From: Oceanobacillus caeni
GTDB taxonomy: Bacteria; Bacillota; Bacilli; Bacillales; Amphibacillaceae
Assembly: GCF_019037185.1 (NCBI RefSeq)
Contig: NZ_JAHHXM010000017.1
Location: forward strand, 1-64,000
DNA: 64,000 bases
Reading direction: 5' to 3'
Translations under genes and position numbers: made by a program
Shown: positions 1 through 64,000 of the stretch, piece by piece
Layout of the letters: each line of letters opens with the position of its first letter
Position numbering within the stretch: position 1 is the first letter of the stretch
Notes under the pieces: generated by a model
The model's input: the letters and a program-made list of their open reading frames with translations, nothing else
Database searches by the model: none
What the model was told of the DNA's origin: nothing

Positions 1-86
1 TACATTTATGATAGAGCGCCTTTTCTTTTTTTTCTAGAATTTTGTTTCAAATCCCCGAGAACTATTTTACACATAGCCTATCCTAT

Positions 87-1136
87 TTATTCATCTAATA
101 AAGATTTACCCATAATTTGAACACGCTTCGTATTCTTTAAATCATCCAAGTTTTTCACACCGATACCGAACATAGTCATTTTTAATTCCATTTCAATTTG
201 TTCCATTGTTTCCAACACTTTTTCCGTTGATTCCGTAGCAGATTTCAATAAGTGGCGGGCAAAACCAATAATATCCGCTCCTATCGTAATAGCCTTAGCA
301 GCATCCACTCCTGTTTTCATTCCACCGCTTGAGACTAGTGGAACACTTGGTAATTTACTTCGAACGGAAACGATACAATCCTTTGTCGGAATTCCCCAGC
401 TATTAAATGCTTCTGCAGCCGCTCTTCTTAGTGGATCTTTAGAACGTAATTTTTCAACTTGGCTCCAAGATGTTCCACCAGCGCCTGCAACGTCAATATA
501 GGAAATACCCGCATTATATAGTTTTTCCGCTACCGTTCCATCAATACCAAATCCGACTTCTTTTGCCCCAACTGGAACGTTTACTACTTTGCAAAGTTCC
601 TCAATTTTAGGAAGTAGATTTTCAAAGTTGAGGTCTCCCCCATCTTGTACAACCTCCTGCAAACTATTTAAATGAAGGACAATGGAATCTGCATTCGTTA
701 AATCCACAATTCGCTGTGCCTCTTCCGCTCCATACCCATAATTTAATTGCACTGCACCTAAATTTACAATGAGTGGTACATTTGGTGCATATTCTTTTAT
801 GAGAAAGGATTCTTTATGTGCGTTGCTCTCAAGCATTGCTCTAGTAGATCCGATTGCCATAGTCCAACCTTTTTCCGCAGCAGCACGAGCAAGATTCTGA
901 TTGATGATCGTAGCTAATTCCGAACCACCTGTCATCGAACTAACTAAAAATGGCGTTCTTAGATCTTTTCCCAAAAAGCTCGTATTTATTTCGATATCAT
1001 GAAAGTTAATTTCTGGTAACGCATTATGTATAAAATCAATTCCCTCAAGGCCTGTAGATTTGTTAACCCCTTCCACATCCCTCGTCAAACATAAGCGAAT
1101 ATGCTCGGTCTTCCTTTGGTTTATGCCTCTTTCCAT
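87..1136 (-). CDS. fni: Type 2 isopentenyl-diphosphate delta-isomerase (FMN-dependent)
   Basis: This 349-residue protein interconverts isopentenyl and dimethylallyl diphosphate in the cytosol, feeding isoprenoid synthesis, and uses reduced FMN and a divalent metal. The N-terminal RKxEHI segment (about residues 8-13), the SSMTGG segment (about 66-71) and the glycine-rich GAGGTSW and SSGGM loops of the flavin-binding TIM barrel are all visible. The frame stays open upstream to 1298, but the start at 1136 has a GGAGGT ribosome site about nine bases before it and gives the usual family length. The gene diverges from the HD hydrolase gene and stands alone. Recognition is from the whole-protein pattern. 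Confidence 0.95.
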   Translation of the reverse strand: MERGINQRKTEHIRLCLTRDVEGVNKSTGLEGIDFIHNALPEINFHDIEINTSFLGKDLRTPFLVSSMTGGSELATIINQNLARAAAEKGWTMAIGSTRAMLESNAHKESFLIKEYAPNVPLIVNLGAVQLNYGYGAEEAQRIVDLTNADSIVLHLNSLQEVVQDGGDLNFENLLPKIEELCKVVNVPVGAKEVGFGIDGTVAEKLYNAGISYIDVAGAGGTSWSQVEKLRSKDPLRRAAAEAFNSWGIPTKDCIVSVRSKLPSVPLVSSGGMKTGVDAAKAITIGADIIGFARHLLKSATESTEKVLETMEQIEMELKMTMFGIGVKNLDDLKNTKRVQIMGKSLLDE

Positions 1137-1276
1137 ACTGATAGGTACCTCCACATTATGTATAATAGTAGTTGATATTAGTTTACCCATTAACGAAAAA
1201 AATTGAAAGAAAATAGGACTTTTCTTATGATTACTATATACTAAATATAAAATCATCTTACAAGGGAGTGTTTCAT

Positions 1277-1816
1277 TTGATTGAAAAGGCAAAAACATTC
1301 GCTATAAATGCGCACAAAGATCAAAAACGCAAAAATTCTGATACCCCCTATGTTACACATCCAATAAGAGTAGCTAAAAGATTGCAGGAAGCGGGCTTTA
1401 ATGATGAACTAATATGCGCCGGATTCCTCCATGATGTAGCGGAAGACACTCCCTATACGATAAATGATATCGAAAAGGCATTCGGTCCAGTGGTTGCACA
1501 GTTAGTCGCAGCCCACACAGAAGACAAAACGAAACCTTGGCAAGAGCGCAAGCAACATACAATTGATACGGTTAAAGCCGCCAGTAAGGAGGTAAAATAT
1601 CTCATTGTAGCAGATAAATTAGATAATTTACTCGGTCTTGAAACAGATTTACAAGAACAAGGTGATCGAATTTGGAAGAATTTTAATGCTGGTTATGAAA
1701 AACAAAAATGGTACAACGAATCGATCGTTAAAAATATGTATGTTGGATTGGATAAAGAGGATATTCCTGATTACTTTTGGGAGTACGAAGAAGCGGTGAA
1801 GAGTTTTTTTCAGTAA
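1277..1816 (+). CDS. HD-domain (p)ppGpp hydrolase-like protein
   Basis: A 179-residue stand-alone HD phosphohydrolase. Visible motifs are the early HKDQKRKNSDTPYVTHP segment, the metal-binding HDVAED pair (near residues 52-57) and a later VADKLDNL segment, the arrangement seen in SpoT/MESH1-like hydrolases that remove the 3'-pyrophosphate of (p)ppGpp. No synthetase, TGS or ACT domain is present, so a role as small alarmone hydrolase is inferred and other nucleotide substrates are possible. A GTG at 1268 also opens the frame, but it lies inside the AAGGGAG ribosome site; TTG at 1277 has correct spacing. Confidence 0.8.
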   Translation: MIEKAKTFAINAHKDQKRKNSDTPYVTHPIRVAKRLQEAGFNDELICAGFLHDVAEDTPYTINDIEKAFGPVVAQLVAAHTEDKTKPWQERKQHTIDTVKAASKEVKYLIVADKLDNLLGLETDLQEQGDRIWKNFNAGYEKQKWYNESIVKNMYVGLDKEDIPDYFWEYEEAVKSFFQ

Positions 1817-1839
1817 CTTAAAGATGTGGAAGGCATTTA

Positions 1840-1876
1840 AAATACCAGATGAAACTTTACGTCCATCTGGTATTTA
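1840..1876. terminator. Bidirectional intrinsic terminator
   Basis: AATACCAGATG and CATCTGGTATT pair around a 12-base loop between the convergent HD hydrolase and aldo/keto reductase genes. A/T-rich flanks make it usable on both strands. Confidence 0.75.
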
Positions 1877-1878
1877 TC

Positions 1879-2703
1879 TTATCTATCATTAAATTCACTA
1901 GGGTTTTTATTAATTCTAAGATTTCTATCTAACTCTGCAATTTTACCCATATCAGATTCGGTCAATTCAAAGTCAAACACATTGATATTTTCCTCAATCC
2001 GAGAAGGCGTAACAGATTTCGGTATCACAACGGCACCTGTTTGTAAGTGCCAGCGCAAGATGATTTGCGCAGGTGTCTTACCATATTGCTCCGCAAGCCC
2101 TTGGATTACTTCATCTTGTAGAATATCTCGTCCATTCATAAGTGGGCTATATGCTTCTAATTTAATTTGATGTTGTTCACAAAATGCTTTCAATTCTTTT
2201 TGTTGTAAGTATGGATGGCATTCGACCTGATTGATAACCGGAACAACTTCACACTCATTTAAAATACGCTCTAAATGCTCTATATCAAAATTACAAACAC
2301 CAATCGCTTTCACACGACCATCCTTATAGAGCTTTTCAAGTGCTTGATACGTCTCAACGTATTGATCAAACTTCGGTGTTGGCCAATGTATTAAATACAA
2401 ATCAACATAATCAAGGCCTAATCTTTCAAGGCTTGCATCAAATGCCTTAAGTGTATTTTCGTATCCATGATCAGTATTCCAAACCTTCGTTGTTATAAAT
2501 AATTCTTCTCTTGGAATGCTACTATTAGCAATCGCTTTGCCTACCCCCACTTCATTTCCATAAACTTTAGCAGTATCGATAGAACGGTATCCCGCTTTGA
2601 ATGCATTTTCTACAGCAACGGTCGCTTCTTCATCTGGAATTTTCCAAACTCCAAATCCCAATTGCGGCATTTTAAGACCATTATTTAATGTAACATCTAT
2701 CAT
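1879..2703 (-). CDS. Aldo/keto reductase
   Basis: A 274-residue NADPH-dependent carbonyl reductase of the AKR superfamily, close in pattern to B. subtilis YtbE/YvgN. The catalytic tetrad is complete: Asp43 and Tyr48 in SIDTAKVYGNE, Lys73 in TTKVW and His106 in LIHWP. The C-terminal IPKS segment binds the cofactor's phosphate. These enzymes reduce methylglyoxal and other aldehydes; the physiological substrate cannot be read from the sequence. It is a single gene, starting at ATG after a GGGAGT site. Confidence 0.9.
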   Translation of the reverse strand: MIDVTLNNGLKMPQLGFGVWKIPDEEATVAVENAFKAGYRSIDTAKVYGNEVGVGKAIANSSIPREELFITTKVWNTDHGYENTLKAFDASLERLGLDYVDLYLIHWPTPKFDQYVETYQALEKLYKDGRVKAIGVCNFDIEHLERILNECEVVPVINQVECHPYLQQKELKAFCEQHQIKLEAYSPLMNGRDILQDEVIQGLAEQYGKTPAQIILRWHLQTGAVVIPKSVTPSRIEENINVFDFELTESDMGKIAELDRNLRINKNPSEFNDR

Positions 2704-2816
2704 ATTATTTACTCCCTTCCTAATTAAGATATATTAATCATACCAAATTCGATTATCATTAAGAAGTAATCCCTATTTTGGATTTTGAAAAAGGTCGGTA
2801 TCGAATTCACTCGTTT

Positions 2817-2857
2817 GAGTAGCGGGACTAGCGCATTATTGTTTTGTTCCGCTACTC
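2817..2857. repeat. Intergenic inverted repeat
   Basis: GAGTAGCGGGAC and GTTCCGCTACTC form a 12-base arm pair with one mismatch around a 17-base spacer. It lies between two minus-strand genes, just past the 3' end of the sulfurtransferase gene. There is no T-run on either side, so a classical terminator is doubtful. Confidence 0.5.
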
Positions 2858-2897
2858 ATCGGTGGTTACCATCGATTAACAAAATTGCGGATATGCG

Positions 2898-3746
2898 TCA
2901 CAACGTGCTCTCATCCAATTCAATGTCATTTTCATCATAAGAAATCCAATCACTAAAACTACCTGGATATAATTTAATATTTTCATAACCAAGGGACTTA
3001 AGCGCTACGATATTGGGACAAGCCGAGACACCTGAACCGCAGGAAACAATAATTTCCTTATCCTTTGGTAAAGATGAAAAATGTTTAGCGAGCTGTTCTT
3101 TGTTTTTCCATGAACCATCGGAATTAAGAACGTCTTTCCAAAAATAATTTACTGCGCCGGGAATATGACCTGCTTTGCTATATAGCGGTTCCCTAATACC
3201 TAAATACCTTTCCTTATCTCGTGAGTCAATTAAAATTGCTTTCTTGTTTTCTACCCTCTCTTTTACATCCTTCATGGAGACTACTTCGTTACTACGAATT
3301 TTGGGCTCAAACTGTTTTCTTTTTAATGAAGGAAGTTCCGCAGTTACAGGATTCCCCTCTTCAACCCATTTCTTATAACCACCTTCTAAAATATATGCTT
3401 TTTCATGTCCTAGATAATGTAACAACCACCACATTCTTGCTGCAAACATGTCATTTTCTTCATCATATATAACGACCGTAGTTTCGTGACCAATACCAAT
3501 ATTCCCCATTTTAGCTGCAAACAATTCCATGTCTGGGAGTGGGTGTGCACCACCGTGCTTTGCAGCTTTGCTAGCTAGATCGCGATTCAGGTCCAAATAA
3601 ACTGCACCGGGAATATGCTCATTTAAATACAATTTTCTTCCAGCATCTGGATCCGTTAACACGAAACGTACATCCACAATGACAGTACTTTCCGTTTTAT
3701 TTATCATTCTTTCTTTTAGTTCATCAACACCAATTAAAAATGACAT
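2898..3746 (-). CDS. Sulfurtransferase with two rhodanese domains
   Basis: A 282-residue cytosolic thiosulfate or 3-mercaptopyruvate sulfurtransferase. It has an N-terminal non-catalytic rhodanese domain (about 1-140, with HIPGAVYLDL) and a C-terminal catalytic domain (about 160-275, with GHIPGAVNY and the active-site loop CGSGVSAC, cysteine near residue 236). The CGSGVSAC loop is closer to mercaptopyruvate than thiosulfate sulfurtransferases, which is a family-level inference. The open frame extends to 3806, but the ATG at 3746 has a GGAGGGA ribosome site. Confidence 0.9.
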   Translation of the reverse strand: MSFLIGVDELKERMINKTESTVIVDVRFVLTDPDAGRKLYLNEHIPGAVYLDLNRDLASKAAKHGGAHPLPDMELFAAKMGNIGIGHETTVVIYDEENDMFAARMWWLLHYLGHEKAYILEGGYKKWVEEGNPVTAELPSLKRKQFEPKIRSNEVVSMKDVKERVENKKAILIDSRDKERYLGIREPLYSKAGHIPGAVNYFWKDVLNSDGSWKNKEQLAKHFSSLPKDKEIIVSCGSGVSACPNIVALKSLGYENIKLYPGSFSDWISYDENDIELDESTL

Positions 3747-3871
3747 AGTGATCCCTCCAATTAATCTCTTTCTATGTATACGACAAATGAAATGTATTTC
3801 CTTCATTATTTCAAAATGATTTCCAACTTTGATATGATACGAATAAGAATCTAAATAAAGGAGCTAAGAAA

Positions 3872-5104
3872 ATGAAAGATGAATTGATCAAACGATTTAC
3901 TTCCTATGTAAAAGTGGATACCCAATCTAATGAAAATTCAAACACAACTCCATCTACACCCGGCCAATTAAAACTTGCAGAATTATTGTCTGAGGAATTG
4001 AAGAATATCGGAATGACAGAAGTCGAAATTGATGAAAATGGTTATTTAATGGCAACGCTCCCTTCTAACACGAATAAAAATATTCCAACGATTGGATTTT
4101 TAGCACATGTTGATACGGCTACAGATTTTACAGGCAAAGACGTAAAACCCCAAGTCATCGAAAACTTTGACGGCGAGGATATCGTTTTAAATAAAGAAAA
4201 AAACGTCGTGTTATCCGCAAAAGAATTTCCAGAATTACCTAGTTATAAAGGTCATACGTTAATAACTACGGACGGCACAACTCTCTTAGGAGCAGATAAT
4301 AAAGCGGGAATAGCTGAGATTATGACCGCGATGAATTATTTAATCCAACATCCAGAAATAGAACATGGAAGAATTCGTATTGCTTTTACCCCGGATGAGG
4401 AAATTGGCAGAGGGCCTCATAAATTCAATGTTCCACGATTTGATGCCGCCTTTGCATACACAATCGATGGAGGACCATTAGGGGAATTACAATACGAAAG
4501 CTTTAACGCAGCGAGTGCTAAGGTTACATTTAAAGGAAATAACGTCCATCCCGGAACAGCGAAAAATAAAATGATAAATTCCGCTAAGCTTGCTGCCGAT
4601 TTCATTAAGAAGTTTCCGGAAAAAGAAGCTCCTGAATACACAGAAGGCTACGAAGGTTTTTACCACCTTATATCCATTAATGGTGATGTGGAACATACCG
4701 AAGTGTACTATATCATTCGTGATCATGACCGAAACAAATTTGAAGCGCGTAAAAAGACAGTTAAATCCTATGTTCAAGAAATCAAAGAAAAACACGGTGA
4801 GGACAGCGTTTCTTTAGAATTAAAAGATCAATACTATAATATGCGCGACAAAATTGAACCAGTCAAAGAAATTGTTGACTTAGCTGAAGATGCCATGAAA
4901 AATTTAAATATCAAACCGATTATCGAACCGGTTCGTGGTGGTACAGATGGTTCTCAGCTTTCCTACATGGGACTCCCAACTCCAAATATTTTTACCGGCG
5001 GGGAAAACTTCCACGGTAAATACGAATATATTTCTATAGATAATATGGAAAAGGCTACAAAGGTTATTGTTGAGATATGTAGATTATTTGAGGAAAGAAA
5101 TTAA
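3872..5104 (+). CDS. pepT: Peptidase T (tripeptide aminopeptidase)
   Basis: A 410-residue M20-family zinc aminopeptidase that releases N-terminal residues from tripeptides in the cytosol. The metal ligands are visible in order: HVDTA, the [13 protein letters not shown] segment, TPDEEIG with the catalytic and ligand glutamates, TIDGG, and the C-terminal GGTDGS and [11 protein letters not shown] segments. Length matches PepT. The start follows AAGGAG. The gene is monocistronic and ends in two hairpins shared with the convergent small membrane protein gene. Confidence 0.95.
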
Positions 5105-5181
5105 TCGAGTGATTCGATTTGGATGTTCGCTGTAGCTTTTTCAAGTTTGAATGTTGCAGTACTGTCATTTAACCAAAAAAA

Positions 5182-5260
5182 TAATCCACCCTTGAGTTAA
5201 CGGCTCTGGTGGATTACTTCTGCCTAAGGCTGACCCCCTTGTAGGGAGCCTTACTATTTT
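5182..5260. terminator. Double hairpin between convergent genes
   Basis: Two hairpins follow pepT. The first pairs TAATCCACC with GGTGGATTA (5182-5216). The second pairs TAAGGCT plus CCCT with AGGG plus AGCCTTA (5225-5253) and is followed by CTATTTTTC, a good intrinsic terminator for pepT. Confidence 0.65.
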
Positions 5261-5340
5261 TCTTGAATTTGAAAATAAGGTACTTTTACATAATTAAGAA
5301 AAGGGATTTTCCACCTTTTTAGAAGTAATTTCCATTAAAT

Positions 5341-5547
5341 TCATTTTTGCCCTTTTGATTTTGATGACGACTTAAATGACATAATTAATAAAAACAGGAA
5401 TCCAATAAAACCACCAACCGAAAGCAACTTAGCTCCAATTTGTTCCTTGCCAAAGAAAGTATATATGCTAAAAATCAGAGCTAATGTAATTATTGTTCGA
5501 GAAATATTTATTCGGATATTATTTTCATTTAATTTCTTTGATATCAT
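5341..5547 (-). CDS. Small two-helix membrane protein
   Basis: A 68-residue protein of unknown function. It has a short basic N-terminus (MISKKLNENN), two hydrophobic segments (about 17-33 and 39-58) separated by FGKEQIGAK, and a basic tail SSSKSKGQK. The strong AAGAGGAGAT ribosome site seven bases before the ATG makes it a credible gene although no family is recognised. It converges on pepT. Confidence 0.6.
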   Translation of the reverse strand: MISKKLNENNIRINISRTIITLALIFSIYTFFGKEQIGAKLLSVGGFIGFLFLLIMSFKSSSKSKGQK

Positions 5548-5842
5548 GAATCAATCTCCTCTTATTAATAATTACAACATTTTAACATAACTCACTATTT
5601 AATTGATATGATTGTTGCCTATGAAGGAAGGAGAAACAAGAATCGCAATACTCCACACATCGCTACGAAGCAAAGGATGTGTGAGTACAGGCGTTGCAAC
5701 AGGACGTTGCGTTCTTAGCCTATAAGGGCGCTTGCACTTTTGCCTTTTACTAAAATATTCCGAGATTTTTATTCACTATTGTTGCACTCCCCTTTCTGTG
5801 AGAAAATAGAGTGAAACTTATTTTTTTAAAGGGGAAGTTATC

Positions 5843-6850
5843 ATGTTTAAAAACAAAGCTTTATTATTCTCTATTATAGTAGTTGTTTTTCTTTCCGCAT
5901 GCTCTTCTACTTCTAGTACAAATCCTAATAGCAAGAAGGATAATGAGGCTGTTGAAACATCAACAAATAATATCACGTCTGCTCCGGATGCTTTTCTCCA
6001 AAAGATGGATGAAGGTAAACAGGTGAAACTTCTTCAACAAGCTTTAAACAAAGTTGGGTATGATTTAGAAGTGAACGGTATCTATGACGAAACTACCACT
6101 TGGGCAATTACAGACTTCCAATTACAAAATGAAGAATTAATGGCCACTGGAGTTTATGATGAAGACACGGAACAAATGATGAACCAATTTTTAAAAGAAG
6201 ATAAATCGGTGGAACCTGGTAAAGGATTACCTTTTGCCGAGGAAGCCACTTCAGATGAGTCAGATGCGAAAATTTTATCCAATCCATATGATGTGTTGGC
6301 TGTTGTTAATAAAGAATTTGCATTACCGGAAAGCTATGAACCTGAAGACTTAGTAACACCAAATGTTCGTTTTCCTTTTACAGAAGAACTACCAAAGAAA
6401 CAAATGCGCAAAGTGGCTGCTGATGCTTTAGAAAAAATGTTTAAAGCAGCTGAAAAAGAGGAACTAGAGCTATATGCTCAATCCGGTTATCGTTCCTATG
6501 ATCGACAGAAGGCCATTTTTGCTTCCAATGTAGAAAAAGATGGTGAAAAAGAAGCGAATATATTTAGTGCACGACCTGGAGAAAGTGAACATCAATCCGG
6601 ACTAACGATGGATGTTACTAGTCCAGAGGTTAACTTTGATTTAATTATCGAATTTGGTGAAACACCTGAAGGTAAATGGATAAAGGAACATGCTGCAGAA
6701 TATGGCTTTATTATCCGCTACCCTGAAGGAAAAGAAGATATTACAAAATATCAATATGAACCTTGGCACTTACGATATGTTGGCGAAAAAGCCGCAAAAG
6801 AAATCATGGAAAATAATTTAACGTTAGAAGAATATATATTAAAGAATTAA
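5843..6850 (+). CDS. Lipoprotein D-Ala-D-Ala carboxypeptidase with peptidoglycan-binding domain
   Basis: A 335-residue secreted lipoprotein that trims the pentapeptide of cell-wall muropeptides. The signal peptide ends in a lipobox LSAC with lipidated Cys20. A PG_binding_1-type domain follows (about 52-115). A VanY/M15B catalytic domain (about 165-330) carries the zinc motif SEHQSGLTMD and the EPWHLRYVG segment. The start has an AAAGGGGAA ribosome site. It is monocistronic and ends in a terminator. Dipeptidase activity on free D-Ala-D-Ala is less likely given the wall-binding domain. Confidence 0.9.
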   Translation: MFKNKALLFSIIVVVFLSACSSTSSTNPNSKKDNEAVETSTNNITSAPDAFLQKMDEGKQVKLLQQALNKVGYDLEVNGIYDETTTWAITDFQLQNEELMATGVYDEDTEQMMNQFLKEDKSVEPGKGLPFAEEATSDESDAKILSNPYDVLAVVNKEFALPESYEPEDLVTPNVRFPFTEELPKKQMRKVAADALEKMFKAAEKEELELYAQSGYRSYDRQKAIFASNVEKDGEKEANIFSARPGESEHQSGLTMDVTSPEVNFDLIIEFGETPEGKWIKEHAAEYGFIIRYPEGKEDITKYQYEPWHLRYVGEKAAKEIMENNLTLEEYILKN

Positions 6851-6880
6851 ATCCTGCTCAATTGAACAGGATTTTTTCTT
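6850..6880 (+). terminator. Intrinsic terminator of the carboxypeptidase gene
   Basis: AATCCTG and CAGGATT pair around a short loop and are followed by TTTTTT. Confidence 0.8.
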
Positions 6881-6946
6881 TACTATTTCCAAATTGATCT
6901 TTAATTATTGGTTTTCCACAGCAAAATTCACAACATCACCATCGAC

Positions 6947-7764
6947 TTAAGACCAGATTTGTGTAATTTCCTTTTTTCTAATATCGTAGAAGTTTATAGT
7001 TACTTTATTAGGGTCCTCATCACTAAGTACTATTCCTTTATCTAGGTCAGATAAGAAATAAAATCCACTTTTATCTTTGTTATATTCAGGTTCTCGTATA
7101 CCTATTTCTGAGTCTTTTAAGAGCACGGTTACTTTATCGGTTGCTATATCAATTGTTGCTACATGGGAAATTAACTCTTCGTGATTATTAAAATAACTAA
7201 TCAGTATGCTCTTTCCATCCGAAGATAGAGATGCACCTGTAAGGAAGGTATTGCTAGTTGTTATATCCTTTACTTTTTGCCCATTTATATTATAGATAGA
7301 AAAAGTAAAAACAGGTGGTACAGGGTCAACCCCCTTTTTATTAGCTTGATCAATTTTTTCATACTCTTCTTTTACTGAATTCGTAACTACCCGTAGTTGT
7401 TTATTGTTAGGGTTATAATCCATCATCCGCACCGATATGTCGTTATTTTTATTGTCCCATTTATAGATTTCTTTCTTTTCTAAATCCAAAATTGTGTAAA
7501 AAACACTTCATTATTTGATTTAGAATAGGTTGCAGTCGGATACTCTGTTATTTTTTCTCTAAGTAATTCCTTATTTGTCTTTTTGTTTAGATCATATTGA
7601 TAAAATATTTGATTTAATTGTTTATCTACAAAATTTATGTATAAATAATTATCCCCACTTTCTGTTAATGAAGAGACAGTTTCAGTTTTGTTTAAATTAA
7701 ACACTAATACAGTAATAAAAAATAGTGAAGTAAGAATTATTGAAAACCTCATTATCCTTCTCAT
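6947..7764 (-). pseudogene. Frameshifted secreted beta-propeller-like protein
   Basis: Two minus-strand frames look like one gene. The upstream part (7764 down to 7480) starts at ATG after GAGGTGA, has a signal anchor (RRIMRFSIILTSLFFITVLVF) and ends shortly after NNEVFFTQ. The downstream part (about 7489 to 6947) continues with LDLEKKEIYKW and shows repeated strand-rich SDGKSI-type segments of a TolB/WD40-like propeller. Adding one T to the TTTT run near 7490 restores TQFLDLEKK and one protein of about 272 residues. The second part has no ribosome site of its own. Either a real inactivation or a sequencing error in a homopolymer; no specific family was recognised. Confidence 0.65.
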
Positions 7765-7781
7765 ATAAATCACCTCAATAA

Positions 7782-7827
7782 ATAGACCTCACCTGATTTT
7801 ATTATTTTATTTTCAGGTGAGGTCTAT
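7782..7827. repeat. Perfect 15-bp inverted repeat upstream of the propeller gene
   Basis: ATAGACCTCACCTGA (7782-7796) and TCAGGTGAGGTCTAT (7813-7827) are perfect complements around a 16-base A/T loop. It ends 18 bases before the ATG at 7764 on the minus strand and no T-run follows, so it may be a leader structure or operator rather than a terminator. Confidence 0.7.
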
Positions 7828-7957
7828 GTTAAAAATATGTACTTTTTCAAATTAATATACTAACTTTTCACTCTAATTACTTATATGATAAAGTTAAATG
7901 AGTACCCCGTTAAGTAATAAAGTAATTAACCTTTAAATGAAAGAGAGTGAAATAATA

Positions 7958-8137
7958 ATGATTTACAATATTACTGTACTTATCAGCGTTTTTCTCTTTT
8001 TAACAATAAAACAATTTATTTTTAATGACACAATACAATGGGTGGAAAATATCGGATCCTCTATTTTTGCAATGTTACTATTTATTTTTGTGCAATGGCT
8101 CCAGAAACCATATAATTGGAAAAAAGACGAAACATAA
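7958..8137 (+). CDS. Small membrane protein
   Basis: A 59-residue protein with two hydrophobic stretches (about 3-18 and 32-47), the second followed by QWLQKPYNWKKDET. The frame opens at an ATG at 7937, but GAGAGTGA sits just before the ATG at 7958, which is preferred. No family is recognised and function is unknown. Confidence 0.45.
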   Translation: MIYNITVLISVFLFLTIKQFIFNDTIQWVENIGSSIFAMLLFIFVQWLQKPYNWKKDET

Positions 8138-8226
8138 CTTTCACATTAATCCCCTACAAAAAGACAGGTTAAGAAATATCCGTAGATGGTATTGGATAAC
8201 ATAAAGAGGCATCTAGCCAGCGGATG

Positions 8227-8480
8227 CTGATATGTAATGCATGAGTACTGATATCCCGCCTGCGTTTGCTGATATATCGTGCACGTGTACTGATATCCTG
8301 CCTGCGTTTACTGATATATGGTGCACTGTACTGATATCCCACCAGCGTTTGCTGATATATGGTGCACGTGTACTGATATTCTGCTAGCGTTTGCTGATAT
8401 ATGGTGCACGAGTACCGATATCCTACTGAAGATCTTTGCTGATATATAAGGATATCAGCAATCACTCCAGGATATCAGCC
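8227..8480. repeat. 42-bp tandem repeat built of small palindromes
   Basis: This fills most of the gene-free stretch 8138-8632. Units beginning CTGATAT start at 8227, 8269, 8311, 8352, 8394 and 8439, a period of 42 with small indels. Each unit carries CTGATATATGGTGCAC, then GTACTGATATCC, then a C-rich spacer ending GCGTTTG. GTGCAC and GATATC are themselves palindromic. The array ends with GGATATCAGC in inverted orientation. An open minus-strand frame across it gives only repetitive ISKRRRDIST-type peptides and is not a real gene. Confidence 0.85.
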
Positions 8481-8632
8481 CCTCAACGGAGTGGCTCTTC
8501 CTTTATGTATCTATTAAATGGTCAGGTAAACTTTTTTAGGCCGCACTACAGACATCTGCAAGGGCAATATTATTATATTCATTTCCTACACTCTCACAAA
8601 AGAACAAATTGCTGTTTTTTCTCTTTCTCCCT

Positions 8633-9091
8633 TTAAAACGGCTTTAATATCATCAACGCAATAATAATAAGAAAAATAATATTTTCAATATGTTCTACAA
8701 AGAAAAGCCTTTTGGATAGTTGATAATATTCTACAGGAATATCCTCCCCTCTATAATCCCGAAGTAGCTTTTTTAAAGGTTTGGATCTTGATTTAAGTAA
8801 AGTTGGTCCAAATGCTAGTGCAACCAAAAATAGGAACAAACTAGTTATATACCATCCTTGTGAAAACCAATATGTATTCAAAATTCCCATCCATATTCCC
8901 GTAATAAGAAGTAATGTCCCTCCTACCATAGTTAAAATATGCAATTTATTTCGGATGGCAAATGACTGTCTTAATTCTGTCATATTACTAGGGTTTGAGC
9001 TTGTCACCACAAAGGTCATTACAAAACCAGGACCCATGCCTAAAATAGCAGAAAAAATATGGATAAATACAAGAAATTCATAGAACGTCAT
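8633..9091 (-). CDS. DUF2269-type integral membrane protein
   Basis: A 152-residue protein with four predicted membrane segments. The first holds the conserved FIHIFSAILGMGPGF pattern; the second lies near HILTMVGGTLLLITGIWMG; the last holds FVEHIENIIFLIIIALMIL. This is the DUF2269 pattern; members have no established biochemical role. ATG follows a GGGGGAG ribosome site. It diverges from the nitroreductase gene. Confidence 0.75.
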   Translation of the reverse strand: MTFYEFLVFIHIFSAILGMGPGFVMTFVVTSSNPSNMTELRQSFAIRNKLHILTMVGGTLLLITGIWMGILNTYWFSQGWYITSLFLFLVALAFGPTLLKSRSKPLKKLLRDYRGEDIPVEYYQLSKRLFFVEHIENIIFLIIIALMILKPF

Positions 9092-9274
9092 TAATCTCCC
9101 CCCTGCCTATGTCTATTTTACAATAAAAGACGATAAACAAAGCTGTGATTCTTATCACATTTCTCCTAAAAAATTAATATATAGATAATAGCATGTTTAT
9201 AGAACGGCATCATTTGCTTTTCGTACTGTATTTAAGTAAAATTTATGGTTAATAACTATCTAGGGGGAAACCAA

Positions 9275-9835
9275 ATGGAGAAAGAAAATTCCTTACTTCA
9301 TATCATTCGTGAACGCCGTGCAATTAAAAAAGGTTATACAGATAAAGAAGTAACTGAAGAAGTTGTTCGAGACTTATTAGACTCTGCAATGTGGGCACCT
9401 ACTCATGGAATGCGCCAGCCTTGGCGATTTATTTTCGTTGGTGCAGATGAATTGCCTGACTTCTCTAAAAAAGTGGCTTCGACATATCCTGAAGAGCGAA
9501 GACAAAATCGTGAAGATTATTTAAATGAGCCAAACGCCATCCTTGTTGCTATTATGGAAGATTCCGATATCGAAAAAACAAGAGATGAAAACTTTGGCGC
9601 AATCGCGTCCATGATTCAAAATTTCTGGTTATTAGCTTGGGAAAAACAACTTGGTGTAGTTTGGAAAACAAATCCACATATCTATGATCCAAAGGTAAAG
9701 GAACTGCTTCATGTGAAGGATAATGAAAAAATTGTAGGATTTATTCATTTAGGATATTTTGACCAGGCACCAGAAAAGAAAGAAAGAATCTCATTAGATG
9801 AAAAGTTTATTCGGTTTAACGATTTAAGAAAATAA
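9275..9835 (+). CDS. Nitroreductase-family flavoprotein
   Basis: A 186-residue FMN-dependent oxidoreductase. The N-terminal RERRAIKKGYTDKEV segment with the FMN-phosphate arginines, the MWAPTHGMRQPWRF segment (about 41-54) and the C-terminal VGFIHLGYFDQ are characteristic. Substrate is unknown; candidates are nitroaromatics or quinones. The frame opens at 9245, but the AGGGGGA site points to ATG 9275. A terminator follows directly. Confidence 0.85.
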   Translation: MEKENSLLHIIRERRAIKKGYTDKEVTEEVVRDLLDSAMWAPTHGMRQPWRFIFVGADELPDFSKKVASTYPEERRQNREDYLNEPNAILVAIMEDSDIEKTRDENFGAIASMIQNFWLLAWEKQLGVVWKTNPHIYDPKVKELLHVKDNEKIVGFIHLGYFDQAPEKKERISLDEKFIRFNDLRK

Positions 9836-9867
9836 AGCTGAGTGTTGTTTCAGCTTTATTTTTTTAT
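9834..9867 (+). terminator. Intrinsic terminator after the nitroreductase gene
   Basis: AAAGCTG and CAGCTTT pair around AGTGTTGTTT, followed by ATTTTTTT. Its T-run touches the first DnaA box. Confidence 0.8.
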
Positions 9868-10009
9868 CCACAATTAAATAGGGTATTATAGTTATGCACA
9901 TTATCCACAGAAATCAATATGGTTATGCACATAAAATTGTTCATAACACTCCTCTCTTACAAAAAGGGTTAACAACATTATCCACAGGGGAAACACAATC
10001 TGTGGATAA
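9864..10009. promoter_or_regulatory. DnaA-box cluster
   Basis: Six DnaA boxes lie in 146 bases. Exact TTATCCACA sites are at 9864-9872, 9901-9909 and 9978-9986 on the plus strand and 10001-10009 on the minus strand. TTATGCACA sites, which fit the broader TTWTNCACA consensus, are at 9892-9900 (directly abutting the next box) and 9923-9931. No dnaA, dnaN or AT-rich unwinding element is adjacent, so this is a cluster outside oriC, of the kind known to bind DnaA and tune initiation in B. subtilis. It lies just upstream of the trp promoter. Confidence 0.85.
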
Positions 10010-10072
10010 AGTTTGGGGATAAATAAATGATCAGAGATAAAAAATTACGCATAAGGAATTTTCAAATAACTA

Positions 10073-10101
10073 TTGACAATTGAGATAATTTATTTTAAGA
10101 T
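10073..10101 (+). promoter_or_regulatory. Promoter of the trp operon leader
   Basis: TTGACA (10073-10078) and TAAGAT (10096-10101) are separated by 17 bases, giving a start of transcription near 10108, just ahead of the first T-box. Confidence 0.7.
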
Positions 10102-10114
10102 TAGCACAATCAAT

Positions 10115-10392
10115 TAAATGACTAAGCAATGACGAAGAAGAGTAATCTATGCTGACACTTAAGAGAGCTGGTGGATGGTGCGAACCAGTGTGATTACGTA
10201 GATGAATGGGCTTCCGAGCTTCCAAACCGAACCGATCGATTGTAGTAGGCTTTGGCGATTTCGTCTCATCGTTACCCGAGACAATACAAAAGTTATTATT
10301 TTAACTTTGTATTGCTAAAGTTGAGCTACTTAGCTAATAAAGGTGGTACCGCGGTCCCTCGTCCTTTAAGGATGAGGGGCCTTTTTGTATTT
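10115..10392 (+). promoter_or_regulatory. T-box leader 1, tryptophan specifier
   Basis: A T-box riboswitch that senses uncharged tRNA-Trp. Stem I contains the GGTGGATGGTGCGAACC distal-loop pattern and the specifier loop GAA-TGG-GCTTCCGAG, with codon UGG at 10207-10209. The T-box bulge AGGTGGTACCGCGG is at 10341-10354. The terminator CCCTCGTCC/GGATGAGGGG followed by CTTTTT is at 10356-10386. Uncharged tRNA-Trp would stabilise the antiterminator. It is followed at once by a second T-box. Confidence 0.95.
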
Positions 10393-10424
10393 TAAAAAAA
10401 CTATTAAATAATAAAATCGTTGAA

Positions 10425-10682
10425 TAAGAGTAGTAAGCAAAATCATCGTGAAACAGAGAACTGGTGATGGTGGAAATCCAGTACACGATCTTTGCTGAAT
10501 GGACTTATGAGAGGTTTCCTGAAATAAAGTGAATGTTCATTTTCAAGTAGGGAAACACGTGATTCCGACGTTAACGGAAAAAGTGGAAAAGATAACATCT
10601 TTTCAACTGGGGTGGCACCGCGACCAAATTCGTCCTCAGGTAAACATTACAAATTGTTTTGTTTACCTGAGGACTTTTATTT
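10425..10682 (+). promoter_or_regulatory. T-box leader 2, tryptophan specifier
   Basis: A second complete T-box in series. The specifier loop GAA-TGG-ACTTATGAG gives codon UGG at 10500-10502. The T-box sequence GGGTGGCACCGCG is near 10609-10621. The terminator arms GTCCTCAGGTAAAC and GTTTACCTGAGGAC are followed by TTTTATTTT (10632-10682). Two antiterminators in tandem should give a steeper response to tryptophan starvation. An open frame that begins inside this leader is an upstream extension of trpE and is not used. Confidence 0.95.
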
Positions 10683-10702
10683 TAACGAAAGGAATGACTA
10701 AA

Positions 10703-12100
10703 TTGAGTACACCAACTTATAAATTAACGAAATTACAAGCCAATTCCTTAACACCTACTGATATTTACAGAAAATTAACGGGGAAAAAGAAATTTTTACT
10801 AGAGAGCACCTTTCCACATGAAAGAAAAGGAAAGTATTCATTTATCGGAGCAAATCCTTACGAAGAAATTATCGGATATCACGATAAAACAACTGTAATC
10901 AATCATGATTCACATTCACAAGAGGTAATAACACAGAATGCCTTAATCTATTTAAAAAATCATCTACCAAAATTAGATTTCCCTATCCCCCTCCCCTTTT
11001 ATGGTGGAGCGGTTGGATACACCGGATATGATGCCATCCGTCAGTTTGAAGACATTGGTGAAACCTTACCAGACGATCGTAACATGCCGGATATTCATTT
11101 TATGCTTTTTCAAAATATCATTGTCTATGACCATAATAGCGATGCAATCTATCTTATTACGATTAACATCAAAGATGAGGCTGAGATTGTACTAGATAAG
11201 CGTTTAGAAAAATTAAAGAAAAGTATAGAAAGGAAAGGCAGTAATAAGGTACCTAATAATGCATCAATGAATTTCACGCCAGAAATTTCTAAAGAAGCTT
11301 TTATGGAAAATGTAAACAAAGCAAAAGAGCACATCCAAAAAGGAGATATTTTTCAAGTCGTATTGTCCCAACGTTTAGTTGCAGATGTGGAAGGAGATGC
11401 TTTTCTATTTTATCAAAAATTAAGAGAAGCAAATCCGTCCCCCTATATGTTTTACATTGACTTTAAGGACTACCTACTCTTAGGTGCTTCACCAGAAAGC
11501 CTTGTGCAAACACAAGGTGACGAAATTATAACAAACCCCATAGCTGGAACAAGGGTACGTGGGAAAACAGCTCAAGAAGATTTGGCATTAATGAAAGAAC
11601 TACTTGAGGATGAAAAGGAAATTGCGGAACACAAAATGTTGGTAGACTTGAGCCGAAATGATCTTGGGCGCGTCTGTGAAACGGGTACAATTTCGATACC
11701 TACTTATATGACCATCGAAAAATACCAACATGTCATGCACATTGTTTCTGAAGTGAAAGGAAAATTGAAAGCAAATTATTCTAGTATCGATGCATTGATT
11801 TCATGTTTACCGGCAGGCACCGTTTCTGGAGCACCTAAAATCCGCGCCATGCAAATTATTAACGAATTAGAAGAGAAAAAACGCGGGGCATATGCAGGTG
11901 GTATCGGCTTTATCAACTTTAATCATGACATTAATATAGCACTTGCCATTCGTTCGCTTATTGTAAAAGACAACAAGGCTTACCTTCAAGCTGGGGCAGG
12001 AATCGTATTTGACTCGAACCCGGAAACGGAATATGAAGAAACATTAAATAAAGCCAGATCCTTAATGGAGGTAGATAAGTATGATTTTGTTAATGGATAA
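10703..12100 (+). CDS. trpE: Anthranilate synthase component I
   Basis: A 465-residue chorismate-binding enzyme that with TrpG makes anthranilate from chorismate and glutamine. The C-terminal catalytic domain shows GDIFQVVLSQR, NPSPYMFYI, the PIAGTRVRG loop, LVDLSRNDLGR and LPAGTVSGAPK. An early LLEST segment matches the feedback tryptophan site of the family. TTG at 10703 is nine bases after AAAGGA; ATG at 10694 would add three residues but lies too close to the ribosome site. The gene overlaps trpG by 20 bases. Confidence 0.95.
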   Translation: MSTPTYKLTKLQANSLTPTDIYRKLTGKKKFLLESTFPHERKGKYSFIGANPYEEIIGYHDKTTVINHDSHSQEVITQNALIYLKNHLPKLDFPIPLPFYGGAVGYTGYDAIRQFEDIGETLPDDRNMPDIHFMLFQNIIVYDHNSDAIYLITINIKDEAEIVLDKRLEKLKKSIERKGSNKVPNNASMNFTPEISKEAFMENVNKAKEHIQKGDIFQVVLSQRLVADVEGDAFLFYQKLREANPSPYMFYIDFKDYLLLGASPESLVQTQGDEIITNPIAGTRVRGKTAQEDLALMKELLEDEKEIAEHKMLVDLSRNDLGRVCETGTISIPTYMTIEKYQHVMHIVSEVKGKLKANYSSIDALISCLPAGTVSGAPKIRAMQIINELEEKKRGAYAGGIGFINFNHDINIALAIRSLIVKDNKAYLQAGAGIVFDSNPETEYEETLNKARSLMEVDKYDFVNG

Positions 12101-12662
12101 CTATGATTCCTTTACTTATAACTTATACCAGTATTTTTGTGAAGCTGATGTCGAAGTAAACGTGGTTAGAAATGATGTCATTACAGTAAATGAGATTGAG
12201 AAGATGAATCCTGAGGCTATTGTCATTTCTCCTGGCCCAGGTTTACCTAAACAAGCTGGGAATTGCATAGAAATTATCCAACACTTTTACAAACAGATTC
12301 CTATTCTCGGCATTTGTTTAGGTCATCAGGCAATCACGGAAGCCTTTGGTGGTTCATTAAGACAGGCAAAAGAAATAAAACATGGAAAAACATCGCTAAT
12401 CACCCACAATGGAAAAGGTATTTTTAACCAACTACCTGATCCTTTAGAGGTCATGCGATATCATTCCTACGTTTCTAATGAACTTCCAGCTGAATTAGAG
12501 GTGGTTTCTGCCTCTATGGAAGACGATGAGATAATGGCGATTGCACATAAAGAATATCCTGTTTTTGGCGTACAATTTCATCCTGAATCTATTGGTACGA
12601 CAACAGGGAAAACAATGATTCTAAACTTTTTAAAGGAAATAAGAAAGGAGCGTATTCAATGA
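12081..12662 (+). CDS. trpG: Anthranilate synthase component II (glutamine amidotransferase)
   Basis: A 193-residue class I glutamine amidotransferase that supplies ammonia to TrpE. The nucleophile is Cys79 in GICLGHQ, and the HPES triad segment lies near residue 168. It overlaps both trpE and trpD, implying translational coupling. B. subtilis has no trpG in its trp operon and shares PabA from the folate operon; here the operon carries its own copy. PabA-like dual use cannot be excluded. Confidence 0.95.
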   Translation: MILLMDNYDSFTYNLYQYFCEADVEVNVVRNDVITVNEIEKMNPEAIVISPGPGLPKQAGNCIEIIQHFYKQIPILGICLGHQAITEAFGGSLRQAKEIKHGKTSLITHNGKGIFNQLPDPLEVMRYHSYVSNELPAELEVVSASMEDDEIMAIAHKEYPVFGVQFHPESIGTTTGKTMILNFLKEIRKERIQ

Positions 12663-13684
12663 AAAGCTATTTAGAAAAGTTAATTAACCGAGTAGATTTA
12701 ACATTTGATGAAATGAAAGAAGTAACAGAATATTGTTTAACCGATACCGTTACCTATTCAGAAATTGCCGCACTTTTAACGGCTTTACACAGTAAAGGAG
12801 AAACCGCGGAAGAGATTGCAGGTATTGTAGAAGTTATTCGGTCCAAGTCAACATTTCATACCACACCAATCCCTGATGCCATAGATAATTGCGGGACAGG
12901 TGGTGACAAATCGTTCAGCTTCAATATAAGTACCACATCTGCTTTTGTTCTAGCTGGTGCTGGAATTACGGTTGCTAAGCACGGAAACCGGAGTATTACA
13001 AGTAAATCTGGAAGTGCGGACGTTTTAGAAGCATTAGGTGTCTCCCTAAGCTTATCCAAGGACCATGTGGAGGAATTACTCCATGAGAATAAAATTGCAT
13101 TTCTATTTGCACCAAATGTCCATGGAGCATTAAGACCATTTACGAAAGTGCGAAAAGACTTAGGTATCCGAACTGTTTTTAATATCATTGGCCCATTAAC
13201 CAATCCAATTCCATTAGATACGCAGCTCTTAGGTGTATACAACAAAGCCTTATTACCCGTTCTTGCCGAGTCGTTGAAAAAATTAGGACGCCGTCGCGCT
13301 GTTGTTATTAATGGCGCTGGAAACGTAGATGAAGCGACATTATCCGGGAAAAACAACCTTATATTCTTAAATGAAGGTCATATAGAAGAACTCACCTTAA
13401 CTCCTGAGAGTGTTGGATTACCAACCTATACGAAAGAGGAAATCATGGGTGGAGACGCTAAACAAAATGCAGACATTTTATTAAGTGTGTTACAAGGAAA
13501 AAAAGGTGCTTATTATGACACGATCCTTCTCAATGCAGGACTCGGTATTTTTACAAACGGAAAAGCCGAAACAATCCAAGATGGTATTGAACTAGCAAGA
13601 GAAAGTATTGAATCAGGAGCTGCTTTAGAGAAATTAGAAAAACTAATCGAGTATAGTAAGAAAATTCCAAGCGGGGTGTATTAA
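12659..13684 (+). CDS. trpD: Anthranilate phosphoribosyltransferase
   Basis: A 341-residue enzyme that transfers phosphoribose from PRPP to anthranilate. The glycine-rich PRPP loop DNCGTGGDKSFSFNIST (about 76-92), the KHGNRSITSKSGSADVLE segment, and VRKDLGIRTVFNIIGPLTNP are diagnostic. It overlaps trpG by four bases (ATGA) and abuts trpC. Confidence 0.95.
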   Translation: MKSYLEKLINRVDLTFDEMKEVTEYCLTDTVTYSEIAALLTALHSKGETAEEIAGIVEVIRSKSTFHTTPIPDAIDNCGTGGDKSFSFNISTTSAFVLAGAGITVAKHGNRSITSKSGSADVLEALGVSLSLSKDHVEELLHENKIAFLFAPNVHGALRPFTKVRKDLGIRTVFNIIGPLTNPIPLDTQLLGVYNKALLPVLAESLKKLGRRRAVVINGAGNVDEATLSGKNNLIFLNEGHIEELTLTPESVGLPTYTKEEIMGGDAKQNADILLSVLQGKKGAYYDTILLNAGLGIFTNGKAETIQDGIELARESIESGAALEKLEKLIEYSKKIPSGVY

Positions 13685-14470
13685 TTGACTATTCTAGATA
13701 AAATCCTAAAAGAAAAAGAAACGGAAATAAAACAGTATTTCAATCAAACGTTTGAACCAATTGATTATGATTCTACTATTTCATTAAAAGAAAAAGTTCA
13801 ATCATCTCATTCCATGTGTATCATCTCAGAAATTAAACGGTCCTCCCCTTCTAAGGGAAACATTAAGATGGAGGTAAACCCTGTTCAACAAGCAAAACAA
13901 TACGAAGCATCCGGAGCTTCAGCTATTTCTGTTTTAACCGATCCAGCATTTTTTAATGGAACGATGGAGGATCTACGTGAAGTAAGGAAGGCAGTTAACC
14001 TACCTATTTTGTGTAAGGACTTTATAATCGATTCGATTCAAATTGACCGCGCTAAAGCAGCAGGTGCGAATATTATCCTTCTAATTGTCGCTGCACTTGA
14101 TGATACAAATTTAGAAAAACTTTATCACTATGCAAAGAACCTAGATTTGGAGATTCTCGTTGAAGTGCATAATGAAGAAGAAATGGAACGTGCCTTGAAA
14201 TTAAATCCCGAGATTATCGGGATTAATAACCGAAACTTAAAGACATTTGACGTTAATATAGCTACTACAGAAAAACTAGCATCCATGGTAACAAATCCTG
14301 ACACTATCCTAATCAGCGAAAGTGGCATGAAAACACAGCAAGATGTCATTCGTGCTAGAGATGCTGGTGCAAAGGTAATTTTAGTCGGAGAAACACTTAT
14401 GCTAGCGGATGATATCGATGAGGCCTTCCGAGAATTAAAGGTTCCCCTTCTATTGAAAGGAGCTAAATGA
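13685..14470 (+). CDS. trpC: Indole-3-glycerol-phosphate synthase
   Basis: A 261-residue TIM-barrel enzyme that closes the indole ring of carboxyphenylamino-deoxyribulose phosphate. It shows EIKRSSPSKG (about 48-57), PILCKDFIID, EVHNEEE, GINNRNLKTF and ILISESGM, with the catalytic Lys and Glu residues in those segments. TTG start directly after the trpD stop. There is no fusion to TrpF. Confidence 0.95.
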   Translation: MTILDKILKEKETEIKQYFNQTFEPIDYDSTISLKEKVQSSHSMCIISEIKRSSPSKGNIKMEVNPVQQAKQYEASGASAISVLTDPAFFNGTMEDLREVRKAVNLPILCKDFIIDSIQIDRAKAAGANIILLIVAALDDTNLEKLYHYAKNLDLEILVEVHNEEEMERALKLNPEIIGINNRNLKTFDVNIATTEKLASMVTNPDTILISESGMKTQQDVIRARDAGAKVILVGETLMLADDIDEAFRELKVPLLLKGAK

Positions 14471-14473
14471 TTC

Positions 14474-15112
14474 ATGCTCGTTAAGATATGTGGTATTCAG
14501 ACCAAAGCAGCTGCTGAGGTTGCCGTAGAAAATGGGGCAAATTTAATTGGCTTCGTTTTTGCCAAAAGTAAGCGGAAGATAGAACCGGAAGAAGCTACCA
14601 AAATTGCTGAAACCATTCCAGATCACGTGAAAAAAGTTGGCGTATTCGTAAATGAATCCATTGATAAAATGATAGAAATCGCCGAAACGGTTGGATTAGA
14701 TTATATCCAATTACATGGGGATGAAACACCTGATATCGCCCGAAGGATTCCTTATAAAGTCATTAAGGCCTTTGCCATGGAACCCGAAACTGTCTCTACG
14801 ATTTCTGATTATCCTTGTGATTTTTACCTATTAGATAGTCCTAAAGGTAAATACCGAGGCGGAAACGGAAAGACATTTGATTGGGAATTAGTTCATCAAC
14901 TTACGATTGATTCCAGTAAAATTCTGCTTGCAGGTGGACTAAACACTGAAAACGTTCGAGAAGCTATTACTACAATTAACCCAGCAGGCGTCGATGTATC
15001 TAGTGGCGTTGAAACAGATGGCGTGAAGGATCATAAAAAAATAAAGCAATTTATCCAAATAGCTAAACAAACAAGAAAGGATGAGAACATTGACAACGTA
15101 CACCATGCCTGA
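14474..15112 (+). CDS. trpF: Phosphoribosylanthranilate isomerase
   Basis: A 212-residue TIM-barrel enzyme catalysing the Amadori rearrangement before TrpC. The catalytic cysteine is in the N-terminal VKICGIQT, with [31 protein letters not shown] and ILLAGGLN following in the family's order. It starts three bases after trpC and overlaps trpB. Confidence 0.95.
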
Positions 15113-16286
15113 TAATAAAGGAAGATACGGAGAATTTGGAGGACAGTTTGTACCAGAATTATTAATGCCCGCATTAATAGAATTAGAAAAAGCTTACGAG
15201 GAAGCTATGGTTGATCCTTCCTTTACAGAGGAACTGGATTACTATTTAAAACAATATATAGGAAGAGAAACACCATTATACTACGCGGAACAATTATCCA
15301 AACAACTAGGTGGTCCAAAAATCTTTTTAAAACGGGAAGACCTTAATCATACTGGGGCGCATAAAATCAATAACACAATTGGTCAGGCGTTACTAACTAT
15401 AAGAATGGGTAAGAAAAAAGTGGTTGCAGAGACCGGTGCTGGGCAACATGGAGTGGCAACTGCTACCGTTTGTGCTCTTCTAGGTCTTGATTGTATCGTA
15501 TTCATGGGTGCTGAAGACATGAAACGCCAGAAGCTTAATGTATTTCGTATGGAACTATTAGGTGCCGAGGTGCGTAGTGTCTCTCAGGGAAGCTCAACAT
15601 TGAAAGATGCAACCAATGAAGCCCTACGTTATTGGGCTAGTCATGTGAATGATACGCACTATATTCTTGGATCGGCCGTTGGACCACACCCATTCCCTAA
15701 AATGGTTCGTGACCTTCAATCCGTTATAGGTAAGGAAACAAAGCTCCAAATCATCGAACAAACTGGGAAGTTACCTGACGCTGTCGTAGCCTGTGTTGGT
15801 GGTGGAAGTAATTCCATCGGCATGTTTCACCCATTTATTGAAGACGAAGAAGTAAAATTATATGGAGCAGAAGCTGCAGGTTTAGGTGTCGAGACAAAGG
15901 ATCACGCCGCATCTTTAACCAAAGGAAAACTTGGAATCTTTCACGGTACGTTGTCTCATCTATTACAGGATGAAAACGGGCAAGTAAAAGAAGCCTTCTC
16001 TATTTCAGCAGGATTGGATTATCCAGGAATCGGACCAGAACACAGCCATTTACACGTTACAAAACGAGCAACATACAAACCAATTACAGACGAGGAAGCA
16101 CTAGAGGCATTTCAATTCTTATCGAAAACAGAAGGTATTATCCCAGCTTTAGAAAGCTCTCATGCTGTTGCACTTGCAATGAAACTAGCAAAAGAAATGA
16201 CTTCTAAAGAAACACTAGTAATCTGTCTTTCTGGTCGTGGGGACAAAGACGTGGAACAAGTAAAAGCTAGATTGGAGGCAGAATAA
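15090..16286 (+). CDS. trpB: Tryptophan synthase beta subunit
   Basis: A 398-residue PLP enzyme joining indole and serine. The PLP lysine is Lys92 in HTGAHKINN; the phosphate-binding glycines are in [11 protein letters not shown]; the substrate loop [11 protein letters not shown] is present. TTG at 15090 sits eight to nine bases after GAAAGGA; the ATG at 15081 lies within that ribosome site. The 5' end overlaps trpF by 23 bases. Confidence 0.95.
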
Positions 16287-16287
16287 G

Positions 16288-17079
16288 ATGGGGAGACAAA
16301 AACTAGAACAGGCATTACAACAAAAACAGGCAGCCAACCAAAATTTGTTTGTTCCTTATATCATGGCTGGTGATGGCGGATTAGATCTATTAGAAGAACG
16401 TATTAACTTTTTACAGGAAAGTGGAGCTTCCGCCATTGAATTAGGCATTCCTTTTTCCGATCCAATCGCTGATGGTCCAACCATACAAGAAGCTGGAATT
16501 CGTGCTTTAGCTAATGGTACATCATTAGCATCCATTTTAGAATTTCTGAAGTCAACGAAGGTAGACCGCTCCATTCCGATTATTTTAATGACCTACGTAA
16601 ACCCAATCTATCGTTATGGAATGGAACAGTTTGCTAAGGACTGTGCGGATTCTGGGGTAGACGGTATCATTATCCCAGATGTCCCAATGGAAGAAGAAGG
16701 CCCGATTGCAACCCACTTAAAAAATGAGAAAATAGCATTTATTCGCCTTGCTGCTATGACTAGTCCAGAGGAACGATTAAAAGAAATCGCAAGTAAATCA
16801 GAAGGTTTCCTTTATGCTGTAGCCGTAATGGGGACTACGGGCGCTAGAAGTTCCCATGGCGACAATGTAAAAAGCTATTTAGAAAACCTAAAGAAATATA
16901 GTACCGTTCCTGTATTAGCAGGATTTGGTGTATCTACTGTGGAACAAGCGCATGAGTTAAGTTCTCACTGTGATGGGGTTATCGTTGGTAGTAAAATTGT
17001 TGACCTCTTACACCAAGGAAAAAACAACGAAGTGAAAAATTTAATCCAAGGAAGCATTCAAACTAGTATTCATGCATAA
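16288..17079 (+). CDS. trpA: Tryptophan synthase alpha subunit
   Basis: A 263-residue TIM barrel that releases indole from indole-3-glycerol phosphate and channels it to TrpB. The catalytic Glu is in AIELGIPFSDPIADGP (about 50-65), and the Asp is in DGIIIPDVPMEE. It is the last trp gene. No clear terminator separates it from the TPP riboswitch promoter that follows. Confidence 0.95.
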   Translation: MGRQKLEQALQQKQAANQNLFVPYIMAGDGGLDLLEERINFLQESGASAIELGIPFSDPIADGPTIQEAGIRALANGTSLASILEFLKSTKVDRSIPIILMTYVNPIYRYGMEQFAKDCADSGVDGIIIPDVPMEEEGPIATHLKNEKIAFIRLAAMTSPEERLKEIASKSEGFLYAVAVMGTTGARSSHGDNVKSYLENLKKYSTVPVLAGFGVSTVEQAHELSSHCDGVIVGSKIVDLLHQGKNNEVKNLIQGSIQTSIHA

Positions 17080-17100
17080 CATTTTAAGAAAGCAATTTAC

Positions 17101-17129
17101 TTTACCCAGGATTTACCAATTGGTATGAT
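17101..17129 (+). promoter_or_regulatory. Promoter of the TPP riboswitch transcript
   Basis: TTTACC (17101-17106), 17 bases, then TATGAT (17124-17129) with an extended TGG just before it. Predicted start near 17136, directly before the riboswitch. This gives lipM-lipA a transcript separate from trp. Confidence 0.6.
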
Positions 17130-17147
17130 GAATTTGTAATATAATAA

Positions 17148-17243
17148 TCACTAGGGGAGCCTTTGTCGCTGAGAATAGCAATACCCTATTGCTTAAACCC
17201 TTTGAACCCGATATGGATAATACTAGCGTGGGGAAGTGCAGCC
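17148..17243 (+). promoter_or_regulatory. TPP riboswitch (THI element)
   Basis: The conserved TPP aptamer is recognisable. It has GGGGAGCC and CTGAGA in the pyrimidine-binding arm, then ACCCTTTGAACCCGAT, then GGATAATACTAGCG and GGGGAAG closing the pyrophosphate arm. CACT and AGTG close P1. The 3' end GTGCAG can pair with CTGCAC of the terminator downstream, a direct switch between antitermination and termination. It controls lipM-lipA, not thiamine genes. Confidence 0.95.
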
Positions 17244-17277
17244 AAAAGGATTTTAGATGTAAGATACATCTATTGTA

Positions 17278-17314
17278 CAAAAGACTGCACTCTTTTTTGG
17301 AGTGCAGTCTTTTT
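17278..17314 (+). terminator. Riboswitch-controlled terminator
   Basis: AAAGACTGCACTC and GAGTGCAGTCTTT pair around TTTTTTG and are followed by TTTTG. It lies between the TPP aptamer and the lipM ribosome site. Confidence 0.9.
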
Positions 17315-17336
17315 GATTTAAGAGGAGGGGTAATTT

Positions 17337-18182
17337 TTGCAAGAAGAATGGTTCTTTTTAGACAGTGGGCATCAGGATGCAGCAGTTAATATGGCAATGG
17401 ATGAATCCCTATTAAACTGGCATAGTGAGGGTAAAATTCCGCCAACATTACGCTTTTACGGTTGGTCACATCCTACTTTATCGGCTGGTCAGTTTCAAAA
17501 AGTACATAAATCAATCCATTTCGACAATGTAAATAGCTATCATTGCCAATTTGTTCGTCGTCTAACCGGAGGAAGCGCTGTACTACATGATAATGAATTG
17601 ACTTACAGTATTGTAGTTTCAGAGGATCACCCAGAAATTCCAACCTCTATTAAAGAAGCCTACCACGTCCTATCAAAAGGGCTTTATGAAGGTTTCAAGA
17701 ATCTAGGAATCACGGTTGATTATGCCATGCCCGATAGAAGCGCCATGAAAGAAAAGACAGCTGTATGTTTTGAAAAGGCCGCATTTTACGAAATGGTAGT
17801 AGATGGGAAAAAGTTATCAGGTAATGCGCAAACAAGGAAGAAGGGTGTTCTACTGCAGCATGGGTCCATACCAATGAGTCTCGATATCAAGATGCTCTAT
17901 GATTTATTCCGTTTCCCATCTGAAAAAATAAAACAACGTAGACGTGATGCTTTCCAAAGCAAAGCTATCACTATCGACCAACTAACAAATAAACAGAAAT
18001 CATTTGACGAAGTGAAGGATGCATTCTATCAAGGATTTCAACATGGATTAAACGTTACTTTCCGTCCTTTTGAATTATCAAAACAACAATGGGAAGAAGT
18101 ACATCATCTAGCAGAGACTAAATATCGTTCAGAGGATTGGAATTATCATCGATTACTAAAGGAGTCTATTAAAAGTGTCTAA
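17337..18182 (+). CDS. lipM: Octanoyl-[acyl-carrier-protein]:protein N-octanoyltransferase
   Basis: A 281-residue enzyme that moves octanoate from acyl-carrier protein to GcvH, the first step of lipoate assembly. It has the biotin/lipoate ligase-like fold with [28 protein letters not shown] and [17 protein letters not shown]. The acyl-accepting cysteine is Cys144 in TAVCFEKA, matching LipM and not the lipoate ligase LplJ. TTG start with AGGAGGGG eight bases upstream. It overlaps lipA by eight bases and lies under a TPP riboswitch. Confidence 0.93.
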
Positions 18183-19110
18183 ACAAGAGGAATATCTCCG
18201 TAAACCTGAATGGTTAAAGATTAAATTAAACACGAATAAGTCCTATACTGGATTAAAGAAGTTAATGCGTGAGAAAAGTCTAAACACTGTTTGTGAGGAA
18301 GCAAGATGCCCGAATATTCATGAATGTTGGAGTGAAAGACAAACAGCAACATTTATGATCTTAGGTGATACCTGCACACGCGGTTGTAGGTTCTGTGCGG
18401 TCAAAACCGGTCTACCTAGTGGATTAGATTTAGGAGAACCGAAGCGGGTTGCAGATTCTGTTAAAATAATGGGATTAAAGCACGTCGTTGTAACCGCTGT
18501 AGCTCGAGACGATTTAGATGATGGAGGCGCCGCTGTATTTGCCAACACCGTTCGTGCCATTCGAAACGCAAATCCTGGCTGTACGATTGAGGTATTACCT
18601 TCCGATATGAAAGGTGATTATGAGAGCCTACATACCTTAATGGATAGTAAGCCGGATATTTTTAATCATAATATAGAAACCGTTCGCAGATTAACAAAGA
18701 AAGTTCGCGCTATTGCCAAGTATGATCGTTCCTTACAGTTATTACAGCGTGTGAAGGAGATTGCACCAGACATACCAACCAAATCTAGTATAATGGTAGG
18801 TTTAGGTGAAACCAAAGAGGAAATCATCGAAGCAATGGATGATTTACGAGCACATGACGTGGATATTATGACAATCGGTCAATACCTACAACCAACCAAA
18901 AAACATTTAAATGTGGAACGCTATTATCATCCAGATGAATTTGCCGAATTAAAAGAAATTGCACTTGAAAAAGGATTTAAACATTGTGAATCCGGCCCAC
19001 TTGTTCGTTCTTCCTATCATGCGGATGAACAAGTTAGTAATTCCTCCAAGCAAAATCGAATTAAATATATGAAGGGCATTGAAAATCAAGAAGAAAAGCA
19101 GATCTTTTAG
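18175..19110 (+). CDS. lipA: Lipoyl synthase
   Basis: A 311-residue radical SAM enzyme that inserts two sulfurs into octanoyl groups. The auxiliary cluster cysteines are 40, 45 and 51 ([12 protein letters not shown]) and the radical SAM cysteines are 67, 71 and 74 (CTRGCRFC). The C-terminal [10 protein letters not shown] segment carries the RSSY serine ligand of the auxiliary cluster. GTG start inside the end of lipM, preceded by AAAGGAG. Transcribed with lipM, so also under the TPP element. Confidence 0.97.
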
Positions 19111-19118
19111 TTAAAAAT

Positions 19119-19147
19119 GAAGAGGCCCTTATTGGCCTCTTTTTAAT
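19119..19147. terminator. Intrinsic terminator after lipA
   Basis: AGAGGCC and GGCCTCT around CTTATT, followed by TTTTAATTT and preceded by AAAAATG, so it can serve both lipA and the convergent HMA gene. Confidence 0.85.
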
Positions 19148-19352
19148 TTAGAACAGGATATCCTAATTTTTCAATTACCTCTTTCATTTCCTCCGCTTTT
19201 ACTTCCTGCTCGTTAAACGTTGCTTTCACCTTGCTTGAGTTAAACATAACTTTCGCTTCTTCTACACCATCCATTTTACCAAGTTTTGTTTCAATCTTTT
19301 TAATACAAGATGGACAAGTTAGTGGTTCTAATTGGAATTTTATTGTTTTCAT
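19143..19352 (-). CDS. Heavy-metal-associated (HMA) domain chaperone
   Basis: A 69-residue single HMA domain of the CopZ type, a cytosolic metal carrier. The metal-binding pair is CPSC near residues 13-16, within a TCPSCIKKIETKL helix. CopZ proteins normally have MxCxxC; here Pro and Ser fill the loop. It lies 92 bases downstream of the metal ATPase gene on the same strand and has its own promoter and palindromic operator. Copper is the default guess but the metal is not decided by the sequence. Confidence 0.85.
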   Translation of the reverse strand: MKTIKFQLEPLTCPSCIKKIETKLGKMDGVEEAKVMFNSSKVKATFNEQEVKAEEMKEVIEKLGYPVLN

Positions 19353-19383
19353 TATAAATCTCTCCTTTGTTTTGTTCTACCTT

Positions 19384-19426
19384 TATTATAAAATCCCTTT
19401 TGTTTCTTTTCTTTGACCTAGGTCAA
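19384..19426 (-). promoter_or_regulatory. HMA gene promoter with TTGAC palindrome
   Basis: The perfect palindrome TTGACCTAGGTCAA is at 19413-19426. A TATAAT box (minus strand, 19389-19384) places transcription start near 19378, so the palindrome is centred about 41.5 bases upstream, the class II activator position of CRP/FNR-family proteins. The core TTGAC-N4-GTCAA resembles the FNR site TTGAT-N4-ATCAA. Confidence 0.6.
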
Positions 19427-19443
19427 GTTTTAACAATTTTATC

Positions 19444-21339
19444 TTAAACTTCTGCAACTGGAACTTTTCTTCCCCCCTTCCTATTTCCATGATTAAAACG
19501 AATAAGACGCATTGCATTTAAAATGACTAGTAGAACACTTGCCTCATGAATGAACATTCCTGAGGCTAAATGGATGGAACCTGCTAATACCCCAGCTAAT
19601 AGGACAAACACAGTTCCTACTGCGAAAAACGTGTTTTGTTTCATGTTACGAATCGTAGCTTTGGATAAAGCGTATGCATGAGAGAATTGCATAAGTTGAT
19701 CCGCCATTAAGACAACATCGGCAGTTTCCATTGATACATCTGTACCGCCTTCACCCATCGCTAAACCTATATCTGCTGTAGCAATTGCAGGTGCATCATT
19801 AATTCCATCTCCAGCCATTGCAACAACATGACCTTCCGCTTTTAACTTCATAAGCATTTCCACTTTGTTTTCTGGTAGTAATTCAGCATGGAATTCATCT
19901 AACCCTAATGTTTCGGCAACTAATTCTGCTGTATGTTTGTTATCACCTGTAAGCATAATCATCTTCTTAATTCCATTTTCACGCATCTCGGCTAGTGCTT
20001 CTACTGCATCTTCTCGAATTTGGTCAGCAATGGAAAAGATTCCAGCAATTTTTCCGTCAATGGCCACAAAGATAGCTGTATTTCCTAATTTCTCCCGTTC
20101 TATGGCATACGCGCATACTTCCTCCACCATATGGATCCCATCTGCATTCATTAATTTTCTATTTCCGATGGATAAATGATGGCCTTCTACCGTTGCTTGA
20201 ATACCATTACCTTTCATGACTTCAACATCTGTTGGTTTCATGAAAAGTTCCATTCCTCTATCATTCGCTTCTTTTACGATTGTTCTACCTAAATGATGTT
20301 CTGAAGCCGTTTCAGCTTGAGCGACCAATCGTAATACATCCTCTTCCTTATACTCACCGAACACTTTAATATCTGTTACTTCTGGTTTCCCTTTTGTTAA
20401 TGTACCAGTTTTATCAAATACAATGGTGTCTACTTTAGAGAATATATCCATTACTTCTCCACCTTTTACAAGAACGCCATGTTTCGCGCCATTTCCGATT
20501 CCTGCTACGTTAGATACTGGGGCACCAATGACTAAGGCACCTGGACAAGCAACTACTAGGAAAGTAATAGCTATGTGTAAGTCTCTTGTGATGAGATACA
20601 CAAGTACAGATAGAACAACTACTGTTGGAGTATACACATTGGCGAACTTATCAAGGAACTTCTCTGTTTTCGATTTAGAATCTTGTGCCTCCTCCACAAG
20701 CTCAATGATTTTAGCAAACGTTGTGTCCTCCCCAACCTTTTCCGCTACCATTTCCATGTATCCACTATCCACAATCGTTCCACTAAAGACCTTATCATCC
20801 TTCCTTTTCGTCTTTGGCACAGATTCCCCGGTAACTGCCGCTTCATTTAAAGAAGCTTGCCCAGAAATAATACTTCCATCAACTGGTACCTTCCCACCAG
20901 AGCGAATAATAACGTGATCCCCTACCTCTACCGCATTCATTTCAACTGTTACCTCTTCCCCATTTCTTAAAACAACCGCTTCTTGAGGTGCCATATCGAT
21001 TAGGTCCTTTAAGGATGAACGTGTTTTCTGTAATGTTCGTGCTTCGAGATAGTCACCGAATAAAAATAAGAATGTCACCACCGCAGACTCGACATATTCA
21101 CCGATAAACAGTGCACCAATGACGGCAATTGTGACAAGTAATTCAATACTAAACGCCTTCATTCGCAATGCTTGAAACGCCTTTAGAAAAATTGGAATAC
21201 CCGCAATCACTGTCGCTATCAGTAATGCTACTTGTTTTACATCCGTTAAACCTGAAAAATGTGCAACTAACGCTAATACCAATAGGAATCCCGCAATGGC
21301 TGTAATCTGATTTTTAAACTTGTTTATCTTTAATATCAT
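19444..21339 (-). CDS. P1B-type heavy-metal-transporting ATPase with CPG motif
   Basis: A 631-residue metal pump of the plasma membrane. TGES is at 170-173, the phosphorylated Asp309 is in DKTGTLT, and the hinge is GDGINDAPA. The metal-binding membrane motif reads CPG (residues 265-267) in place of CPC. The usual HP dipeptide is SEHHLG. The last helix has MFIHEASVLLVILNAMRLI, similar to P1B-4 pumps. There is no N-terminal HMA domain; a separate HMA protein is encoded downstream. Metal and direction are unknown; export of zinc, cobalt, cadmium or iron is the family expectation. Confidence 0.88.
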   Translation of the reverse strand: MILKINKFKNQITAIAGFLLVLALVAHFSGLTDVKQVALLIATVIAGIPIFLKAFQALRMKAFSIELLVTIAVIGALFIGEYVESAVVTFLFLFGDYLEARTLQKTRSSLKDLIDMAPQEAVVLRNGEEVTVEMNAVEVGDHVIIRSGGKVPVDGSIISGQASLNEAAVTGESVPKTKRKDDKVFSGTIVDSGYMEMVAEKVGEDTTFAKIIELVEEAQDSKSKTEKFLDKFANVYTPTVVVLSVLVYLITRDLHIAITFLVVACPGALVIGAPVSNVAGIGNGAKHGVLVKGGEVMDIFSKVDTIVFDKTGTLTKGKPEVTDIKVFGEYKEEDVLRLVAQAETASEHHLGRTIVKEANDRGMELFMKPTDVEVMKGNGIQATVEGHHLSIGNRKLMNADGIHMVEEVCAYAIEREKLGNTAIFVAIDGKIAGIFSIADQIREDAVEALAEMRENGIKKMIMLTGDNKHTAELVAETLGLDEFHAELLPENKVEMLMKLKAEGHVVAMAGDGINDAPAIATADIGLAMGEGGTDVSMETADVVLMADQLMQFSHAYALSKATIRNMKQNTFFAVGTVFVLLAGVLAGSIHLASGMFIHEASVLLVILNAMRLIRFNHGNRKGGRKVPVAEV

Positions 21340-21403
21340 AAGACTTCACCTTTCCTTTTCCTTCTTTCTAGTTCTAGCTTAAACTATATGAAGGAGAAAG
21401 AAA

Positions 21404-21417
21404 TTGACGCCGGTCAA
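21404..21417. promoter_or_regulatory. TTGAC-N4-GTCAA palindrome upstream of the metal ATPase
   Basis: TTGACGCCGGTCAA matches in its arms the palindrome upstream of the HMA gene, implying one regulator for both genes. It lies 65 bases before the ATPase start. A well-placed -10 box is less clear here than at the HMA gene. Confidence 0.55.
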
Positions 21418-21452
21418 GTTTTGGAAAGTATTTTTATCTTTTTACAACCATA

Positions 21453-21488
21453 AAAAAATGGGAAAGCCAAACAAATTTTGGCCTCCCC
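21453..21488 (-). terminator. Possible minus-strand terminator in the ATPase upstream region
   Basis: On the minus strand GGGGAGGCCAAAA and TTTGGCTTTCCC form a hairpin with a small bulge, followed by ATTTTTTTATGG. No minus-strand gene lies immediately upstream, so it may end read-through or act as a leader attenuator. Confidence 0.45.
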
Positions 21489-21665
21489 AATATGAGAACG
21501 AATCATGGATCAAAGGAAATTACACTCTAAACAAATTCTTGTCTAGATGTACTATATGTATATTCATTTAAAAATAGCTCGTATAGTTTGCTTCCCCTAA
21601 GGTATACGTACAATTTTCTTTCAAACGCATGGGCTGATATACTAAATTCAAAAGAGGTGAACGAA

Positions 21666-22004
21666 ATGAGAGAATTTGAAGATTTAACTAGTTTAGAAAC
21701 GGTCGATACCTTTATTCAAAACTCCAAGTTATCCTTTATATATATTTCAAAAAACAACTGTAGCGTTTGTCACGGACTTCTTCCACAAGTACAAGCATTG
21801 ATGGAAAAATACCCAAACATTGCATTAGGACATGTTAATGTAGATACAGTAGAAGAAATTGTGGGTCGATTTAATATTTTTACAGCCCCGGTACTGTTAC
21901 TCTTTGTTAATGGGAAAGAGTATATAAGAGAAGCACGAATCGTTCACATGGATTTATTCGAACAAAAAATCGATAAAATATACGAAAATGTGGTTGGTCC
22001 CTAA
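21666..22004 (+). CDS. Thioredoxin-like protein
   Basis: A 112-residue thioredoxin-fold protein resembling B. subtilis YtpP. The redox motif is CSVC (in NNCSVCHGLLP, near residues 34-37) and the cis-proline lies in FTAPVLLLFVNG. The frame is open from 21588, but GAGGTGAACGAAATG sets the start at 21666. Partner reductase is unknown. The 3' end overlaps a bidirectional terminator. Confidence 0.85.
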   Translation: MREFEDLTSLETVDTFIQNSKLSFIYISKNNCSVCHGLLPQVQALMEKYPNIALGHVNVDTVEEIVGRFNIFTAPVLLLFVNGKEYIREARIVHMDLFEQKIDKIYENVVGP

Positions 22005-22017
22005 CCAACCACATTTT
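21986..22017. terminator. Bidirectional terminator
   Basis: AAATGTGGTTGGT and AACCAACCACATTT pair around CCCT, followed by TCTTT, between the convergent thioredoxin-like and 403-residue protein genes. Confidence 0.8.
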
Positions 22018-22019
22018 CT

Positions 22020-23231
22020 TTATTCAAAAGCTAGTTCATTTAAATCTAAAAATACATTTTCCAATTCTCTGTCTGCGCTCATTTTCCCTTCATAAACTAA
22101 CTTTCCAGTCTTTTCGTCTAACACAAATAAATTAGCGGTGGAACCTTCTAAACTTGAATTAGGGATATACATTTTTCCATCATGGAAAACGATAAATATA
22201 TTACCATCATATAAATCTAATGTAGTTGGAACTTCAGTCGTATTCAGCTCCCCATTATCCATTTGATAACGAATTAACTCAAATCCGCTTTTCGTTTTAT
22301 TTAAGAAGTAAACCGCCCCTTCGTGAACATAAGCTGTTTTGTCCGCGCCTAATCCTTCATCCGGTATTTTCAGCTCTTTTAATTCATTTGTTCCAAAATG
22401 ATAAGCAAAGAAATCGGAACTCTCTGTTTTATAATATGTTTCGTAATCATCGTATTCATCATATTCACCGACTTCTTTTATATGGTCCAATCGGAAGACA
22501 AAATAATCTTCCTTTCCAATATCTGTATCATTATTTACTTCAACCAACTCAGTCCATCCTTTATCGGAATGATCTGTTTTATTTTCAAAGATGACTTCAT
22601 CATCAATAAGAGACCCATTCTCTATATTAATACGGTAAACATGGTAACCCTCTTCTGTTTCTGGTTTATTTGGATCATGGGTATAGAAGTTTCGTGTAGT
22701 GATAAAAACGTCCTTTTCATCCGCTTGAACATCCACCACATTCAAATAGTTGATATTATTTTCAGGTATCTCCACTTGGAAATCTGTTGTTTCATTTGTT
22801 TCTTTATCTAACATTTCAATTTTAAAACCTTCGTCAGATTCTTTACCGAATGTATCTGCATAGATTAACCTTTTATCATCTTCAAAAAAGGATGATGAAC
22901 TTTCATTTTTTCCACGCATGAATTTCCGATAATCTGATTGTAATCTTTTTATCGTTGAGTCCTGAAAACCTTCCGTCATATTATCAAAATAAGAACGTTC
23001 ACTTTGATAAATCGTATCTTCAGGTGTAATCCTAACATCTTCCCCAAACTCTTTGTAGTTGTCAATGTAGCTTCCCATAAATATTAAGCCGTCCACGACA
23101 CCCTCATCGCCACTTACCTTCTCTAAATGAAATTCTGGATAATCAGGACTAGCAAAGGCATTTTGAATATAATAGGTTCCAATACCTAAGATAACAATTG
23201 CCGCAAGTACAATTACTTTCCAATAACGCAT
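22020..23231 (-). CDS. Membrane-anchored extracellular protein of a GntR/ABC operon
   Basis: A 403-residue protein with an N-terminal signal anchor (about 4-26) followed by a large acidic extracellular region with strand-rich, propeller-like repeats such as VYFLNKTKSGFELIRYQ and LFVLDEKTGKLVYEG. No enzyme motif is seen. It is the last gene of the four-gene GntR/ABC operon, 15 bases after the permease, so it probably works with the transporter, perhaps as a sensor or a ligand-binding partner. No named family was recognised. Confidence 0.6.
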   Translation of the reverse strand: MRYWKVIVLAAIVILGIGTYYIQNAFASPDYPEFHLEKVSGDEGVVDGLIFMGSYIDNYKEFGEDVRITPEDTIYQSERSYFDNMTEGFQDSTIKRLQSDYRKFMRGKNESSSSFFEDDKRLIYADTFGKESDEGFKIEMLDKETNETTDFQVEIPENNINYLNVVDVQADEKDVFITTRNFYTHDPNKPETEEGYHVYRINIENGSLIDDEVIFENKTDHSDKGWTELVEVNNDTDIGKEDYFVFRLDHIKEVGEYDEYDDYETYYKTESSDFFAYHFGTNELKELKIPDEGLGADKTAYVHEGAVYFLNKTKSGFELIRYQMDNGELNTTEVPTTLDLYDGNIFIVFHDGKMYIPNSSLEGSTANLFVLDEKTGKLVYEGKMSADRELENVFLDLNELAFE

Positions 23232-23246
23232 GTTTCTCGCCCTCCT

Positions 23247-24089
23247 TTAAACCGTTACTTTCCGATTTAGAAGATAATGACTAACCCAAATCGAAATTCC
23301 TGTTACAATAATGCCTAAAATAACTTCTATAATGAATAATTCCTCTGGATAAAAATAGCCAAATTCAGAAAACACTTCTATGATAAATGGTGATAAAAAG
23401 ATAACTAATGCAAAAATACAGTACGCTACACCGAAGATAATTCCTTTTATACGATAGCTTCTTTCAAAGAGAATGGCAGTAAACAACGTAAATACCGTCA
23501 TAAAACCAATTCCGTAATTAATGAAAAATTGAACAATGCTAGTAGGTAGAAGTATTTGTAAATATCCGTAGTACCCAGAACCATTAACTATCTCCCTTAT
23601 AGTCATATCCACCCGCAAATCAAAGGGAACAATTGTCTGAAATATGATATTCTCAATTGGAAGAAGGATTAATTGAATGCTTACTAAACCTAAGACCATT
23701 AAGAAAATAGCACTTGCTTTTGCCAACAAAATGTTAATTCTTGCTGTCGGTAGCATTAATAAACGATAGATAAACGTGTTTTTTCCAAACCAATCTCGGT
23801 ACCAAATAAAGAAGCAATAAAAGATTAAAGCTGCTGCACTCAATCCCACAGGTAAGATAAACCATCTAGAAAACAGGATGCGAGACATGGTTAACGGCCA
23901 ATACGTTTCTAAAAATTGGGCTAAGTTCATAGATCCATCTAACATCTCACCATTTGCCAGGTTCATAAATTGGTTAGATTCCACAATCACACCAACTATT
24001 TGCGAAATGATAACAATCCCAATTAAAGCTAAATAGATTTTCATAAACCGCTTCAACTCGAAATCAACTAACTTTACATAGTTTTTCAT
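23247..24089 (-). CDS. ABC transporter permease
   Basis: A 280-residue protein with six or seven hydrophobic segments and a long extracytoplasmic loop after the first (about residues 32-85). It resembles the membrane subunits of YtrC/D or ABC-2 type transporters. It overlaps the ATPase gene by four bases (ATGA), so the two form one exporter-like unit. Substrate is unknown; the related ytr operon of B. subtilis responds to lipid II-binding antibiotics. Confidence 0.75.
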   Translation of the reverse strand: MKNYVKLVDFELKRFMKIYLALIGIVIISQIVGVIVESNQFMNLANGEMLDGSMNLAQFLETYWPLTMSRILFSRWFILPVGLSAAALIFYCFFIWYRDWFGKNTFIYRLLMLPTARINILLAKASAIFLMVLGLVSIQLILLPIENIIFQTIVPFDLRVDMTIREIVNGSGYYGYLQILLPTSIVQFFINYGIGFMTVFTLFTAILFERSYRIKGIIFGVAYCIFALVIFLSPFIIEVFSEFGYFYPEELFIIEVILGIIVTGISIWVSHYLLNRKVTV

Positions 24090-24775
24090 TTCTGATAAAC
24101 CTCCCTCATGACATCCACGACGGACTTCCCTTCCAATTCCCGAACTTCTTCTGTACGAAAATCCCTTAATACAATTCCATCGTCAAGAAGGACAGCCCTA
24201 TCAATTAAATGTTCAATGTCATTAATTTCATGTGTTGTAATGATAACCCCACGATCTTCTACCAGATGACTGGTGAATACTTCCGCAATCTGTTCCCTAC
24301 TAAAAATATCAATTCCTGAGAAAGGCTCATCCATTAATAAATAGTCCACATCAAGTCCAAGACCTAGTAACAGATTAACCTTCGCTGTATTCCCTTTTGA
24401 TAAACTCGATATTTTCTCTTCCTCTTTCAAACGGAAAAACGAAAGTAATTCTTTAGCACGTTCTTCATTCCAGCTTTTATAAAAGTCCTTCATAAACTGT
24501 AACGCTTCACCTATCTTCATTTGTGGAAGCATAGTAATGGCATCAGGAATAAAGGTTATCTTTTCATAACTTTCTTTTGTTAGTCTTTCGCCGTCTATTA
24601 ATATTTCCCCACCTTTTATTGGGGTGAGATTCATAATGGCATTCATAATCGTTGTTTTCCCCGCACCATTGATACCAATTAAGCACGTGATTTCTCCCTT
24701 ATTTGCAGTAAATGAAACTCCTTTAAGTACTTTCTTAAGCCCAAAGTTTTTCTTGATATCTTTTACCTCGATCAT
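24086..24775 (-). CDS. ABC transporter ATP-binding protein
   Basis: A 229-residue nucleotide-binding subunit. Walker A is GINGAGKTT (about 34-42), the signature segment is SSLSKGNTAKV (a degenerate LSxGx), Walker B is YLLMDEPFSGID, and the switch His is in TTHEI. The pattern matches YtrB. It lies 12 bases after the GntR gene and is coupled to the permease. Confidence 0.9.
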   Translation of the reverse strand: MIEVKDIKKNFGLKKVLKGVSFTANKGEITCLIGINGAGKTTIMNAIMNLTPIKGGEILIDGERLTKESYEKITFIPDAITMLPQMKIGEALQFMKDFYKSWNEERAKELLSFFRLKEEEKISSLSKGNTAKVNLLLGLGLDVDYLLMDEPFSGIDIFSREQIAEVFTSHLVEDRGVIITTHEINDIEHLIDRAVLLDDGIVLRDFRTEEVRELEGKSVVDVMREVYQK

Positions 24776-24787
24776 ATTTCTTCCCCC

Positions 24788-25147
24788 CTATTCTTCTACG
24801 TATTTCTCTTTCAATAATCCAACTACTTCATCAAATGAGGCATTAATCGGCTTAATGGCTGCTACGAAATTTTCAATAGCCTCTAAAATTATTTCGTTTC
24901 GCATTTGGCCAATTACTTCTTCATTGTTCGTAATCCTACTTGGACTATTTCCCTCTGTAAAAATCAAACCAGCTTCCTCCATTTCTTTATACGCACGTTG
25001 CGCTGTGTTAGGATTAATCTTTAATTGATTTGCTATTTCTCTTCTAGATGGGATTTCCTGTCCTGGCTCGTAATGACCTGTTGCAATTTGTTCCTTAAAA
25101 TGCCGAACGACTTGAATATAAACAGGATCCCTTTTGTTAAATTTCAT
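24788..25147 (-). CDS. GntR-family repressor of the YtrA type
   Basis: A 119-residue protein with an N-terminal winged helix (YEPGQEIPSRREIANQLKINPNTAQRAYKEMEEAGLI, quoted in parts below 20 residues: EIPSRREIANQLKIN and TAQRAYKEMEE) and a short C-terminal helix region of about 50 residues, the YtrA subfamily layout. It heads the operon and very likely represses it through the three TGTATTA-N6-TAATACA sites just upstream. Confidence 0.9.
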   Translation of the reverse strand: MKFNKRDPVYIQVVRHFKEQIATGHYEPGQEIPSRREIANQLKINPNTAQRAYKEMEEAGLIFTEGNSPSRITNNEEVIGQMRNEIILEAIENFVAAIKPINASFDEVVGLLKEKYVEE

Positions 25148-25178
25148 AAAAACATCTCCTAAGTATGTTTTAGTTTTA

Positions 25179-25271
25179 GTGTATTACCACCTTAATACAC
25201 CTTTTGTAAAAAAATATTAATAATGTATTATCCGATTAATACAGCCTCCTGTGTATTATATGATTAATACA
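25179..25271. promoter_or_regulatory. Three copies of a GntR/YtrA operator
   Basis: TGTATTA-N6-TAATACA occurs at 25180-25199 (extended to GTGTATTA/TAATACAC at 25179-25200), 25224-25243 and 25252-25271. Spacing between centres is 44 and 28 bases. All lie between the GntR start and the next repeat element, so autoregulation of the operon is the natural reading. Confidence 0.85.
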
Positions 25272-25415
25272 TCGTAGCTGTCAATACAATTTCAAATAAA
25301 ATATTTTATTTCGACATAATATTTCCCTGGTAATATTTTCTCAACAAAATTAGACCCTATTCGCTGTTTTACCTTCATTGTTTCATGCTTATTTGTGATA
25401 AAATGTCTAATAGTG

Positions 25416-25557
25416 CATGTTCAAAAAGGAGGATGAAAAGGAACGAGGTCGGCTAAATGCGTAATGTCCTGGGACTTCGATTACTTGTCCCACCGTAAAG
25501 ATTTGTTGCAACGCTCTCCCTATGTCATTTTCACCGGACTTTTTGAACAACCTCTAA
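25416..25557 (+). repeat. Dispersed palindromic element, long copy
   Basis: The left end is CATGTTCAAAAAGGAGGATG and the right end is CACCGGACTTTTTGAACAAC; the ends are an imperfect inverted repeat with a perfect GTTCAAAAAG/CTTTTTGAAC core. The centre of about 100 bases contains GAACGAGGTCGGCTAAATG. Related copies are at 53895-53972 and 63770-63838. Confidence 0.8.
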
Positions 25558-25594
25558 TAGCTTGATTTTTTGCAAGGCAAAGGAGAGTTTATTA

Positions 25595-26362
25595 ATGAAA
25601 ATAGTATCATGGAACGTAAACGGATTACGTGCCTGTGTGCGAAAAGGATTCTTAGATTATTTTCATAAAGTCGATGCAGACATCTTCTGTGTACAGGAAA
25701 TAAAACTACAAGATGGACAAATTAACCTTGAATTAGAAGGTTATCATCAATATTGGAATTACGCTGAAAGAAAAGGGTATTCGGGAACAGCTGTTTTTAC
25801 TAAACAAAAGCCGTTGTCTGTAACCTATAGCGTTGGTACAAAGGAAACAGAAAAGGAAGGTAGAATCATTACATTAGAATTCGATACCTTTTATTTAGTC
25901 AATGTATATACACCGAACTCCAAAAGAGATCTAACTAGATTAGACTATCGTTTGGAATGGGAAGATGAACTATACCATTATTTAAAACAATTGGACGAGA
26001 AAAAGCCAATTATATATTGTGGGGATTTAAACGTGGCACACCAGGAAATTGATTTAAAAAATCATAAAACAAATCATGGTAACTCTGGATTTACTACCGA
26101 AGAGCGTGGAAAAATGACGCGTTTATTAGACTCTGGATTTATTGATACGCTTCGTTATTTCTATCCGGATAAAGATGACATCTATACATGGTGGTCCTAT
26201 ATGAAAACGATCCGTGAGCGAAATATAGGATGGAGAATTGATTACTTTATAGTCTCTGAACGAATGAAGGACCTTTTAATTGACTCCCACGTCCGCTCCG
26301 ACATATTAGGAAGCGATCATTGTCCAATTATGTTAGAGATAAAATCCCCAAACCTAGATTAA
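25595..26362 (+). CDS. exoA: Exodeoxyribonuclease III / AP endonuclease
   Basis: A 255-residue metal-dependent base-excision-repair nuclease of the EEP superfamily. The N-terminal [12 protein letters not shown], the ligand Glu in [12 protein letters not shown] (near 34), the YCGDLNVAH segment (Asp and Asn), and the C-terminal SDHCPIM with catalytic His are all present. The length fits ExoA of Bacillus. The frame opens at 25562, but GGAGAG precedes the ATG at 25595. Confidence 0.95.
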
Positions 26363-26405
26363 ATCAAAGAAAAAAAGAAATACTGTTTATTATGGAGGTT
26401 ACGAA

Positions 26406-26803
26406 ATGAATAAACTTATTCCGCATCTACGCATTGAAAATTGTAAAGAAGCAATTGAATATTATCAACAGATTTTTGGTGGAAAAATTAAGAATACACA
26501 GTTAGCAGATGGGATTGAAATGTTTAAGGGGCATGAAGGGAAATACATCCACGCAGAATTACACATAAATGAAGATTGTATTATCTATTTGCAGACTCAC
26601 TGGGCAAACAAATGATAAATGGAAACAACATTCTCTTCGGACCTGATTTAGAAAGCGAAGAAGAAATAACTAAAATTTATAATGATTTGTCTCAAGAAGG
26701 TGAAATCCAAATGGAGTTACAAGATACCTTTTGGGGTGCTAAACATGCAATAGTGAAAGATAAATACGGAATAGCATGGGAATTAAATTATACGAAAAAA
26801 TAA
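26406..26803 (+). pseudogene. Frameshifted VOC/PhnB-like protein
   Basis: Two frames join into one glyoxalase-superfamily protein of about 132 residues. The first gives [21 protein letters not shown] and ends with HINEDCIIY before going out of frame. The second resumes with [14 protein letters not shown] and ends FGAKHAIVKD-type sequence (WGAKHAIVKDKYGIAWEL). Adding one T to the TTT at about 26588-26590 restores IYFADSLG. Starts at ATG after TGGAGG. Members include antibiotic-resistance-like and unknown VOC proteins; function is not assigned. It may be a sequencing error. Confidence 0.75.
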
Positions 26804-26807
26804 TTAA

Positions 26808-26846
26808 CAAAGCACTCAAGTCTTCACCTTGAGTGCTTTCGCTTTT
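26808..26846. terminator. Bidirectional terminator
   Basis: AAAGCACTCAAG and CTTGAGTGCTTT around TCTTCAC, followed by CGCTTTTT. It lies between the VOC and MBL-fold genes. Confidence 0.85.
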
Positions 26847-27793
26847 TACTGTTTGATTTTCTGAAAATAGTCGATAATTCCTAAAGCACTTACCTGCATA
26901 TCTAAGTTGATAATAATGTATACCTCATGTTCATTGGGAATTCCTAACTCTCTTAACTCTTCTTTAACTTTTCCTAACAATCTTTGCGCAAGAACATCAT
27001 AGCCCTTTCCTTCAGCTATTACCTGTTCTCCCTCATCGACAAAAATATCTAACCAACGAGAAACTTGACTTAAAGCATCGTCTACTTTTTCAGACCAACT
27101 AAAATGACCATAATAAATTCGACTAACATTCAATTCTTTAATCTTATGGATTGAATTCTTCATTGCATTTGGGTCGAAATGATTCGGTGAAGTGGACGGC
27201 AAGAAGAAATCAATTCCCAGTTGACTAAGTTGTTCATATCGAATTCCTACCGTATCCCCAGTAAATATTCCATTACTAACAGGGTCTAATATACTAAAAT
27301 GATGTTTGGAATGACCTGGTGTATCGAAAAACTTAAGCGTACAATTAGGACCTATTTGTAACGTATCTCCCTCTGTTTTTACAATAATTTGATCTTCTGG
27401 TACAGGTAATATGGGATCAAATAACTCCGAAAAGCTATCACCATACACCGCTCTAGCCCCTGCAGCTAATTTTCTTGGATTAATTAAATGACGTTCCCCT
27501 CTTGGATGTACAACAACTTTTGCATTCGGACATTCCCTAATCAATAAACCAGCTCCACCTGAGTGATCAAGATGAATATGTGTGACTATAATATATTTGA
27601 CTTGATCAAGAGAAAATCCAAGTGATTCTAACCCTTTTTTAACATATTTAATGGACGGACTTGGCCCAGTTTCAATAAGTGTAAGTTCTTCCTCATCAAT
27701 CACATACGTTCCAGTTCGGTTGGCAATATCTAAATCAAATCCATCAATAAGTGAAATCCTCTCATCAATTCGAATTGGATCTTTTTCCTTCAT
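26846..27793 (-). CDS. Metallo-beta-lactamase-fold hydrolase
   Basis: A 315-residue MBL-superfamily hydrolase. The zinc motif HIHLDH has His72, His74, Asp76 and His77; further ligands are in TPGHSKHH, FTGDTVG and YYGHFSW. A C-terminal extension of about 90 residues is helical. The substrate is unknown; glyoxalase II-like or lactonase activity is possible. ATG follows GGGGGAAGG. Monocistronic, minus strand. Confidence 0.85.
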   Translation of the reverse strand: MKEKDPIRIDERISLIDGFDLDIANRTGTYVIDEEELTLIETGPSPSIKYVKKGLESLGFSLDQVKYIIVTHIHLDHSGGAGLLIRECPNAKVVVHPRGERHLINPRKLAAGARAVYGDSFSELFDPILPVPEDQIIVKTEGDTLQIGPNCTLKFFDTPGHSKHHFSILDPVSNGIFTGDTVGIRYEQLSQLGIDFFLPSTSPNHFDPNAMKNSIHKIKELNVSRIYYGHFSWSEKVDDALSQVSRWLDIFVDEGEQVIAEGKGYDVLAQRLLGKVKEELRELGIPNEHEVYIIINLDMQVSALGIIDYFQKIKQ

Positions 27794-28063
27794 GAATCCT
27801 TCCCCCTTTAAAAATTAATCTTGCCTTTATGTTAGCACAAAAAGCGGAATACGTTTACATTGAAGGGTTTGACATAGTTGGGAAATTTAGTAGGCATTGA
27901 TAAATCAGGACTTGTTCGCGGAATATCAACTTTCGTCTTTAATATCAGCACCCGGCATAGATTTGCGAAAAATACTTCTCATCTGATAAAACTCCAAACC
28001 ATTTTTTGCATTTATTAGCAGATTTAAAATCGAATAAGTCTTCCTTGTTCGTTAATAATAATT
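27794..28063. other. Gene-free spacer
   Basis: This spacer between the divergent MBL and coat protein genes shows no convincing open frame, repeat or structured RNA. Promoters for both neighbours must lie here but no strong consensus stands out. Confidence 0.4.
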
Positions 28064-28090
28064 GTGACCAAATTCAAGGAGGTTATTTTA

Positions 28091-28702
28091 TTGCATACTC
28101 AACAAAACCAAAATTTACAAGGTTCTTCTCAAATCCCAGATCAGTTTAGTCATGGTGGACACGAACTAATGGATGCCCATGAAGCTATCGGTGGATTAGT
28201 TGGAGGAATGGAGCAGTACATGCTTTATGAGCAACATGTACAAGATCCAGAATTAAAAACGATGATGACAAAGCATAAAGCTTATATCACACAAGTTTAC
28301 AATTCACTTGTACAAGCTTTGAAGACAGGTCAAGAACCAACAATCAAAACACAAACGTATAATTTCAGCCAAACAAGTAATAACACTATTTATGGTATGC
28401 AACCAACTCAACCTAAAACCCCTGCACAATCCGTTAATGAAATTAACGATCAGTGTGTATCTGGGTTTATGATGGGAATTTTAAAATCCAATGCGTCTGC
28501 CTTCACATTGGCTGCCCTTGAAGCTACAAACCCTGTAGTACGTCGAGTTTTTGCTGATAGTATTCCTAACATTATTGAGATGGCTTATGAACTGTTCTTG
28601 TATCAAAACCGAAACCAATACTATCAAGTTCCTCAATTAAAACAAGAGGACATGCAAATTTATATGAATAGTTTTGGAGTAGTCCAAGGTCAAACTCATT
28701 AA
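28091..28702 (+). CDS. CotF-family spore coat protein
   Basis: A 203-residue protein with a Gln-rich N-terminus and the CotF/YhcQ domain: GGHELMDAHEAIGGLVGGMEQ near residues 22-42, YEQHVQDPELKTMMTKH, and a C-terminal QVPQLKQEDMQIYMNSFG segment. Such proteins are made in sporulation and found in or near the coat. The start TTG at 28091 has AAGGAGGT eight bases upstream; the frame open from 28064 has none. Supports a spore-forming host. Confidence 0.85.
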   Translation: MHTQQNQNLQGSSQIPDQFSHGGHELMDAHEAIGGLVGGMEQYMLYEQHVQDPELKTMMTKHKAYITQVYNSLVQALKTGQEPTIKTQTYNFSQTSNNTIYGMQPTQPKTPAQSVNEINDQCVSGFMMGILKSNASAFTLAALEATNPVVRRVFADSIPNIIEMAYELFLYQNRNQYYQVPQLKQEDMQIYMNSFGVVQGQTH

Positions 28703-28708
28703 TAGTGA

Positions 28709-28746
28709 AAAACGTGCGCTCTATTTAGGATCGCACGTTTTTTTAA
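28709..28746 (+). terminator. Intrinsic terminator
   Basis: AAACGTGCG and CGCACGTTT followed by TTTTT after the coat protein gene. Confidence 0.85.
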
Positions 28747-28818
28747 AAGTTTTTGAATCCTAATTCTTTATTAAAACGTATATTCATTAATTACATATTA
28801 AGGAGAGGAAATGAAAAC

Positions 28819-29622
28819 ATGAATAACCATGAAATTGACTATAAAATATACGGAGATGACATGCAATTTGTCGAGGTTGAACTAGATCCGGATGAAACCG
28901 TAATTGCGGAAGCTGGAGGTTTGATGATGATGGATGACTCAATCAAGATGGAAACCATTTTTGGCGACGGTTCCTCCAATCAAGGCAGTGGACTAATGGG
29001 TAAACTTCTAGGGGCTGGGAAACGTGTTTTAACAGGAGAAAGCCTATTTATGACGGCTTTTACGAATTTAGGAGTAGGTAAAAAACATGTTTCATTTGCA
29101 TCACCTTACCCCGGTAAAATTATTCCAATGGATTTAAGTCAAATGAACGGAAAACTTATTTGCCAAAAAGATGCATTTCTTGCAGCGGCAAAAGGAGTTT
29201 CTGTTGGTATTGAATTCCAAAAGAAACTTGGTACAGGTTTCTTTGGTGGTGAAGGATTCTTAATGCAGAAATTAGAAGGCGATGGAATGTCCTTCGTTCA
29301 TGCAGGTGGAACGATTCATAGAAAGGATTTATCCCCTGGAGAAATGATTCGAGTAGATACAGGATGTCTTGTTGCTATGACAGGAGATGTCGATTACAAC
29401 ATTGAATACGTTGGTGGAATCAAAACAGCATTATTTGGTGGAGAAGGGTTATTCTTTGCAACATTACGTGGTCCAGGAACCGTTTGGATTCAATCCTTAC
29501 CATTTAGCAGATTAGCTAGTCGTGTATTTGCTTCTGCGCCTCAACGTGCAGGTTCTGATTCCAAAGGGGAAGGTAGTATAGCCGGTGGATTATTCGATTT
29601 TCTAGGTGGAGATCGAAATTAA
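28819..29622 (+). CDS. AIM24 / TIGR00266 family protein
   Basis: A 267-residue beta-rich protein with many glycine turns. It shows ETVIAEAGGLMMMDDSIKM near residues 28-46, GESLFMTAFTN, and the C-terminal GPGTVWIQSLPFSRLA typical of AIM24/TIGR00266 proteins. The biochemical role of the family is unknown. The frame opens earlier, but AAGGAGAGG precedes the ATG at 28819; an intervening ATG at 28811 runs into an immediate stop. Confidence 0.85.
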   Translation: MNNHEIDYKIYGDDMQFVEVELDPDETVIAEAGGLMMMDDSIKMETIFGDGSSNQGSGLMGKLLGAGKRVLTGESLFMTAFTNLGVGKKHVSFASPYPGKIIPMDLSQMNGKLICQKDAFLAAAKGVSVGIEFQKKLGTGFFGGEGFLMQKLEGDGMSFVHAGGTIHRKDLSPGEMIRVDTGCLVAMTGDVDYNIEYVGGIKTALFGGEGLFFATLRGPGTVWIQSLPFSRLASRVFASAPQRAGSDSKGEGSIAGGLFDFLGGDRN

Positions 29623-29725
29623 CATTTACTTGTCTACCATAATATGCCCCCTTTTTTAAGGTGTAAGAATAGACAATTTACACATACTATCTATGTAAAA
29701 TCCTTTAAGAAGGAGTGGATTTTTC

Positions 29726-29908
29726 ATGGGTGGAAGAGACAGCCACAACAGCAACAGTAAAAACTTCTTAGCACAAACTCCGAAGAATCAAATATCCGAT
29801 GGTCGAGATATTGAATTCTCACAAGAGTTAGCTGATGCTGAGGATGTAAAGGCATTAGAAAGAAGTAAAGCTGCTGATCAGAGAGCAAAACAAAGAAAAA
29901 ATTTATAA
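29726..29908 (+). CDS. YfhD-family small protein
   Basis: A 60-residue hydrophilic protein. The segment EFSQELADAEDVKALERSKAADQR-like core (shown here as EFSQELADAED and KAADQRAKQR) is the signature of YfhD proteins of Bacillus, which have no known function. It starts after AGAAGGAGTGG. Single gene. Confidence 0.75.
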   Translation: MGGRDSHNSNSKNFLAQTPKNQISDGRDIEFSQELADAEDVKALERSKAADQRAKQRKNL

Positions 29909-30002
29909 AGAAAATGACTTGTTAAGGCGGTTCTAATTTGAATCGCCTTCTTTATTTAGTAAAATGAGGGTGAATACAACATAGAATAGAGGATGAAATA
30001 AA

Positions 30003-30449
30003 TTGAGCGGTAAGGAAGTAAATGATTATCTCACAGAAGGAATGTACGGTACACGACTACCAAAGGAAGAAGAAAGAAAAAAATACTTAGGAACCTTACG
30101 AGAAAGAATCGTACTCGCTCTTACAGTTGGACAAATCATGTCTGATAAAGGAATCGATAAATTAGAAGATGCAATGAAGGAAAATAAGGGAGCTAAGCTT
30201 TTAATCAATGGTCATGTTTCATCACGATTTTTAACTGAGGAAAAAGCGTTAGCCAATAAGTATAACATTCCCTATACAATCATTACAGATGAAACAAATG
30301 AAACAGATATTGGTGCAGTTTTAGCATTTGATTATGCTGTTGATAAAGAGGATATATTTGTAAAAGAAATACAAAAGAAAGATGAAAATAGTATAAAGGA
30401 TGAAAAGAATAACTCCCTTTTCTCAAAAGTAAAGAAGTGGTTTAAATAA
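30003..30449 (+). CDS. YueI-family (DUF1694) protein
   Basis: A 148-residue cytosolic protein of the YueI/DUF1694 family. It has the early YGTRLPKEEERKKYLGTLRER, the central GAKLLINGHVSSRFLTEEKALA, and IITDETNETDIGAVLAFDYAV. A charged tail precedes KVKKWFK. Function is unknown; the fold resembles L7Ae-like proteins only loosely. TTG start with AGAGGATGA upstream. Confidence 0.8.
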   Translation: MSGKEVNDYLTEGMYGTRLPKEEERKKYLGTLRERIVLALTVGQIMSDKGIDKLEDAMKENKGAKLLINGHVSSRFLTEEKALANKYNIPYTIITDETNETDIGAVLAFDYAVDKEDIFVKEIQKKDENSIKDEKNNSLFSKVKKWFK

Positions 30450-30450
30450 T

Positions 30451-30489
30451 GGTCTGTTCCTGGTCTAAAGGGAACAGACCCTTTTTTTC
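30451..30489 (+). terminator. Intrinsic terminator
   Basis: GGTCTGTTCC and GGAACAGACC around TGGTCTAAAG, followed by CTTTTTTT. Confidence 0.9.
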
Positions 30490-30536
30490 GTAGTACAAAT
30501 CCCGCGCAATTCCATGCAAAATTGTGAGGTCGCTTG

Positions 30537-30796
30537 TCACGGACAATTCATATCTGGCTCAAGCTTCATTTGGCCGTGAGAATACCAATCACGGACAATT
30601 CATTCTTGGTTCACTCCTCATTTGGCCGTGAGAATGCCGATCACGGACAATTCATTCTTGGTTCACGCCCCATTTGGCAGTGAGAACACCTGTCACGGAC
30701 AATTCTTTCCCGGATCACTCTATTTTTGGCCGTGAGAACGCCCATCAAGGACAATTCATACCCAGATCAAGCCTCAATTGTCCATGAGAACGATTT
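30537..30796. repeat. 52-bp tandem repeat, five units
   Basis: This occupies most of the gene-free stretch 30490-30850. Units beginning TCACGGACAATTC start at 30537, 30589, 30641, 30693 and 30745 (the last reads TCAAGGACAATTC), an exact 52-base period. Each unit ends ATTTGGCCGTGAGAA, which is an imperfect inverted copy of its beginning, so each unit can form a hairpin. The units vary by point changes throughout, unlike a CRISPR array where repeats are constant and spacers unrelated. Confidence 0.9.
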
Positions 30797-30850
30797 TATT
30801 CTAATAGTTTTTTCAAAGCGAGGAATAATAAGCCAAGGAGGTGTTTTGTA

Positions 30851-31099
30851 ATGAGTCAAGCTTATCGTTGTCCAAATTGCAAAACAAACAGATCACGTTT
30901 TAATTTAATTGAACAAGTTCCGAAACCGGTAAAATTAGATGCGAATACTGGTGAGGTCTTAAATGAATACACAAATGACCAAGTAGAAGTATTTCATAAT
31001 CTATATAAAGGCCCAGATTACCGGATTCAATGTGCATATTGTGGATTAATTGAGGATGAACGTACTTTTATACAGTACGCCAAGTATGATGGGCAATAA
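30851..31099 (+). CDS. Zinc-ribbon protein
   Basis: An 82-residue protein with two CxxC knuckles, CPNC (near residue 8) and CAYC (near 61), making a probable zinc ribbon with an inserted acidic loop. The start follows AAGGAGGTG. No named family is recognised; a nucleic-acid or protein-binding role is possible. It stands alone and ends in a terminator. Confidence 0.7.
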
Positions 31100-31109
31100 A
31101 GAATTACCA

Positions 31110-31140
31110 AACATTACTCCTAATAGAGTAATGTTTTTTC
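31110..31140 (+). terminator. Intrinsic terminator
   Basis: ACATTACTC and GAGTAATGT followed by TTTTTC. Confidence 0.8.
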
Positions 31141-31201
31141 ATACAAAAACATTCGTTACTCTGATACACTAAAATAAGGACTCATTACAAGGAGGAATAA
31201 G

Positions 31202-31726
31202 ATGCGTCTAAAAGATAAGAAAGTCATAGCACTTATTGAAGATGACTTTGAAGATCTAGAACTTTGGTATCCCGTGCTTCGTCTTAGAGAAGAAGGGGCA
31301 ACCGTTCATTTAGTTGGGAAAGAAGCAAATAAAAAATACATCGGAAAATATGGCGTTCCCGCTGAATCTGACTTTGCGTTTGATGATATAAAAGTTGATG
31401 ATTATCAGGCTATTTTAGTACCTGGTGGTTGGGCCCCTGATAAATTAAGACGCTATCCACAAGTGATAGAAATGGTACAGACAATGGACAAGTCTCAAAA
31501 GGTAATTGGCCAAATTTGTCATGCTGGATGGGTTCTGATTTCTGCAAATATTTTAAACGGAGTCAAAGTAACAAGTACACCGGGAATCAAAGATGATATG
31601 ACGAATGCTGGAGCGGAATGGTTTGATGAAGCTGTCGTGGCGGATCGTCATATTGTTTCAAGTCGCAGGCCACCTGATTTACCAGACTATATGAGGGTTT
31701 TCATTGATACCCTAGCTGAAAAGTAG
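31202..31726 (+). CDS. DJ-1/PfpI-family protein
   Basis: A 174-residue class I amidotransferase-like protein. The nucleophile elbow is in GQICHAGW (Cys near residue 103), with LVPGGWAPDKLRR before it and SSRRPPDLP near the end. It is like B. subtilis YfkM/YraA, general stress proteins proposed to act as proteases or deglycases; the activity is not settled. AAGGAGGAA ribosome site. Confidence 0.9.
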   Translation: MRLKDKKVIALIEDDFEDLELWYPVLRLREEGATVHLVGKEANKKYIGKYGVPAESDFAFDDIKVDDYQAILVPGGWAPDKLRRYPQVIEMVQTMDKSQKVIGQICHAGWVLISANILNGVKVTSTPGIKDDMTNAGAEWFDEAVVADRHIVSSRRPPDLPDYMRVFIDTLAEK

Positions 31727-31777
31727 CAACAACCTTGTCATTTTAAACCTTTCATAAACATATTATTTTAGTAAAAA

Positions 31778-31820
31778 CAACCAGGTATTCTCTAATTGAT
31801 AGCGAATGCCTGGTTTTTTA
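31778..31820 (+). terminator. Intrinsic terminator
   Basis: AACCAGGTATTC and GAATGCCTGGTT followed by TTTTT. Confidence 0.85.
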
Positions 31821-31890
31821 AATAGACTTTCCTCCGTAACATTATATATAATTATAAATAGTCAAATTATTTATTAGGGGGAGTGATGAA

Positions 31891-33876
31891 ATGGGCACAA
31901 TTAAAGAAGGAACTCTATTATGGGAACCAAGTGAAGAGCAAATAGAGAGAGCTAATATCACCGAATACATAAGTTGGTTAAAGTCACATAAAAACTTAAA
32001 CTTCTCTAATTATCAATCGCTTTGGCAATGGTCTGTCGATGATGTTGAATCATTCTGGGCATCGATTTGGGAGTACTTTCAAATTCAATCTAAAAATCCA
32101 TATGAAACTGTGTTAACAACTCATGCAATGCCGGGTGCAAAATGGTTTCCTGAATCACTTATTAATTATACGGAACACATTTTTAAAAATAGAAAAGATG
32201 ACCAAATCGCTATTATACATACTTCTGAAAATAGAGAGAAAGCCGAAGTAACTTGGAAGAAGCTTTATGAAGATACAGCAAAAGTGCAACAAACATTTAA
32301 AAAATTAGGTGTAGTCAAGGGAGATCGTGTCGTTGCTTATATGCCAAATATTTACGAAACCGTTGTTTGTTTCTTAGCAACAGCAAGCCTTGGTGCAATC
32401 TGGTCTAGCGCTTCTCCGGACTTTGGCACCCAAAGTGTTATTGACCGCTTCAAACAAATTGAACCTAAAATAATGATTGCAATTGACGGATACGAATATG
32501 GTGGTAAAACATTTAACAGAACGGAAACCGTCACCAAAATCCAATCCGAACTACCAACCCTAGAAGCAACGATTGCTATTCCATATTTAGATGATTCAAA
32601 TGCTAATTTTAATGCTTATAAAAATCCGATTCATTGGGACCGAGTTGTTTCATTTAACGAGTCCAAACCAGCACTCACCTATGAATATGTCCCTTTTAAT
32701 GACCCACTGTGGATATTGTTTTCCTCTGGGACAACTGGTAAACCAAAAGCAATTGTTCAAAGCCAAGGTGGTATTTTATTAGAGCATTTAAAAGCATTAA
32801 CTTTTCATGTTGACCTTGCTGAAGAGAGTCGCTTTTTCTGGTTTACGACAACAGGTTGGATGATGTGGAATTTCCTTGTAGGAGGATTACTTACTGGTAG
32901 TACCATCATTTTGTACGATGGAAATCCTAGTTATCCCGATAAAAACAGACTCTGGAAGTTAGCAGAAGAAACAAAAGCAACTGTTTTTGGAACTAGTGCT
33001 AGTTATATTTCCGCTTGTATGAAAGATGGTATGAAGCCAGGAGAATCCTTTGATTTATCATCCTTAAAGAATATAAGCTCGACAGGCTCCCCTCTTCCTC
33101 CAGAAGGCTTCCAGTGGTGTTATGATAATGTCAAAAGGGATTTATGGATAGCTTCAGTGAGTGGTGGTACGGATGTATGTTCAGCATTTATTTTAGGCTC
33201 GCCCATTCTTCCAGTTCATGCCGGTGAATTACAATGTCGTGGCTTGGGTGCAAAGATAGAGAGTTTTGATGATAAAGCACAAAGTAAAATTAATGAAATT
33301 GGAGAACTTGTTTTAACAGAACCATTCCCTTCCATGCCAATCTTTTTCTGGAATGATAAAAATGGATCCCGTCTAAATGAAAGCTATTTTGATGTATACC
33401 CAGGGATTTGGCGACATGGGGATTACTTAAAAATTACAGATCGAGGTACTTGTGTCATCTATGGTCGATCAGATGCAACGATTAATCGTGGTGGAATCCG
33501 AATTGGGACAAGTGAAATATACCGTGCAGTAGATAATATTAATGAAGTTTCCGATAGTTTAATTGTGGATGTACCGAATCAAAATGGGGATTCGACTACC
33601 CCACTATTCGTTGTGATGAAAGATGGTTACACCTTAACAAATGAGTTAAAACAAGCCATTAAAGAACAAATTCGCACTCAATGTTCCCCAAGACATGTTC
33701 CTACAGGTATTTATGAAGTTCCTGATTTACCTAGAACATTAAATGGCAAAAAGCTGGAAGTACCTATTAAGAAGTTATTAATGGGGAAACCAGTCGATCA
33801 AGTAGTCAATAAAGGATCATTAACCAATGCAAAGGCATTAGATTATTTTATAAAGTTTGCTGAAAAATACGATTAA
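31891..33876 (+). CDS. Acetoacetyl-CoA synthetase
   Basis: A 661-residue ANL-superfamily ligase that activates acetoacetate with ATP and CoA. An N-terminal acetyl-CoA-synthetase cap is followed by the P-loop SSGTTGKPKAIVQSQGG, TTTGWMMWN, ISSTGSPLPPEGF, and the C-terminal IYGRSDATINRGGIRIG hinge and NGKKLEVPIKK with the catalytic lysine. WFTTTGWMMWNFLVGG and the overall length fit acetoacetate-CoA ligases rather than AcsA. Monocistronic, suggesting use of acetoacetate or of poly-hydroxybutyrate-derived units. Confidence 0.9.
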   Translation: MGTIKEGTLLWEPSEEQIERANITEYISWLKSHKNLNFSNYQSLWQWSVDDVESFWASIWEYFQIQSKNPYETVLTTHAMPGAKWFPESLINYTEHIFKNRKDDQIAIIHTSENREKAEVTWKKLYEDTAKVQQTFKKLGVVKGDRVVAYMPNIYETVVCFLATASLGAIWSSASPDFGTQSVIDRFKQIEPKIMIAIDGYEYGGKTFNRTETVTKIQSELPTLEATIAIPYLDDSNANFNAYKNPIHWDRVVSFNESKPALTYEYVPFNDPLWILFSSGTTGKPKAIVQSQGGILLEHLKALTFHVDLAEESRFFWFTTTGWMMWNFLVGGLLTGSTIILYDGNPSYPDKNRLWKLAEETKATVFGTSASYISACMKDGMKPGESFDLSSLKNISSTGSPLPPEGFQWCYDNVKRDLWIASVSGGTDVCSAFILGSPILPVHAGELQCRGLGAKIESFDDKAQSKINEIGELVLTEPFPSMPIFFWNDKNGSRLNESYFDVYPGIWRHGDYLKITDRGTCVIYGRSDATINRGGIRIGTSEIYRAVDNINEVSDSLIVDVPNQNGDSTTPLFVVMKDGYTLTNELKQAIKEQIRTQCSPRHVPTGIYEVPDLPRTLNGKKLEVPIKKLLMGKPVDQVVNKGSLTNAKALDYFIKFAEKYD

Positions 33877-33916
33877 AAAAAAGAGGGGAACGAATCTCAT
33901 AGATTGGTCCCCTCCC
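33877..33916 (-). terminator. Terminator of the panF transcript
   Basis: GAGGGGA and TCCCCTC pair across the panF stop codon; on the minus strand the hairpin is followed by eight T. It overlaps the 3' end of panF. Confidence 0.7.
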
Positions 33917-35351
33917 CATTTAAACTTAACTGCTTTTTCTTATACATAAGGCTAAATCCTACATAGGCAAGAAAGGATAAAAACATAGCTGAAACAACGG
34001 TGTGCATTCCTAGTGGGTCTGGATAAAAGGATTCGAATAGAACATAGGAAACGATACCAACCACCATCGAGGCGATTGCTCCATATTTATTCCCCTTTTT
34101 CCAATAAAGCCCCATAATAATCGGCCACATAAATGTTACTTCTAGTCCACCTATTGCAAAAAGATTCATCCAAATAATTAAATCTGGTGGGTCTATCGCA
34201 ATTAAAAATACAATGATTCCTAGTATTCCTGTTACTCCCATGCTTAGTCGCTGTATCGTTTTCCTTGATGCTTCTGGTTTAATATAATTAATGTAAACAT
34301 CCTTTACGATAGTGGAACTTACTAATAACAATAAGGAGTCTACAGTCGACATAATTGCCGCTAGTGGAGCCGCTAATACAATACCAGCCAACCATGGAGG
34401 TAATACTTCAAGCGCAATTAATGGCATTACCGTATCACCAATTTCGACCCCAGGCATAACGGATCGTGCGAATACTCCAACTAAGTGCATATTTAGCATA
34501 ATAAATCCAACTACAATCGTTCCAATAATAAGTGCACGATGAAGGGATTTTGTATTTTTATAGGACATCGCTCGCACAGCTATTTGTGGAAGTGCTACTA
34601 CACCTATCCCAACTAAAATCCAATAAGATGAAACATAAGTTGGAGTTAATGTCCCATCAGCTCCATATGGTGTGATAAGGTTTGGATTTTCCATTCGTAA
34701 GTCCTGAATAATATTAGAAACTCCTCCACCAGCCAAAACAACACCAATTAATAAAATTAACGTTCCAACAAGCATAATTATCCCTTGAACCGCATCTGTC
34801 AACGTTACTGCACGAAATCCGCCAAATGTAACATATACTAATACAGTAATTACAAATATGAACAATGCTGAAGTATAGGGTAATCCGGTAAGGGACTCAA
34901 TTAAACGTCCACCACCTATCCACTGTGCAGCCATTGTAGAGAAAAGGAATATAACAATACTAAATGCGGAAAGTAGCTCTACCCACTTAGATTGATAACG
35001 CTCCTTTAAAAAATCTACAATGGTAATTGCTTTATATTGGCGGGCTACAATGGCAAAGCGTTTTCCCAATATCATTAATGTAAAGTAACCAGTCGCTATC
35101 TGTGTTACGGATAGAAGCACCCAGCCTAGCCCTTCATTATAGGCAACACCTGGACCACCTATAAAACTACTTGCACTTCCATATGTGGCCATCATCGTCA
35201 TAGCTAGTACAAAGCCACCTAAACTTCGTCCACCTAAGTAATAATCTTGAAGAAATGATTCTGATGACTCTTTTTGCCGACTAGCAAATAATCCAACTAA
35301 AAAGATTAATACTACTGTCCCAAAAAGGGTAATGGTAGCTTGCCAATTCAT
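33897..35351 (-). CDS. panF: Sodium/pantothenate symporter
   Basis: A 484-residue solute:sodium symporter with about 13 membrane segments. It has the YYLGGRSLGGFVLAMTMMATYGSASSFIGGPG opening (key parts YYLGGRSLGG and SSFIGGPG), the GGFRAVTLTDAVQG signature and LAAPLAAIMSTVDSLLLL. The pattern and the YhdT-type partner gene directly upstream fit PanF of E. coli and relatives. Uptake of pantothenate for CoA synthesis is therefore the likely role. The start overlaps the upstream gene by four bases. Confidence 0.88.
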   Translation of the reverse strand: MNWQATITLFGTVVLIFLVGLFASRQKESSESFLQDYYLGGRSLGGFVLAMTMMATYGSASSFIGGPGVAYNEGLGWVLLSVTQIATGYFTLMILGKRFAIVARQYKAITIVDFLKERYQSKWVELLSAFSIVIFLFSTMAAQWIGGGRLIESLTGLPYTSALFIFVITVLVYVTFGGFRAVTLTDAVQGIIMLVGTLILLIGVVLAGGGVSNIIQDLRMENPNLITPYGADGTLTPTYVSSYWILVGIGVVALPQIAVRAMSYKNTKSLHRALIIGTIVVGFIMLNMHLVGVFARSVMPGVEIGDTVMPLIALEVLPPWLAGIVLAAPLAAIMSTVDSLLLLVSSTIVKDVYINYIKPEASRKTIQRLSMGVTGILGIIVFLIAIDPPDLIIWMNLFAIGGLEVTFMWPIIMGLYWKKGNKYGAIASMVVGIVSYVLFESFYPDPLGMHTVVSAMFLSFLAYVGFSLMYKKKQLSLNGEGTNL

Positions 35352-35638
35352 TTATCTTTTAACTCCTCATCCTCAAATGGTATATCTTTAAAGAAACCTT
35401 TTACTATGATAAAAACTAGTATACATATGATGATACTTCCAAGTACACAGCTATAAAAAAACCATGATGGAAATCCAAAAACATAGGAATACTCAGAAGG
35501 ATCTTTACTACCCAGTCCATATGCAAAGGCAAACCACCATACAAAGTTGAATAAAAATAACCCCACACCAATTAAGGCTTCACGATTGCCTATTTTTATA
35601 CGATAATCTACCTTTTGATTCTCTTTATCCTTATTCAA
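35348..35638 (-). CDS. YhdT-family membrane protein, PanF partner
   Basis: A 96-residue protein with two membrane segments: LIGVGLFLFNFVWWFAFAYGLG and FYSCVLGSIIICILVFIIV (abridged as FNFVWWFAFAYG and SIIICILVFIIV). The FNFxWWFAFAYG pattern and the location immediately before a symporter match YhdT (DUF997), which co-occurs with PanF; function is unknown, perhaps assembly or coupling. TTG start after AGGAGGATG. Overlaps panF by four bases. Confidence 0.85.
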   Translation of the reverse strand: MNKDKENQKVDYRIKIGNREALIGVGLFLFNFVWWFAFAYGLGSKDPSEYSYVFGFPSWFFYSCVLGSIIICILVFIIVKGFFKDIPFEDEELKDK

Positions 35639-35766
35639 GGTCCATCCTCCTAGTAATTATATATTCTATATAATAATGCAATACTTAGTTAAGTGTAAAT
35701 CATTTAGACCATTTATTAAATGGATATTGAAATAATTAGTATTCCCCTATATAATGGTAATAAATC

Positions 35767-35839
35767 GGGGCATTAGCTCAGCTGGGAGAGTGCTTCACTG
35801 GCAGTGAAGAGGTCAGGGGTTCGAGCCCCCTATGCTCCA
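35767..35839 (+). tRNA. tRNA-Ala (anticodon GGC)
   Basis: The cloverleaf is complete. The acceptor GGGGCAT pairs with ATGCTCC with one G-U pair. The D-arm is GCTC-AGCTGGGAG-style, the anticodon stem CTTCACTGGCAGTGAAG gives anticodon GGC, and the T-arm is AGGGGTTCGAGCCCCCT. The discriminator is A; CCA is not encoded. A strong terminator follows at 35858-35903. Confidence 0.95.
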
Positions 35840-35857
35840 TTCATAACCAAACAAAAG

Positions 35858-35903
35858 AACACTCTTGCTTATTCAACTATAGAATGAGCAAGAGTGTTTT
35901 TTT
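35858..35903 (+). terminator. Terminator after tRNA-Ala
   Basis: AACACTCTTGCTTATTC and GAATGAGCAAGAGTGTT with one mismatch, followed by TTTTTT. Confidence 0.9.
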
Positions 35904-35926
35904 CATAACTCCTTCATATCGGAATT

Positions 35927-36247
35927 CTAATAAGTAATTACTTTTATCCCCTTAATTATATTCCAAATAAAGTAGTATATATCAATAAGGAAACATATGA
36001 CTACAGCGATGATGGTTGCAATGAAAAATGCTCCAGTAGGTTCTGATAACCCTAATCCTAAGGTTCCAAGAACAAGAATAGCAATAAGTGAAGCAATGGC
36101 TGGAATTATATGTGTCCATAGTGCTTTTTTCGCATGTAGTTTGGTTGTTTCATTTCCGAAAATCCACACAAGGATTGGAAATAAGATAGGTGCAAAAAAG
36201 ATACTCCAATAACACAGTGCAGATAATAATTTATTTTCTTCTATCAT
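35927..36247 (-). CDS. DUF4870-type membrane protein
   Basis: A 106-residue protein with three membrane helices. The order NKLLSALCYWSIFFAPILFP, then a HAKKALWTHIIPAI segment, then a final FLIDIYYFIWNIIKGIKV is typical of DUF4870 proteins (formerly Tic20-like). Function is unknown. A GTG at 36253 extends the frame, but ATG 36247 with CAGG upstream is preferred. Confidence 0.75.
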   Translation of the reverse strand: MIEENKLLSALCYWSIFFAPILFPILVWIFGNETTKLHAKKALWTHIIPAIASLIAILVLGTLGLGLSEPTGAFFIATIIAVVICFLIDIYYFIWNIIKGIKVITY

Positions 36248-36369
36248 AATCACCTGATTTCCTAATTAATAGATAAACAATTTGAACTTTAGCAACCAAA
36301 AACATAGTCGGAAATATCATCAATAATCCTATTACATTTAGACCTAAACTAGGCAATAGCTTTTAAAAA

Positions 36370-36490
36370 TGTGCCCAAGACAACAAAAAGACTCTCACTC
36401 GACAAAGTAAGAATCCCCAAATTCAAAGGCGAGAGATTTCCTTCGCCCAACCATATTCTCCCCTTAGAATAACCGATTTATTCTAAGGGG
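36370..36490 (+). repeat. Decayed second copy of the type I toxin 3' region
   Basis: AAAAAGACTCTCACTC, GGCGAGAG..TTCGCCCA and ACCATATTCT align in order with the end and downstream region of the toxin gene at 37197. The upstream coding part is broken by stop codons, so no toxin can be made. A perfect 13-base hairpin (CCCCTTAGAATAA/TTATTCTAAGGGG, 36460-36490) closes the region. It accounts for the gene-free stretch before the lipoprotein gene. Confidence 0.6.
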
Positions 36491-36613
36491 TCAAGGAGTG
36501 AGTTAACTAACTAAATTTCCTTTATACTAGGGTAGGTGTTTTGTTGCATTATTTTACCACATATAGGATAATATACCCGTATTTAGATAAATTGTTAGGG
36601 GGAATCGGTATTT

Positions 36614-37134
36614 ATGAAAAAATACTAATATTATTAATGTCATTATTTGTTGTTGCAAGCTTAGCAGCCTGTGGCGATGAAGTTACGGAAGAAAAAGATA
36701 TTAATTCCGTAAACACAGATGAAGAGAATGCAAATGAAGAAAACGATGAAGAGGCGGAATCAGAAACAAAGGAAGTTGCGGAAGTTGTTGCTGATGATAA
36801 TTACATAAAAGCCACATTAGTAAGTGTAGAACATAAGGTGGATGAACTTTTTGATGAAGAAAAATATACGATTAACTTCGATTTGGAAAATAAAACAAGT
36901 GATAAGCTGACCGTTCAAGCACGTGACGTTTCGATTGACGGTACAATGGTAGATGACATGGTATTCTTTAGTGAAGATATTGCCGGAGATAAAAAAGCTA
37001 ACGGTAAAATGGATATCGAAAATTATGAGGGCGCTCTACCAGAAATGAAAGAGGATATTGAATTCACACTAATTATAGTTGATGATGAAACTTATGAAAC
37101 TTTAGCCGAACATGATGTGAAAGTAGATTTTTAA
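36614..37134 (+). CDS. Lipoprotein with apparent frameshift at its start
   Basis: A small secreted lipoprotein of about 173 residues. An AGGGGGA ribosome site precedes the ATG at 36614, but the frame runs ATG-AAA-AAA-TAC-TAA. Adding one A to the A6 run (36617-36622) gives MKKILILLMSLFVVASLAACG, a perfect signal peptide with lipobox LAAC. Downstream comes an acidic linker and a beta-sandwich domain like DUF4352/DUF5067 (about 70-170). As sequenced, translation could start only at ATG 36637 or at non-ATG codons upstream with a poorer signal. The role is unknown. Confidence 0.65.
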
Positions 37135-37149
37135 TAGATTATGTTATTA

Positions 37150-37176
37150 AGGCACTCTTAAACGGGTGTCTTTTTT
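37150..37176 (+). terminator. Weak intrinsic terminator after the lipoprotein gene
   Basis: GGCACTC and GGGTGTC (two G-U pairs) followed by TTTTTT. Confidence 0.6.
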
Positions 37177-37196
37177 GTTTTGTAATTATGGAGGTG

Positions 37197-37319
37197 GTGA
37201 CCGTTTTGGTGTTCCTAACATCTTTGATTAATTTAGCTGTTGCAGGAATTAACCTCACGATAGCTATTAAAAAGCTATTAAAACAACAAAAGAAACAAAA
37301 AAGACTCTCGCTCCACTAA
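37197..37319 (+). CDS. Holin-like type I toxin
   Basis: A 40-residue peptide, MTVLVFLTSLINLAV-, with one hydrophobic helix and a basic tail (KKLLKQQKKQKR), the layout of the TxpA/BsrG-like holin-like toxins. GGAGGTGGTGACC before or at the start is the very strong ribosome site typical of these genes. The true start may be GTG 37197 or TTG 37206, the latter better spaced. Structured sequence follows the stop: GACTCTCGCT/AGCGAAAGTC, GGTGAGGG/CCCTCGCC and ATATTCT/AGAATAT hairpins. An antisense RNA from the opposite strand is expected but its promoter was not identified. Confidence 0.7.
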   Translation: MTVLVFLTSLINLAVAGINLTIAIKKLLKQQKKQKRLSLH

Positions 37320-37431
37320 GCGAAAGTCCTAACCAAAACAATAGGTGAGGGATAATTCCCTCGCCTACACCATATTCTATTCAGAATATACAACATCTAT
37401 ACCAAAAACACAAGATTTGGAGAGTGATTAC

Positions 37432-37504
37432 ATGATTTGGATTTCTTTTGCTATTTCCTTTTAGTTTAGGAATATCTTTATATACCGTTTGGTACGCATC
37501 CTAA
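37432..37504 (+). pseudogene. Micro-ORF for a 23-residue membrane peptide, frameshifted
   Basis: ATG at 37432 follows GGAGAGTG. The frame reads MIWISFAISF and stops at 37462. Removing one T from the T4 run at 37459-37462 gives a continuous hydrophobic peptide ending SLGISLYTVWYAS with a stop at 37502-37504. This may be a decayed or misread small membrane peptide gene. It could also be chance. Confidence 0.35.
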
Positions 37505-37592
37505 GACAAATAACATCCAAATAATCTGTCGGTATTTCCCAGGAAATGTTGAACATTGTCAAAACGTAATCATTACTTAATCTTGTGCCATC

Positions 37593-38336
37593 TTATTCCG
37601 ATTGATTACGCTCAGCATATACCGCCATCGCATCTCTCATAAACTTCGCCAATCCTTCTCCAAACTTATCAATATTTTTAGTAAATCTTTCATCATCCAC
37701 ATACATTTGTCCAAGGCCTTTGAAGGCATCAAGAGAGTAATTACCTATTTTATTTAAATAAACGTACCATAAACCAATCTTTTCCTGAGCTATATCAGAA
37801 TCAGGAGACTCATGACGGATTTCCGCCAACTTTCTGTAAATATCATTAAACTCTTTCTCTAATGATTCCCTTTCATATTTGGATAATTGTTTAATTTTAG
37901 CATTGGATTCATCTACAACATGATCGCCCCATTTTTTTCTTGCCTCATCCTCGTATGGGTTATGACTAAAATCAAACCCCTCAAACTTCTCTTTATCAGT
38001 CATTTGAATTTCTCCTTTCTTATTTTGAATCGTTTTATCAATGGTTTGAATCATTTTATCAATTCGTTTTCTTTTGTCTATCAACATCCCTCTTTGTATT
38101 TCTAATGCTTCTTCTTGTTTGTAGGAAGAGCTATTCATAATCTCTTTTATTTTTTTCAAGCTAAATCCAAGCTCTTTAAAAAACAGGATCTGTTGTAACC
38201 TTTCTAAATCCGCTTCAGAATATATACGATACCCAGATCCGTTTATCTTTTTCGGAGTTAACAAACCAATTTCATCATAATGATGAAGCGTACGTATACT
38301 CACCCCTGCTAGCTCAGATACTTCTTTTACATGCAA
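37593..38336 (-). CDS. MerR-family regulator with TipAS domain (Mta/TipA type)
   Basis: A 247-residue transcription activator. The N-terminal MerR DNA-binding domain reads [24 protein letters not shown] and [15 protein letters not shown] (in parts). A coiled-coil dimer helix spans about 75-110. The C-terminal TipAS antibiotic-recognition domain (about 120-245) includes [13 protein letters not shown]. Such proteins activate multidrug defence after binding drugs. The promoter of its own gene has a 19-base spacer, so autoactivation is likely. Confidence 0.88.
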
Positions 38337-38358
38337 AAATAACCCCTCCCTTACTCAC

Positions 38359-38389
38359 AATATAAGGTATTACGTTACGTTAGAGTCAA
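38359..38389 (-). promoter_or_regulatory. MerR-type promoter with 19-base spacer
   Basis: On the minus strand TTGACT (38389-38384) and TATATT (38364-38359) are separated by 19 bases containing CTAACGTAACGTAATACC. The long spacer is the hallmark of promoters untwisted by MerR-family activators, and the gene downstream encodes one. Confidence 0.8.
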
Positions 38390-38419
38390 CTGCTTTTTTC
38401 ATTTTTTCCTCATTGTCCA

Positions 38420-38520
38420 TAAAGAAGACCTTCCATCAGTGAGAAGTTGATCTCCCACCTACCCTCTTTGTTTCCTAGAAGTTTGAGGTGGTAGTCCTAA
38501 TGCCGGTTTAGGTTCCTGGG
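38420..38520 (+). repeat. Dispersed repeat family B, copy 1
   Basis: CATCAGTGAGAAGTTGATCTC, CCCACCTACC, CTTTGTTTCC, TTTGAGGTGGTAGTC and GCCGGTTTAGG occur in that order (first segment cut to CATCAGTGAGAAGTTGATC). The same order with similar spacing appears on the minus strand at 53505-53642. Confidence 0.7.
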
Positions 38521-38607
38521 TAACTGCCTATTCTTTGCTATATCTATATCAAACTAGACTTTCCCCCATATAATGTAAGGACCTAATTTTTTGAGGAGGA
38601 ATATGTA

Positions 38608-39090
38608 ATGAACTATTATGATCCTTATTACTACCATACCGAATACTATGATGATGATGAAAGGCAATTTAATTTTCCATGGAATCAAATGTTTCCTAGC
38701 CAAGGGGGGTTCCCTGGAACAGGATCCGGGATTCCAGGTGGAGGATTTCCTGGTGGGCCCGGTCAGTTTCCTGGACAGCCAAGTACGCCTGGTCAATTTC
38801 CGGGACAGCCAGGTACACCTGGGCAAGGTGAGCAACAGGCGGGGCCACCAACAGCCCCGCCACCTAACTTCACTCCCCAACAGTCACAAACCCAACTTTT
38901 TGCAGTAGATCCCGGTGCAATACGTGGTTGTTTATTTCGATTCACTTACGTTTGGTTAAGAAGAGACGCTTTCTGGTTTTACCCAACCTTTATTGGAAGA
39001 AGATCCGTTGCAGGTTACCGCTGGATTGGTTGGAGATGGGTATACTTCGGAATAGATCTTGACCAAATACAATCTTTTCAATGTTTTTAA
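38608..39090 (+). CDS. Gly/Pro-rich protein with aromatic C-terminal domain
   Basis: A 160-residue protein. An acidic Tyr-rich N-terminus (YYDPYYYHTEYYDDDE) is followed by a low-complexity Gly-Pro-Gln region (about 30-95, repeats of PGQFPGQP and PGTPGQ), then a compact C-terminal domain of about 55 residues rich in Trp, Tyr and Arg (RRSVAGYRWIGWRWVYFGIDL). No signal peptide is seen. Similar architectures occur among spore-coat and surface proteins of Bacillus, but no named family was recognised. Strong GAGGAGGAA site. Confidence 0.65.
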   Translation: MNYYDPYYYHTEYYDDDERQFNFPWNQMFPSQGGFPGTGSGIPGGGFPGGPGQFPGQPSTPGQFPGQPGTPGQGEQQAGPPTAPPPNFTPQQSQTQLFAVDPGAIRGCLFRFTYVWLRRDAFWFYPTFIGRRSVAGYRWIGWRWVYFGIDLDQIQSFQCF

Positions 39091-39155
39091 TAATATAGTT
39101 ATTGGTACAATCATATTTCCTCCTTTCACATAAAATTAGAATAAAAGGAGGGGTA

Positions 39156-39350
39156 ATGATGAACATTTTAGCTCTTTTATATTTAGCTGCTATAGCCGCT
39201 GGTTTTTCACTAATCGGACTAACAACAGTCACTACACTTTTTACAGGCCCGATTGCAACTTTAATGATTTGGATCGGGGCAATTACAGTAATTGTATTTT
39301 CAGTGGCAATCATCTTCCTTGGACTTCGCTCGCTCTTTAATAAGCTTTAA
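39156..39350 (+). CDS. Small two-helix membrane protein
   Basis: A 64-residue protein with two membrane helices (about 4-20 and 33-56), ending LGLRSLFNKL. AGGAGGGG lies just before ATG 39156; ATG 39159 is equally possible. No family recognised. It ends at a bidirectional terminator. Confidence 0.6.
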   Translation: MMNILALLYLAAIAAGFSLIGLTTVTTLFTGPIATLMIWIGAITVIVFSVAIIFLGLRSLFNKL

Positions 39351-39359
39351 AATTAATAA

Positions 39360-39408
39360 AAATCCTTTACCAATTCCAATATTAGAATAGGTAAAGGATT
39401 TTTTTTAA
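39360..39408. terminator. Bidirectional terminator
   Basis: AATCCTTTACC and GGTAAAGGATT followed by TTTTTT, between the small membrane protein and the BCCT gene. Confidence 0.8.
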
Positions 39409-40949
39409 TATCTATTTACTTTCTTTCTCATTTCTCTTTCCCAAATTAAACCTTGTTGTAAAGCCATTTTTCTAGCGATTCTAGGGGCATTCCACAACGG
39501 TGGTAAGATAAGAAGTGAGACGGGTACAGCCGATATGACTATCGAATTTTGAATAGCAGTAATGCTGTCTTCTCCGATTGTCAAGATCACCGCAGTAGTA
39601 AGCCCAAAGATAGCTGCCCAAAATACACGAAGCCATTTTTTAGGATTATCGTTACCAGTTAATGTCGCAGCCACCGTATAAGCCATTGTATCTGCAGTTG
39701 TTGCAACAAAAATAATAGAAACTAATAGAAAGGCTAACCCAAATAATGTTGGGAATGGCAATTGACTGGTAATCGCCATTACCGCAGTCTCCATCCCACC
39801 TTCATTCAAAGCATTAGAAATAGATCCTGGTTTTTCAATTTCAAAGAATACTCCTGTTCCACCAACAATGGAAAACCAGAAGTTAGTAACTAATGGTGCA
39901 ACAATTGAAACGGCAATGATCAATTCTCGAATGGTTCTTCCACGTGAGATTCGGCTTATAAAAACGATTAGCATAGGTGCATATCCTATAAACCATCCCC
40001 AGAAGAAAATTGTCCAACCGCCTAACCAATCATGGTCACCACGATATAAACTCATTTCAAAAAAGTTTTGAACATGGAATCCTGTACCACCTACAAAAGC
40101 ATCGATAATGAAAGATGTAGGTCCGATGAAGAGTATTATAATTGCTAAAAGAATAGTGAAGTTAACATTATAATTACTTAGTATATAGATTCCACGGTCA
40201 ACACCCGTTGCAGCTGAGATCCCGGAAATCGTTACTAATGCAAGCACAACAATAATACTAATCGTTAATGTATTTGGAATACCAAATAAGTGATTTAAAC
40301 CATACGATATTTGTAGACCTAAAAAACCTAAAGGTCCTAAAGTCCCTGCTACCGTTGCAATAATAGAAAAAACATCCGCAGCGGTACCAATTACACTTTT
40401 ATGATATATTTTCTCCCCGAAAATCGGATATAATAATCCTCTAGGTCGTAATGGTAAATTCTTTGTGTAGTGAACATACATCATTACAATGGTAGCTAAT
40501 GTTCCTAATATCGCCCATGCAGTGAATCCCCAATGTAGATATGATTGTGCAAAGGCTGCTGAGATTTTATTGTTTTCCACATCACCAAATAATGGCGCTG
40601 CTTGTATAAAGTGATACATCGGTTCTGAGGCAGCCCAAAACACACCTCCACTAGCAAGTAACGTAACTAATATCATCGAAACCCAACCAAAGAAGCTATA
40701 CTTCGGCTTGTCCATATTTCCTAATTTTACTTTCCCATATTTAGAAAGGGCAAGGACTATGCCAATAAGAAAATTTAATAAAAGCAAGACTTGCCAATAA
40801 GCACCAGAAAGTTCAGCGGAAAGAGAGAATAGTTTATCAATTCCTTTTCCCACCATATCACTATTTATAAACGATAAAACAATAAATACAATTAAAAATC
40901 CACCACTAATAATAAATACAGGCCAATCTAGATTCTGTTTTGATTTCAC
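39405..40949 (-). CDS. BCCT-family transporter
   Basis: A 514-residue betaine/carnitine/choline-type transporter with 12 membrane helices. The family core is visible: GGVFWAASEPMYHF in TM4, and the TM8 region GGWTIFFWGWFIGYAPM followed by ISRISRGRTIREL. The usual aromatic run is FYWxWW; here part of it is FFWGWF, so the ligand box differs and substrate is uncertain. Import of a compatible solute or a related amine is the family expectation. Monocistronic with an upstream spacer of about 290 bases. Confidence 0.88.
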   Translation of the reverse strand: MKSKQNLDWPVFIISGGFLIVFIVLSFINSDMVGKGIDKLFSLSAELSGAYWQVLLLLNFLIGIVLALSKYGKVKLGNMDKPKYSFFGWVSMILVTLLASGGVFWAASEPMYHFIQAAPLFGDVENNKISAAFAQSYLHWGFTAWAILGTLATIVMMYVHYTKNLPLRPRGLLYPIFGEKIYHKSVIGTAADVFSIIATVAGTLGPLGFLGLQISYGLNHLFGIPNTLTISIIVVLALVTISGISAATGVDRGIYILSNYNVNFTILLAIIILFIGPTSFIIDAFVGGTGFHVQNFFEMSLYRGDHDWLGGWTIFFWGWFIGYAPMLIVFISRISRGRTIRELIIAVSIVAPLVTNFWFSIVGGTGVFFEIEKPGSISNALNEGGMETAVMAITSQLPFPTLFGLAFLLVSIIFVATTADTMAYTVAATLTGNDNPKKWLRVFWAAIFGLTTAVILTIGEDSITAIQNSIVISAVPVSLLILPPLWNAPRIARKMALQQGLIWEREMRKKVNRY

Positions 40950-41170
40950 GTTTTTCCTCCTAATATTTTAGGAGCAAGTGTCTAAAATTTAATATTGCTT
41001 TGCCATTAAAGACCGTTGGATGGAATTGAATACAAGATGTTCAAAAGTATTCAATGACAAATCCACCAACTTGCTCAATTCTTTGACCAGTGTCCCATTA
41101 TAGTAAACTGTGCAAAAATCGTCAAATAGACTTCTTTAAGAAAGCCCTCATACTTTTCCCCTATATAATT

Positions 41171-41233
41171 GATTATTCTGAATAATCCTGACGCATAATG
41201 ATTGTTTAACCAATCACTAGACCGGTTAAACAA
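41171..41233. repeat. Two inverted repeats in the BCCT/synthase spacer
   Basis: GATTATTC-T-GAATAATC (41171-41187) is a compact palindrome. TTGTTTAACC (41202-41211) and GGTTAAACAA (41224-41233) form a second, looped one just past the 3' end of the minus-strand synthase gene and may be its terminator. The rest of the spacer 40950-41170 shows no gene or clear structure. Confidence 0.5.
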
Positions 41234-41237
41234 ACGC

Positions 41238-42065
41238 TTATATGTTATTATTTAAAATTTCATCAACTGTAGATTCCACATCTTTACGGGACATCTTATC
41301 TTCGCCATTTTTCATTACGTGTAAAGTCTTTTTAGCTAAGGACGAAGGTATTTTACAGAACACTAATATTTTCTTCGTTTTTATCGATTTTATGTATTGA
41401 TCAGCCATTTTTAAATTTTCTTCTGCATAATGAAATAAGTCTTCTCGAGTCCAGCCCTCTGGTAGAAAGCGAACCCCTCGTTCTGCATCTTCATCCTGAT
41501 TTCTTAGCATATTAACAGCTTGTAATCCCCTGCCATAGCCAATAGCTAATTCATAATCGGTTATTGTGTTATCATACCATCTCCAAATATCAGATAACAT
41601 GACACCGACAAGACCTGCAACATAATAGGTATAATCATCCAAATCCTCTTTCGTTTGAATGACAAAGTCCTTCTTAACCCATTTTGCCATACCCTTTGCC
41701 ATAATACTCGTGGATTCTTTTACTTTATCCACTATTCCTTCTGGGCATACGGATAACCAATCTGACATTCTCAGTGTTACTTCAGGAAAATCAGCCGCGT
41801 AAGGCCTTAATAATTCCTCGTAAGCCGATTCGTCAAAAGATATTCCATTTAATAATTCACTTATGGAATATAAAAGTTCCTGCTTTATCTCGGGTTCAAG
41901 GGATGGATGATCCTCAATCTCATCTATTGCTCGCATACACAAATATGCAGAACCTACTGTCATCTCTAACGTGTGGTTTAATAGACTAATTGGAATGTAA
42001 AAGGTTCTACTTGTATCTTTTAATACACGCATTGTATCTTTTTGAAGTTGTTTTTCTTTACTCAT
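41238..42065 (-). CDS. Squalene/phytoene synthase-like protein (YisP type)
   Basis: A 275-residue all-alpha trans-isoprenyl synthase homologue. The first Asp-rich motif is RAIDEIEDH (near 46-53) and the second is QAVNMLRNQDEDAERG (near 180-196), with FLPEGW following. It resembles B. subtilis YisP, which hydrolyses farnesyl diphosphate to farnesol rather than making squalene. Without partner carotenoid genes nearby, a similar role is more likely than carotenoid synthesis. Confidence 0.8.
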   Translation of the reverse strand: MSKEKQLQKDTMRVLKDTSRTFYIPISLLNHTLEMTVGSAYLCMRAIDEIEDHPSLEPEIKQELLYSISELLNGISFDESAYEELLRPYAADFPEVTLRMSDWLSVCPEGIVDKVKESTSIMAKGMAKWVKKDFVIQTKEDLDDYTYYVAGLVGVMLSDIWRWYDNTITDYELAIGYGRGLQAVNMLRNQDEDAERGVRFLPEGWTREDLFHYAEENLKMADQYIKSIKTKKILVFCKIPSSLAKKTLHVMKNGEDKMSRKDVESTVDEILNNNI

Positions 42066-42280
42066 TTACTTGCTTTTCTCCTTCCATGTCTATTCACCAG
42101 TATAACAAACATTCCAATTAAATTCTTTGTAAATAATTAGGTTAGTATTTTTTATACCCCATTTATAAAAAAATAAACCTAGTTTTTTAAATAAAATGAA
42201 AATGCAGTTGTACTTGTAATTACTACCAAATAATCATACGATAGGAAATGATTCACGAGCTTGGAAAGGTGCTTAAATAT

Positions 42281-43435
42281 ATGGATAAACGAGTTTATTT
42301 ATTAACTATTGTTTCCTTTGTGGTTGGAATGGTTGAATTAATTATTGGAGGAATTTTAGATTTAGTGGCGGATGACCTAGGTGTTACGCTTGGACAAGCT
42401 GGATTGCTTATAACGATTTTCTCACTAACGTTTGCAATATCAGGTCCTATCCTATCTTTCTTAACTGCCACAATAGAAAGAAAAAAGCTAACCATTATCA
42501 CGTTATTCTTTTTCTTAATAGGAAATATAATTGCCGCCATTAGTCCATCCTATACGATTCTCTTTATCGCAAGAATTGTATCCGCAGCAAGTAGTTCCTT
42601 ACTTATCGTGCTTTGCGTTGTCATGGCAGCAACGATTGTAAAGCCGGCCTATCGTGCAAGAGCAATTGGAATTGTTAATATGGGTGTAAGTGGTTCGATT
42701 GTTCTTGGTGTACCAATTGGATTGGTGCTAGGAAATTCATTTGGATGGCGAGCACCATTTATCATGATTACTATCCTTACCTTACTTTCCATAACAGGTA
42801 TTTACTTTTTAATGGAAAAGGTTGGTGCTGAGAAACAATCATCCTTAACGAAGCAATTTGCTTCCCTTAAAGATAGCAGGATATTATTTGCCCATATGAC
42901 CACCTTCCTCTTATTAGCAGGACATTCCACGTTATATACGTATTTAACCCCATTCACAAAGGATTATATTGGTTTAAATGAAGCGTGGGTTAGTGTTATT
43001 TACTTTATTTTCGGAATCGCAGCTGTAAGTGGTGGTGCAATCGGAGGATTATTTGGAGATCGATATGGTTCGAATAGAACAATTAAAATGGTAATTATTA
43101 TTTTTAGTATTGCTATTCTAACTATTTCACATACCACATTTCTTTTACCATTATTTCTATTCAATTTAATCATTTGGGGCATGATGAGTTGGGCTGTAAC
43201 TCCACCAATGCAAAGTCACTTAATGGCAACAGCACCAGAAACAGCAAATATTCAAATTAGCTTAAATAACTCATCCCTTCATTTAGGCATTGCAGTAGGT
43301 TCATCGATTGGAGGTGTCATTATTGACATGACATCCGTTGCCAACAATGCAACGTTTGGAGGAATGCTGGCAATCCTTTCGTTAGGAACTGCCACGCTTT
43401 CAATGAGAAAGAAACATAGTATCCAAACCTATTAA
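42281..43435 (+). CDS. MFS transporter (DHA1 / AraJ-like)
   Basis: A 384-residue major facilitator protein with 12 membrane helices. It has the DHA1-type opening VGMVELIIGGILDLVADDLGVTLGQAGLLIT (parts) and the ARIVSAASSS and RARAIGIVNMGVSGSIVLGVPIG motif regions. The pattern fits drug or sugar exporters of the AraJ/YdhL group; substrate is unknown. The frame opens at 42248, but GGAAAGGTG precedes ATG 42281. Confidence 0.85.
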   Translation: MDKRVYLLTIVSFVVGMVELIIGGILDLVADDLGVTLGQAGLLITIFSLTFAISGPILSFLTATIERKKLTIITLFFFLIGNIIAAISPSYTILFIARIVSAASSSLLIVLCVVMAATIVKPAYRARAIGIVNMGVSGSIVLGVPIGLVLGNSFGWRAPFIMITILTLLSITGIYFLMEKVGAEKQSSLTKQFASLKDSRILFAHMTTFLLLAGHSTLYTYLTPFTKDYIGLNEAWVSVIYFIFGIAAVSGGAIGGLFGDRYGSNRTIKMVIIIFSIAILTISHTTFLLPLFLFNLIIWGMMSWAVTPPMQSHLMATAPETANIQISLNNSSLHLGIAVGSSIGGVIIDMTSVANNATFGGMLAILSLGTATLSMRKKHSIQTY

Positions 43436-43467
43436 ATGAACTAGTTTAAGGTTTATTTCAATTATAA

Positions 43468-43504
43468 AATGGCTATAGTATAAACTATAGTCATTTTACT
43501 TTTC
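43468..43504 (+). terminator. Intrinsic terminator after the MFS gene
   Basis: AAATGGCTATAGT and ACTATAGTCATTTT with one mismatch, followed by ACTTTT. Confidence 0.75.
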
Positions 43505-43690
43505 CCATCAAAGATTATTACTATTTTCACAATCCTTCCTAACCATATATTCAAGGGACAAAATACAACAAATACTTACAAATCAACTTGTAACAAATTA
43601 GACACAAAAAGGCATTGCTAATATAAAACGTTTCCATGTATAATAAATATAGTGAATAAATTCACATTTAAGCAAGAGGGAGTGATGGTT

Positions 43691-44062
43691 ATGAACACAA
43701 ATTTAGCTAAGAAAAATACAATTACAAAAAGAAAGCTAAAGAATACGCTAATTTCAACAACATATACGTACCATACACCCGGCAATATTCACTTAGATAC
43801 CATTAGAAATAATATACCTAATTACCATACAGCAGCAATCACAATTGATGAATCAATAAACTTACCTAAACCCGGGACATATAACATTAAAATAAAGGTT
43901 GGGAAAAGTTGGTACCTGGGAGTAGCTTTCCTATCCCAGTCCACTGATCGAGAAAACAAACGAATGATCAAGATTTTTATAAAAGACTTCCTGGATATAC
44001 CGGCTAATAAAAAAATAGTCATTGCTTGGTGTTTGGATAAGAAAAATGATTACTGGAGATAG
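43691..44062 (+). CDS. Hypothetical protein
   Basis: A 123-residue basic protein of unknown function. The N-terminal 25 residues are Lys/Thr-rich; the rest looks like an alternating strand-rich domain (TYNIKIKVGKSWYLGVAFL, then RMIKIFIKDFLDIPANKKIVIAWCL). No signal peptide or motif. GAGGGAG lies eight bases before ATG 43691, with ATG 43685 as a less likely alternative. Confidence 0.55.
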   Translation: MNTNLAKKNTITKRKLKNTLISTTYTYHTPGNIHLDTIRNNIPNYHTAAITIDESINLPKPGTYNIKIKVGKSWYLGVAFLSQSTDRENKRMIKIFIKDFLDIPANKKIVIAWCLDKKNDYWR

Positions 44063-44212
44063 AGGCCTTGATAAATTGGCTTCTACTCCTTTTATTTTTC
44101 ACTTTTTCAATACCTAAAATAACGCAATGTAATTGGAACATACTCTCTTTTTAAACTATAATTAGATTAATCACATTAAAGTTTGATTTTTAAATTGGAA
44201 AGGAAATCTACT

Positions 44213-45352
44213 ATGAAACAAACAAGTCGGTTTATTAAATTTATGGGAGGGAAAAATCTTCTATATTTATTGGTTTTATTGATCCTCATCGGTATTACTA
44301 TCCTTATTTATAATAAAATTTCATTTATATTCCATCCGATCATTGTTATCTTTTCAACGATTATGCCACCAACTATTTTGGCATTTATCGCTTATTATCT
44401 CTTAAATCCAATTGTAGATTTTTTAGAGAGGTTCCGTATTAAACGGATATGGGGAATTATTATCCTTATACTTGGGATTGGCGGATTATTAACCGGTCTT
44501 ATTTTATTAATCGCTCCTTCTATTGAGGTACAAGTAAAGGATTTAGCGAAGAATTTCCCCAATTATTTAAACCATTTGGGGAATGTAATTACCATGTGGC
44601 TTCAAAATTCCTTTTTAGGACCATATTACGATGAAGGATATAACTGGTTTGTTACTAACTTTAGTAATATTCCCGGCATGGTTGGAACTTATTTAGTAGA
44701 TGCCTTTCAAGGGTTTAGAAACGTAGCCAGCACTGTCACAAATGTCTTTGTTTCCATTATAACTTTTCCTTTCATCTTGTTCTTCCTATTAAAAGATGGA
44801 ACTCGATTTAGGGATTTTTTCTTAAAATTATTACCACCAAAATTTCGGGATGATACAAATCAAATCCTGAAAAATATGGATACTCAAGTTGGGTCATACA
44901 TCCAAGGACAAATTATCGTTGCTTCATGTATTGGTTTACTGTTATTTGTTGGTTACAATATTATTGGTCTCGATTACGCAATCACTCTTGCCATTGTTGC
45001 TGCTACAACAAGTGTGATTCCATATCTTGGACCAACAATAGCAATCACCCCTGCTATTATCATTGCTATTGTTCATTCCCCTTTCATGCTTTTAAAACTT
45101 GCCATCGTTTGGATAGTTGTTCAATTTCTAGAGGGAAATTTTATATCTCCAAACATCATGGGGAAAACCATGCAGATTCATCCTTTGACGATTATTATCG
45201 TCTTACTTGTTGCAGGTAATTTATTTGGATTAATTGGAGTTATTTTAGGAATACCAGGATATGCCATTCTTAAGGTATTAGTTTCTTATCTATATAATAA
45301 ATTTAAAAATCGTTACAACCATTATTATGGGGATGAGTATGGGAAATATTAG
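44213..45352 (+). CDS. AI-2E family transporter
   Basis: A 379-residue membrane protein of the AI-2E (YhhQ/PerM/TqsA) family. It has paired N-terminal helices, a long soluble loop (about 110-170), FILFFLLKDGTRFRDFFLKLLP, YIQGQIIVASCIGLLL and PYLGPTIAITPAIIIA, ending in VQFLEGNFISPNIMGKTMQIHPL (in parts). Some members export autoinducer-2 or act as sodium/proton antiporters; function here is open. GGAAAGGAAA site sets ATG 44213. Confidence 0.85.
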   Translation: MKQTSRFIKFMGGKNLLYLLVLLILIGITILIYNKISFIFHPIIVIFSTIMPPTILAFIAYYLLNPIVDFLERFRIKRIWGIIILILGIGGLLTGLILLIAPSIEVQVKDLAKNFPNYLNHLGNVITMWLQNSFLGPYYDEGYNWFVTNFSNIPGMVGTYLVDAFQGFRNVASTVTNVFVSIITFPFILFFLLKDGTRFRDFFLKLLPPKFRDDTNQILKNMDTQVGSYIQGQIIVASCIGLLLFVGYNIIGLDYAITLAIVAATTSVIPYLGPTIAITPAIIIAIVHSPFMLLKLAIVWIVVQFLEGNFISPNIMGKTMQIHPLTIIIVLLVAGNLFGLIGVILGIPGYAILKVLVSYLYNKFKNRYNHYYGDEYGKY

Positions 45353-45397
45353 GGGACTTGGTGTTTACTTTCTTATTCATTAAGTGTTCCAGACAAT

Positions 45398-45459
45398 AAA
45401 AAACCCGAACTATCACGTGAAATTCTTATTAAGAGTTTCGTAATAGTTTGGGTTTTTTA
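45398..45459 (+). terminator. Intrinsic terminator
   Basis: AAACCCGAACTAT and ATAGTTTGGGTTT with a structured loop, followed by TTTATT. Confidence 0.75.
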
Positions 45460-45542
45460 TTATATCACTTAATTAAGTTAGAAATTACTTGGCTTTATGG
45501 ATGGTCAATTTAGTAATGTCCTAGCCTCACTTTTTTGAAATA

Positions 45543-46223
45543 CTACGAATTTGTAAGGTTAGTATGATCAACACCATAAAGAGTTGTCCATTGGTTTTTA
45601 AAATCATTAACATCCGTTGGAGTAGTCGGAAAAGCTATCATTTTTCCAATAATTTCCGGAGCAACTGTTACTGTTTCTGACCCAGCTAAACATACATCAT
45701 GAACTTGTTGTAAGTTTTTAAAACTTGCCGCTAAAATTTCACACGGAAGGTTATATATTTTAAATAATTGAGCGATTTCTTCAACAACTCGTACACCATT
45801 ACCGGTTAGATTATCGATACGGTTAACGTACGGCGCTACATATTTTGCACCTGCCATTGCAGCTATTAAAGCCTGGAATGCAGTATATACGGTTGTTGCT
45901 AATGTTGGAATATTTTCTTCTTTTAATAATTGCATCGCTCTAATTCCTTCTTCGGTTACAGGAATTTTCACAACAACATTTCCGGAAATCTCTCTTGTCA
46001 CAAAACGAGCTTCTTCTACAATCTCTTCTGCTGTTTCACCTATAGCTTGAACAAATAACTCTTTATTTTCACCAATAATGGAACGGATTTCTTTTACAAC
46101 TTCTAGATATGGTTTTCCTTCTTTTACAAGAATAGAAGGATTAGTCGTTACACCTGAAATTGGATAATACTTATTTAATCGGGTAATTTGATCTGTATTT
46201 GCTGAATCAATATAAAGTCTCAC
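45543..46223 (-). CDS. Fructose-6-phosphate aldolase
   Basis: A 226-residue class I aldolase of the small transaldolase family. The Schiff-base lysine is Lys86 in VVVKIPVT. Gln59 in LFVQAIGE and Tyr132 in VAPYVNRID match the fructose-6-phosphate aldolase (FSA) group; true transaldolases have Glu at the Gln position. FSA cleaves fructose 6-phosphate to dihydroxyacetone and glyceraldehyde 3-phosphate. It is the last gene of the sorbitol operon, right after the dehydrogenase that makes fructose 6-phosphate. Confidence 0.85.
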   Translation of the reverse strand: MRLYIDSANTDQITRLNKYYPISGVTTNPSILVKEGKPYLEVVKEIRSIIGENKELFVQAIGETAEEIVEEARFVTREISGNVVVKIPVTEEGIRAMQLLKEENIPTLATTVYTAFQALIAAMAGAKYVAPYVNRIDNLTGNGVRVVEEIAQLFKIYNLPCEILAASFKNLQQVHDVCLAGSETVTVAPEIIGKMIAFPTTPTDVNDFKNQWTTLYGVDHTNLTNS

Positions 46224-46308
46224 GCTTTCTCCCCCTTATTAGTTATATTTATGCAGGGAAGAATGCATAAACTATCTTCCCTGCTAAAAACACATTATCC
46301 TATCTCGC

Positions 46309-47106
46309 TTATCCTCTTGATTTTCCACCTGAAATATTAATAGTAGTACCAGTAATATAAGAAGAATGATCAGATACAAGGTATGTTACTAAGTCAGCAA
46401 TTTCATCTAACTTACCAACACGACCTAATGGAATAGAGCTAGTATAATTACCTTCTAAGTCTTCCACTTTTACATTTCTTGTATATGCTAAAGCTTCATT
46501 ATAAGCATCATTTGTTAAACCAGTTTTTTCATTAATTCCTGGTGCAACCCCAACTACGCGGATGTTATATTTTCCAAGCTCTTTTGCCCATGATCTTGTG
46601 AAGCCATTTAAGGCACCTTTAGTTGCTGAGTAAATACTTTGACCAGCGGAACCTTCCATACCTGCTTCTGATGTGATATTAACAATAACACCTTTTTCTT
46701 GCTTAATAAAACGTCTTGAAGCAGCTTGCGCACATAAGTAAGGTCCTTTTTGGTTTACATTTACCATGAAGTCAAATGACTTTTCATCTAATTCATATTC
46801 CGGTTTTTCCCCTTTGACATCTACAAGTAGACGTGGAAGGTTAACACCAGCATTATTCACAAGTGCGTCCACGCGGCCAAATTTTTCCTCTGTTAATTGG
46901 ACCATATTTTCAACACTTTCTTTGTTCGTTACATCCGTTTTTACATGATAAAAATTATCTACGTCTCCTGTTTCAACACTTAAGTCGGCAATAACAACTT
47001 TCGCGCCATTTTGTTGAAGTGTATTGGAAATATGTTGTCCAATTCCGGAATTTCCTCCAGTTACGATAACTACTTTTCCTTCAAGGTCTGTCCATGATTT
47101 TTGCAT
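46309..47106 (-). CDS. Sorbitol-6-phosphate 2-dehydrogenase
   Basis: A 265-residue SDR-family enzyme oxidising sorbitol 6-phosphate to fructose 6-phosphate with NAD. The cofactor loop is TGGNSGIG (16-23), NNAG is near 84, the catalytic Ser lies in VNITSEAG and Tyr/Lys in YSATKGA. The sequence closely follows SorD/GutF proteins, with GVAPGINEKTGL in the substrate loop. It sits directly after the PTS genes of the same operon. Confidence 0.9.
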   Translation of the reverse strand: MQKSWTDLEGKVVIVTGGNSGIGQHISNTLQQNGAKVVIADLSVETGDVDNFYHVKTDVTNKESVENMVQLTEEKFGRVDALVNNAGVNLPRLLVDVKGEKPEYELDEKSFDFMVNVNQKGPYLCAQAASRRFIKQEKGVIVNITSEAGMEGSAGQSIYSATKGALNGFTRSWAKELGKYNIRVVGVAPGINEKTGLTNDAYNEALAYTRNVKVEDLEGNYTSSIPLGRVGKLDEIADLVTYLVSDHSSYITGTTINISGGKSRG

Positions 47107-47176
47107 CCTACATTACTCCTATCTGTTAGATTTTTACCTATATAATATGGAAAGAAGTCGTTAAAACGACGACTTC

Positions 47177-47542
47177 TTATCTTTCAATTTTAATTTTGTC
47201 ACCTACGTGAATTTCATTTATCTTTTTATTTTCAAGACATAGAGTTCCTGGTAAATCTGCTTCTGTTGAACCATCAAAGCGGAGAGTAATATGTCCTAAA
47301 GAAGATAAATTTTTGTTTACTGCTTCACCTACAGCGGTAATTTGATAACTTTCTTCCCCTATTGTTAGTGTATCTCCAACTGTAATATCTTGACGTAAGT
47401 TATTTTCAGAATGAAGAATACAAAATTCAGCTAATTCCTGAGGTGCATTGTCTTTAAATGTAATTAACATGCCTTGTTCTAAAAACTCACCTACAGATTC
47501 TCCCAATTTAGTTACTTCTGTTGTATAAATAATTTCTGCCAT
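47177..47542 (-). CDS. PTS glucitol/sorbitol-specific IIA component
   Basis: A 121-residue phosphocarrier of the GutA/SrlB family. The phosphorylated histidine is His44 in EFCILHSENN, and the DITVGDTLTIGEESYQITAVGE segment follows (in parts). ATG 47542 follows AAGGAGTG; a longer frame upstream overlaps the IIBC gene end and is not used. Confidence 0.92.
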   Translation of the reverse strand: MAEIIYTTEVTKLGESVGEFLEQGMLITFKDNAPQELAEFCILHSENNLRQDITVGDTLTIGEESYQITAVGEAVNKNLSSLGHITLRFDGSTEADLPGTLCLENKKINEIHVGDKIKIER

Positions 47543-47570
47543 TTCTAAACACTCCTTCTTTTTTTCATCG

Positions 47571-48599
47571 TTACGATTGATACATACCAAAGCTTGCTAG
47601 CCAAGCGATAAATACCGTTGGTGCACCTGTTAGGAATCTTCCATAAAGTACTGCTGGTACACCAACTTCCACTGTTTCTGGTTTTGCTTCAGCTAATCCA
47701 AGACCAACTGGAACAAAGTCTGAAGCTGCCTGAGCGTTAATTGCAAATAAAGCTGGTAAAGCAAATTGTGGAGGAATATTACCTCGTCCGATTTCCACAC
47801 CAATTAGAGTACCTATAACCTGTGCGATTACAGCTCCCGGACCCAAGAAAGGAGAGAAAAGTGGGAACGAAACAATTGCTGCGAGAATGATTAAACCCCA
47901 GACACTTCCACCAAGTGGAGTTAGTACGTTTGCAACTACATCACCAATACCAGATTCTAAAATGATACCAATTAACATGGCAACGAAAGCCATAAATGGT
48001 AAAATGGTTTTGATTACAGTATCAATTGCATCACGCCCTGCTTGATAGAGTACAGACATAACCCCACCCATGAGTTGTCCAACTTTTGCAATCATTCCAC
48101 CGTTACGTTGTTCGCTAATCTTTTTGGAACTATCATATTTATTACTTACAACTGCTTCCTCTTTCACCTCTTCTACTTTTTCTATATTTTCAGTAGAGCT
48201 AGTAACATCACTAACTGATTCTGTATCTTCCACCACAGATATATTTTCCGGTTTGACAGCGGAAACATAAATATCCTCTGTTATAAAATCTCTCATTGGA
48301 CCACTCTTTCCAGTAGCCATAACATTTAAAGTAGGAATCCGCTTTTTAGGGTAAAGTCCGGCACGTAATGTACCACCACAGTCAATAACAACAGCTGCCA
48401 TTTCATCTTCTGGAACACTTGTTTTAAAACCATCTACTAACTCGGCGCCACTTAATTCCGCAAACCTTTTGGCCACTGATGAAATCGTACCACCAGTAAT
48501 GTTAACGATTTTATTCTTTTTCTCATTAACAGGAATAATTAATGGTCCACCAAAGCCACCCTGGCCTTTAGTTACTTTTAACGTTTTATATTTTCCCAT
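47571..48599 (-). CDS. PTS glucitol/sorbitol-specific IIBC component
   Basis: A 342-residue membrane subunit. The IIB part (1-120) carries the phosphorylated Cys74 in [15 protein letters not shown] linker with acidic residues follows, then the C-terminal membrane part (about 185-340) with [16 protein letters not shown] and [16 protein letters not shown]. This is the GutE/SrlE layout, with IIC function shared with the separate IIC2 protein encoded upstream. Confidence 0.93.
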
Positions 48600-48602
48600 T
48601 GA

Positions 48603-49160
48603 TTATTCCTCCTTTCCTTGTTCTAAAGTTGTAGCTAATTTAATTCCTTGCTTTTTCTCCATATACGTTACACACATATCTGTAATCCAACCTCTAAACA
48701 TGTTCGTTACAATACCAACTAATAAATAACGAAGGGCTAAGTCTCCAGTTGATAAACCTAATTGTGTAATACCTGCTGCAACCCCTAAGAAAACGAATAA
48801 TTCACCCGGATTTACGTGTGGGAATAAACCGTTCATAGAATGACATGAATAACTTGATGCCGCATAATAACCAGGTTTATACTTCTCAGGTAAGAAACGA
48901 CCTAACGATAATGTCATCGGGTTTAATAAGAAAAATGTACCTACGAAAGGTAATACAAGGTATCTCAAGAAAACATTTTTAGAAGAGGCCATTGCTAACT
49001 TATTAACCTTATCCTCCCCTACAAAAGCTACAATTGCGTTCATTGCAACCATTAACACAATAATTAATGGAATAATATCGGTTACAAATCCCATAAATGT
49101 TTCTGCTCCACGTTCAAATAGACCAATGAAGCCTTCAGCTGCACTAACTAAAAAATCCAT
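48603..49160 (-). CDS. PTS glucitol/sorbitol-specific IIC component
   Basis: A 185-residue membrane protein of the SrlA/GutC family. It shows the N-terminal AEGFIGLFERGAETFMGFV, LPEKYKPGYYAASSYSCHSMNGLFPHVNPGELFV-type centre (key parts KYKPGYYAASS and SMNGLFPHVNPGE) and GITQLGLSTGDLALRYLLVG. It works with the IIBC and IIA proteins to import and phosphorylate sorbitol. Confidence 0.93.
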   Translation of the reverse strand: MDFLVSAAEGFIGLFERGAETFMGFVTDIIPLIIVLMVAMNAIVAFVGEDKVNKLAMASSKNVFLRYLVLPFVGTFFLLNPMTLSLGRFLPEKYKPGYYAASSYSCHSMNGLFPHVNPGELFVFLGVAAGITQLGLSTGDLALRYLLVGIVTNMFRGWITDMCVTYMEKKQGIKLATTLEQGKEE

Positions 49161-49186
49161 CTTGTTATTCCCTCCTACTTGAAAAC

Positions 49187-49621
49187 TTATTTATTACTAA
49201 AGCTTGATACTAACTTACCGAAAGGACTTTTTTGTTGTGGAATTTCCTCTCCCTTTTCTACCTTCTTATAAATAAGAACTGCATCATCAAATGCCTTTTT
49301 TGTAAAACGGTCCATTTTGTTATAAACCTCTGGATCTATTTTTAGTAAATTTTGTCCTTCTAAAATACTAAAGTCTTTAAATTTGGCAAAAATGGACATT
49401 CCTTGCATTTTTTTAGCTGTTTGAATTCTATTTCTTTTATCAATACCCATTAATAGCACAACACCAGTACGAAATATCCCTTTGGATCTACCTATAGATA
49501 CACGTCCCTTTTTTCTTAATTCAGTATAATGAGTATTGAAGTTTTTAATTTGTCCTGCACCTAATACTGTTTGTAGTATCCAAGCGGCCATAATACCGAC
49601 CATAATTATCAAAATTCCCAT
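49187..49621 (-). CDS. Glucitol operon activator protein GutM
   Basis: A 144-residue protein with one N-terminal membrane helix (about 4-22) followed by FNTHYTELRKKGRVSIGRSKGIFRTGVVLL (in parts), the GutM signature. GutM is an auxiliary activator of sorbitol operons; how it acts is not well defined. ATG 49621 has GGAGG nine bases upstream; TTG 49627 is too close. Lies between the regulator and the IIC gene. Confidence 0.85.
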   Translation of the reverse strand: MGILIIMVGIMAAWILQTVLGAGQIKNFNTHYTELRKKGRVSIGRSKGIFRTGVVLLMGIDKRNRIQTAKKMQGMSIFAKFKDFSILEGQNLLKIDPEVYNKMDRFTKKAFDDAVLIYKKVEKGEEIPQQKSPFGKLVSSFSNK

Positions 49622-49645
49622 GTTCAATAACCTCCAATACCTGAA

Positions 49646-50593
49646 TTAAATTGATTCACATATTCCCAGTGCAGTCTCTTCATTTGTTACAAGGGTATTA
49701 ATAAGCTTTCCATTCATTGCTCCGATAATGGATTGAACTTTTTCTTTAGAATATGCCACACCGATGGAATATCGTAATTCCTTTAATTTCTCTAAGCGGA
49801 TTGCTATGGTTCTTTCTGAAATAGAGGATTGTATCACTTCCCCTTCTTTGGTATAAAAGCGAGAACAAATATCACCGATTGCGTTATGTTCTCTTAGTTC
49901 CAATTTTTCGGAATCACCTAGGAATCCTGACCAAACCATATTGGAAGAACTTATTTGAGCACCAATACCAACTAGGGCTACAGTTACCTTATCCCAAAGT
50001 TCAAGTATTTCTTTCATAAAGGTTGATTGTAAAATTTCCTTTGCAGTTTCTTCCGATTCGTAAATTGCTGCGGCATTAATAAAATGTGACCTCCCATTCA
50101 ATGCACTTGATAACCTGAGAGCAATAGCGTTTACATGATAATCTGATTTCATCCCTCCAGGTCCACCGACTAATGGGACACATTCTATTTTTTTCGGCTT
50201 TAATTCATCTAATTGATGAATCATATTTCCTAATGTTGTACCCCATGCTACACCAACAATATCATCATCGAGAATAATTCTGTCTAATAACGAACCACAG
50301 GCTTTTCCAATGCTTTTCATTTTATCTTGATTACTTTGATTTTTATAAGAAGGGACAACAATGACCTCTTTCATTCCAAAATGTTTCGCAATCTTGTCTT
50401 CCAGGTCAAATAATGCATCAGAGCTACTTTGGATTTGTATTTTCACAATTCCTTTATCCTGTGCTTTCTTAAGCATTCTCCCGATTGTTGTTCGATAAAT
50501 TCCTAATTCTTTAGAAATTTTAGCTTGGGTATAACCTTCTTCGTAATAGAGTTTAGCAATGCGATATAGTAATCGCTCCTCTTCCCAGTTCAT
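49646..50593 (-). CDS. SorC/DeoR-type sugar-binding transcription regulator
   Basis: A 315-residue regulator. An N-terminal helix-turn-helix (YEEGYTQAKISKELGIYRTTIGRML, in parts) is followed by the sugar-phosphate-binding domain with GKACGSLLDRIILDDDIVGVAWGTTLGNM and VPLVGGPGG. Length matches the SorC family. It heads the sorbitol operon and probably responds to a sugar phosphate. The longer frame to 50656 lacks a good ribosome site; ATG 50593 has GGAGGG. Confidence 0.9.
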   Translation of the reverse strand: MNWEEERLLYRIAKLYYEEGYTQAKISKELGIYRTTIGRMLKKAQDKGIVKIQIQSSSDALFDLEDKIAKHFGMKEVIVVPSYKNQSNQDKMKSIGKACGSLLDRIILDDDIVGVAWGTTLGNMIHQLDELKPKKIECVPLVGGPGGMKSDYHVNAIALRLSSALNGRSHFINAAAIYESEETAKEILQSTFMKEILELWDKVTVALVGIGAQISSSNMVWSGFLGDSEKLELREHNAIGDICSRFYTKEGEVIQSSISERTIAIRLEKLKELRYSIGVAYSKEKVQSIIGAMNGKLINTLVTNEETALGICESI

Positions 50594-50632
50594 TTTTCCC
50601 TCCACTAATTTTTCTATTCGTTTCACCATTGC

Positions 50633-50709
50633 ACAAATGAGCAAACCGTATAACAAATGAGCAATATGAAACTGTTTACAATAATAGTACCATTGTCGAA
50701 TTTTGTCAA
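50633..50709 (-). promoter_or_regulatory. Sorbitol operon promoter, operator repeats and cre-like site
   Basis: On the minus strand TTGACA (50709-50704), 17 bases, TATTAT (50686-50681) form a near-consensus promoter. TGAAACTGTTTACA (50667-50680) over the start point matches the catabolite-repression cre consensus with one change. Two direct repeats ACAAATGAGCAA (plus strand 50633-50644 and 50653-50664) lie 20 bases apart, two helical turns, and are good candidates for SorC-family operators. Confidence 0.65.
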
Positions 50710-50814
50710 TAAGAAAATAGCAAATTCGATTTTTTTTGTAATTGTGATAGACTTTATATAAATTTTAGTTTGATTATAAGTACAAAAGTAATGTAAAAAG
50801 GGAAGGTAGATATT

Positions 50815-51579
50815 ATGAAGGGTTTAGTTTTTTTTGATTTAGATGGAACACTTTTAAATAATAAATCTGATGTCGACCCCGATGTCATAGAATTAATTGA
50901 AACGCTTAAAAAGAATGATTATGAACCAATTATCGCTACTGGTAGAACCATTTTTGAGATCAAACACGTTATGGAAAAGACAGGAATTTCATCTATCATT
51001 TCTATGAATGGTCAACTTGGTATTTACCGTGGGAAAGAAGTCTTTGAAAAAACAATGGATGTTGAAGTTTTAAAAAGACTAAAAGAAATGGCACTTTCTA
51101 GAAATGAACATGTAGCTTTCTATAATGCCGATAGAATTGGAATTACAGGCCATAATGATACAGCAAGAAAGGCTTATGAATTAATACATGAACCAGTCCC
51201 AGGCATTGATGGAAGTATGTATGAGAAGGAAAAGATTAACATGGTCTTAGTTTTATCCGAAACAGGCGATAAAGGATATATGGAGGCATTTCCAGAGCTT
51301 TCATTTATACGAAATGGTCCTGCTAGTATAGATATCATTCCAAAAGGTGGTTCAAAAGCTGCGGGAATTAAAACCTTCTTGGAAACTCTAAAAATAAGTG
51401 GATTACCTACTTATGCTTTTGGTGATGGACTTAATGATATTGAAATGTTCGAATTAGTAGATTATGGTATCGCCATGGGAAATGCAAGAGAAGCATTGAA
51501 GGAAAAAGCATCCTATGTTACAGAAACGAATATGAATAACGGAATAGAACAAGGTTTAAAACATTATCATTTAATTTAG
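50815..51579 (+). CDS. HAD-superfamily Cof-type phosphatase
   Basis: A 254-residue HAD hydrolase of the Cof/YkrA group. Motif I is FFDLDGTLL (nucleophile Asp near 8), motif II is IATGRT, and motif III/IV is AFGDGLNDIEMFELVDYGIAMGNA with Lys in PKGGSKAAG. These enzymes dephosphorylate small sugar phosphates or flavin-type substrates. Divergent from the sorbitol operon, so a sugar-phosphate detoxifying role is possible but not shown. Confidence 0.88.
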   Translation: MKGLVFFDLDGTLLNNKSDVDPDVIELIETLKKNDYEPIIATGRTIFEIKHVMEKTGISSIISMNGQLGIYRGKEVFEKTMDVEVLKRLKEMALSRNEHVAFYNADRIGITGHNDTARKAYELIHEPVPGIDGSMYEKEKINMVLVLSETGDKGYMEAFPELSFIRNGPASIDIIPKGGSKAAGIKTFLETLKISGLPTYAFGDGLNDIEMFELVDYGIAMGNAREALKEKASYVTETNMNNGIEQGLKHYHLI

Positions 51580-51750
51580 GTATGTCGAAAATTCGCCATA
51601 ATTTGACAAGGTTCTTATACTTGTTATTTTTAGAATAATTGTAGTATTATAGTTTGCTATAAGGGACTTTTTTTTACCGTTTTTGTCGAAAAATGATGGA
51701 ATTTGCGATAAGAGGAAATAATAATATATTTTTATAGGAGTAGATATCAC

Positions 51751-53457
51751 ATGATTCAAGGAATAGCAGCATCCCAGGGAATTGCAATTGCAAAAGCATA
51801 CCGTTTAGAAACACCAGATTTAACTTTTGAAGCAAAAAAAATAGATAATCCTGAGGAGCAAATACAACGTTTGGAAGATGCATTGGAAGTTTCCAAACAA
51901 GAACTCGAAAAAATTAAAGCCCATACATTACAACAATTAGGTGAGGAACATGCGGAGATCTTCTCAGCACACCTTTTAGTTTTAAGTGATCCAGAACTAA
52001 TTAATCCAATGAAAGATAAAATTACTTCAGACCTTGTACTTGCCGAACAAGCACTTGATGAAGTAGCAAACATGTTTATTGACATGTTTAAAAACATGGA
52101 TAATGAATACATGCGTGAACGTGCAGCAGACATTCAAGATGTGACAAAACGTGTAATGGCGCATCTATTAAACGTTACCTTTCCAAATCCTGCATTAATC
52201 GATGAAGAAGTCATTGTTATTGCAAAGGATTTAACACCATCAGATACTGCACAATTAAATCGTGAGTTTGTAAAAGGATTCGCAACAGATATCGGTGGAC
52301 GTACATCACACTCTGCTATCATGGCAAGATCATTAGAAATTCCAGCAGTGGTTGGTACAAAGAATATTACAGAAACCGTAAAACAAGATGAAATGGTAAT
52401 CATCGATGGTTTAGACGGAAAAGTGATTGTTAATCCATCCGAAGAAGAGTTGGTAACCTATCGCGAGAAACAAGATGCCTATGCAAAACAACAAGAACAA
52501 TGGGCTAAATTAAAAAATGAGCCAACCATGACAAAAGACGGTTCACATGTAGAGTTAGTAGCAAACATTGGTACACCAAATGATGTAGAAGGTGTCATTA
52601 ATAATGGCGGTGAAGGTGTTGGACTTTACCGTACAGAGTTTCTTTACATGGGTAGAAGCGAACTGCCTTCTGAAGACGAACAATTTGAAGCATATAAATC
52701 TGTGTTAGAGCAAATGGGTGATAAACCCGTTGTTGTGCGTACATTAGATGTTGGTGGGGATAAGGAATTAGCTTATCTTGATTTACCAAAAGAAATGAAT
52801 CCATTCTTAGGCTTCCGTGCCATTCGTTTCTGCTTAGAGAATGAAGATGTATTCCGCCCACAACTACGTGCATTACTACGCGCTAGTGTTTACGGAAACT
52901 TAAAAATCATGTTCCCAATGATTGCTACGCTTGAAGAATTCCGTCAAGCTAAAGCAATTTTACTAGATGAAAAAGAAGCCCTTCTTAATGAAGGAGTTAA
53001 AGTTTCAGATTCCATTGAAGTAGGAATCATGGTAGAAATTCCTTCCACCGCTGTTATAGCGAAACAATTTGCGAAAGAAGTAGATTTCTTCAGTGTAGGA
53101 ACAAATGACTTAATACAGTATACAATGGCTGCTGACCGTATGAATGAGCGTGTTTCTTACTTATATCAACCATACCACCCAGCTATTTTGAATCTGGTAA
53201 ACAATGTAATTGAAGCAGCACATAGTGAAGGAAAATGGGCTGGCATGTGTGGGGAAATGGCAGGAGATCCAATCGCAATTCCAATCTTACTTGGATTAGG
53301 ATTAGATGAGTTTTCTATGAGCGCAACATCCATCCTACCAGCACGTACCCAAATCCGTGGTTTATCCAAAGAAGAAATTGCTTCCTATAAAGAAGAATTG
53401 CTATCCATGGCAACAGCGGAAGAAGTAGTTAACTTTATTCAAGAGAAAACAAAATAA
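51751..53457 (+). CDS. ptsI: PTS enzyme I
   Basis: A 568-residue phosphoenolpyruvate-protein phosphotransferase, the first PTS component. The phosphorylated His187 is in [12 protein letters not shown]. The PEP-binding barrel has [25 protein letters not shown]-like [32 protein letters not shown] and MCGEMAGD. Length and motifs are normal. No ptsH precedes it in this window; in B. subtilis ptsH and ptsI are adjacent. It ends in a terminator. Confidence 0.95.
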
Positions 53458-53462
53458 GAACG

Positions 53463-53503
53463 AAAAGCGTGAGAGCCTTTAATTAGGTTTTCACGCTTTT
53501 TTA
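53463..53503 (+). terminator. Intrinsic terminator after ptsI
   Basis: AAAAGCGTGA and TCACGCTTTT with inner CCT/AGG pairs, followed by TTAT. Confidence 0.85.
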
Positions 53504-53504
53504 T

Positions 53505-53642
53505 CCCACCTAAACGGGCAGTAAGACTTCCACCTCAAGCCTCTGGAGAAACAAAGAAGTTAGGTGGGAAATCAACTGTCTGTAAAGCTCCTAACCATCA
53601 GTGAGATATGAAGAACCCTCCCACTGATGCAAGTGTTCTTTA
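53505..53642 (-). repeat. Dispersed repeat family B, copy 2
   Basis: Read on the minus strand it aligns with 38420-38520: CATCTCACTGATGG-type hairpin, TTGATTTCCCACCTAAC, CTTTGTTTCTCC, CTTGAGGTGGAAGTC and GCCCGTTTAGGTGGG. Two hairpins are visible: CCCACCTAA with TTAGGTGGG, and CATCAGTGAG with the CCCACTGATG arm. Confidence 0.7.
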
Positions 53643-53665
53643 TAGTTATTTCTGATAACCTGCAT

Positions 53666-53824
53666 CTACCTTTTATTATTCTTATTTCGAAATAATAAAA
53701 TTAGTAATAAACCGGAGCCAAGACCAATCACTCCACCTAGTTCTACAGAACGAAATAAAATGCCTAACCCGACCCCGATTAATAAACAAACTAAGAAAAG
53801 TAATCCAATAAATGCATCATTCAT
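53666..53824 (-). CDS. Small two-helix membrane protein
   Basis: A 52-residue frame with two membrane helices (about 4-24 and 29-45), the dipeptide-rich LIGVGLGILF and GVIGLGSGLLLILLF, and a basic tail RNKNNKR. GGAGGTGAAGG precedes the ATG, so translation is likely. Glycine-zipper-like spacing suggests helix packing. No named family recognised. Confidence 0.6.
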   Translation of the reverse strand: MNDAFIGLLFLVCLLIGVGLGILFRSVELGGVIGLGSGLLLILLFRNKNNKR

Positions 53825-53894
53825 TCCTTCACCTCCACGTTTTGCCTATACCATTACTTTATTCTTTCTATATAAAATTGGTTCGTTTTTAAAG

Positions 53895-53972
53895 GTTGTA
53901 CAAAGGCCTGGAACGTTACACATTTAGGCGAGCTCGGTCCTTTTCATCCTCCTTTTCAAACTCACTTTTAGA
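53895..53972 (-). repeat. Dispersed palindromic element, internal-deletion copy
   Basis: On the minus strand GTTTGAAAAGGAGGATGAAA, then GGACCGAGCTCGCCTAAATG and GTAACGTTCCAGG match the long copy at 25416. The right end GTACAACCTTTAAA is degenerate. Confidence 0.7.
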
Positions 53973-54081
53973 ATTTTTACAATATCAATCATTTTTAAAA
54001 ATTCATTGTTGCTATATTCCGCTTTTCAAGGTTACAATATATTAAATATATAATTTATAAGGAAATATATGAGGTGATTCT

Positions 54082-55383
54082 GTGGGGAATAAAGTATCTA
54101 TTGGTTTATTAGGTTTGGGTGTAGTTGGAACCGGGGTAATTAAAATCATTAAAGATCATCAAGAGAAACTTGTTCATCAATTGGGATCGGACGTACAAGT
54201 GAAGAGTGCGTTAGTTCGCAGTTTGGACAAGGAACGTGATGTTAGCTTAGAAGGGACATTGCTCACTACTAACCCAGATGATATATTAAATGATCCGGAA
54301 ATTGATATTATCGTTGAAGTTATGGGTGGCATTGATCAAACCCGTGAATATATATTAAAAGCATTTTCTACAAAGAAACATGTTGTTAGTGCAAATAAGG
54401 ACTTAGTAGCACTGCACGGTCCGGAACTGCAAGAAGCTGCACGTAAAAACAAATGTGACTTCTATTACGAAGCAAGTGTTGCTGGTGGTATCCCAATATT
54501 AAGAGGTATTACCGAAGGGCTATCTTCTGACCGTATAACTAAAATAATGGGGATAGTTAACGGAACGACAAACTACATTTTAACCAAAATGGATAAAGAA
54601 GGTTCGAGCTACGATGTCGCTCTTAAGCAAGCCCAAGAACTTGGTTTTGCTGAAGCAGATCCGACCGCTGATGTTGAAGGTTTAGATGCAGCGCGAAAAA
54701 TGGCGATTTTAGCACGATTAGCTTTTTCAATGGATGTTGATTTAGAAGATGTTAAAGTTAAAGGAATTTCCAATATTTCTTTAGATGACTTAAAATATGC
54801 CAATAAATTAGGGTACACGATGAAATTAATTGGTAATGCTGATTTTAAAGATGATAAAATAGAAGTAGATGTTCAACCAACCATGTTGGCAAAAAATCAC
54901 CCATTAGCAAGTGTAAATGATGAATTTAATGCCGTTTATGTTTACGGAGATGCAGTAGGCGAAACCATGTTTTATGGTCCTGGCGCCGGAAGTCTTCCTA
55001 CAGCTACCGCTATCACATCCGATGTCGTTTCGGTTATCAAAAACATGTTATTAGGTGTTACAGGCTCGCAACACCTTGATCCTCATTTTGATAAACAGCT
55101 AAAAACAGCCGATAAACGTTTTGGACAGTATTATGTAAGATTACACGTAAAAGATGAAGTAGGAGTATTCTCACGTATATCTGCATTATTTAATGATTTA
55201 AATATTAGTTTCAAACGAATTTTACAAAACCCAATTATAAAAGATGAAAATGCAGAAATTATTGTTGTTACACACCAAACATCATTAGAAAACTTTCAAA
55301 CTGCATTAAATCAATTAAAAGACCTTGATGCTGTTATTGAAACAAAAAGTTATTACAAAGTTGAAGGAGATGCTGAAAAATGA
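54082..55383 (+). CDS. hom: Homoserine dehydrogenase
   Basis: A 433-residue NAD(P)-dependent enzyme converting aspartate semialdehyde to homoserine. The nucleotide loop is GLGVVGTGV (11-19), the catalytic region has ANKDLVA and VAGGIPILR, and NGTTNYIL and [19 protein letters not shown] follow. A C-terminal ACT domain (about 350-425, [15 protein letters not shown]) provides threonine feedback. GTG start after GAGGTGATT. First gene of hom-thrC-thrB. Confidence 0.96.
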
Positions 55384-56441
55384 GTTGGCAAGGTTTACTA
55401 CATGAATACAGAGATTTTTTACCCGTAACAGAAAAGACACCTAAACTTTCATTGCATGAAGGGAATACACCATTGATTCACTTTGCTAACTTATCAGAGC
55501 AACTCGGAATCGAACTATATGGAAAATATGAAGGACTTAACCCGACAGGTTCTTTTAAAGACCGTGGAATGGTTATGGCCGTAGCTAAAGCAATTGAAGA
55601 AGGAAGTCAATCTGTTATTTGTGCTTCTACAGGGAATACCTCTGCTGCAGCCGCTGCATATGCAGCAAGAGCCGGCATCCGAGCTGTTATTGTTATCCCT
55701 AAAGGAAAAGTAGCACTTGGTAAACTTGCTCAAGCCGTCATGTACGGAGCGGAAATTGTTGAAATTGATGGAAACTTTGACGAAGCATTAAAAATGGTTC
55801 GCGAAATTAGCAAAACTTCTCCAATTACACTTGTTAACTCGGTAAATCCGTATCGTCTAGAAGGGCAAAAAACTGCTGCATTCGAAATTTGTGATACATT
55901 AGGTTCAGCACCTGATATTCTAGCAATTCCAGTTGGTAATGCAGGTAACATCAGTGCATACTGGAAGGGATTCAAAGAATACAATGACAAAAAACAAACT
56001 GGTCTTCCTAAAATGTTCGGATTCGAAGCTGAGGGAGCAGCGGCTATCGTGAATGACAAAGTAATTGATCAGCCGGAAACAGTTGCAACCGCCATTCGTA
56101 TTGGTAACCCCGCAAGCTGGAACTTAGCTGTCAATGCAAGAGATGAATCTAACGGTATGATTGGATCTGTTACGGATGAAGAAATCTTAAAGGCATTTAA
56201 ACTCATTGCTAAATCAGAAGGAGTTTTTGCTGAACCAGGATCATGTGCTTCCATCGCCGGAGTTCTACAACAGGTAGAGAAAGGTACCATTGCTAAAGGT
56301 AGCAAGGTAGTTACAGTTCTAACTGGTAATGGCCTTAAAGATCCACAGACAGCAATTGACCAAATGGAAATTAACCCAGTATCTTTACCAAACGATGAAA
56401 AGGCTGTGAAAGAATATATTGAGTCTGTGGTGGGAGTATGA
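55380..56441 (+). CDS. thrC: Threonine synthase
   Basis: A 353-residue PLP enzyme turning O-phosphohomoserine into threonine. The PLP lysine is Lys60 in [12 protein letters not shown], the substrate loop [18 protein letters not shown] follows, and [16 protein letters not shown] binds the phosphate. It overlaps both hom and thrB by four bases. Confidence 0.96.
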
Positions 56442-57331
56442 AGTCATTTCAAATCTCTGTCCCAGCAACATCGGCAAATGTAGGACCAGGATTTGATTCG
56501 ATGGGACTTGCGCTAAAGTTATACTTGACATTACAAGTTGAAGAATCAGGCCAGTGGGAATTTATCCCTCCCACGGTCTCTAACTCTGACATTCCTTATG
56601 AAGAAAACTTCATATACAAGATTGCTAAACAAATAGCAGAACGTTATAATAAAACACTTCCCCCATGCAAGGTAACAGAAATAAGTGATATTCCTTTAGC
56701 AAGAGGACTTGGAAGTAGCGCTTCTGCTATATTAGCTGGTATTGAAATTGCCAATCAAGTTTGTCATTTAAATCTAAGTGATGACGATAAATTACGACTT
56801 GGTACAGTAATAGAGGGTCATCCGGATAACATAGCACCCGCCCTATTTGGCGGATTAGTCATATCTACGGATTTTGGTGAGGAAATCGTCCATATGGACC
56901 TACCTAATTTGGAATTGGATACGGTGGTATACATTCCAAATATAAAATTAAAAACGGAAGCATCAAGGAAAGTACTTCCAGAAGCATACCCAATGAAAAC
57001 CGCTGTAAAATCTAGTGGGATAGCCAATCTCGTAGTAGCAGCATTGTTACAAGGCGACTATACACTTGCAGGACGCATGATGGAAAAGGATTTATTCCAC
57101 GAACCATTTCGGAAAGAACTTATTCCAAATTACGATAAAATACGTGAAGATGCAAAAGGTCTAGGTGCTTATGGCACTATTTTAAGTGGAGCTGGGCCAA
57201 CTATGATTTCCTTTGTACCAGCTGGACAGGGTACAACTATTGCAGGGGCATTGCAACAAATATTGCCTGACTATAAAGTTAAAGCCTTGAACATGTGTAC
57301 AGAAGGTTTACAGGTTTTTTATCAAGAATAA
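56438..57331 (+). CDS. thrB: Homoserine kinase
   Basis: A 297-residue GHMP kinase that phosphorylates homoserine. Motifs are [16 protein letters not shown] near the N-terminus, the ATP loop [15 protein letters not shown] (about 87-101), [13 protein letters not shown] and [10 protein letters not shown] near the C-terminus. Terminal gene of the threonine operon. Confidence 0.95.
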
Positions 57332-57336
57332 TCGAG

Positions 57337-57370
57337 AGAGGAAAACATTGTTTTTCCTCTTTTTTTTGTT
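57337..57370 (+). terminator. Terminator of hom-thrC-thrB
   Basis: AGAGGAAAA and TTTTTCCTCT followed by TTTTTTT. Confidence 0.85.
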
Positions 57371-57408
57371 CATAATAAAATTATCTTTATGTTTCAGAAA
57401 GGAGTTTC

Positions 57409-58404
57409 ATGATGAATCAATCATTTGAAGCACTAGTTGTTGACAAACAAGAAGATACATTCTTAAAAGAAGTGAAAACATTATCCATAGATGATTTACC
57501 AAAAGGAAACGTTTTAATCCAAGTCCATTATTCTGGTGTTAACTACAAAGATAGTCTAGCTGCTATTCCAAATGGAAATATTGTGAAATCCTATCCATTT
57601 GTACCAGGTATAGACTTAGCAGGTGTAGTAATTTCCTCAGAAGACAAACGTTTTAAAGAAGGCGATCAAGTTATTGCCACAAGTTACGAAATCGGGGTAT
57701 CCCACTTTGGAGGATATAGTCAATATGCCAGGATTCCATCTGAATGGATCGTTCCCCTACCTGATGGGTTAAGCCTAAAAGAAGCAATGATTATTGGAAC
57801 TGCTGGGTTTACAGCAGCTTTATCTGTTCAACGATTGTTAGAAAATCGTTTGCAACAAGAAAATGGTAAAGTCCTTGTAACAGGTGCTACCGGTGGTGTT
57901 GGAAGTTTCGCTACGGCCATCCTAGCAAAACTAGGCTTTGAGGTAGAAGCTAGTACAGGAAAAGACAGTGAGCACCAATACTTAAGAGACCTTGGCGCAT
58001 CTTCCATTGCATCACGGGAAGAAGTGTATGATGGAAAGATCCGTGCACTTGGAAAACAAAAATGGGCAGCTGCAGTTGATCCGGTTGGCGGTGAAGTTCT
58101 AGCCTCGGTTCTTAGTAACATTCAATATGGAGGTTCAGTCGCGGTAAGTGGGTTAACTGCTGGTAATAAAGTTCCAACAACTGTTTTTCCATTTATTCTT
58201 CGTGGAGTTAACCTCCTTGGAATTGACTCTGTATTTTGTCCAATGGAAACACGTGTTGATATATGGGAGCATCTAGCGTCTGATTTTAAACTAAACAATT
58301 TAGATTCCCTTGTACAGCAGGAAATTACCTTACAACAGCTCCCTGACGTTTTACCAACCCTTTTGAAAGGTGGAGCACGTGGGAGAACCATTGTTAAATT
58401 ATAA
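57409..58404 (+). CDS. YhdH/AcuI-type acrylyl-CoA or quinone reductase
   Basis: A 331-residue medium-chain oxidoreductase without zinc ligands. The N-terminal VHYSGVNYKDSLA and FVPGIDLAGVV are followed by the NADPH loop VTGATGGVGSFA (about 152-163) and the C-terminal GGARGRTIVKL. This is the YhdH/AcuI family; AcuI reduces acryloyl-CoA to propionyl-CoA. The substrate here is not shown. ATG follows AAAGGAG; start at 57409 or 57412. Confidence 0.88.
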   Translation: MMNQSFEALVVDKQEDTFLKEVKTLSIDDLPKGNVLIQVHYSGVNYKDSLAAIPNGNIVKSYPFVPGIDLAGVVISSEDKRFKEGDQVIATSYEIGVSHFGGYSQYARIPSEWIVPLPDGLSLKEAMIIGTAGFTAALSVQRLLENRLQQENGKVLVTGATGGVGSFATAILAKLGFEVEASTGKDSEHQYLRDLGASSIASREEVYDGKIRALGKQKWAAAVDPVGGEVLASVLSNIQYGGSVAVSGLTAGNKVPTTVFPFILRGVNLLGIDSVFCPMETRVDIWEHLASDFKLNNLDSLVQQEITLQQLPDVLPTLLKGGARGRTIVKL

Positions 58405-58413
58405 ATATAAAGC

Positions 58414-58464
58414 AATTAGAAAACGGGCATTCCCCTAACTTAAGCGGATGCCCGTTTTCTAATT
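58414..58464. terminator. Long bidirectional terminator
   Basis: AATTAGAAAACGGGCAT and ATGCCCGTTTTCTAATT form a perfect 17-base stem around a 17-base loop between convergent genes. Confidence 0.85.
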
Positions 58465-58633
58465 AAATAACAGGATAATAAGCTTCATACCTTGGATTGC
58501 AGTAATATGGTGGTCTGTTTCCTATCATTGGCAATTCAAACGGCTTTTGGTTTTTATTATAAAATACCGCTACCTTTTCATTAGATTGATTGATTAACAA
58601 GTATTTAACCTCAGGATTATAATAGTACTTCAC
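58463..58633 (-). CDS. Small Tyr/Asn-rich protein
   Basis: A 56-residue protein with KYYYNPEVKYLLINQSNEKVAVFYNKNQK (in parts) and a tail rich in Pro, Tyr and Cys (PPYYCNPRYEAYYPVI). GTG 58633 has AGGAGGG upstream; the ATG at 58654 precedes that site. No known family. Coat- or surface-associated small proteins have similar composition, which is only a suggestion. Confidence 0.5.
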   Translation of the reverse strand: MKYYYNPEVKYLLINQSNEKVAVFYNKNQKPFELPMIGNRPPYYCNPRYEAYYPVI

Positions 58634-58770
58634 AACATCCCTCCTAACATTCATCTTTCTTACACAGTATTCGAAAATTAACTAAAGTGAGCACGTACCT
58701 TCTATTCAAGCACAAGTATCGCCTAATCATCATAAATTAATCTTAACGTTTAACTATAGGAGGAAAGATA

Positions 58771-59688
58771 ATGTCCAATGATAAAACCAATAATCAAGAT
58801 TACCCTTTGTACCCGAATTACGGAAAAATCACGAAGTATGAGGATGTTGCCCTTACAGTACCTGAACAAAGACAATACTTCCAACCTGGAGTAGAAAGTC
58901 TAATGGTTCCACAACCAATTATAGAAAATCCCAATTATAAAGGTAGTGGCAAATTAAAGAATAAAGTAGCTCTTATTACTGGCGGTGATAGTGGAATCGG
59001 AGCAGCTGCAGCTATTGCTTTTGCGAAAGAAGGAGCAGATATTGCGATATCCTATTTAAACGAACATGAAGATGCCCATCGAACAAAGAACAGAATTGAA
59101 GAATTAGGACAACGCTGTCTAACACTGCCGGGAGATCTTCGGGAAAAACAACAATGCGTTCACATTGTTCGTAAGACAATAGAAACATTTGGTAAACTCG
59201 ATATTCTTTGTAATCATGTAGGAATTCAATTCCAACAATTAAGCTTATTAGATATTACGGATGAACAATTTGATGATACATTTAAAGTCAATGTGTATTC
59301 CCATTTTTACACAACAAGAGAAGCACTTAAATACTTAAAAGCCGGAAGTTCCATTATTAACACTTCCTCTGTCGTTGCATTCGATGGAAATGATCAACTC
59401 ATCGAGTATTCTGCAACGAAAGCAGCTATTGTTGGGTTTACACGTGCGTTGGCAAGAAATTTAGTAAAAAAGGGAATCCGGGTAAATGCTATTGCTCCTG
59501 GGCGAATATGGACACCTTTAATACCATCTAGCTTTTCCGCTGATCAAGTATCTCTTGCGGGTAACCCTATGGATCGCCAAGGTCAACCATTTGAACTCGC
59601 CCCAGCCTTTGTGTATCTTGCCTCAGATGATTCAAGATTTGTAACAGGTCAAGTTCAACACGTAAACGGCGGCCAAGTCTTTGGCTAA
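58771..59688 (+). CDS. Short-chain dehydrogenase (YdaD/YhdF-like)
   Basis: A 305-residue SDR with the N-terminal extension of the general-stress-protein 39 group ([15 protein letters not shown]). The NAD(P) loop is [12 protein letters not shown] (about 71-82), Ser is in INTSSVVAF and Tyr/Lys in YSATKAAI. C-terminal [11 protein letters not shown] is typical. In B. subtilis such genes belong to the general stress regulon; the substrate is unknown. The canonical NNAG motif reads CNHVG here. Confidence 0.88.
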
Positions 59689-59694
59689 AGAGCA

Positions 59695-59725
59695 AAAATG
59701 AGCCCTTCTGGGAGCTCATTTTTGT
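59695..59725. terminator. Bidirectional terminator
   Basis: AAAATGAGC and GCTCATTTTT around CCTTCTGGGA, between the SDR and argF genes. Confidence 0.8.
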
Positions 59726-59727
59726 AT

Positions 59728-60693
59728 CTAGCCCATTAATGCCGTCATTAATGCCTTTTGTGCGTGTAGACGGTTCTCTGCTTGTTGGAAGACTACAGAA
59801 TGTTTTCCATCAATAACTTCTGCAGTAACCTCTTCTTCACGATGCGCTGGTAAGCAATGCATAAAAGAGACATCCGACTTCGCTAAAGATAAAAGTTCTT
59901 TATTTACTTGATATCCCTTAAAGGCTATTTCACGTTTCGCTTGTTCTGCTTCTTGCCCCATACTTGCCCAAACATCTGTATAAATGACATCAGCATTTAC
60001 TACTGCTTCTTTCGGGTCTTCCATTACACTTATCATTGCCCCATGTGATTTCGCGATATGTTGTGCTCTGGCTACAATGGTAGGATCAGGCTGATAACCT
60101 TGAGGTGCTACGACAGTTAACTCCATTCCCATCAAGGCTGCACCAATCATAAGGGAATGAGCCATATTATTCCCATCACCTATGTATACCATTTTCACAC
60201 CATTAAGTGCACCTTTTACTTCTTTAACCGTTTGTAAATCAGCAAGAACTTGGCATGGGTGATAGGTATCAGTTAATCCATTAATAACTGGGATACTAGC
60301 ATATTTAGCCAATTCGTCTACCACTTTTTGTGAAAACGTACGAATCATCATTCCATCTAAATATCCGGATAAAACTTGAGCAGTATCAGCAATCGTTTCC
60401 CCTCTTCCAATTTGGATATCTTTAGAGGAAAGAAAAATCCCCATTCCACCAAGTTGATAAATACCAGCTTCAAAAGAAACCCGGGTTCTAGTAGACGACT
60501 TTTCAAAAATCATTCCTAACGTTTTCCCTTTTAAAGGTTCAAACGTAATCCCTTTTTTTCTTTGATCCTTTAAATAATCTGCTAAATCTAATAGATAATT
60601 TATTTCATCTTTTGTATAGTCAGCAAGTGTTAAAAAGTCACGTCCATGTAGTTCATGATTATTAAACGTTATTTGATTGTCCTTAGTTATCAT
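59728..60693 (-). CDS. argF: Ornithine carbamoyltransferase
   Basis: A 321-residue cytosolic enzyme that makes citrulline from ornithine and carbamoyl phosphate. The carbamoyl phosphate motif is SSTRT (66-70), the ornithine loop is near DTYHPCQ, and HCLPAHR is near 268. ATG 60693 follows a long G-run ribosome site. An ARG box upstream shows the gene is arginine-controlled, favouring the biosynthetic role, yet no other arginine gene is adjacent. Confidence 0.95.
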   Translation of the reverse strand: MITKDNQITFNNHELHGRDFLTLADYTKDEINYLLDLADYLKDQRKKGITFEPLKGKTLGMIFEKSSTRTRVSFEAGIYQLGGMGIFLSSKDIQIGRGETIADTAQVLSGYLDGMMIRTFSQKVVDELAKYASIPVINGLTDTYHPCQVLADLQTVKEVKGALNGVKMVYIGDGNNMAHSLMIGAALMGMELTVVAPQGYQPDPTIVARAQHIAKSHGAMISVMEDPKEAVVNADVIYTDVWASMGQEAEQAKREIAFKGYQVNKELLSLAKSDVSFMHCLPAHREEEVTAEVIDGKHSVVFQQAENRLHAQKALMTALMG

Positions 60694-60721
60694 AAGGTTC
60701 CCCCCCAAATTCATCTGTATA

Positions 60722-60735
60722 TGAATTATTATGCA
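60722..60735. promoter_or_regulatory. ARG box (ArgR/AhrC operator)
   Basis: TGAATTATTATGCA matches the TGNATWWWWATNCA consensus fully, 29 bases upstream of argF. A weaker second half site, AATAAATATACAA, lies a few bases farther out. Confidence 0.75.
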
Positions 60736-60836
60736 TCACTGGGAATAAATATACAATACCTATTTTATTATTTTCTACCAAATAAAGTGGAAATGCTAAG
60801 AAGCCGTAACAAAATGATTGCTACGGCGCTCTGCTA

Positions 60837-62027
60837 CTATAATCTCTTCAAAATAACGACCTTCAAATAATTTCCTTGTGGGAAACTCCGATCTGTTTGA
60901 AAATCGCTCGGCAAATCAAACTCCTCTAAAATCTTATAGTTTGTCCCACTATCCTTAAATCCTTTATCTATAAACCCTTTGAATTTCTTCATACTAAAAG
61001 AAGCATTGTTTGTGGACGCAACAATGATTCCACCTTTTCCCGTAATGGCAATTGTATCTTTTATTAAGGACGGGTAATCCTTCGCAGTACTAAACGTTCG
61101 CTTCTTGGAGCGAGCAAAACTCGGCGGATCTAAAATAACTAAATCAAATACCAAATTCTTTCGGTTTGCATATTTAAAGTAATCAAACACATCCATCACA
61201 ATGATGTCTTGTTCTTCAAAATCAATTCCATTCGTACTGAATTGTTCAATTGTTTTACTTTTACTACGCTTTGCCAAATCCACGCTTGTTGTTTTCTTAG
61301 CTCCGCCTAAAGCAGCCGCTACAGAAAAAGCCCCTGTATAAGAAAAAGTATTTAACACATTTTTCCCTTTAGCATATTTATCACGAATAATCTTCCTTAC
61401 ATTACGTTGATCAAGAAATATCCCCACCATTGCACCGTCATTTAAATAAACAGCATAATTCATTCCATTTTCTTTCACAATGATTGGAAATTCTCCCCGT
61501 TCCCCTTTCACAAAATCATCATCATTGATATATTTCCCTTTTGTATCAAAACGTTTTTTCTCATAAATTGCTTTGTACTCTCCGATTTCGTCTAATACAT
61601 CTATAACCGTTTCTTTAAAAGAGTAGGCGCCCTCACTATACCAATTAATGACATAATAACCGTCATAATAATCAATAGTGATGCCACCAATTCCATCTCC
61701 TTCCCCATTAAATATACGGAACGCATTTGTATTTTCATCCTGGAAGAATGCTTTCCTTTTATCGATTGCATTCGAGATTTTCTTTTTGAAAAAGGAAAAA
61801 TCTATATTTTCATGTTGTTTATCGGATAATACCCAACCTAAACCTTTATTTTGTTTTCCATAATAACCTTTAGCAATAAATTTTCCATTTGGTTCTACTA
61901 AATGAATGATGGAGCCTTCCTTTTGAATATCTTCTGAGTTGATAATCGTATCCTTATTGATTAATGGAAAATGTCTTTGATATTGATTGATATAACTAGC
62001 TTTCACTTTTAATTCTATTGGTTTCAT
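60837..62027 (-). CDS. Class I rRNA methyltransferase (RlmI/YwbD-like)
   Basis: A 396-residue SAM-dependent methyltransferase. An N-terminal PUA domain (about 1-75, with GSIIHLVEPNGKFIAKGYY, in parts) is followed by an EEHD-like middle domain and a Rossmann domain with GKNVLNTFSYTGAFSVAAA and the catalytic DLVILDPPSFARSKK. The family methylates 23S rRNA cytosine (RlmI) or related bases. It resembles B. subtilis YwbD. Monocistronic. Confidence 0.88.
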   Translation of the reverse strand: MKPIELKVKASYINQYQRHFPLINKDTIINSEDIQKEGSIIHLVEPNGKFIAKGYYGKQNKGLGWVLSDKQHENIDFSFFKKKISNAIDKRKAFFQDENTNAFRIFNGEGDGIGGITIDYYDGYYVINWYSEGAYSFKETVIDVLDEIGEYKAIYEKKRFDTKGKYINDDDFVKGERGEFPIIVKENGMNYAVYLNDGAMVGIFLDQRNVRKIIRDKYAKGKNVLNTFSYTGAFSVAAALGGAKKTTSVDLAKRSKSKTIEQFSTNGIDFEEQDIIVMDVFDYFKYANRKNLVFDLVILDPPSFARSKKRTFSTAKDYPSLIKDTIAITGKGGIIVASTNNASFSMKKFKGFIDKGFKDSGTNYKILEEFDLPSDFQTDRSFPQGNYLKVVILKRL

Positions 62028-62077
62028 ATTTTCATCCTTTACCAGCCTTTATTCTAAGTATACCCGTTATAGTCATA

Positions 62078-62117
62078 AAAAACCTGAGTAACCACTATGC
62101 TTGTTACTCAGGTTTTA
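62078..62117. terminator. Bidirectional terminator
   Basis: AAAACCTGAGTAAC and GTTACTCAGGTTTT around CACTATGCTT, downstream of hisC on the minus strand. Confidence 0.85.
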
Positions 62118-62121
62118 CCAA

Positions 62122-63213
62122 TTAATTTAAAACTTCTTTAAGAGCATTAAGGAAAAATTCATTCTCCTCTTTCGTTCCAATCGTCACACGAACATACTCT
62201 GGTAGACCCCAGATTTTTCCGTAGCGTACAATGACACCCTTAGCTAATAGTTCATTGTATAACTTTTCAGCATCTGATCCTAATTGTAATAAAATAAAAT
62301 TACTCATTGTTTCTACATAATTTAAACCTAGTTCAGAAAATGCTTGATAAAGCTCTTTTGCACCAGAAGCGTTCGCCTCTTTAGAAGCATTCACATGGTC
62401 CTCATCTAGAATAGCAGCCTTTGCAGCAGCTTGTGCTATACTGTTCACATTAAATGGTTCTTTTACTTTTAAGATTGTTTGAATAATTCCTTCCGAGGCA
62501 ACACCAAACCCAACGCGTAATCCAGCTAAACCATATATTTTAGAGAATGTTTGTAGCACTAGAACATTTTTACCAGTCTTTACAAATTCAATTCCATCCG
62601 TATAATCTTCAGCTGTTGCGTAATGACTATATGCACCATCAAAAACTACTAATACTCTTTCCGGTACTGCATTTAATAGAGTTTCCAAATCAGCTTTTGC
62701 TAAATATGTACCTGTAGGATTATTCGGTGAACAAATATAAAGTAATTTTGTCTTATCTGTTATAGCATCTACCATTTTTTGAACATTAAACTGAAACCCT
62801 TCGTCAAACGGAACGGGAACAACAGTAGCTCCCATTAGGTCAGCACCAAAGTCATACTCGCTAAACGATGGGGATGGTACCACGATTTCATCTCCTTCAT
62901 CTAAGAAGGCTTCTGATATTAAAGTAATCAATTCATCCGCACCGTTTGTGACAATAACTTGTTGTTTGGAAACATCTAATTTTCCCGAAATAGCTTCTTT
63001 TAATGCAGCTGTATCTGCATCTGGATAACGATTTAGTTCTGCTAATCTCTCAGATATTGCCGCCACACCTTTAGGTGACGGTCCTAAAGGGTTTTCATTA
63101 GAAGCTAATTTTACAACCTTTTCTAAGCCCAACTCTTCTTGTAACTCCCAAATAGGTTTTCCAGGAGAGTATGGTTTAATTTTTTCCAAGACTTTACGCG
63201 GTTTAACAGTCAT
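62122..63213 (-). CDS. hisC: Histidinol-phosphate aminotransferase
   Basis: A 363-residue fold-type I PLP aminotransferase. The Schiff-base lysine is Lys225 in TFSKIYGLAGLRVG; the N-terminal KLASNENPLGPSP and YICSPNNPTGTYL segments are typical of HisC. In B. subtilis HisC also serves tyrosine and phenylalanine synthesis and lies near trp; here it is alone, far from trp. ATG 63213 is chosen by a GGGAGA site and family length. Confidence 0.93.
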   Translation of the reverse strand: MTVKPRKVLEKIKPYSPGKPIWELQEELGLEKVVKLASNENPLGPSPKGVAAISERLAELNRYPDADTAALKEAISGKLDVSKQQVIVTNGADELITLISEAFLDEGDEIVVPSPSFSEYDFGADLMGATVVPVPFDEGFQFNVQKMVDAITDKTKLLYICSPNNPTGTYLAKADLETLLNAVPERVLVVFDGAYSHYATAEDYTDGIEFVKTGKNVLVLQTFSKIYGLAGLRVGFGVASEGIIQTILKVKEPFNVNSIAQAAAKAAILDEDHVNASKEANASGAKELYQAFSELGLNYVETMSNFILLQLGSDAEKLYNELLAKGVIVRYGKIWGLPEYVRVTIGTKEENEFFLNALKEVLN

Positions 63214-63319
63214 ATATGTATCTCCCTTTCTCAATTTCAATAACAAATTTAAGTAGATTGTTTCATTTAATTCATTCCATTATATAATATAAAGTTTTAA
63301 TATGGTAGAAGAAATATTC

Positions 63320-63736
63320 TCAATTTATATACCCTTTTTTAAATATATGGTATTTCTCAAAGTCTTGAAGAATATTTTGACGTAATAATTTTTTTGCATC
63401 TTCTTGATTAGCCCAGTAGAAGTCGGTATGTTCATTTGATAGTGTAACTTCATCATTATCAGTACTACATAGGTAATGCAAAAAAATTAATTGTCTATCT
63501 GGGTCATCGTTGATGGTGGTTGCATATAAGATTTTCTCAGGAATGACTTTTAAGCCTGTTTCCTCTTCAATTTCTCGTATAAGCGATTCTTCTAATTCTT
63601 CGCCATTTTTTAGCTTTCCCCCAGCTAATTCCCATTCCCCACCTCCAAATTTATTATGTGAAGATCGTTTAAGGAGTAAAATTTCCCCATTATATATGAT
63701 AAGACCTTTTACAATGACAACCATTTTCTTTTCCAC
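63320..63736 (-). CDS. Nudix hydrolase
   Basis: A 138-residue pyrophosphohydrolase. The Nudix box reads GGKLKNGEELEESLIREIEEETG in parts: GGKLKNGEELEE then REIEEETG, fitting GX5EX7REUXEEXGU. The substrate, often an oxidised nucleotide or a dinucleotide, is unknown. GTG at 63736 opens the frame; an in-frame ATG at 63724 is also possible. A repeat element lies upstream. Confidence 0.88.
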   Translation of the reverse strand: MEKKMVVIVKGLIIYNGEILLLKRSSHNKFGGGEWELAGGKLKNGEELEESLIREIEEETGLKVIPEKILYATTINDDPDRQLIFLHYLCSTDNDEVTLSNEHTDFYWANQEDAKKLLRQNILQDFEKYHIFKKGYIN

Positions 63737-63769
63737 TATTATACAACTCCCGAGTGTCTTTAAATGACG

Positions 63770-63838
63770 TGTTCAAAAAGGAGGATGAAAAGAAGCGCCG
63801 AAGTGTCATTTTCACCGAACTTTTTGAACAACCTCTTA
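63770..63838 (+). repeat. Dispersed palindromic element, short copy
   Basis: Ends match the long copy at 25416: TGTTCAAAAAGGAGGATGAA at left and CACCGAACTTTTTGAACAAC at right, with a centre of only about 15 bases. The right end supplies the stop codon of the following minus-strand gene fragment. Confidence 0.8.
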
Positions 63839-64000
63839 AAGCTTTTCTATTAGCTGTAGCCTAAATTCTCCAACCTTATTCTCTTCATATAAATTCGTAA
63901 TCGATGTTGAATAATTATAAATGACTGCTTGAAAGTCTAACTCCGCCTCCGGAATCTCTACACGAAAGTCATTTTTATAAAGTAGTGTAGTAATCTCATG
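63836..64000 (-). CDS. 3' fragment of an unidentified gene
   Basis: A minus-strand frame is open from the window edge to a stop at 63836-63838, giving about 54 C-terminal residues (ending ENKVGEFRLQLIEKL). It is partial; the start lies outside the window. The product is not recognised. Confidence 0.5.
   Translation of the reverse strand, partial: HEITTLLYKNDFRVEIPEAELDFQAVIYNYSTSITNLYEENKVGEFRLQLIEKL

Follow-up and report, generated by a model that had tools for sequence, protein, structure and literature searches.

A TPP riboswitch predicted to control the lipM-lipA lipoate synthesis operon of Oceanobacillus caeni and related bacteria

TPP riboswitches are usually viewed as providing feedback on thiamine metabolism. 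In the portion available to us, a 2013 survey of RNA regulons places TPP sites with genes of thiamin biosynthesis and transport, and its main text contains no word beginning with 'lipo' (PMC3766115). The same is true of the accessible text of a 2007 riboswitch survey (PMC2258182) and of a 2025 study of ESKAPE TPP riboswitches, which in the part at hand places them with thiamine synthesis and transport genes (PMC12632268). A 2025 account of contiguous riboswitches brings up lipoate, within the excerpt available, only for gcvH, in the row of the glycine riboswitch (PMC12452182). On the lipoate side, the available part of a 2023 paper on lipoate assembly mentions neither riboswitches nor thiamine (PMC10332631), and the main text of a 2015 report on Shewanella lipBA has no occurrence of thiamin or riboswitch, as far as it was available (PMC4398509). 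A 2022 review, in the sections available, counts lipoic acid among the universal coenzymes that have no validated riboswitch class (PMC10043782). Among the matches listed in the open-access literature, none links a TPP riboswitch to lipoate genes; closed papers and databases may mention such a link.

Here we describe a TPP riboswitch located upstream of lipM and lipA in Oceanobacillus caeni (assembly GCF_019037185.1, contig NZ_JAHHXM010000017.1, positions 1 to 64,000; this stretch of 64,000 nucleotides is referred to below as the window). A first-pass annotation had proposed that the riboswitch governs lipMA, and the proposal holds as a prediction of regulation, with covariance hits that recur upstream of lipM in relatives and with terminators and antiterminators across the family. 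We consider it very probable that the riboswitch controls transcription of the two-gene lipM-lipA operon with OFF logic, most likely as a proxy of vitamin supply. Both lipMA as a TPP riboswitch target and its likely logic are new to us; the arrangement is conserved and the regulation is predicted.

The lipM-lipA leader and the genes behind it

The features of the locus are listed in Table 1. The aptamer matches RF00059 over the whole model (positions 1–105 of 105) with 67.4 bits against a gathering score of 54.3 (E 4.4e-11), in agreement with the full THI element that had been annotated. It was recovered again in a whole-genome covariance search, which yielded five TPP aptamers in total. The remaining four lie in front of ykoF with a ykoE-like gene, of thiW, of an NMT1/THI5-like gene and of thiT/yuaJ, which are genes for the uptake of thiamine or its precursors.

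Table 1. Features of the lipM-lipA locus in the window.
Feature	Position	Strand	Basis or details
Putative lipMA promoter (TTTACC, 17 nt, TATGAT)	17101..17129	+	Consensus match only
TPP riboswitch aptamer (THI element), Rfam RF00059 boundaries	17143..17251	+	Covariance model
AGTGCAG, closing strand of P1 with 2 further nt; proposed 5' half of the antiterminator	17235..17241	+	Complement of 17285-17291
Intrinsic terminator, expression platform	17279..17314	+	Sequence reading; -23.2 kcal/mol; fold
lipM ribosome-binding site, Shine-Dalgarno-like (AGAGGAGGGG)	17321..17330	+	Read from sequence
lipM, octanoyltransferase, TTG start, 281 aa	17337..18182	+	PF21948 151 bits; invariant Cys144, Lys159
lipA, lipoyl synthase, GTG start, 311 aa	18175..19110	+	TIGR00510 413.6 bits
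Intrinsic terminator closing the lipM-lipA operon	19119..19142	+	Pattern scan

Three motifs, CTGAGA (J3-2), ACYYGA and the GGGG that begins P2, are retained in all 47 lipM-linked aptamers, that of the window included, and a fourth, on the 3' side of P2, is absent from just one of the 47 (L158). These conserved core motifs of RF00059 are assigned to the TPP binding pocket. The stretch from 17143 to 17318 folds more stably than all 200 of its shuffles (z -4.0). In an alignment of 53 aptamers from the lipM loci examined, six of them not upstream of lipM, 95.5% of the cells are paired and 91 cells have changed on both sides, compared to a shuffled mean of 22, although these counts lean towards the structure because the alignment was fitted to the model. 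By sequence and predicted fold it is a typical representative of a known riboswitch family, and TPP binding is predicted.

Of the five aptamers in the genome, that of the window scores second-lowest. Its P3 is short, which could be taken to mean that it is decaying and has lost TPP sensing. Decayed copies do exist: in O. senegalensis (G020, L012 2805-2905) the aptamer is without P4/P5 and the T-run of the terminator is interrupted, and in G488 (L172 2340-2460, minus strand) the lipM leader is reduced to the terminator and the aptamer's 3' half, the 5' half apparently having been replaced by sequence resembling the start of a lactate dehydrogenase gene (all by eye). We nevertheless regard decay of the window aptamer as very unlikely, given its bit score and its intact core motifs, terminator and antiterminator.

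The putative promoter lies between the trpA stop (17079) and the aptamer, albeit in a window where the consensus scan found 12 such sites against 9.1 expected by chance. As a raw count, 31 of 40 lipM leaders have a hexamer that is TTTAC-like or TTGACA no more than 60 nt 5' of the aptamer. Upstream of the trp genes, the window also contains tandem T-box leaders (10120-10369 and 10411-10640; 126 and 144 bits), an arrangement before trp genes that is already listed in the available part of PMC12452182.

LipA scores well above the lipA equivalog cut-off of 310.25 bits and is the only protein of the genome to do so, the second match reaching 26 bits; the start of its gene overlaps the end of lipM by 8 bases. 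LipM carries the LplA/B catalytic domain, and its Cys144 and Lys159 are shared by all 165 of the aligned relatives, a set picked by similarity. The former presumably corresponds to the catalytic Cys150 of B. subtilis LipM. No NCBIfam cut-off is passed by LipM, the best being LplA_large at 128 against 480. From its LplA/B fold, catalytic cysteine and conserved lysine, LipM is assigned as an octanoyltransferase, with octanoyl transfer to GcvH predicted. Two further LplA/B-domain proteins are encoded in the genome: C77 is a lipoate-protein ligase (468.9 bits to TIGR00545), and we read the other as LipL-like.

Reading of the sequence between aptamer and lipM in the window revealed no other gene; the terminator and the ribosome-binding site are followed directly by lipM, as had been annotated, and no thiamine gene intervenes. 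The operon consists of lipM and lipA with one terminator on either side, and the locus thus does not belong to a thiamine-gene regulon. The real target might still be another gene, such as a small reading frame in the leader or a thiamine gene 3' of lipA, and a gene does lie between aptamer and lipM in two relatives (G088 and G012), which are the only ones among 39 family leaders with an open stretch of at least 100 codons before lipM. The other 37 leaders have none, the window has no such gene and has a terminator after lipA, and 19 parsed downstream regions (of 20, all of family f1; by eye) show no thiamine gene 3' of lipA. We therefore give almost no weight to a different target.

Predicted control of transcription termination

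A pattern scan for terminators omitted 17279-17314, and the expression platform was identified from sequence reading and folding, which gives a 15-pair stem, a 5-nt loop and a T-run. Within its 5' arm the sequence CTGCACT (17285-17291) is the exact partner of AGTGCAG, and the annotated pairing of the aptamer 3' end with the terminator is thereby located. The terminator arm is complementary to the 3' strand of P1, such that the platform is coupled to the closing helix of the aptamer.

The statistics on terminators and antiterminators cover the 39 family leaders; the decayed G020 leader was excluded from those on pairing, minimum free energy (MFE) and hairpin shuffles. A hairpin with a T-run is found 3' of the aptamer in 39 of 39 leaders (the L102 stem was set by hand), and it reaches -10 kcal/mol or better in 37 of 39, compared to 9 of 390 sequences obtained by shuffling the bases of these regions. 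Across these leaders the terminator's 5' arm is paired by the aptamer 3' segment, of which the P1 closing strand is a part, at a mean of -13.8 kcal/mol for a leader's own arm versus -12.8 for permuted partners (12 of 20000 permutations were as low, uncorrected for kinship) and -7.2 for shuffled arms, the own arm being better in 38 of 39 leaders. Three leaders with unusual P1 sequences (L102, L029 and L108) appear on reading to have changed both pairing partners together. When transcripts are cut before the 3' arm of the terminator, the antiterminator is part of the MFE structure in 35 of 39 and does not form in four, with a mean gain of 8.3 kcal/mol over folds in which the terminator 5' arm is left free. 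In the full-leader MFE the terminator is present in 31 of 39 only.

Because the P1 closing strand is complementary to the terminator 5' arm, a standard OFF switch is predicted. At low TPP, AGTGCAG would pair with the terminator 5' arm and permit readthrough, and LipM and LipA would be made for octanoyl transfer and sulfur insertion, respectively. At high TPP the aptamer would shut P1, the terminator would form, and no lipMA transcript would be expected. The direction given by the first-pass annotation, repression by TPP, is the one that this layout of terminator and antiterminator predicts.

TPP and lipoate both serve pyruvate and 2-oxoglutarate dehydrogenases. The sharing of these enzymes is established biochemistry, and it underlay the earlier rationale that TPP sets lipoate supply and so links the E1 and E2 cofactors. 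Matching of the two fits poorly with an OFF switch, since low TPP should not raise lipoate synthesis; the predicted direction is the opposite, with more lipoate made when TPP is scarce. Furthermore, none of the five TPP aptamers of the genome is directly followed by an E1 or E2 gene. We consider cofactor matching or compensation distinctly unlikely, and the rationale weaker than a response to vitamin supply, to which auxotrophy and salvage point (see below).

Distribution and origin of the leader

RF00059 matches above the cut-off were found at lipM in three of six named relatives. Within the genus, lipM is present in 17 of 28 genomes and lipA in the same 17, adjacent to it in every case, and 12 of the 17 have a TPP aptamer upstream of lipM on the same strand. 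In 11 of these 12 the aptamer is 85–429 nt from lipM with no open stretch of at least 100 codons between them; in G012 it is 996 nt upstream, and a short-chain dehydrogenase gene intervenes. Of the other five genomes, G020 retains the decayed aptamer noted above, and no TPP aptamer was found upstream of lipM in G002, G015, G024 and G026. In the family as a whole, lipM occurs in 99 of 159 genomes. Three g36 loci (G127, G130, G136) were excluded, and upstream sequence was short at two others (L120, 303 nt; L093, 401 nt). Of the 96 loci examined, 39, in 15 genera, carry an intact TPP aptamer on the lipM strand, and lipA follows lipM in all 96. The remaining 57 are without an intact TPP leader, and the link between TPP and lipM is therefore a lineage trait with losses.

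Elsewhere in the order, eight of 69 lipM loci have the aptamer, namely G322 (f2), G469 and G507 (f41), and five f39 genomes. These 69 loci, in 68 genomes outside the family, came from the best matches among 374 genomes and were chosen by rank and then by family spread, so that eight of 69 is not a rate. The search of this interval and of related lipM upstream regions, which the annotation had suggested as a check, thus gives a hit above cut-off here and recurrent hits in relatives, and this recurrence in family and order indicates that the arrangement in the window is no local accident. By eye, the TPP-lipMA unit adjoins varied neighbors, including trpA, ileS-like, transporter and glycosylase genes.

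Several other features were seen at or near these loci. In G010 a Bacillaceae-1 RNA (RF01690, 63.9 bits; L031 1283-1350) lies between the TPP terminator and lipM, and a second RF01690 match is found in the window at 5686-5724 on the minus strand. A small thioredoxin-like gene is located near lipMA in the window (21588-22004), and in G002 and G015 a riboswitch-less lipMA directly follows a homologue of that gene (by eye). At loci other than lipMA, G014, G013, G021, G022 and G024 have paired TPP aptamers on the same strand, about 200 nt from start to start, which are probably tandem TPP riboswitches.

Some relatives place lipMA close to thiamine genes. G088 (L092 683-2300) has the order TPP-ykoF-lipM-lipA, in which a single aptamer precedes the lipoate genes together with ykoF, a gene for thiamine-precursor binding; this is possibly the ancestral arrangement, and the G151 leader contains a 17-residue match to the YkoF C-terminus (tblastn E 0.03). 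Taken together, these suggest that lipMA was originally placed downstream of a thiamine-transport leader. Two further ykoF-like leader matches (E 3.4 and 4.1) were taken for chance, as was an R1 match of 15.9 bits in L096, which lies 3' of the lipM start. The five f39 genomes (L186, L176, L190, L191 and L192) have the order TPP-lipM-lipA-TPP, with the second aptamer after lipA. A tenA-like sequence follows that aptamer in L186, L176 and L190 (a tenA-like gene by profile in G291, with similar sequence in G365 and G315), and the f39 lipoate genes therefore neighbor a thiamine gene; the other two stretches (G340 and G467) end short of it. The f39 lipM aptamers resemble the f39 second aptamers a little more (76-82%) than they do any other aptamer compared (69-76% for the best five). 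The two arrangements, TPP-ykoF-lipMA and TPP-lipMA-TPP-tenA, hint that the leader came from thiamine operons.

The TPP label is strongly clustered on the LipM tree, with 10 changes compared to a shuffled mean of 30, the pattern that should arise if the leader is inherited, lost at times and occasionally transferred. The TPP-linked lipM of G322 (f2) groups with that of G073 from the family of the window, and G322 has a second lipM without TPP. In both a quick and a careful LipM tree the main TPP lineage does not include the loci of f39 and G012; support for this placement in the careful tree is 100/100, with the bootstrap not quite settled. The careful tree comprises 113 of 165 rows, 52 having been dropped, five of them for long branches. 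Independent origins were also addressed with constrained trees, and keeping f39 with the main lineage was not rejected on the careful tree (p-AU 0.254), while on the quick tree the constrained topology was even better (p-AU 0.856). More than one origin is thus only suggested.

These same neighborhoods, the TPP-ykoF-lipM-lipA order of G088, the possible ykoF remnant of G151 and the f39 loci with tenA-like sequence in the three that reach far enough, would also be explained if lipMA had come under the promoter and riboswitch of an operon for thiamine transport or salvage (ykoF or tenA) and simply inherited this regulation, with no adaptive value. However, the leader is kept in 15 genera of the family among varied neighbors, its terminator arms are fitted to their own aptamers, and useless regulation of the sole lipA should be lost. 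Passive capture of this sort seems to us rather unlikely.

Vitamin context and comparison with known systems

A purpose related to vitamin supply is our preferred reading. Among the 28 genomes of the genus, thiC was detected in none and a lipoate-protein ligase in all; across the family, 14 of 159 genomes have thiC. Bacteria of the genus thus probably need thiamine, or the pyrimidine part of it, from their surroundings, and can take up lipoate. In eleven of the 28 genomes neither lipM nor lipA was detected at the limits applied, and these are probable lipoate auxotrophs. Within the family there is a weak trend, with thiC present in the genomes of two of 39 riboswitch-bearing loci and of 11 of 57 others (Fisher p 0.07), and in lineage I (listed by hand) of two of 38 and four of 15 (p 0.047); on independent pairs the association of thiC absence with the riboswitch is not significant.

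The absence of thiC from the genus, the presence of a salvage ligase throughout it and the occurrence of lipMA in 17 of the 28 lead us to favor, tentatively, a role for TPP as a proxy of vitamin supply, which may halt lipoate synthesis when salvage is likely. A full TPP pool would signify vitamin-rich surroundings, costly lipoate synthesis would be switched off, and the LplJ-like ligase would provide salvage. It would be sensible for thiamine to halt lipoate synthesis if thiamine marks a vitamin-rich habitat. That TPP-lipMA has been kept in dozens of related bacteria suggests that the level of vitamin B1 decides whether lipoate is made.

A broader proposal, which we regard as plausible but somewhat short of probable, is that of a cross-vitamin circuit spanning four or more families of the order. 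A TPP riboswitch would have been recruited to the lipoate operon, perhaps repeatedly, from ykoF and tenA operons, and TPP would serve as a stand-in for vitamin richness in choosing between making and salvaging lipoate. A conserved TPP riboswitch acting on lipoate synthesis would mean that the level of one cofactor governs the synthesis of another. It suggests a testable account of the way in which auxotrophs gauge vitamin supply, and the relatives offer a natural series of switches for study, from intact through decayed to lost.

Among the most similar known systems is the TPP riboswitch of thiamine genes (RF00059), with which the lipMA leader shares aptamer sequence and fold, a terminator platform and the predicted OFF logic; it differs in that the operon makes lipoate rather than thiamine. 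With the B. subtilis LipM-LipA pathway it shares the invariant cysteine of LipM, LipA, an LplJ-like ligase, and a LipL-like protein encoded elsewhere in the genome, whereas in the present genome the two genes are joined in a single operon that follows a riboswitch. Outside the family, 25 of 69 lipM loci have no lipA within the stretch examined. Shewanella lipBA, which is under CRP, likewise exhibits transcriptional control of de novo lipoate synthesis, although in the available part of that report the control is by a protein regulator and a cAMP signal, unlike the riboswitch here (PMC4398509). As with the riboswitch classes for universal coenzymes in the available sections of the 2022 review, a coenzyme is presumably sensed by RNA, but here the genes for lipoate, a coenzyme without a validated riboswitch class according to that review, sit behind the riboswitch of another coenzyme (PMC10043782).
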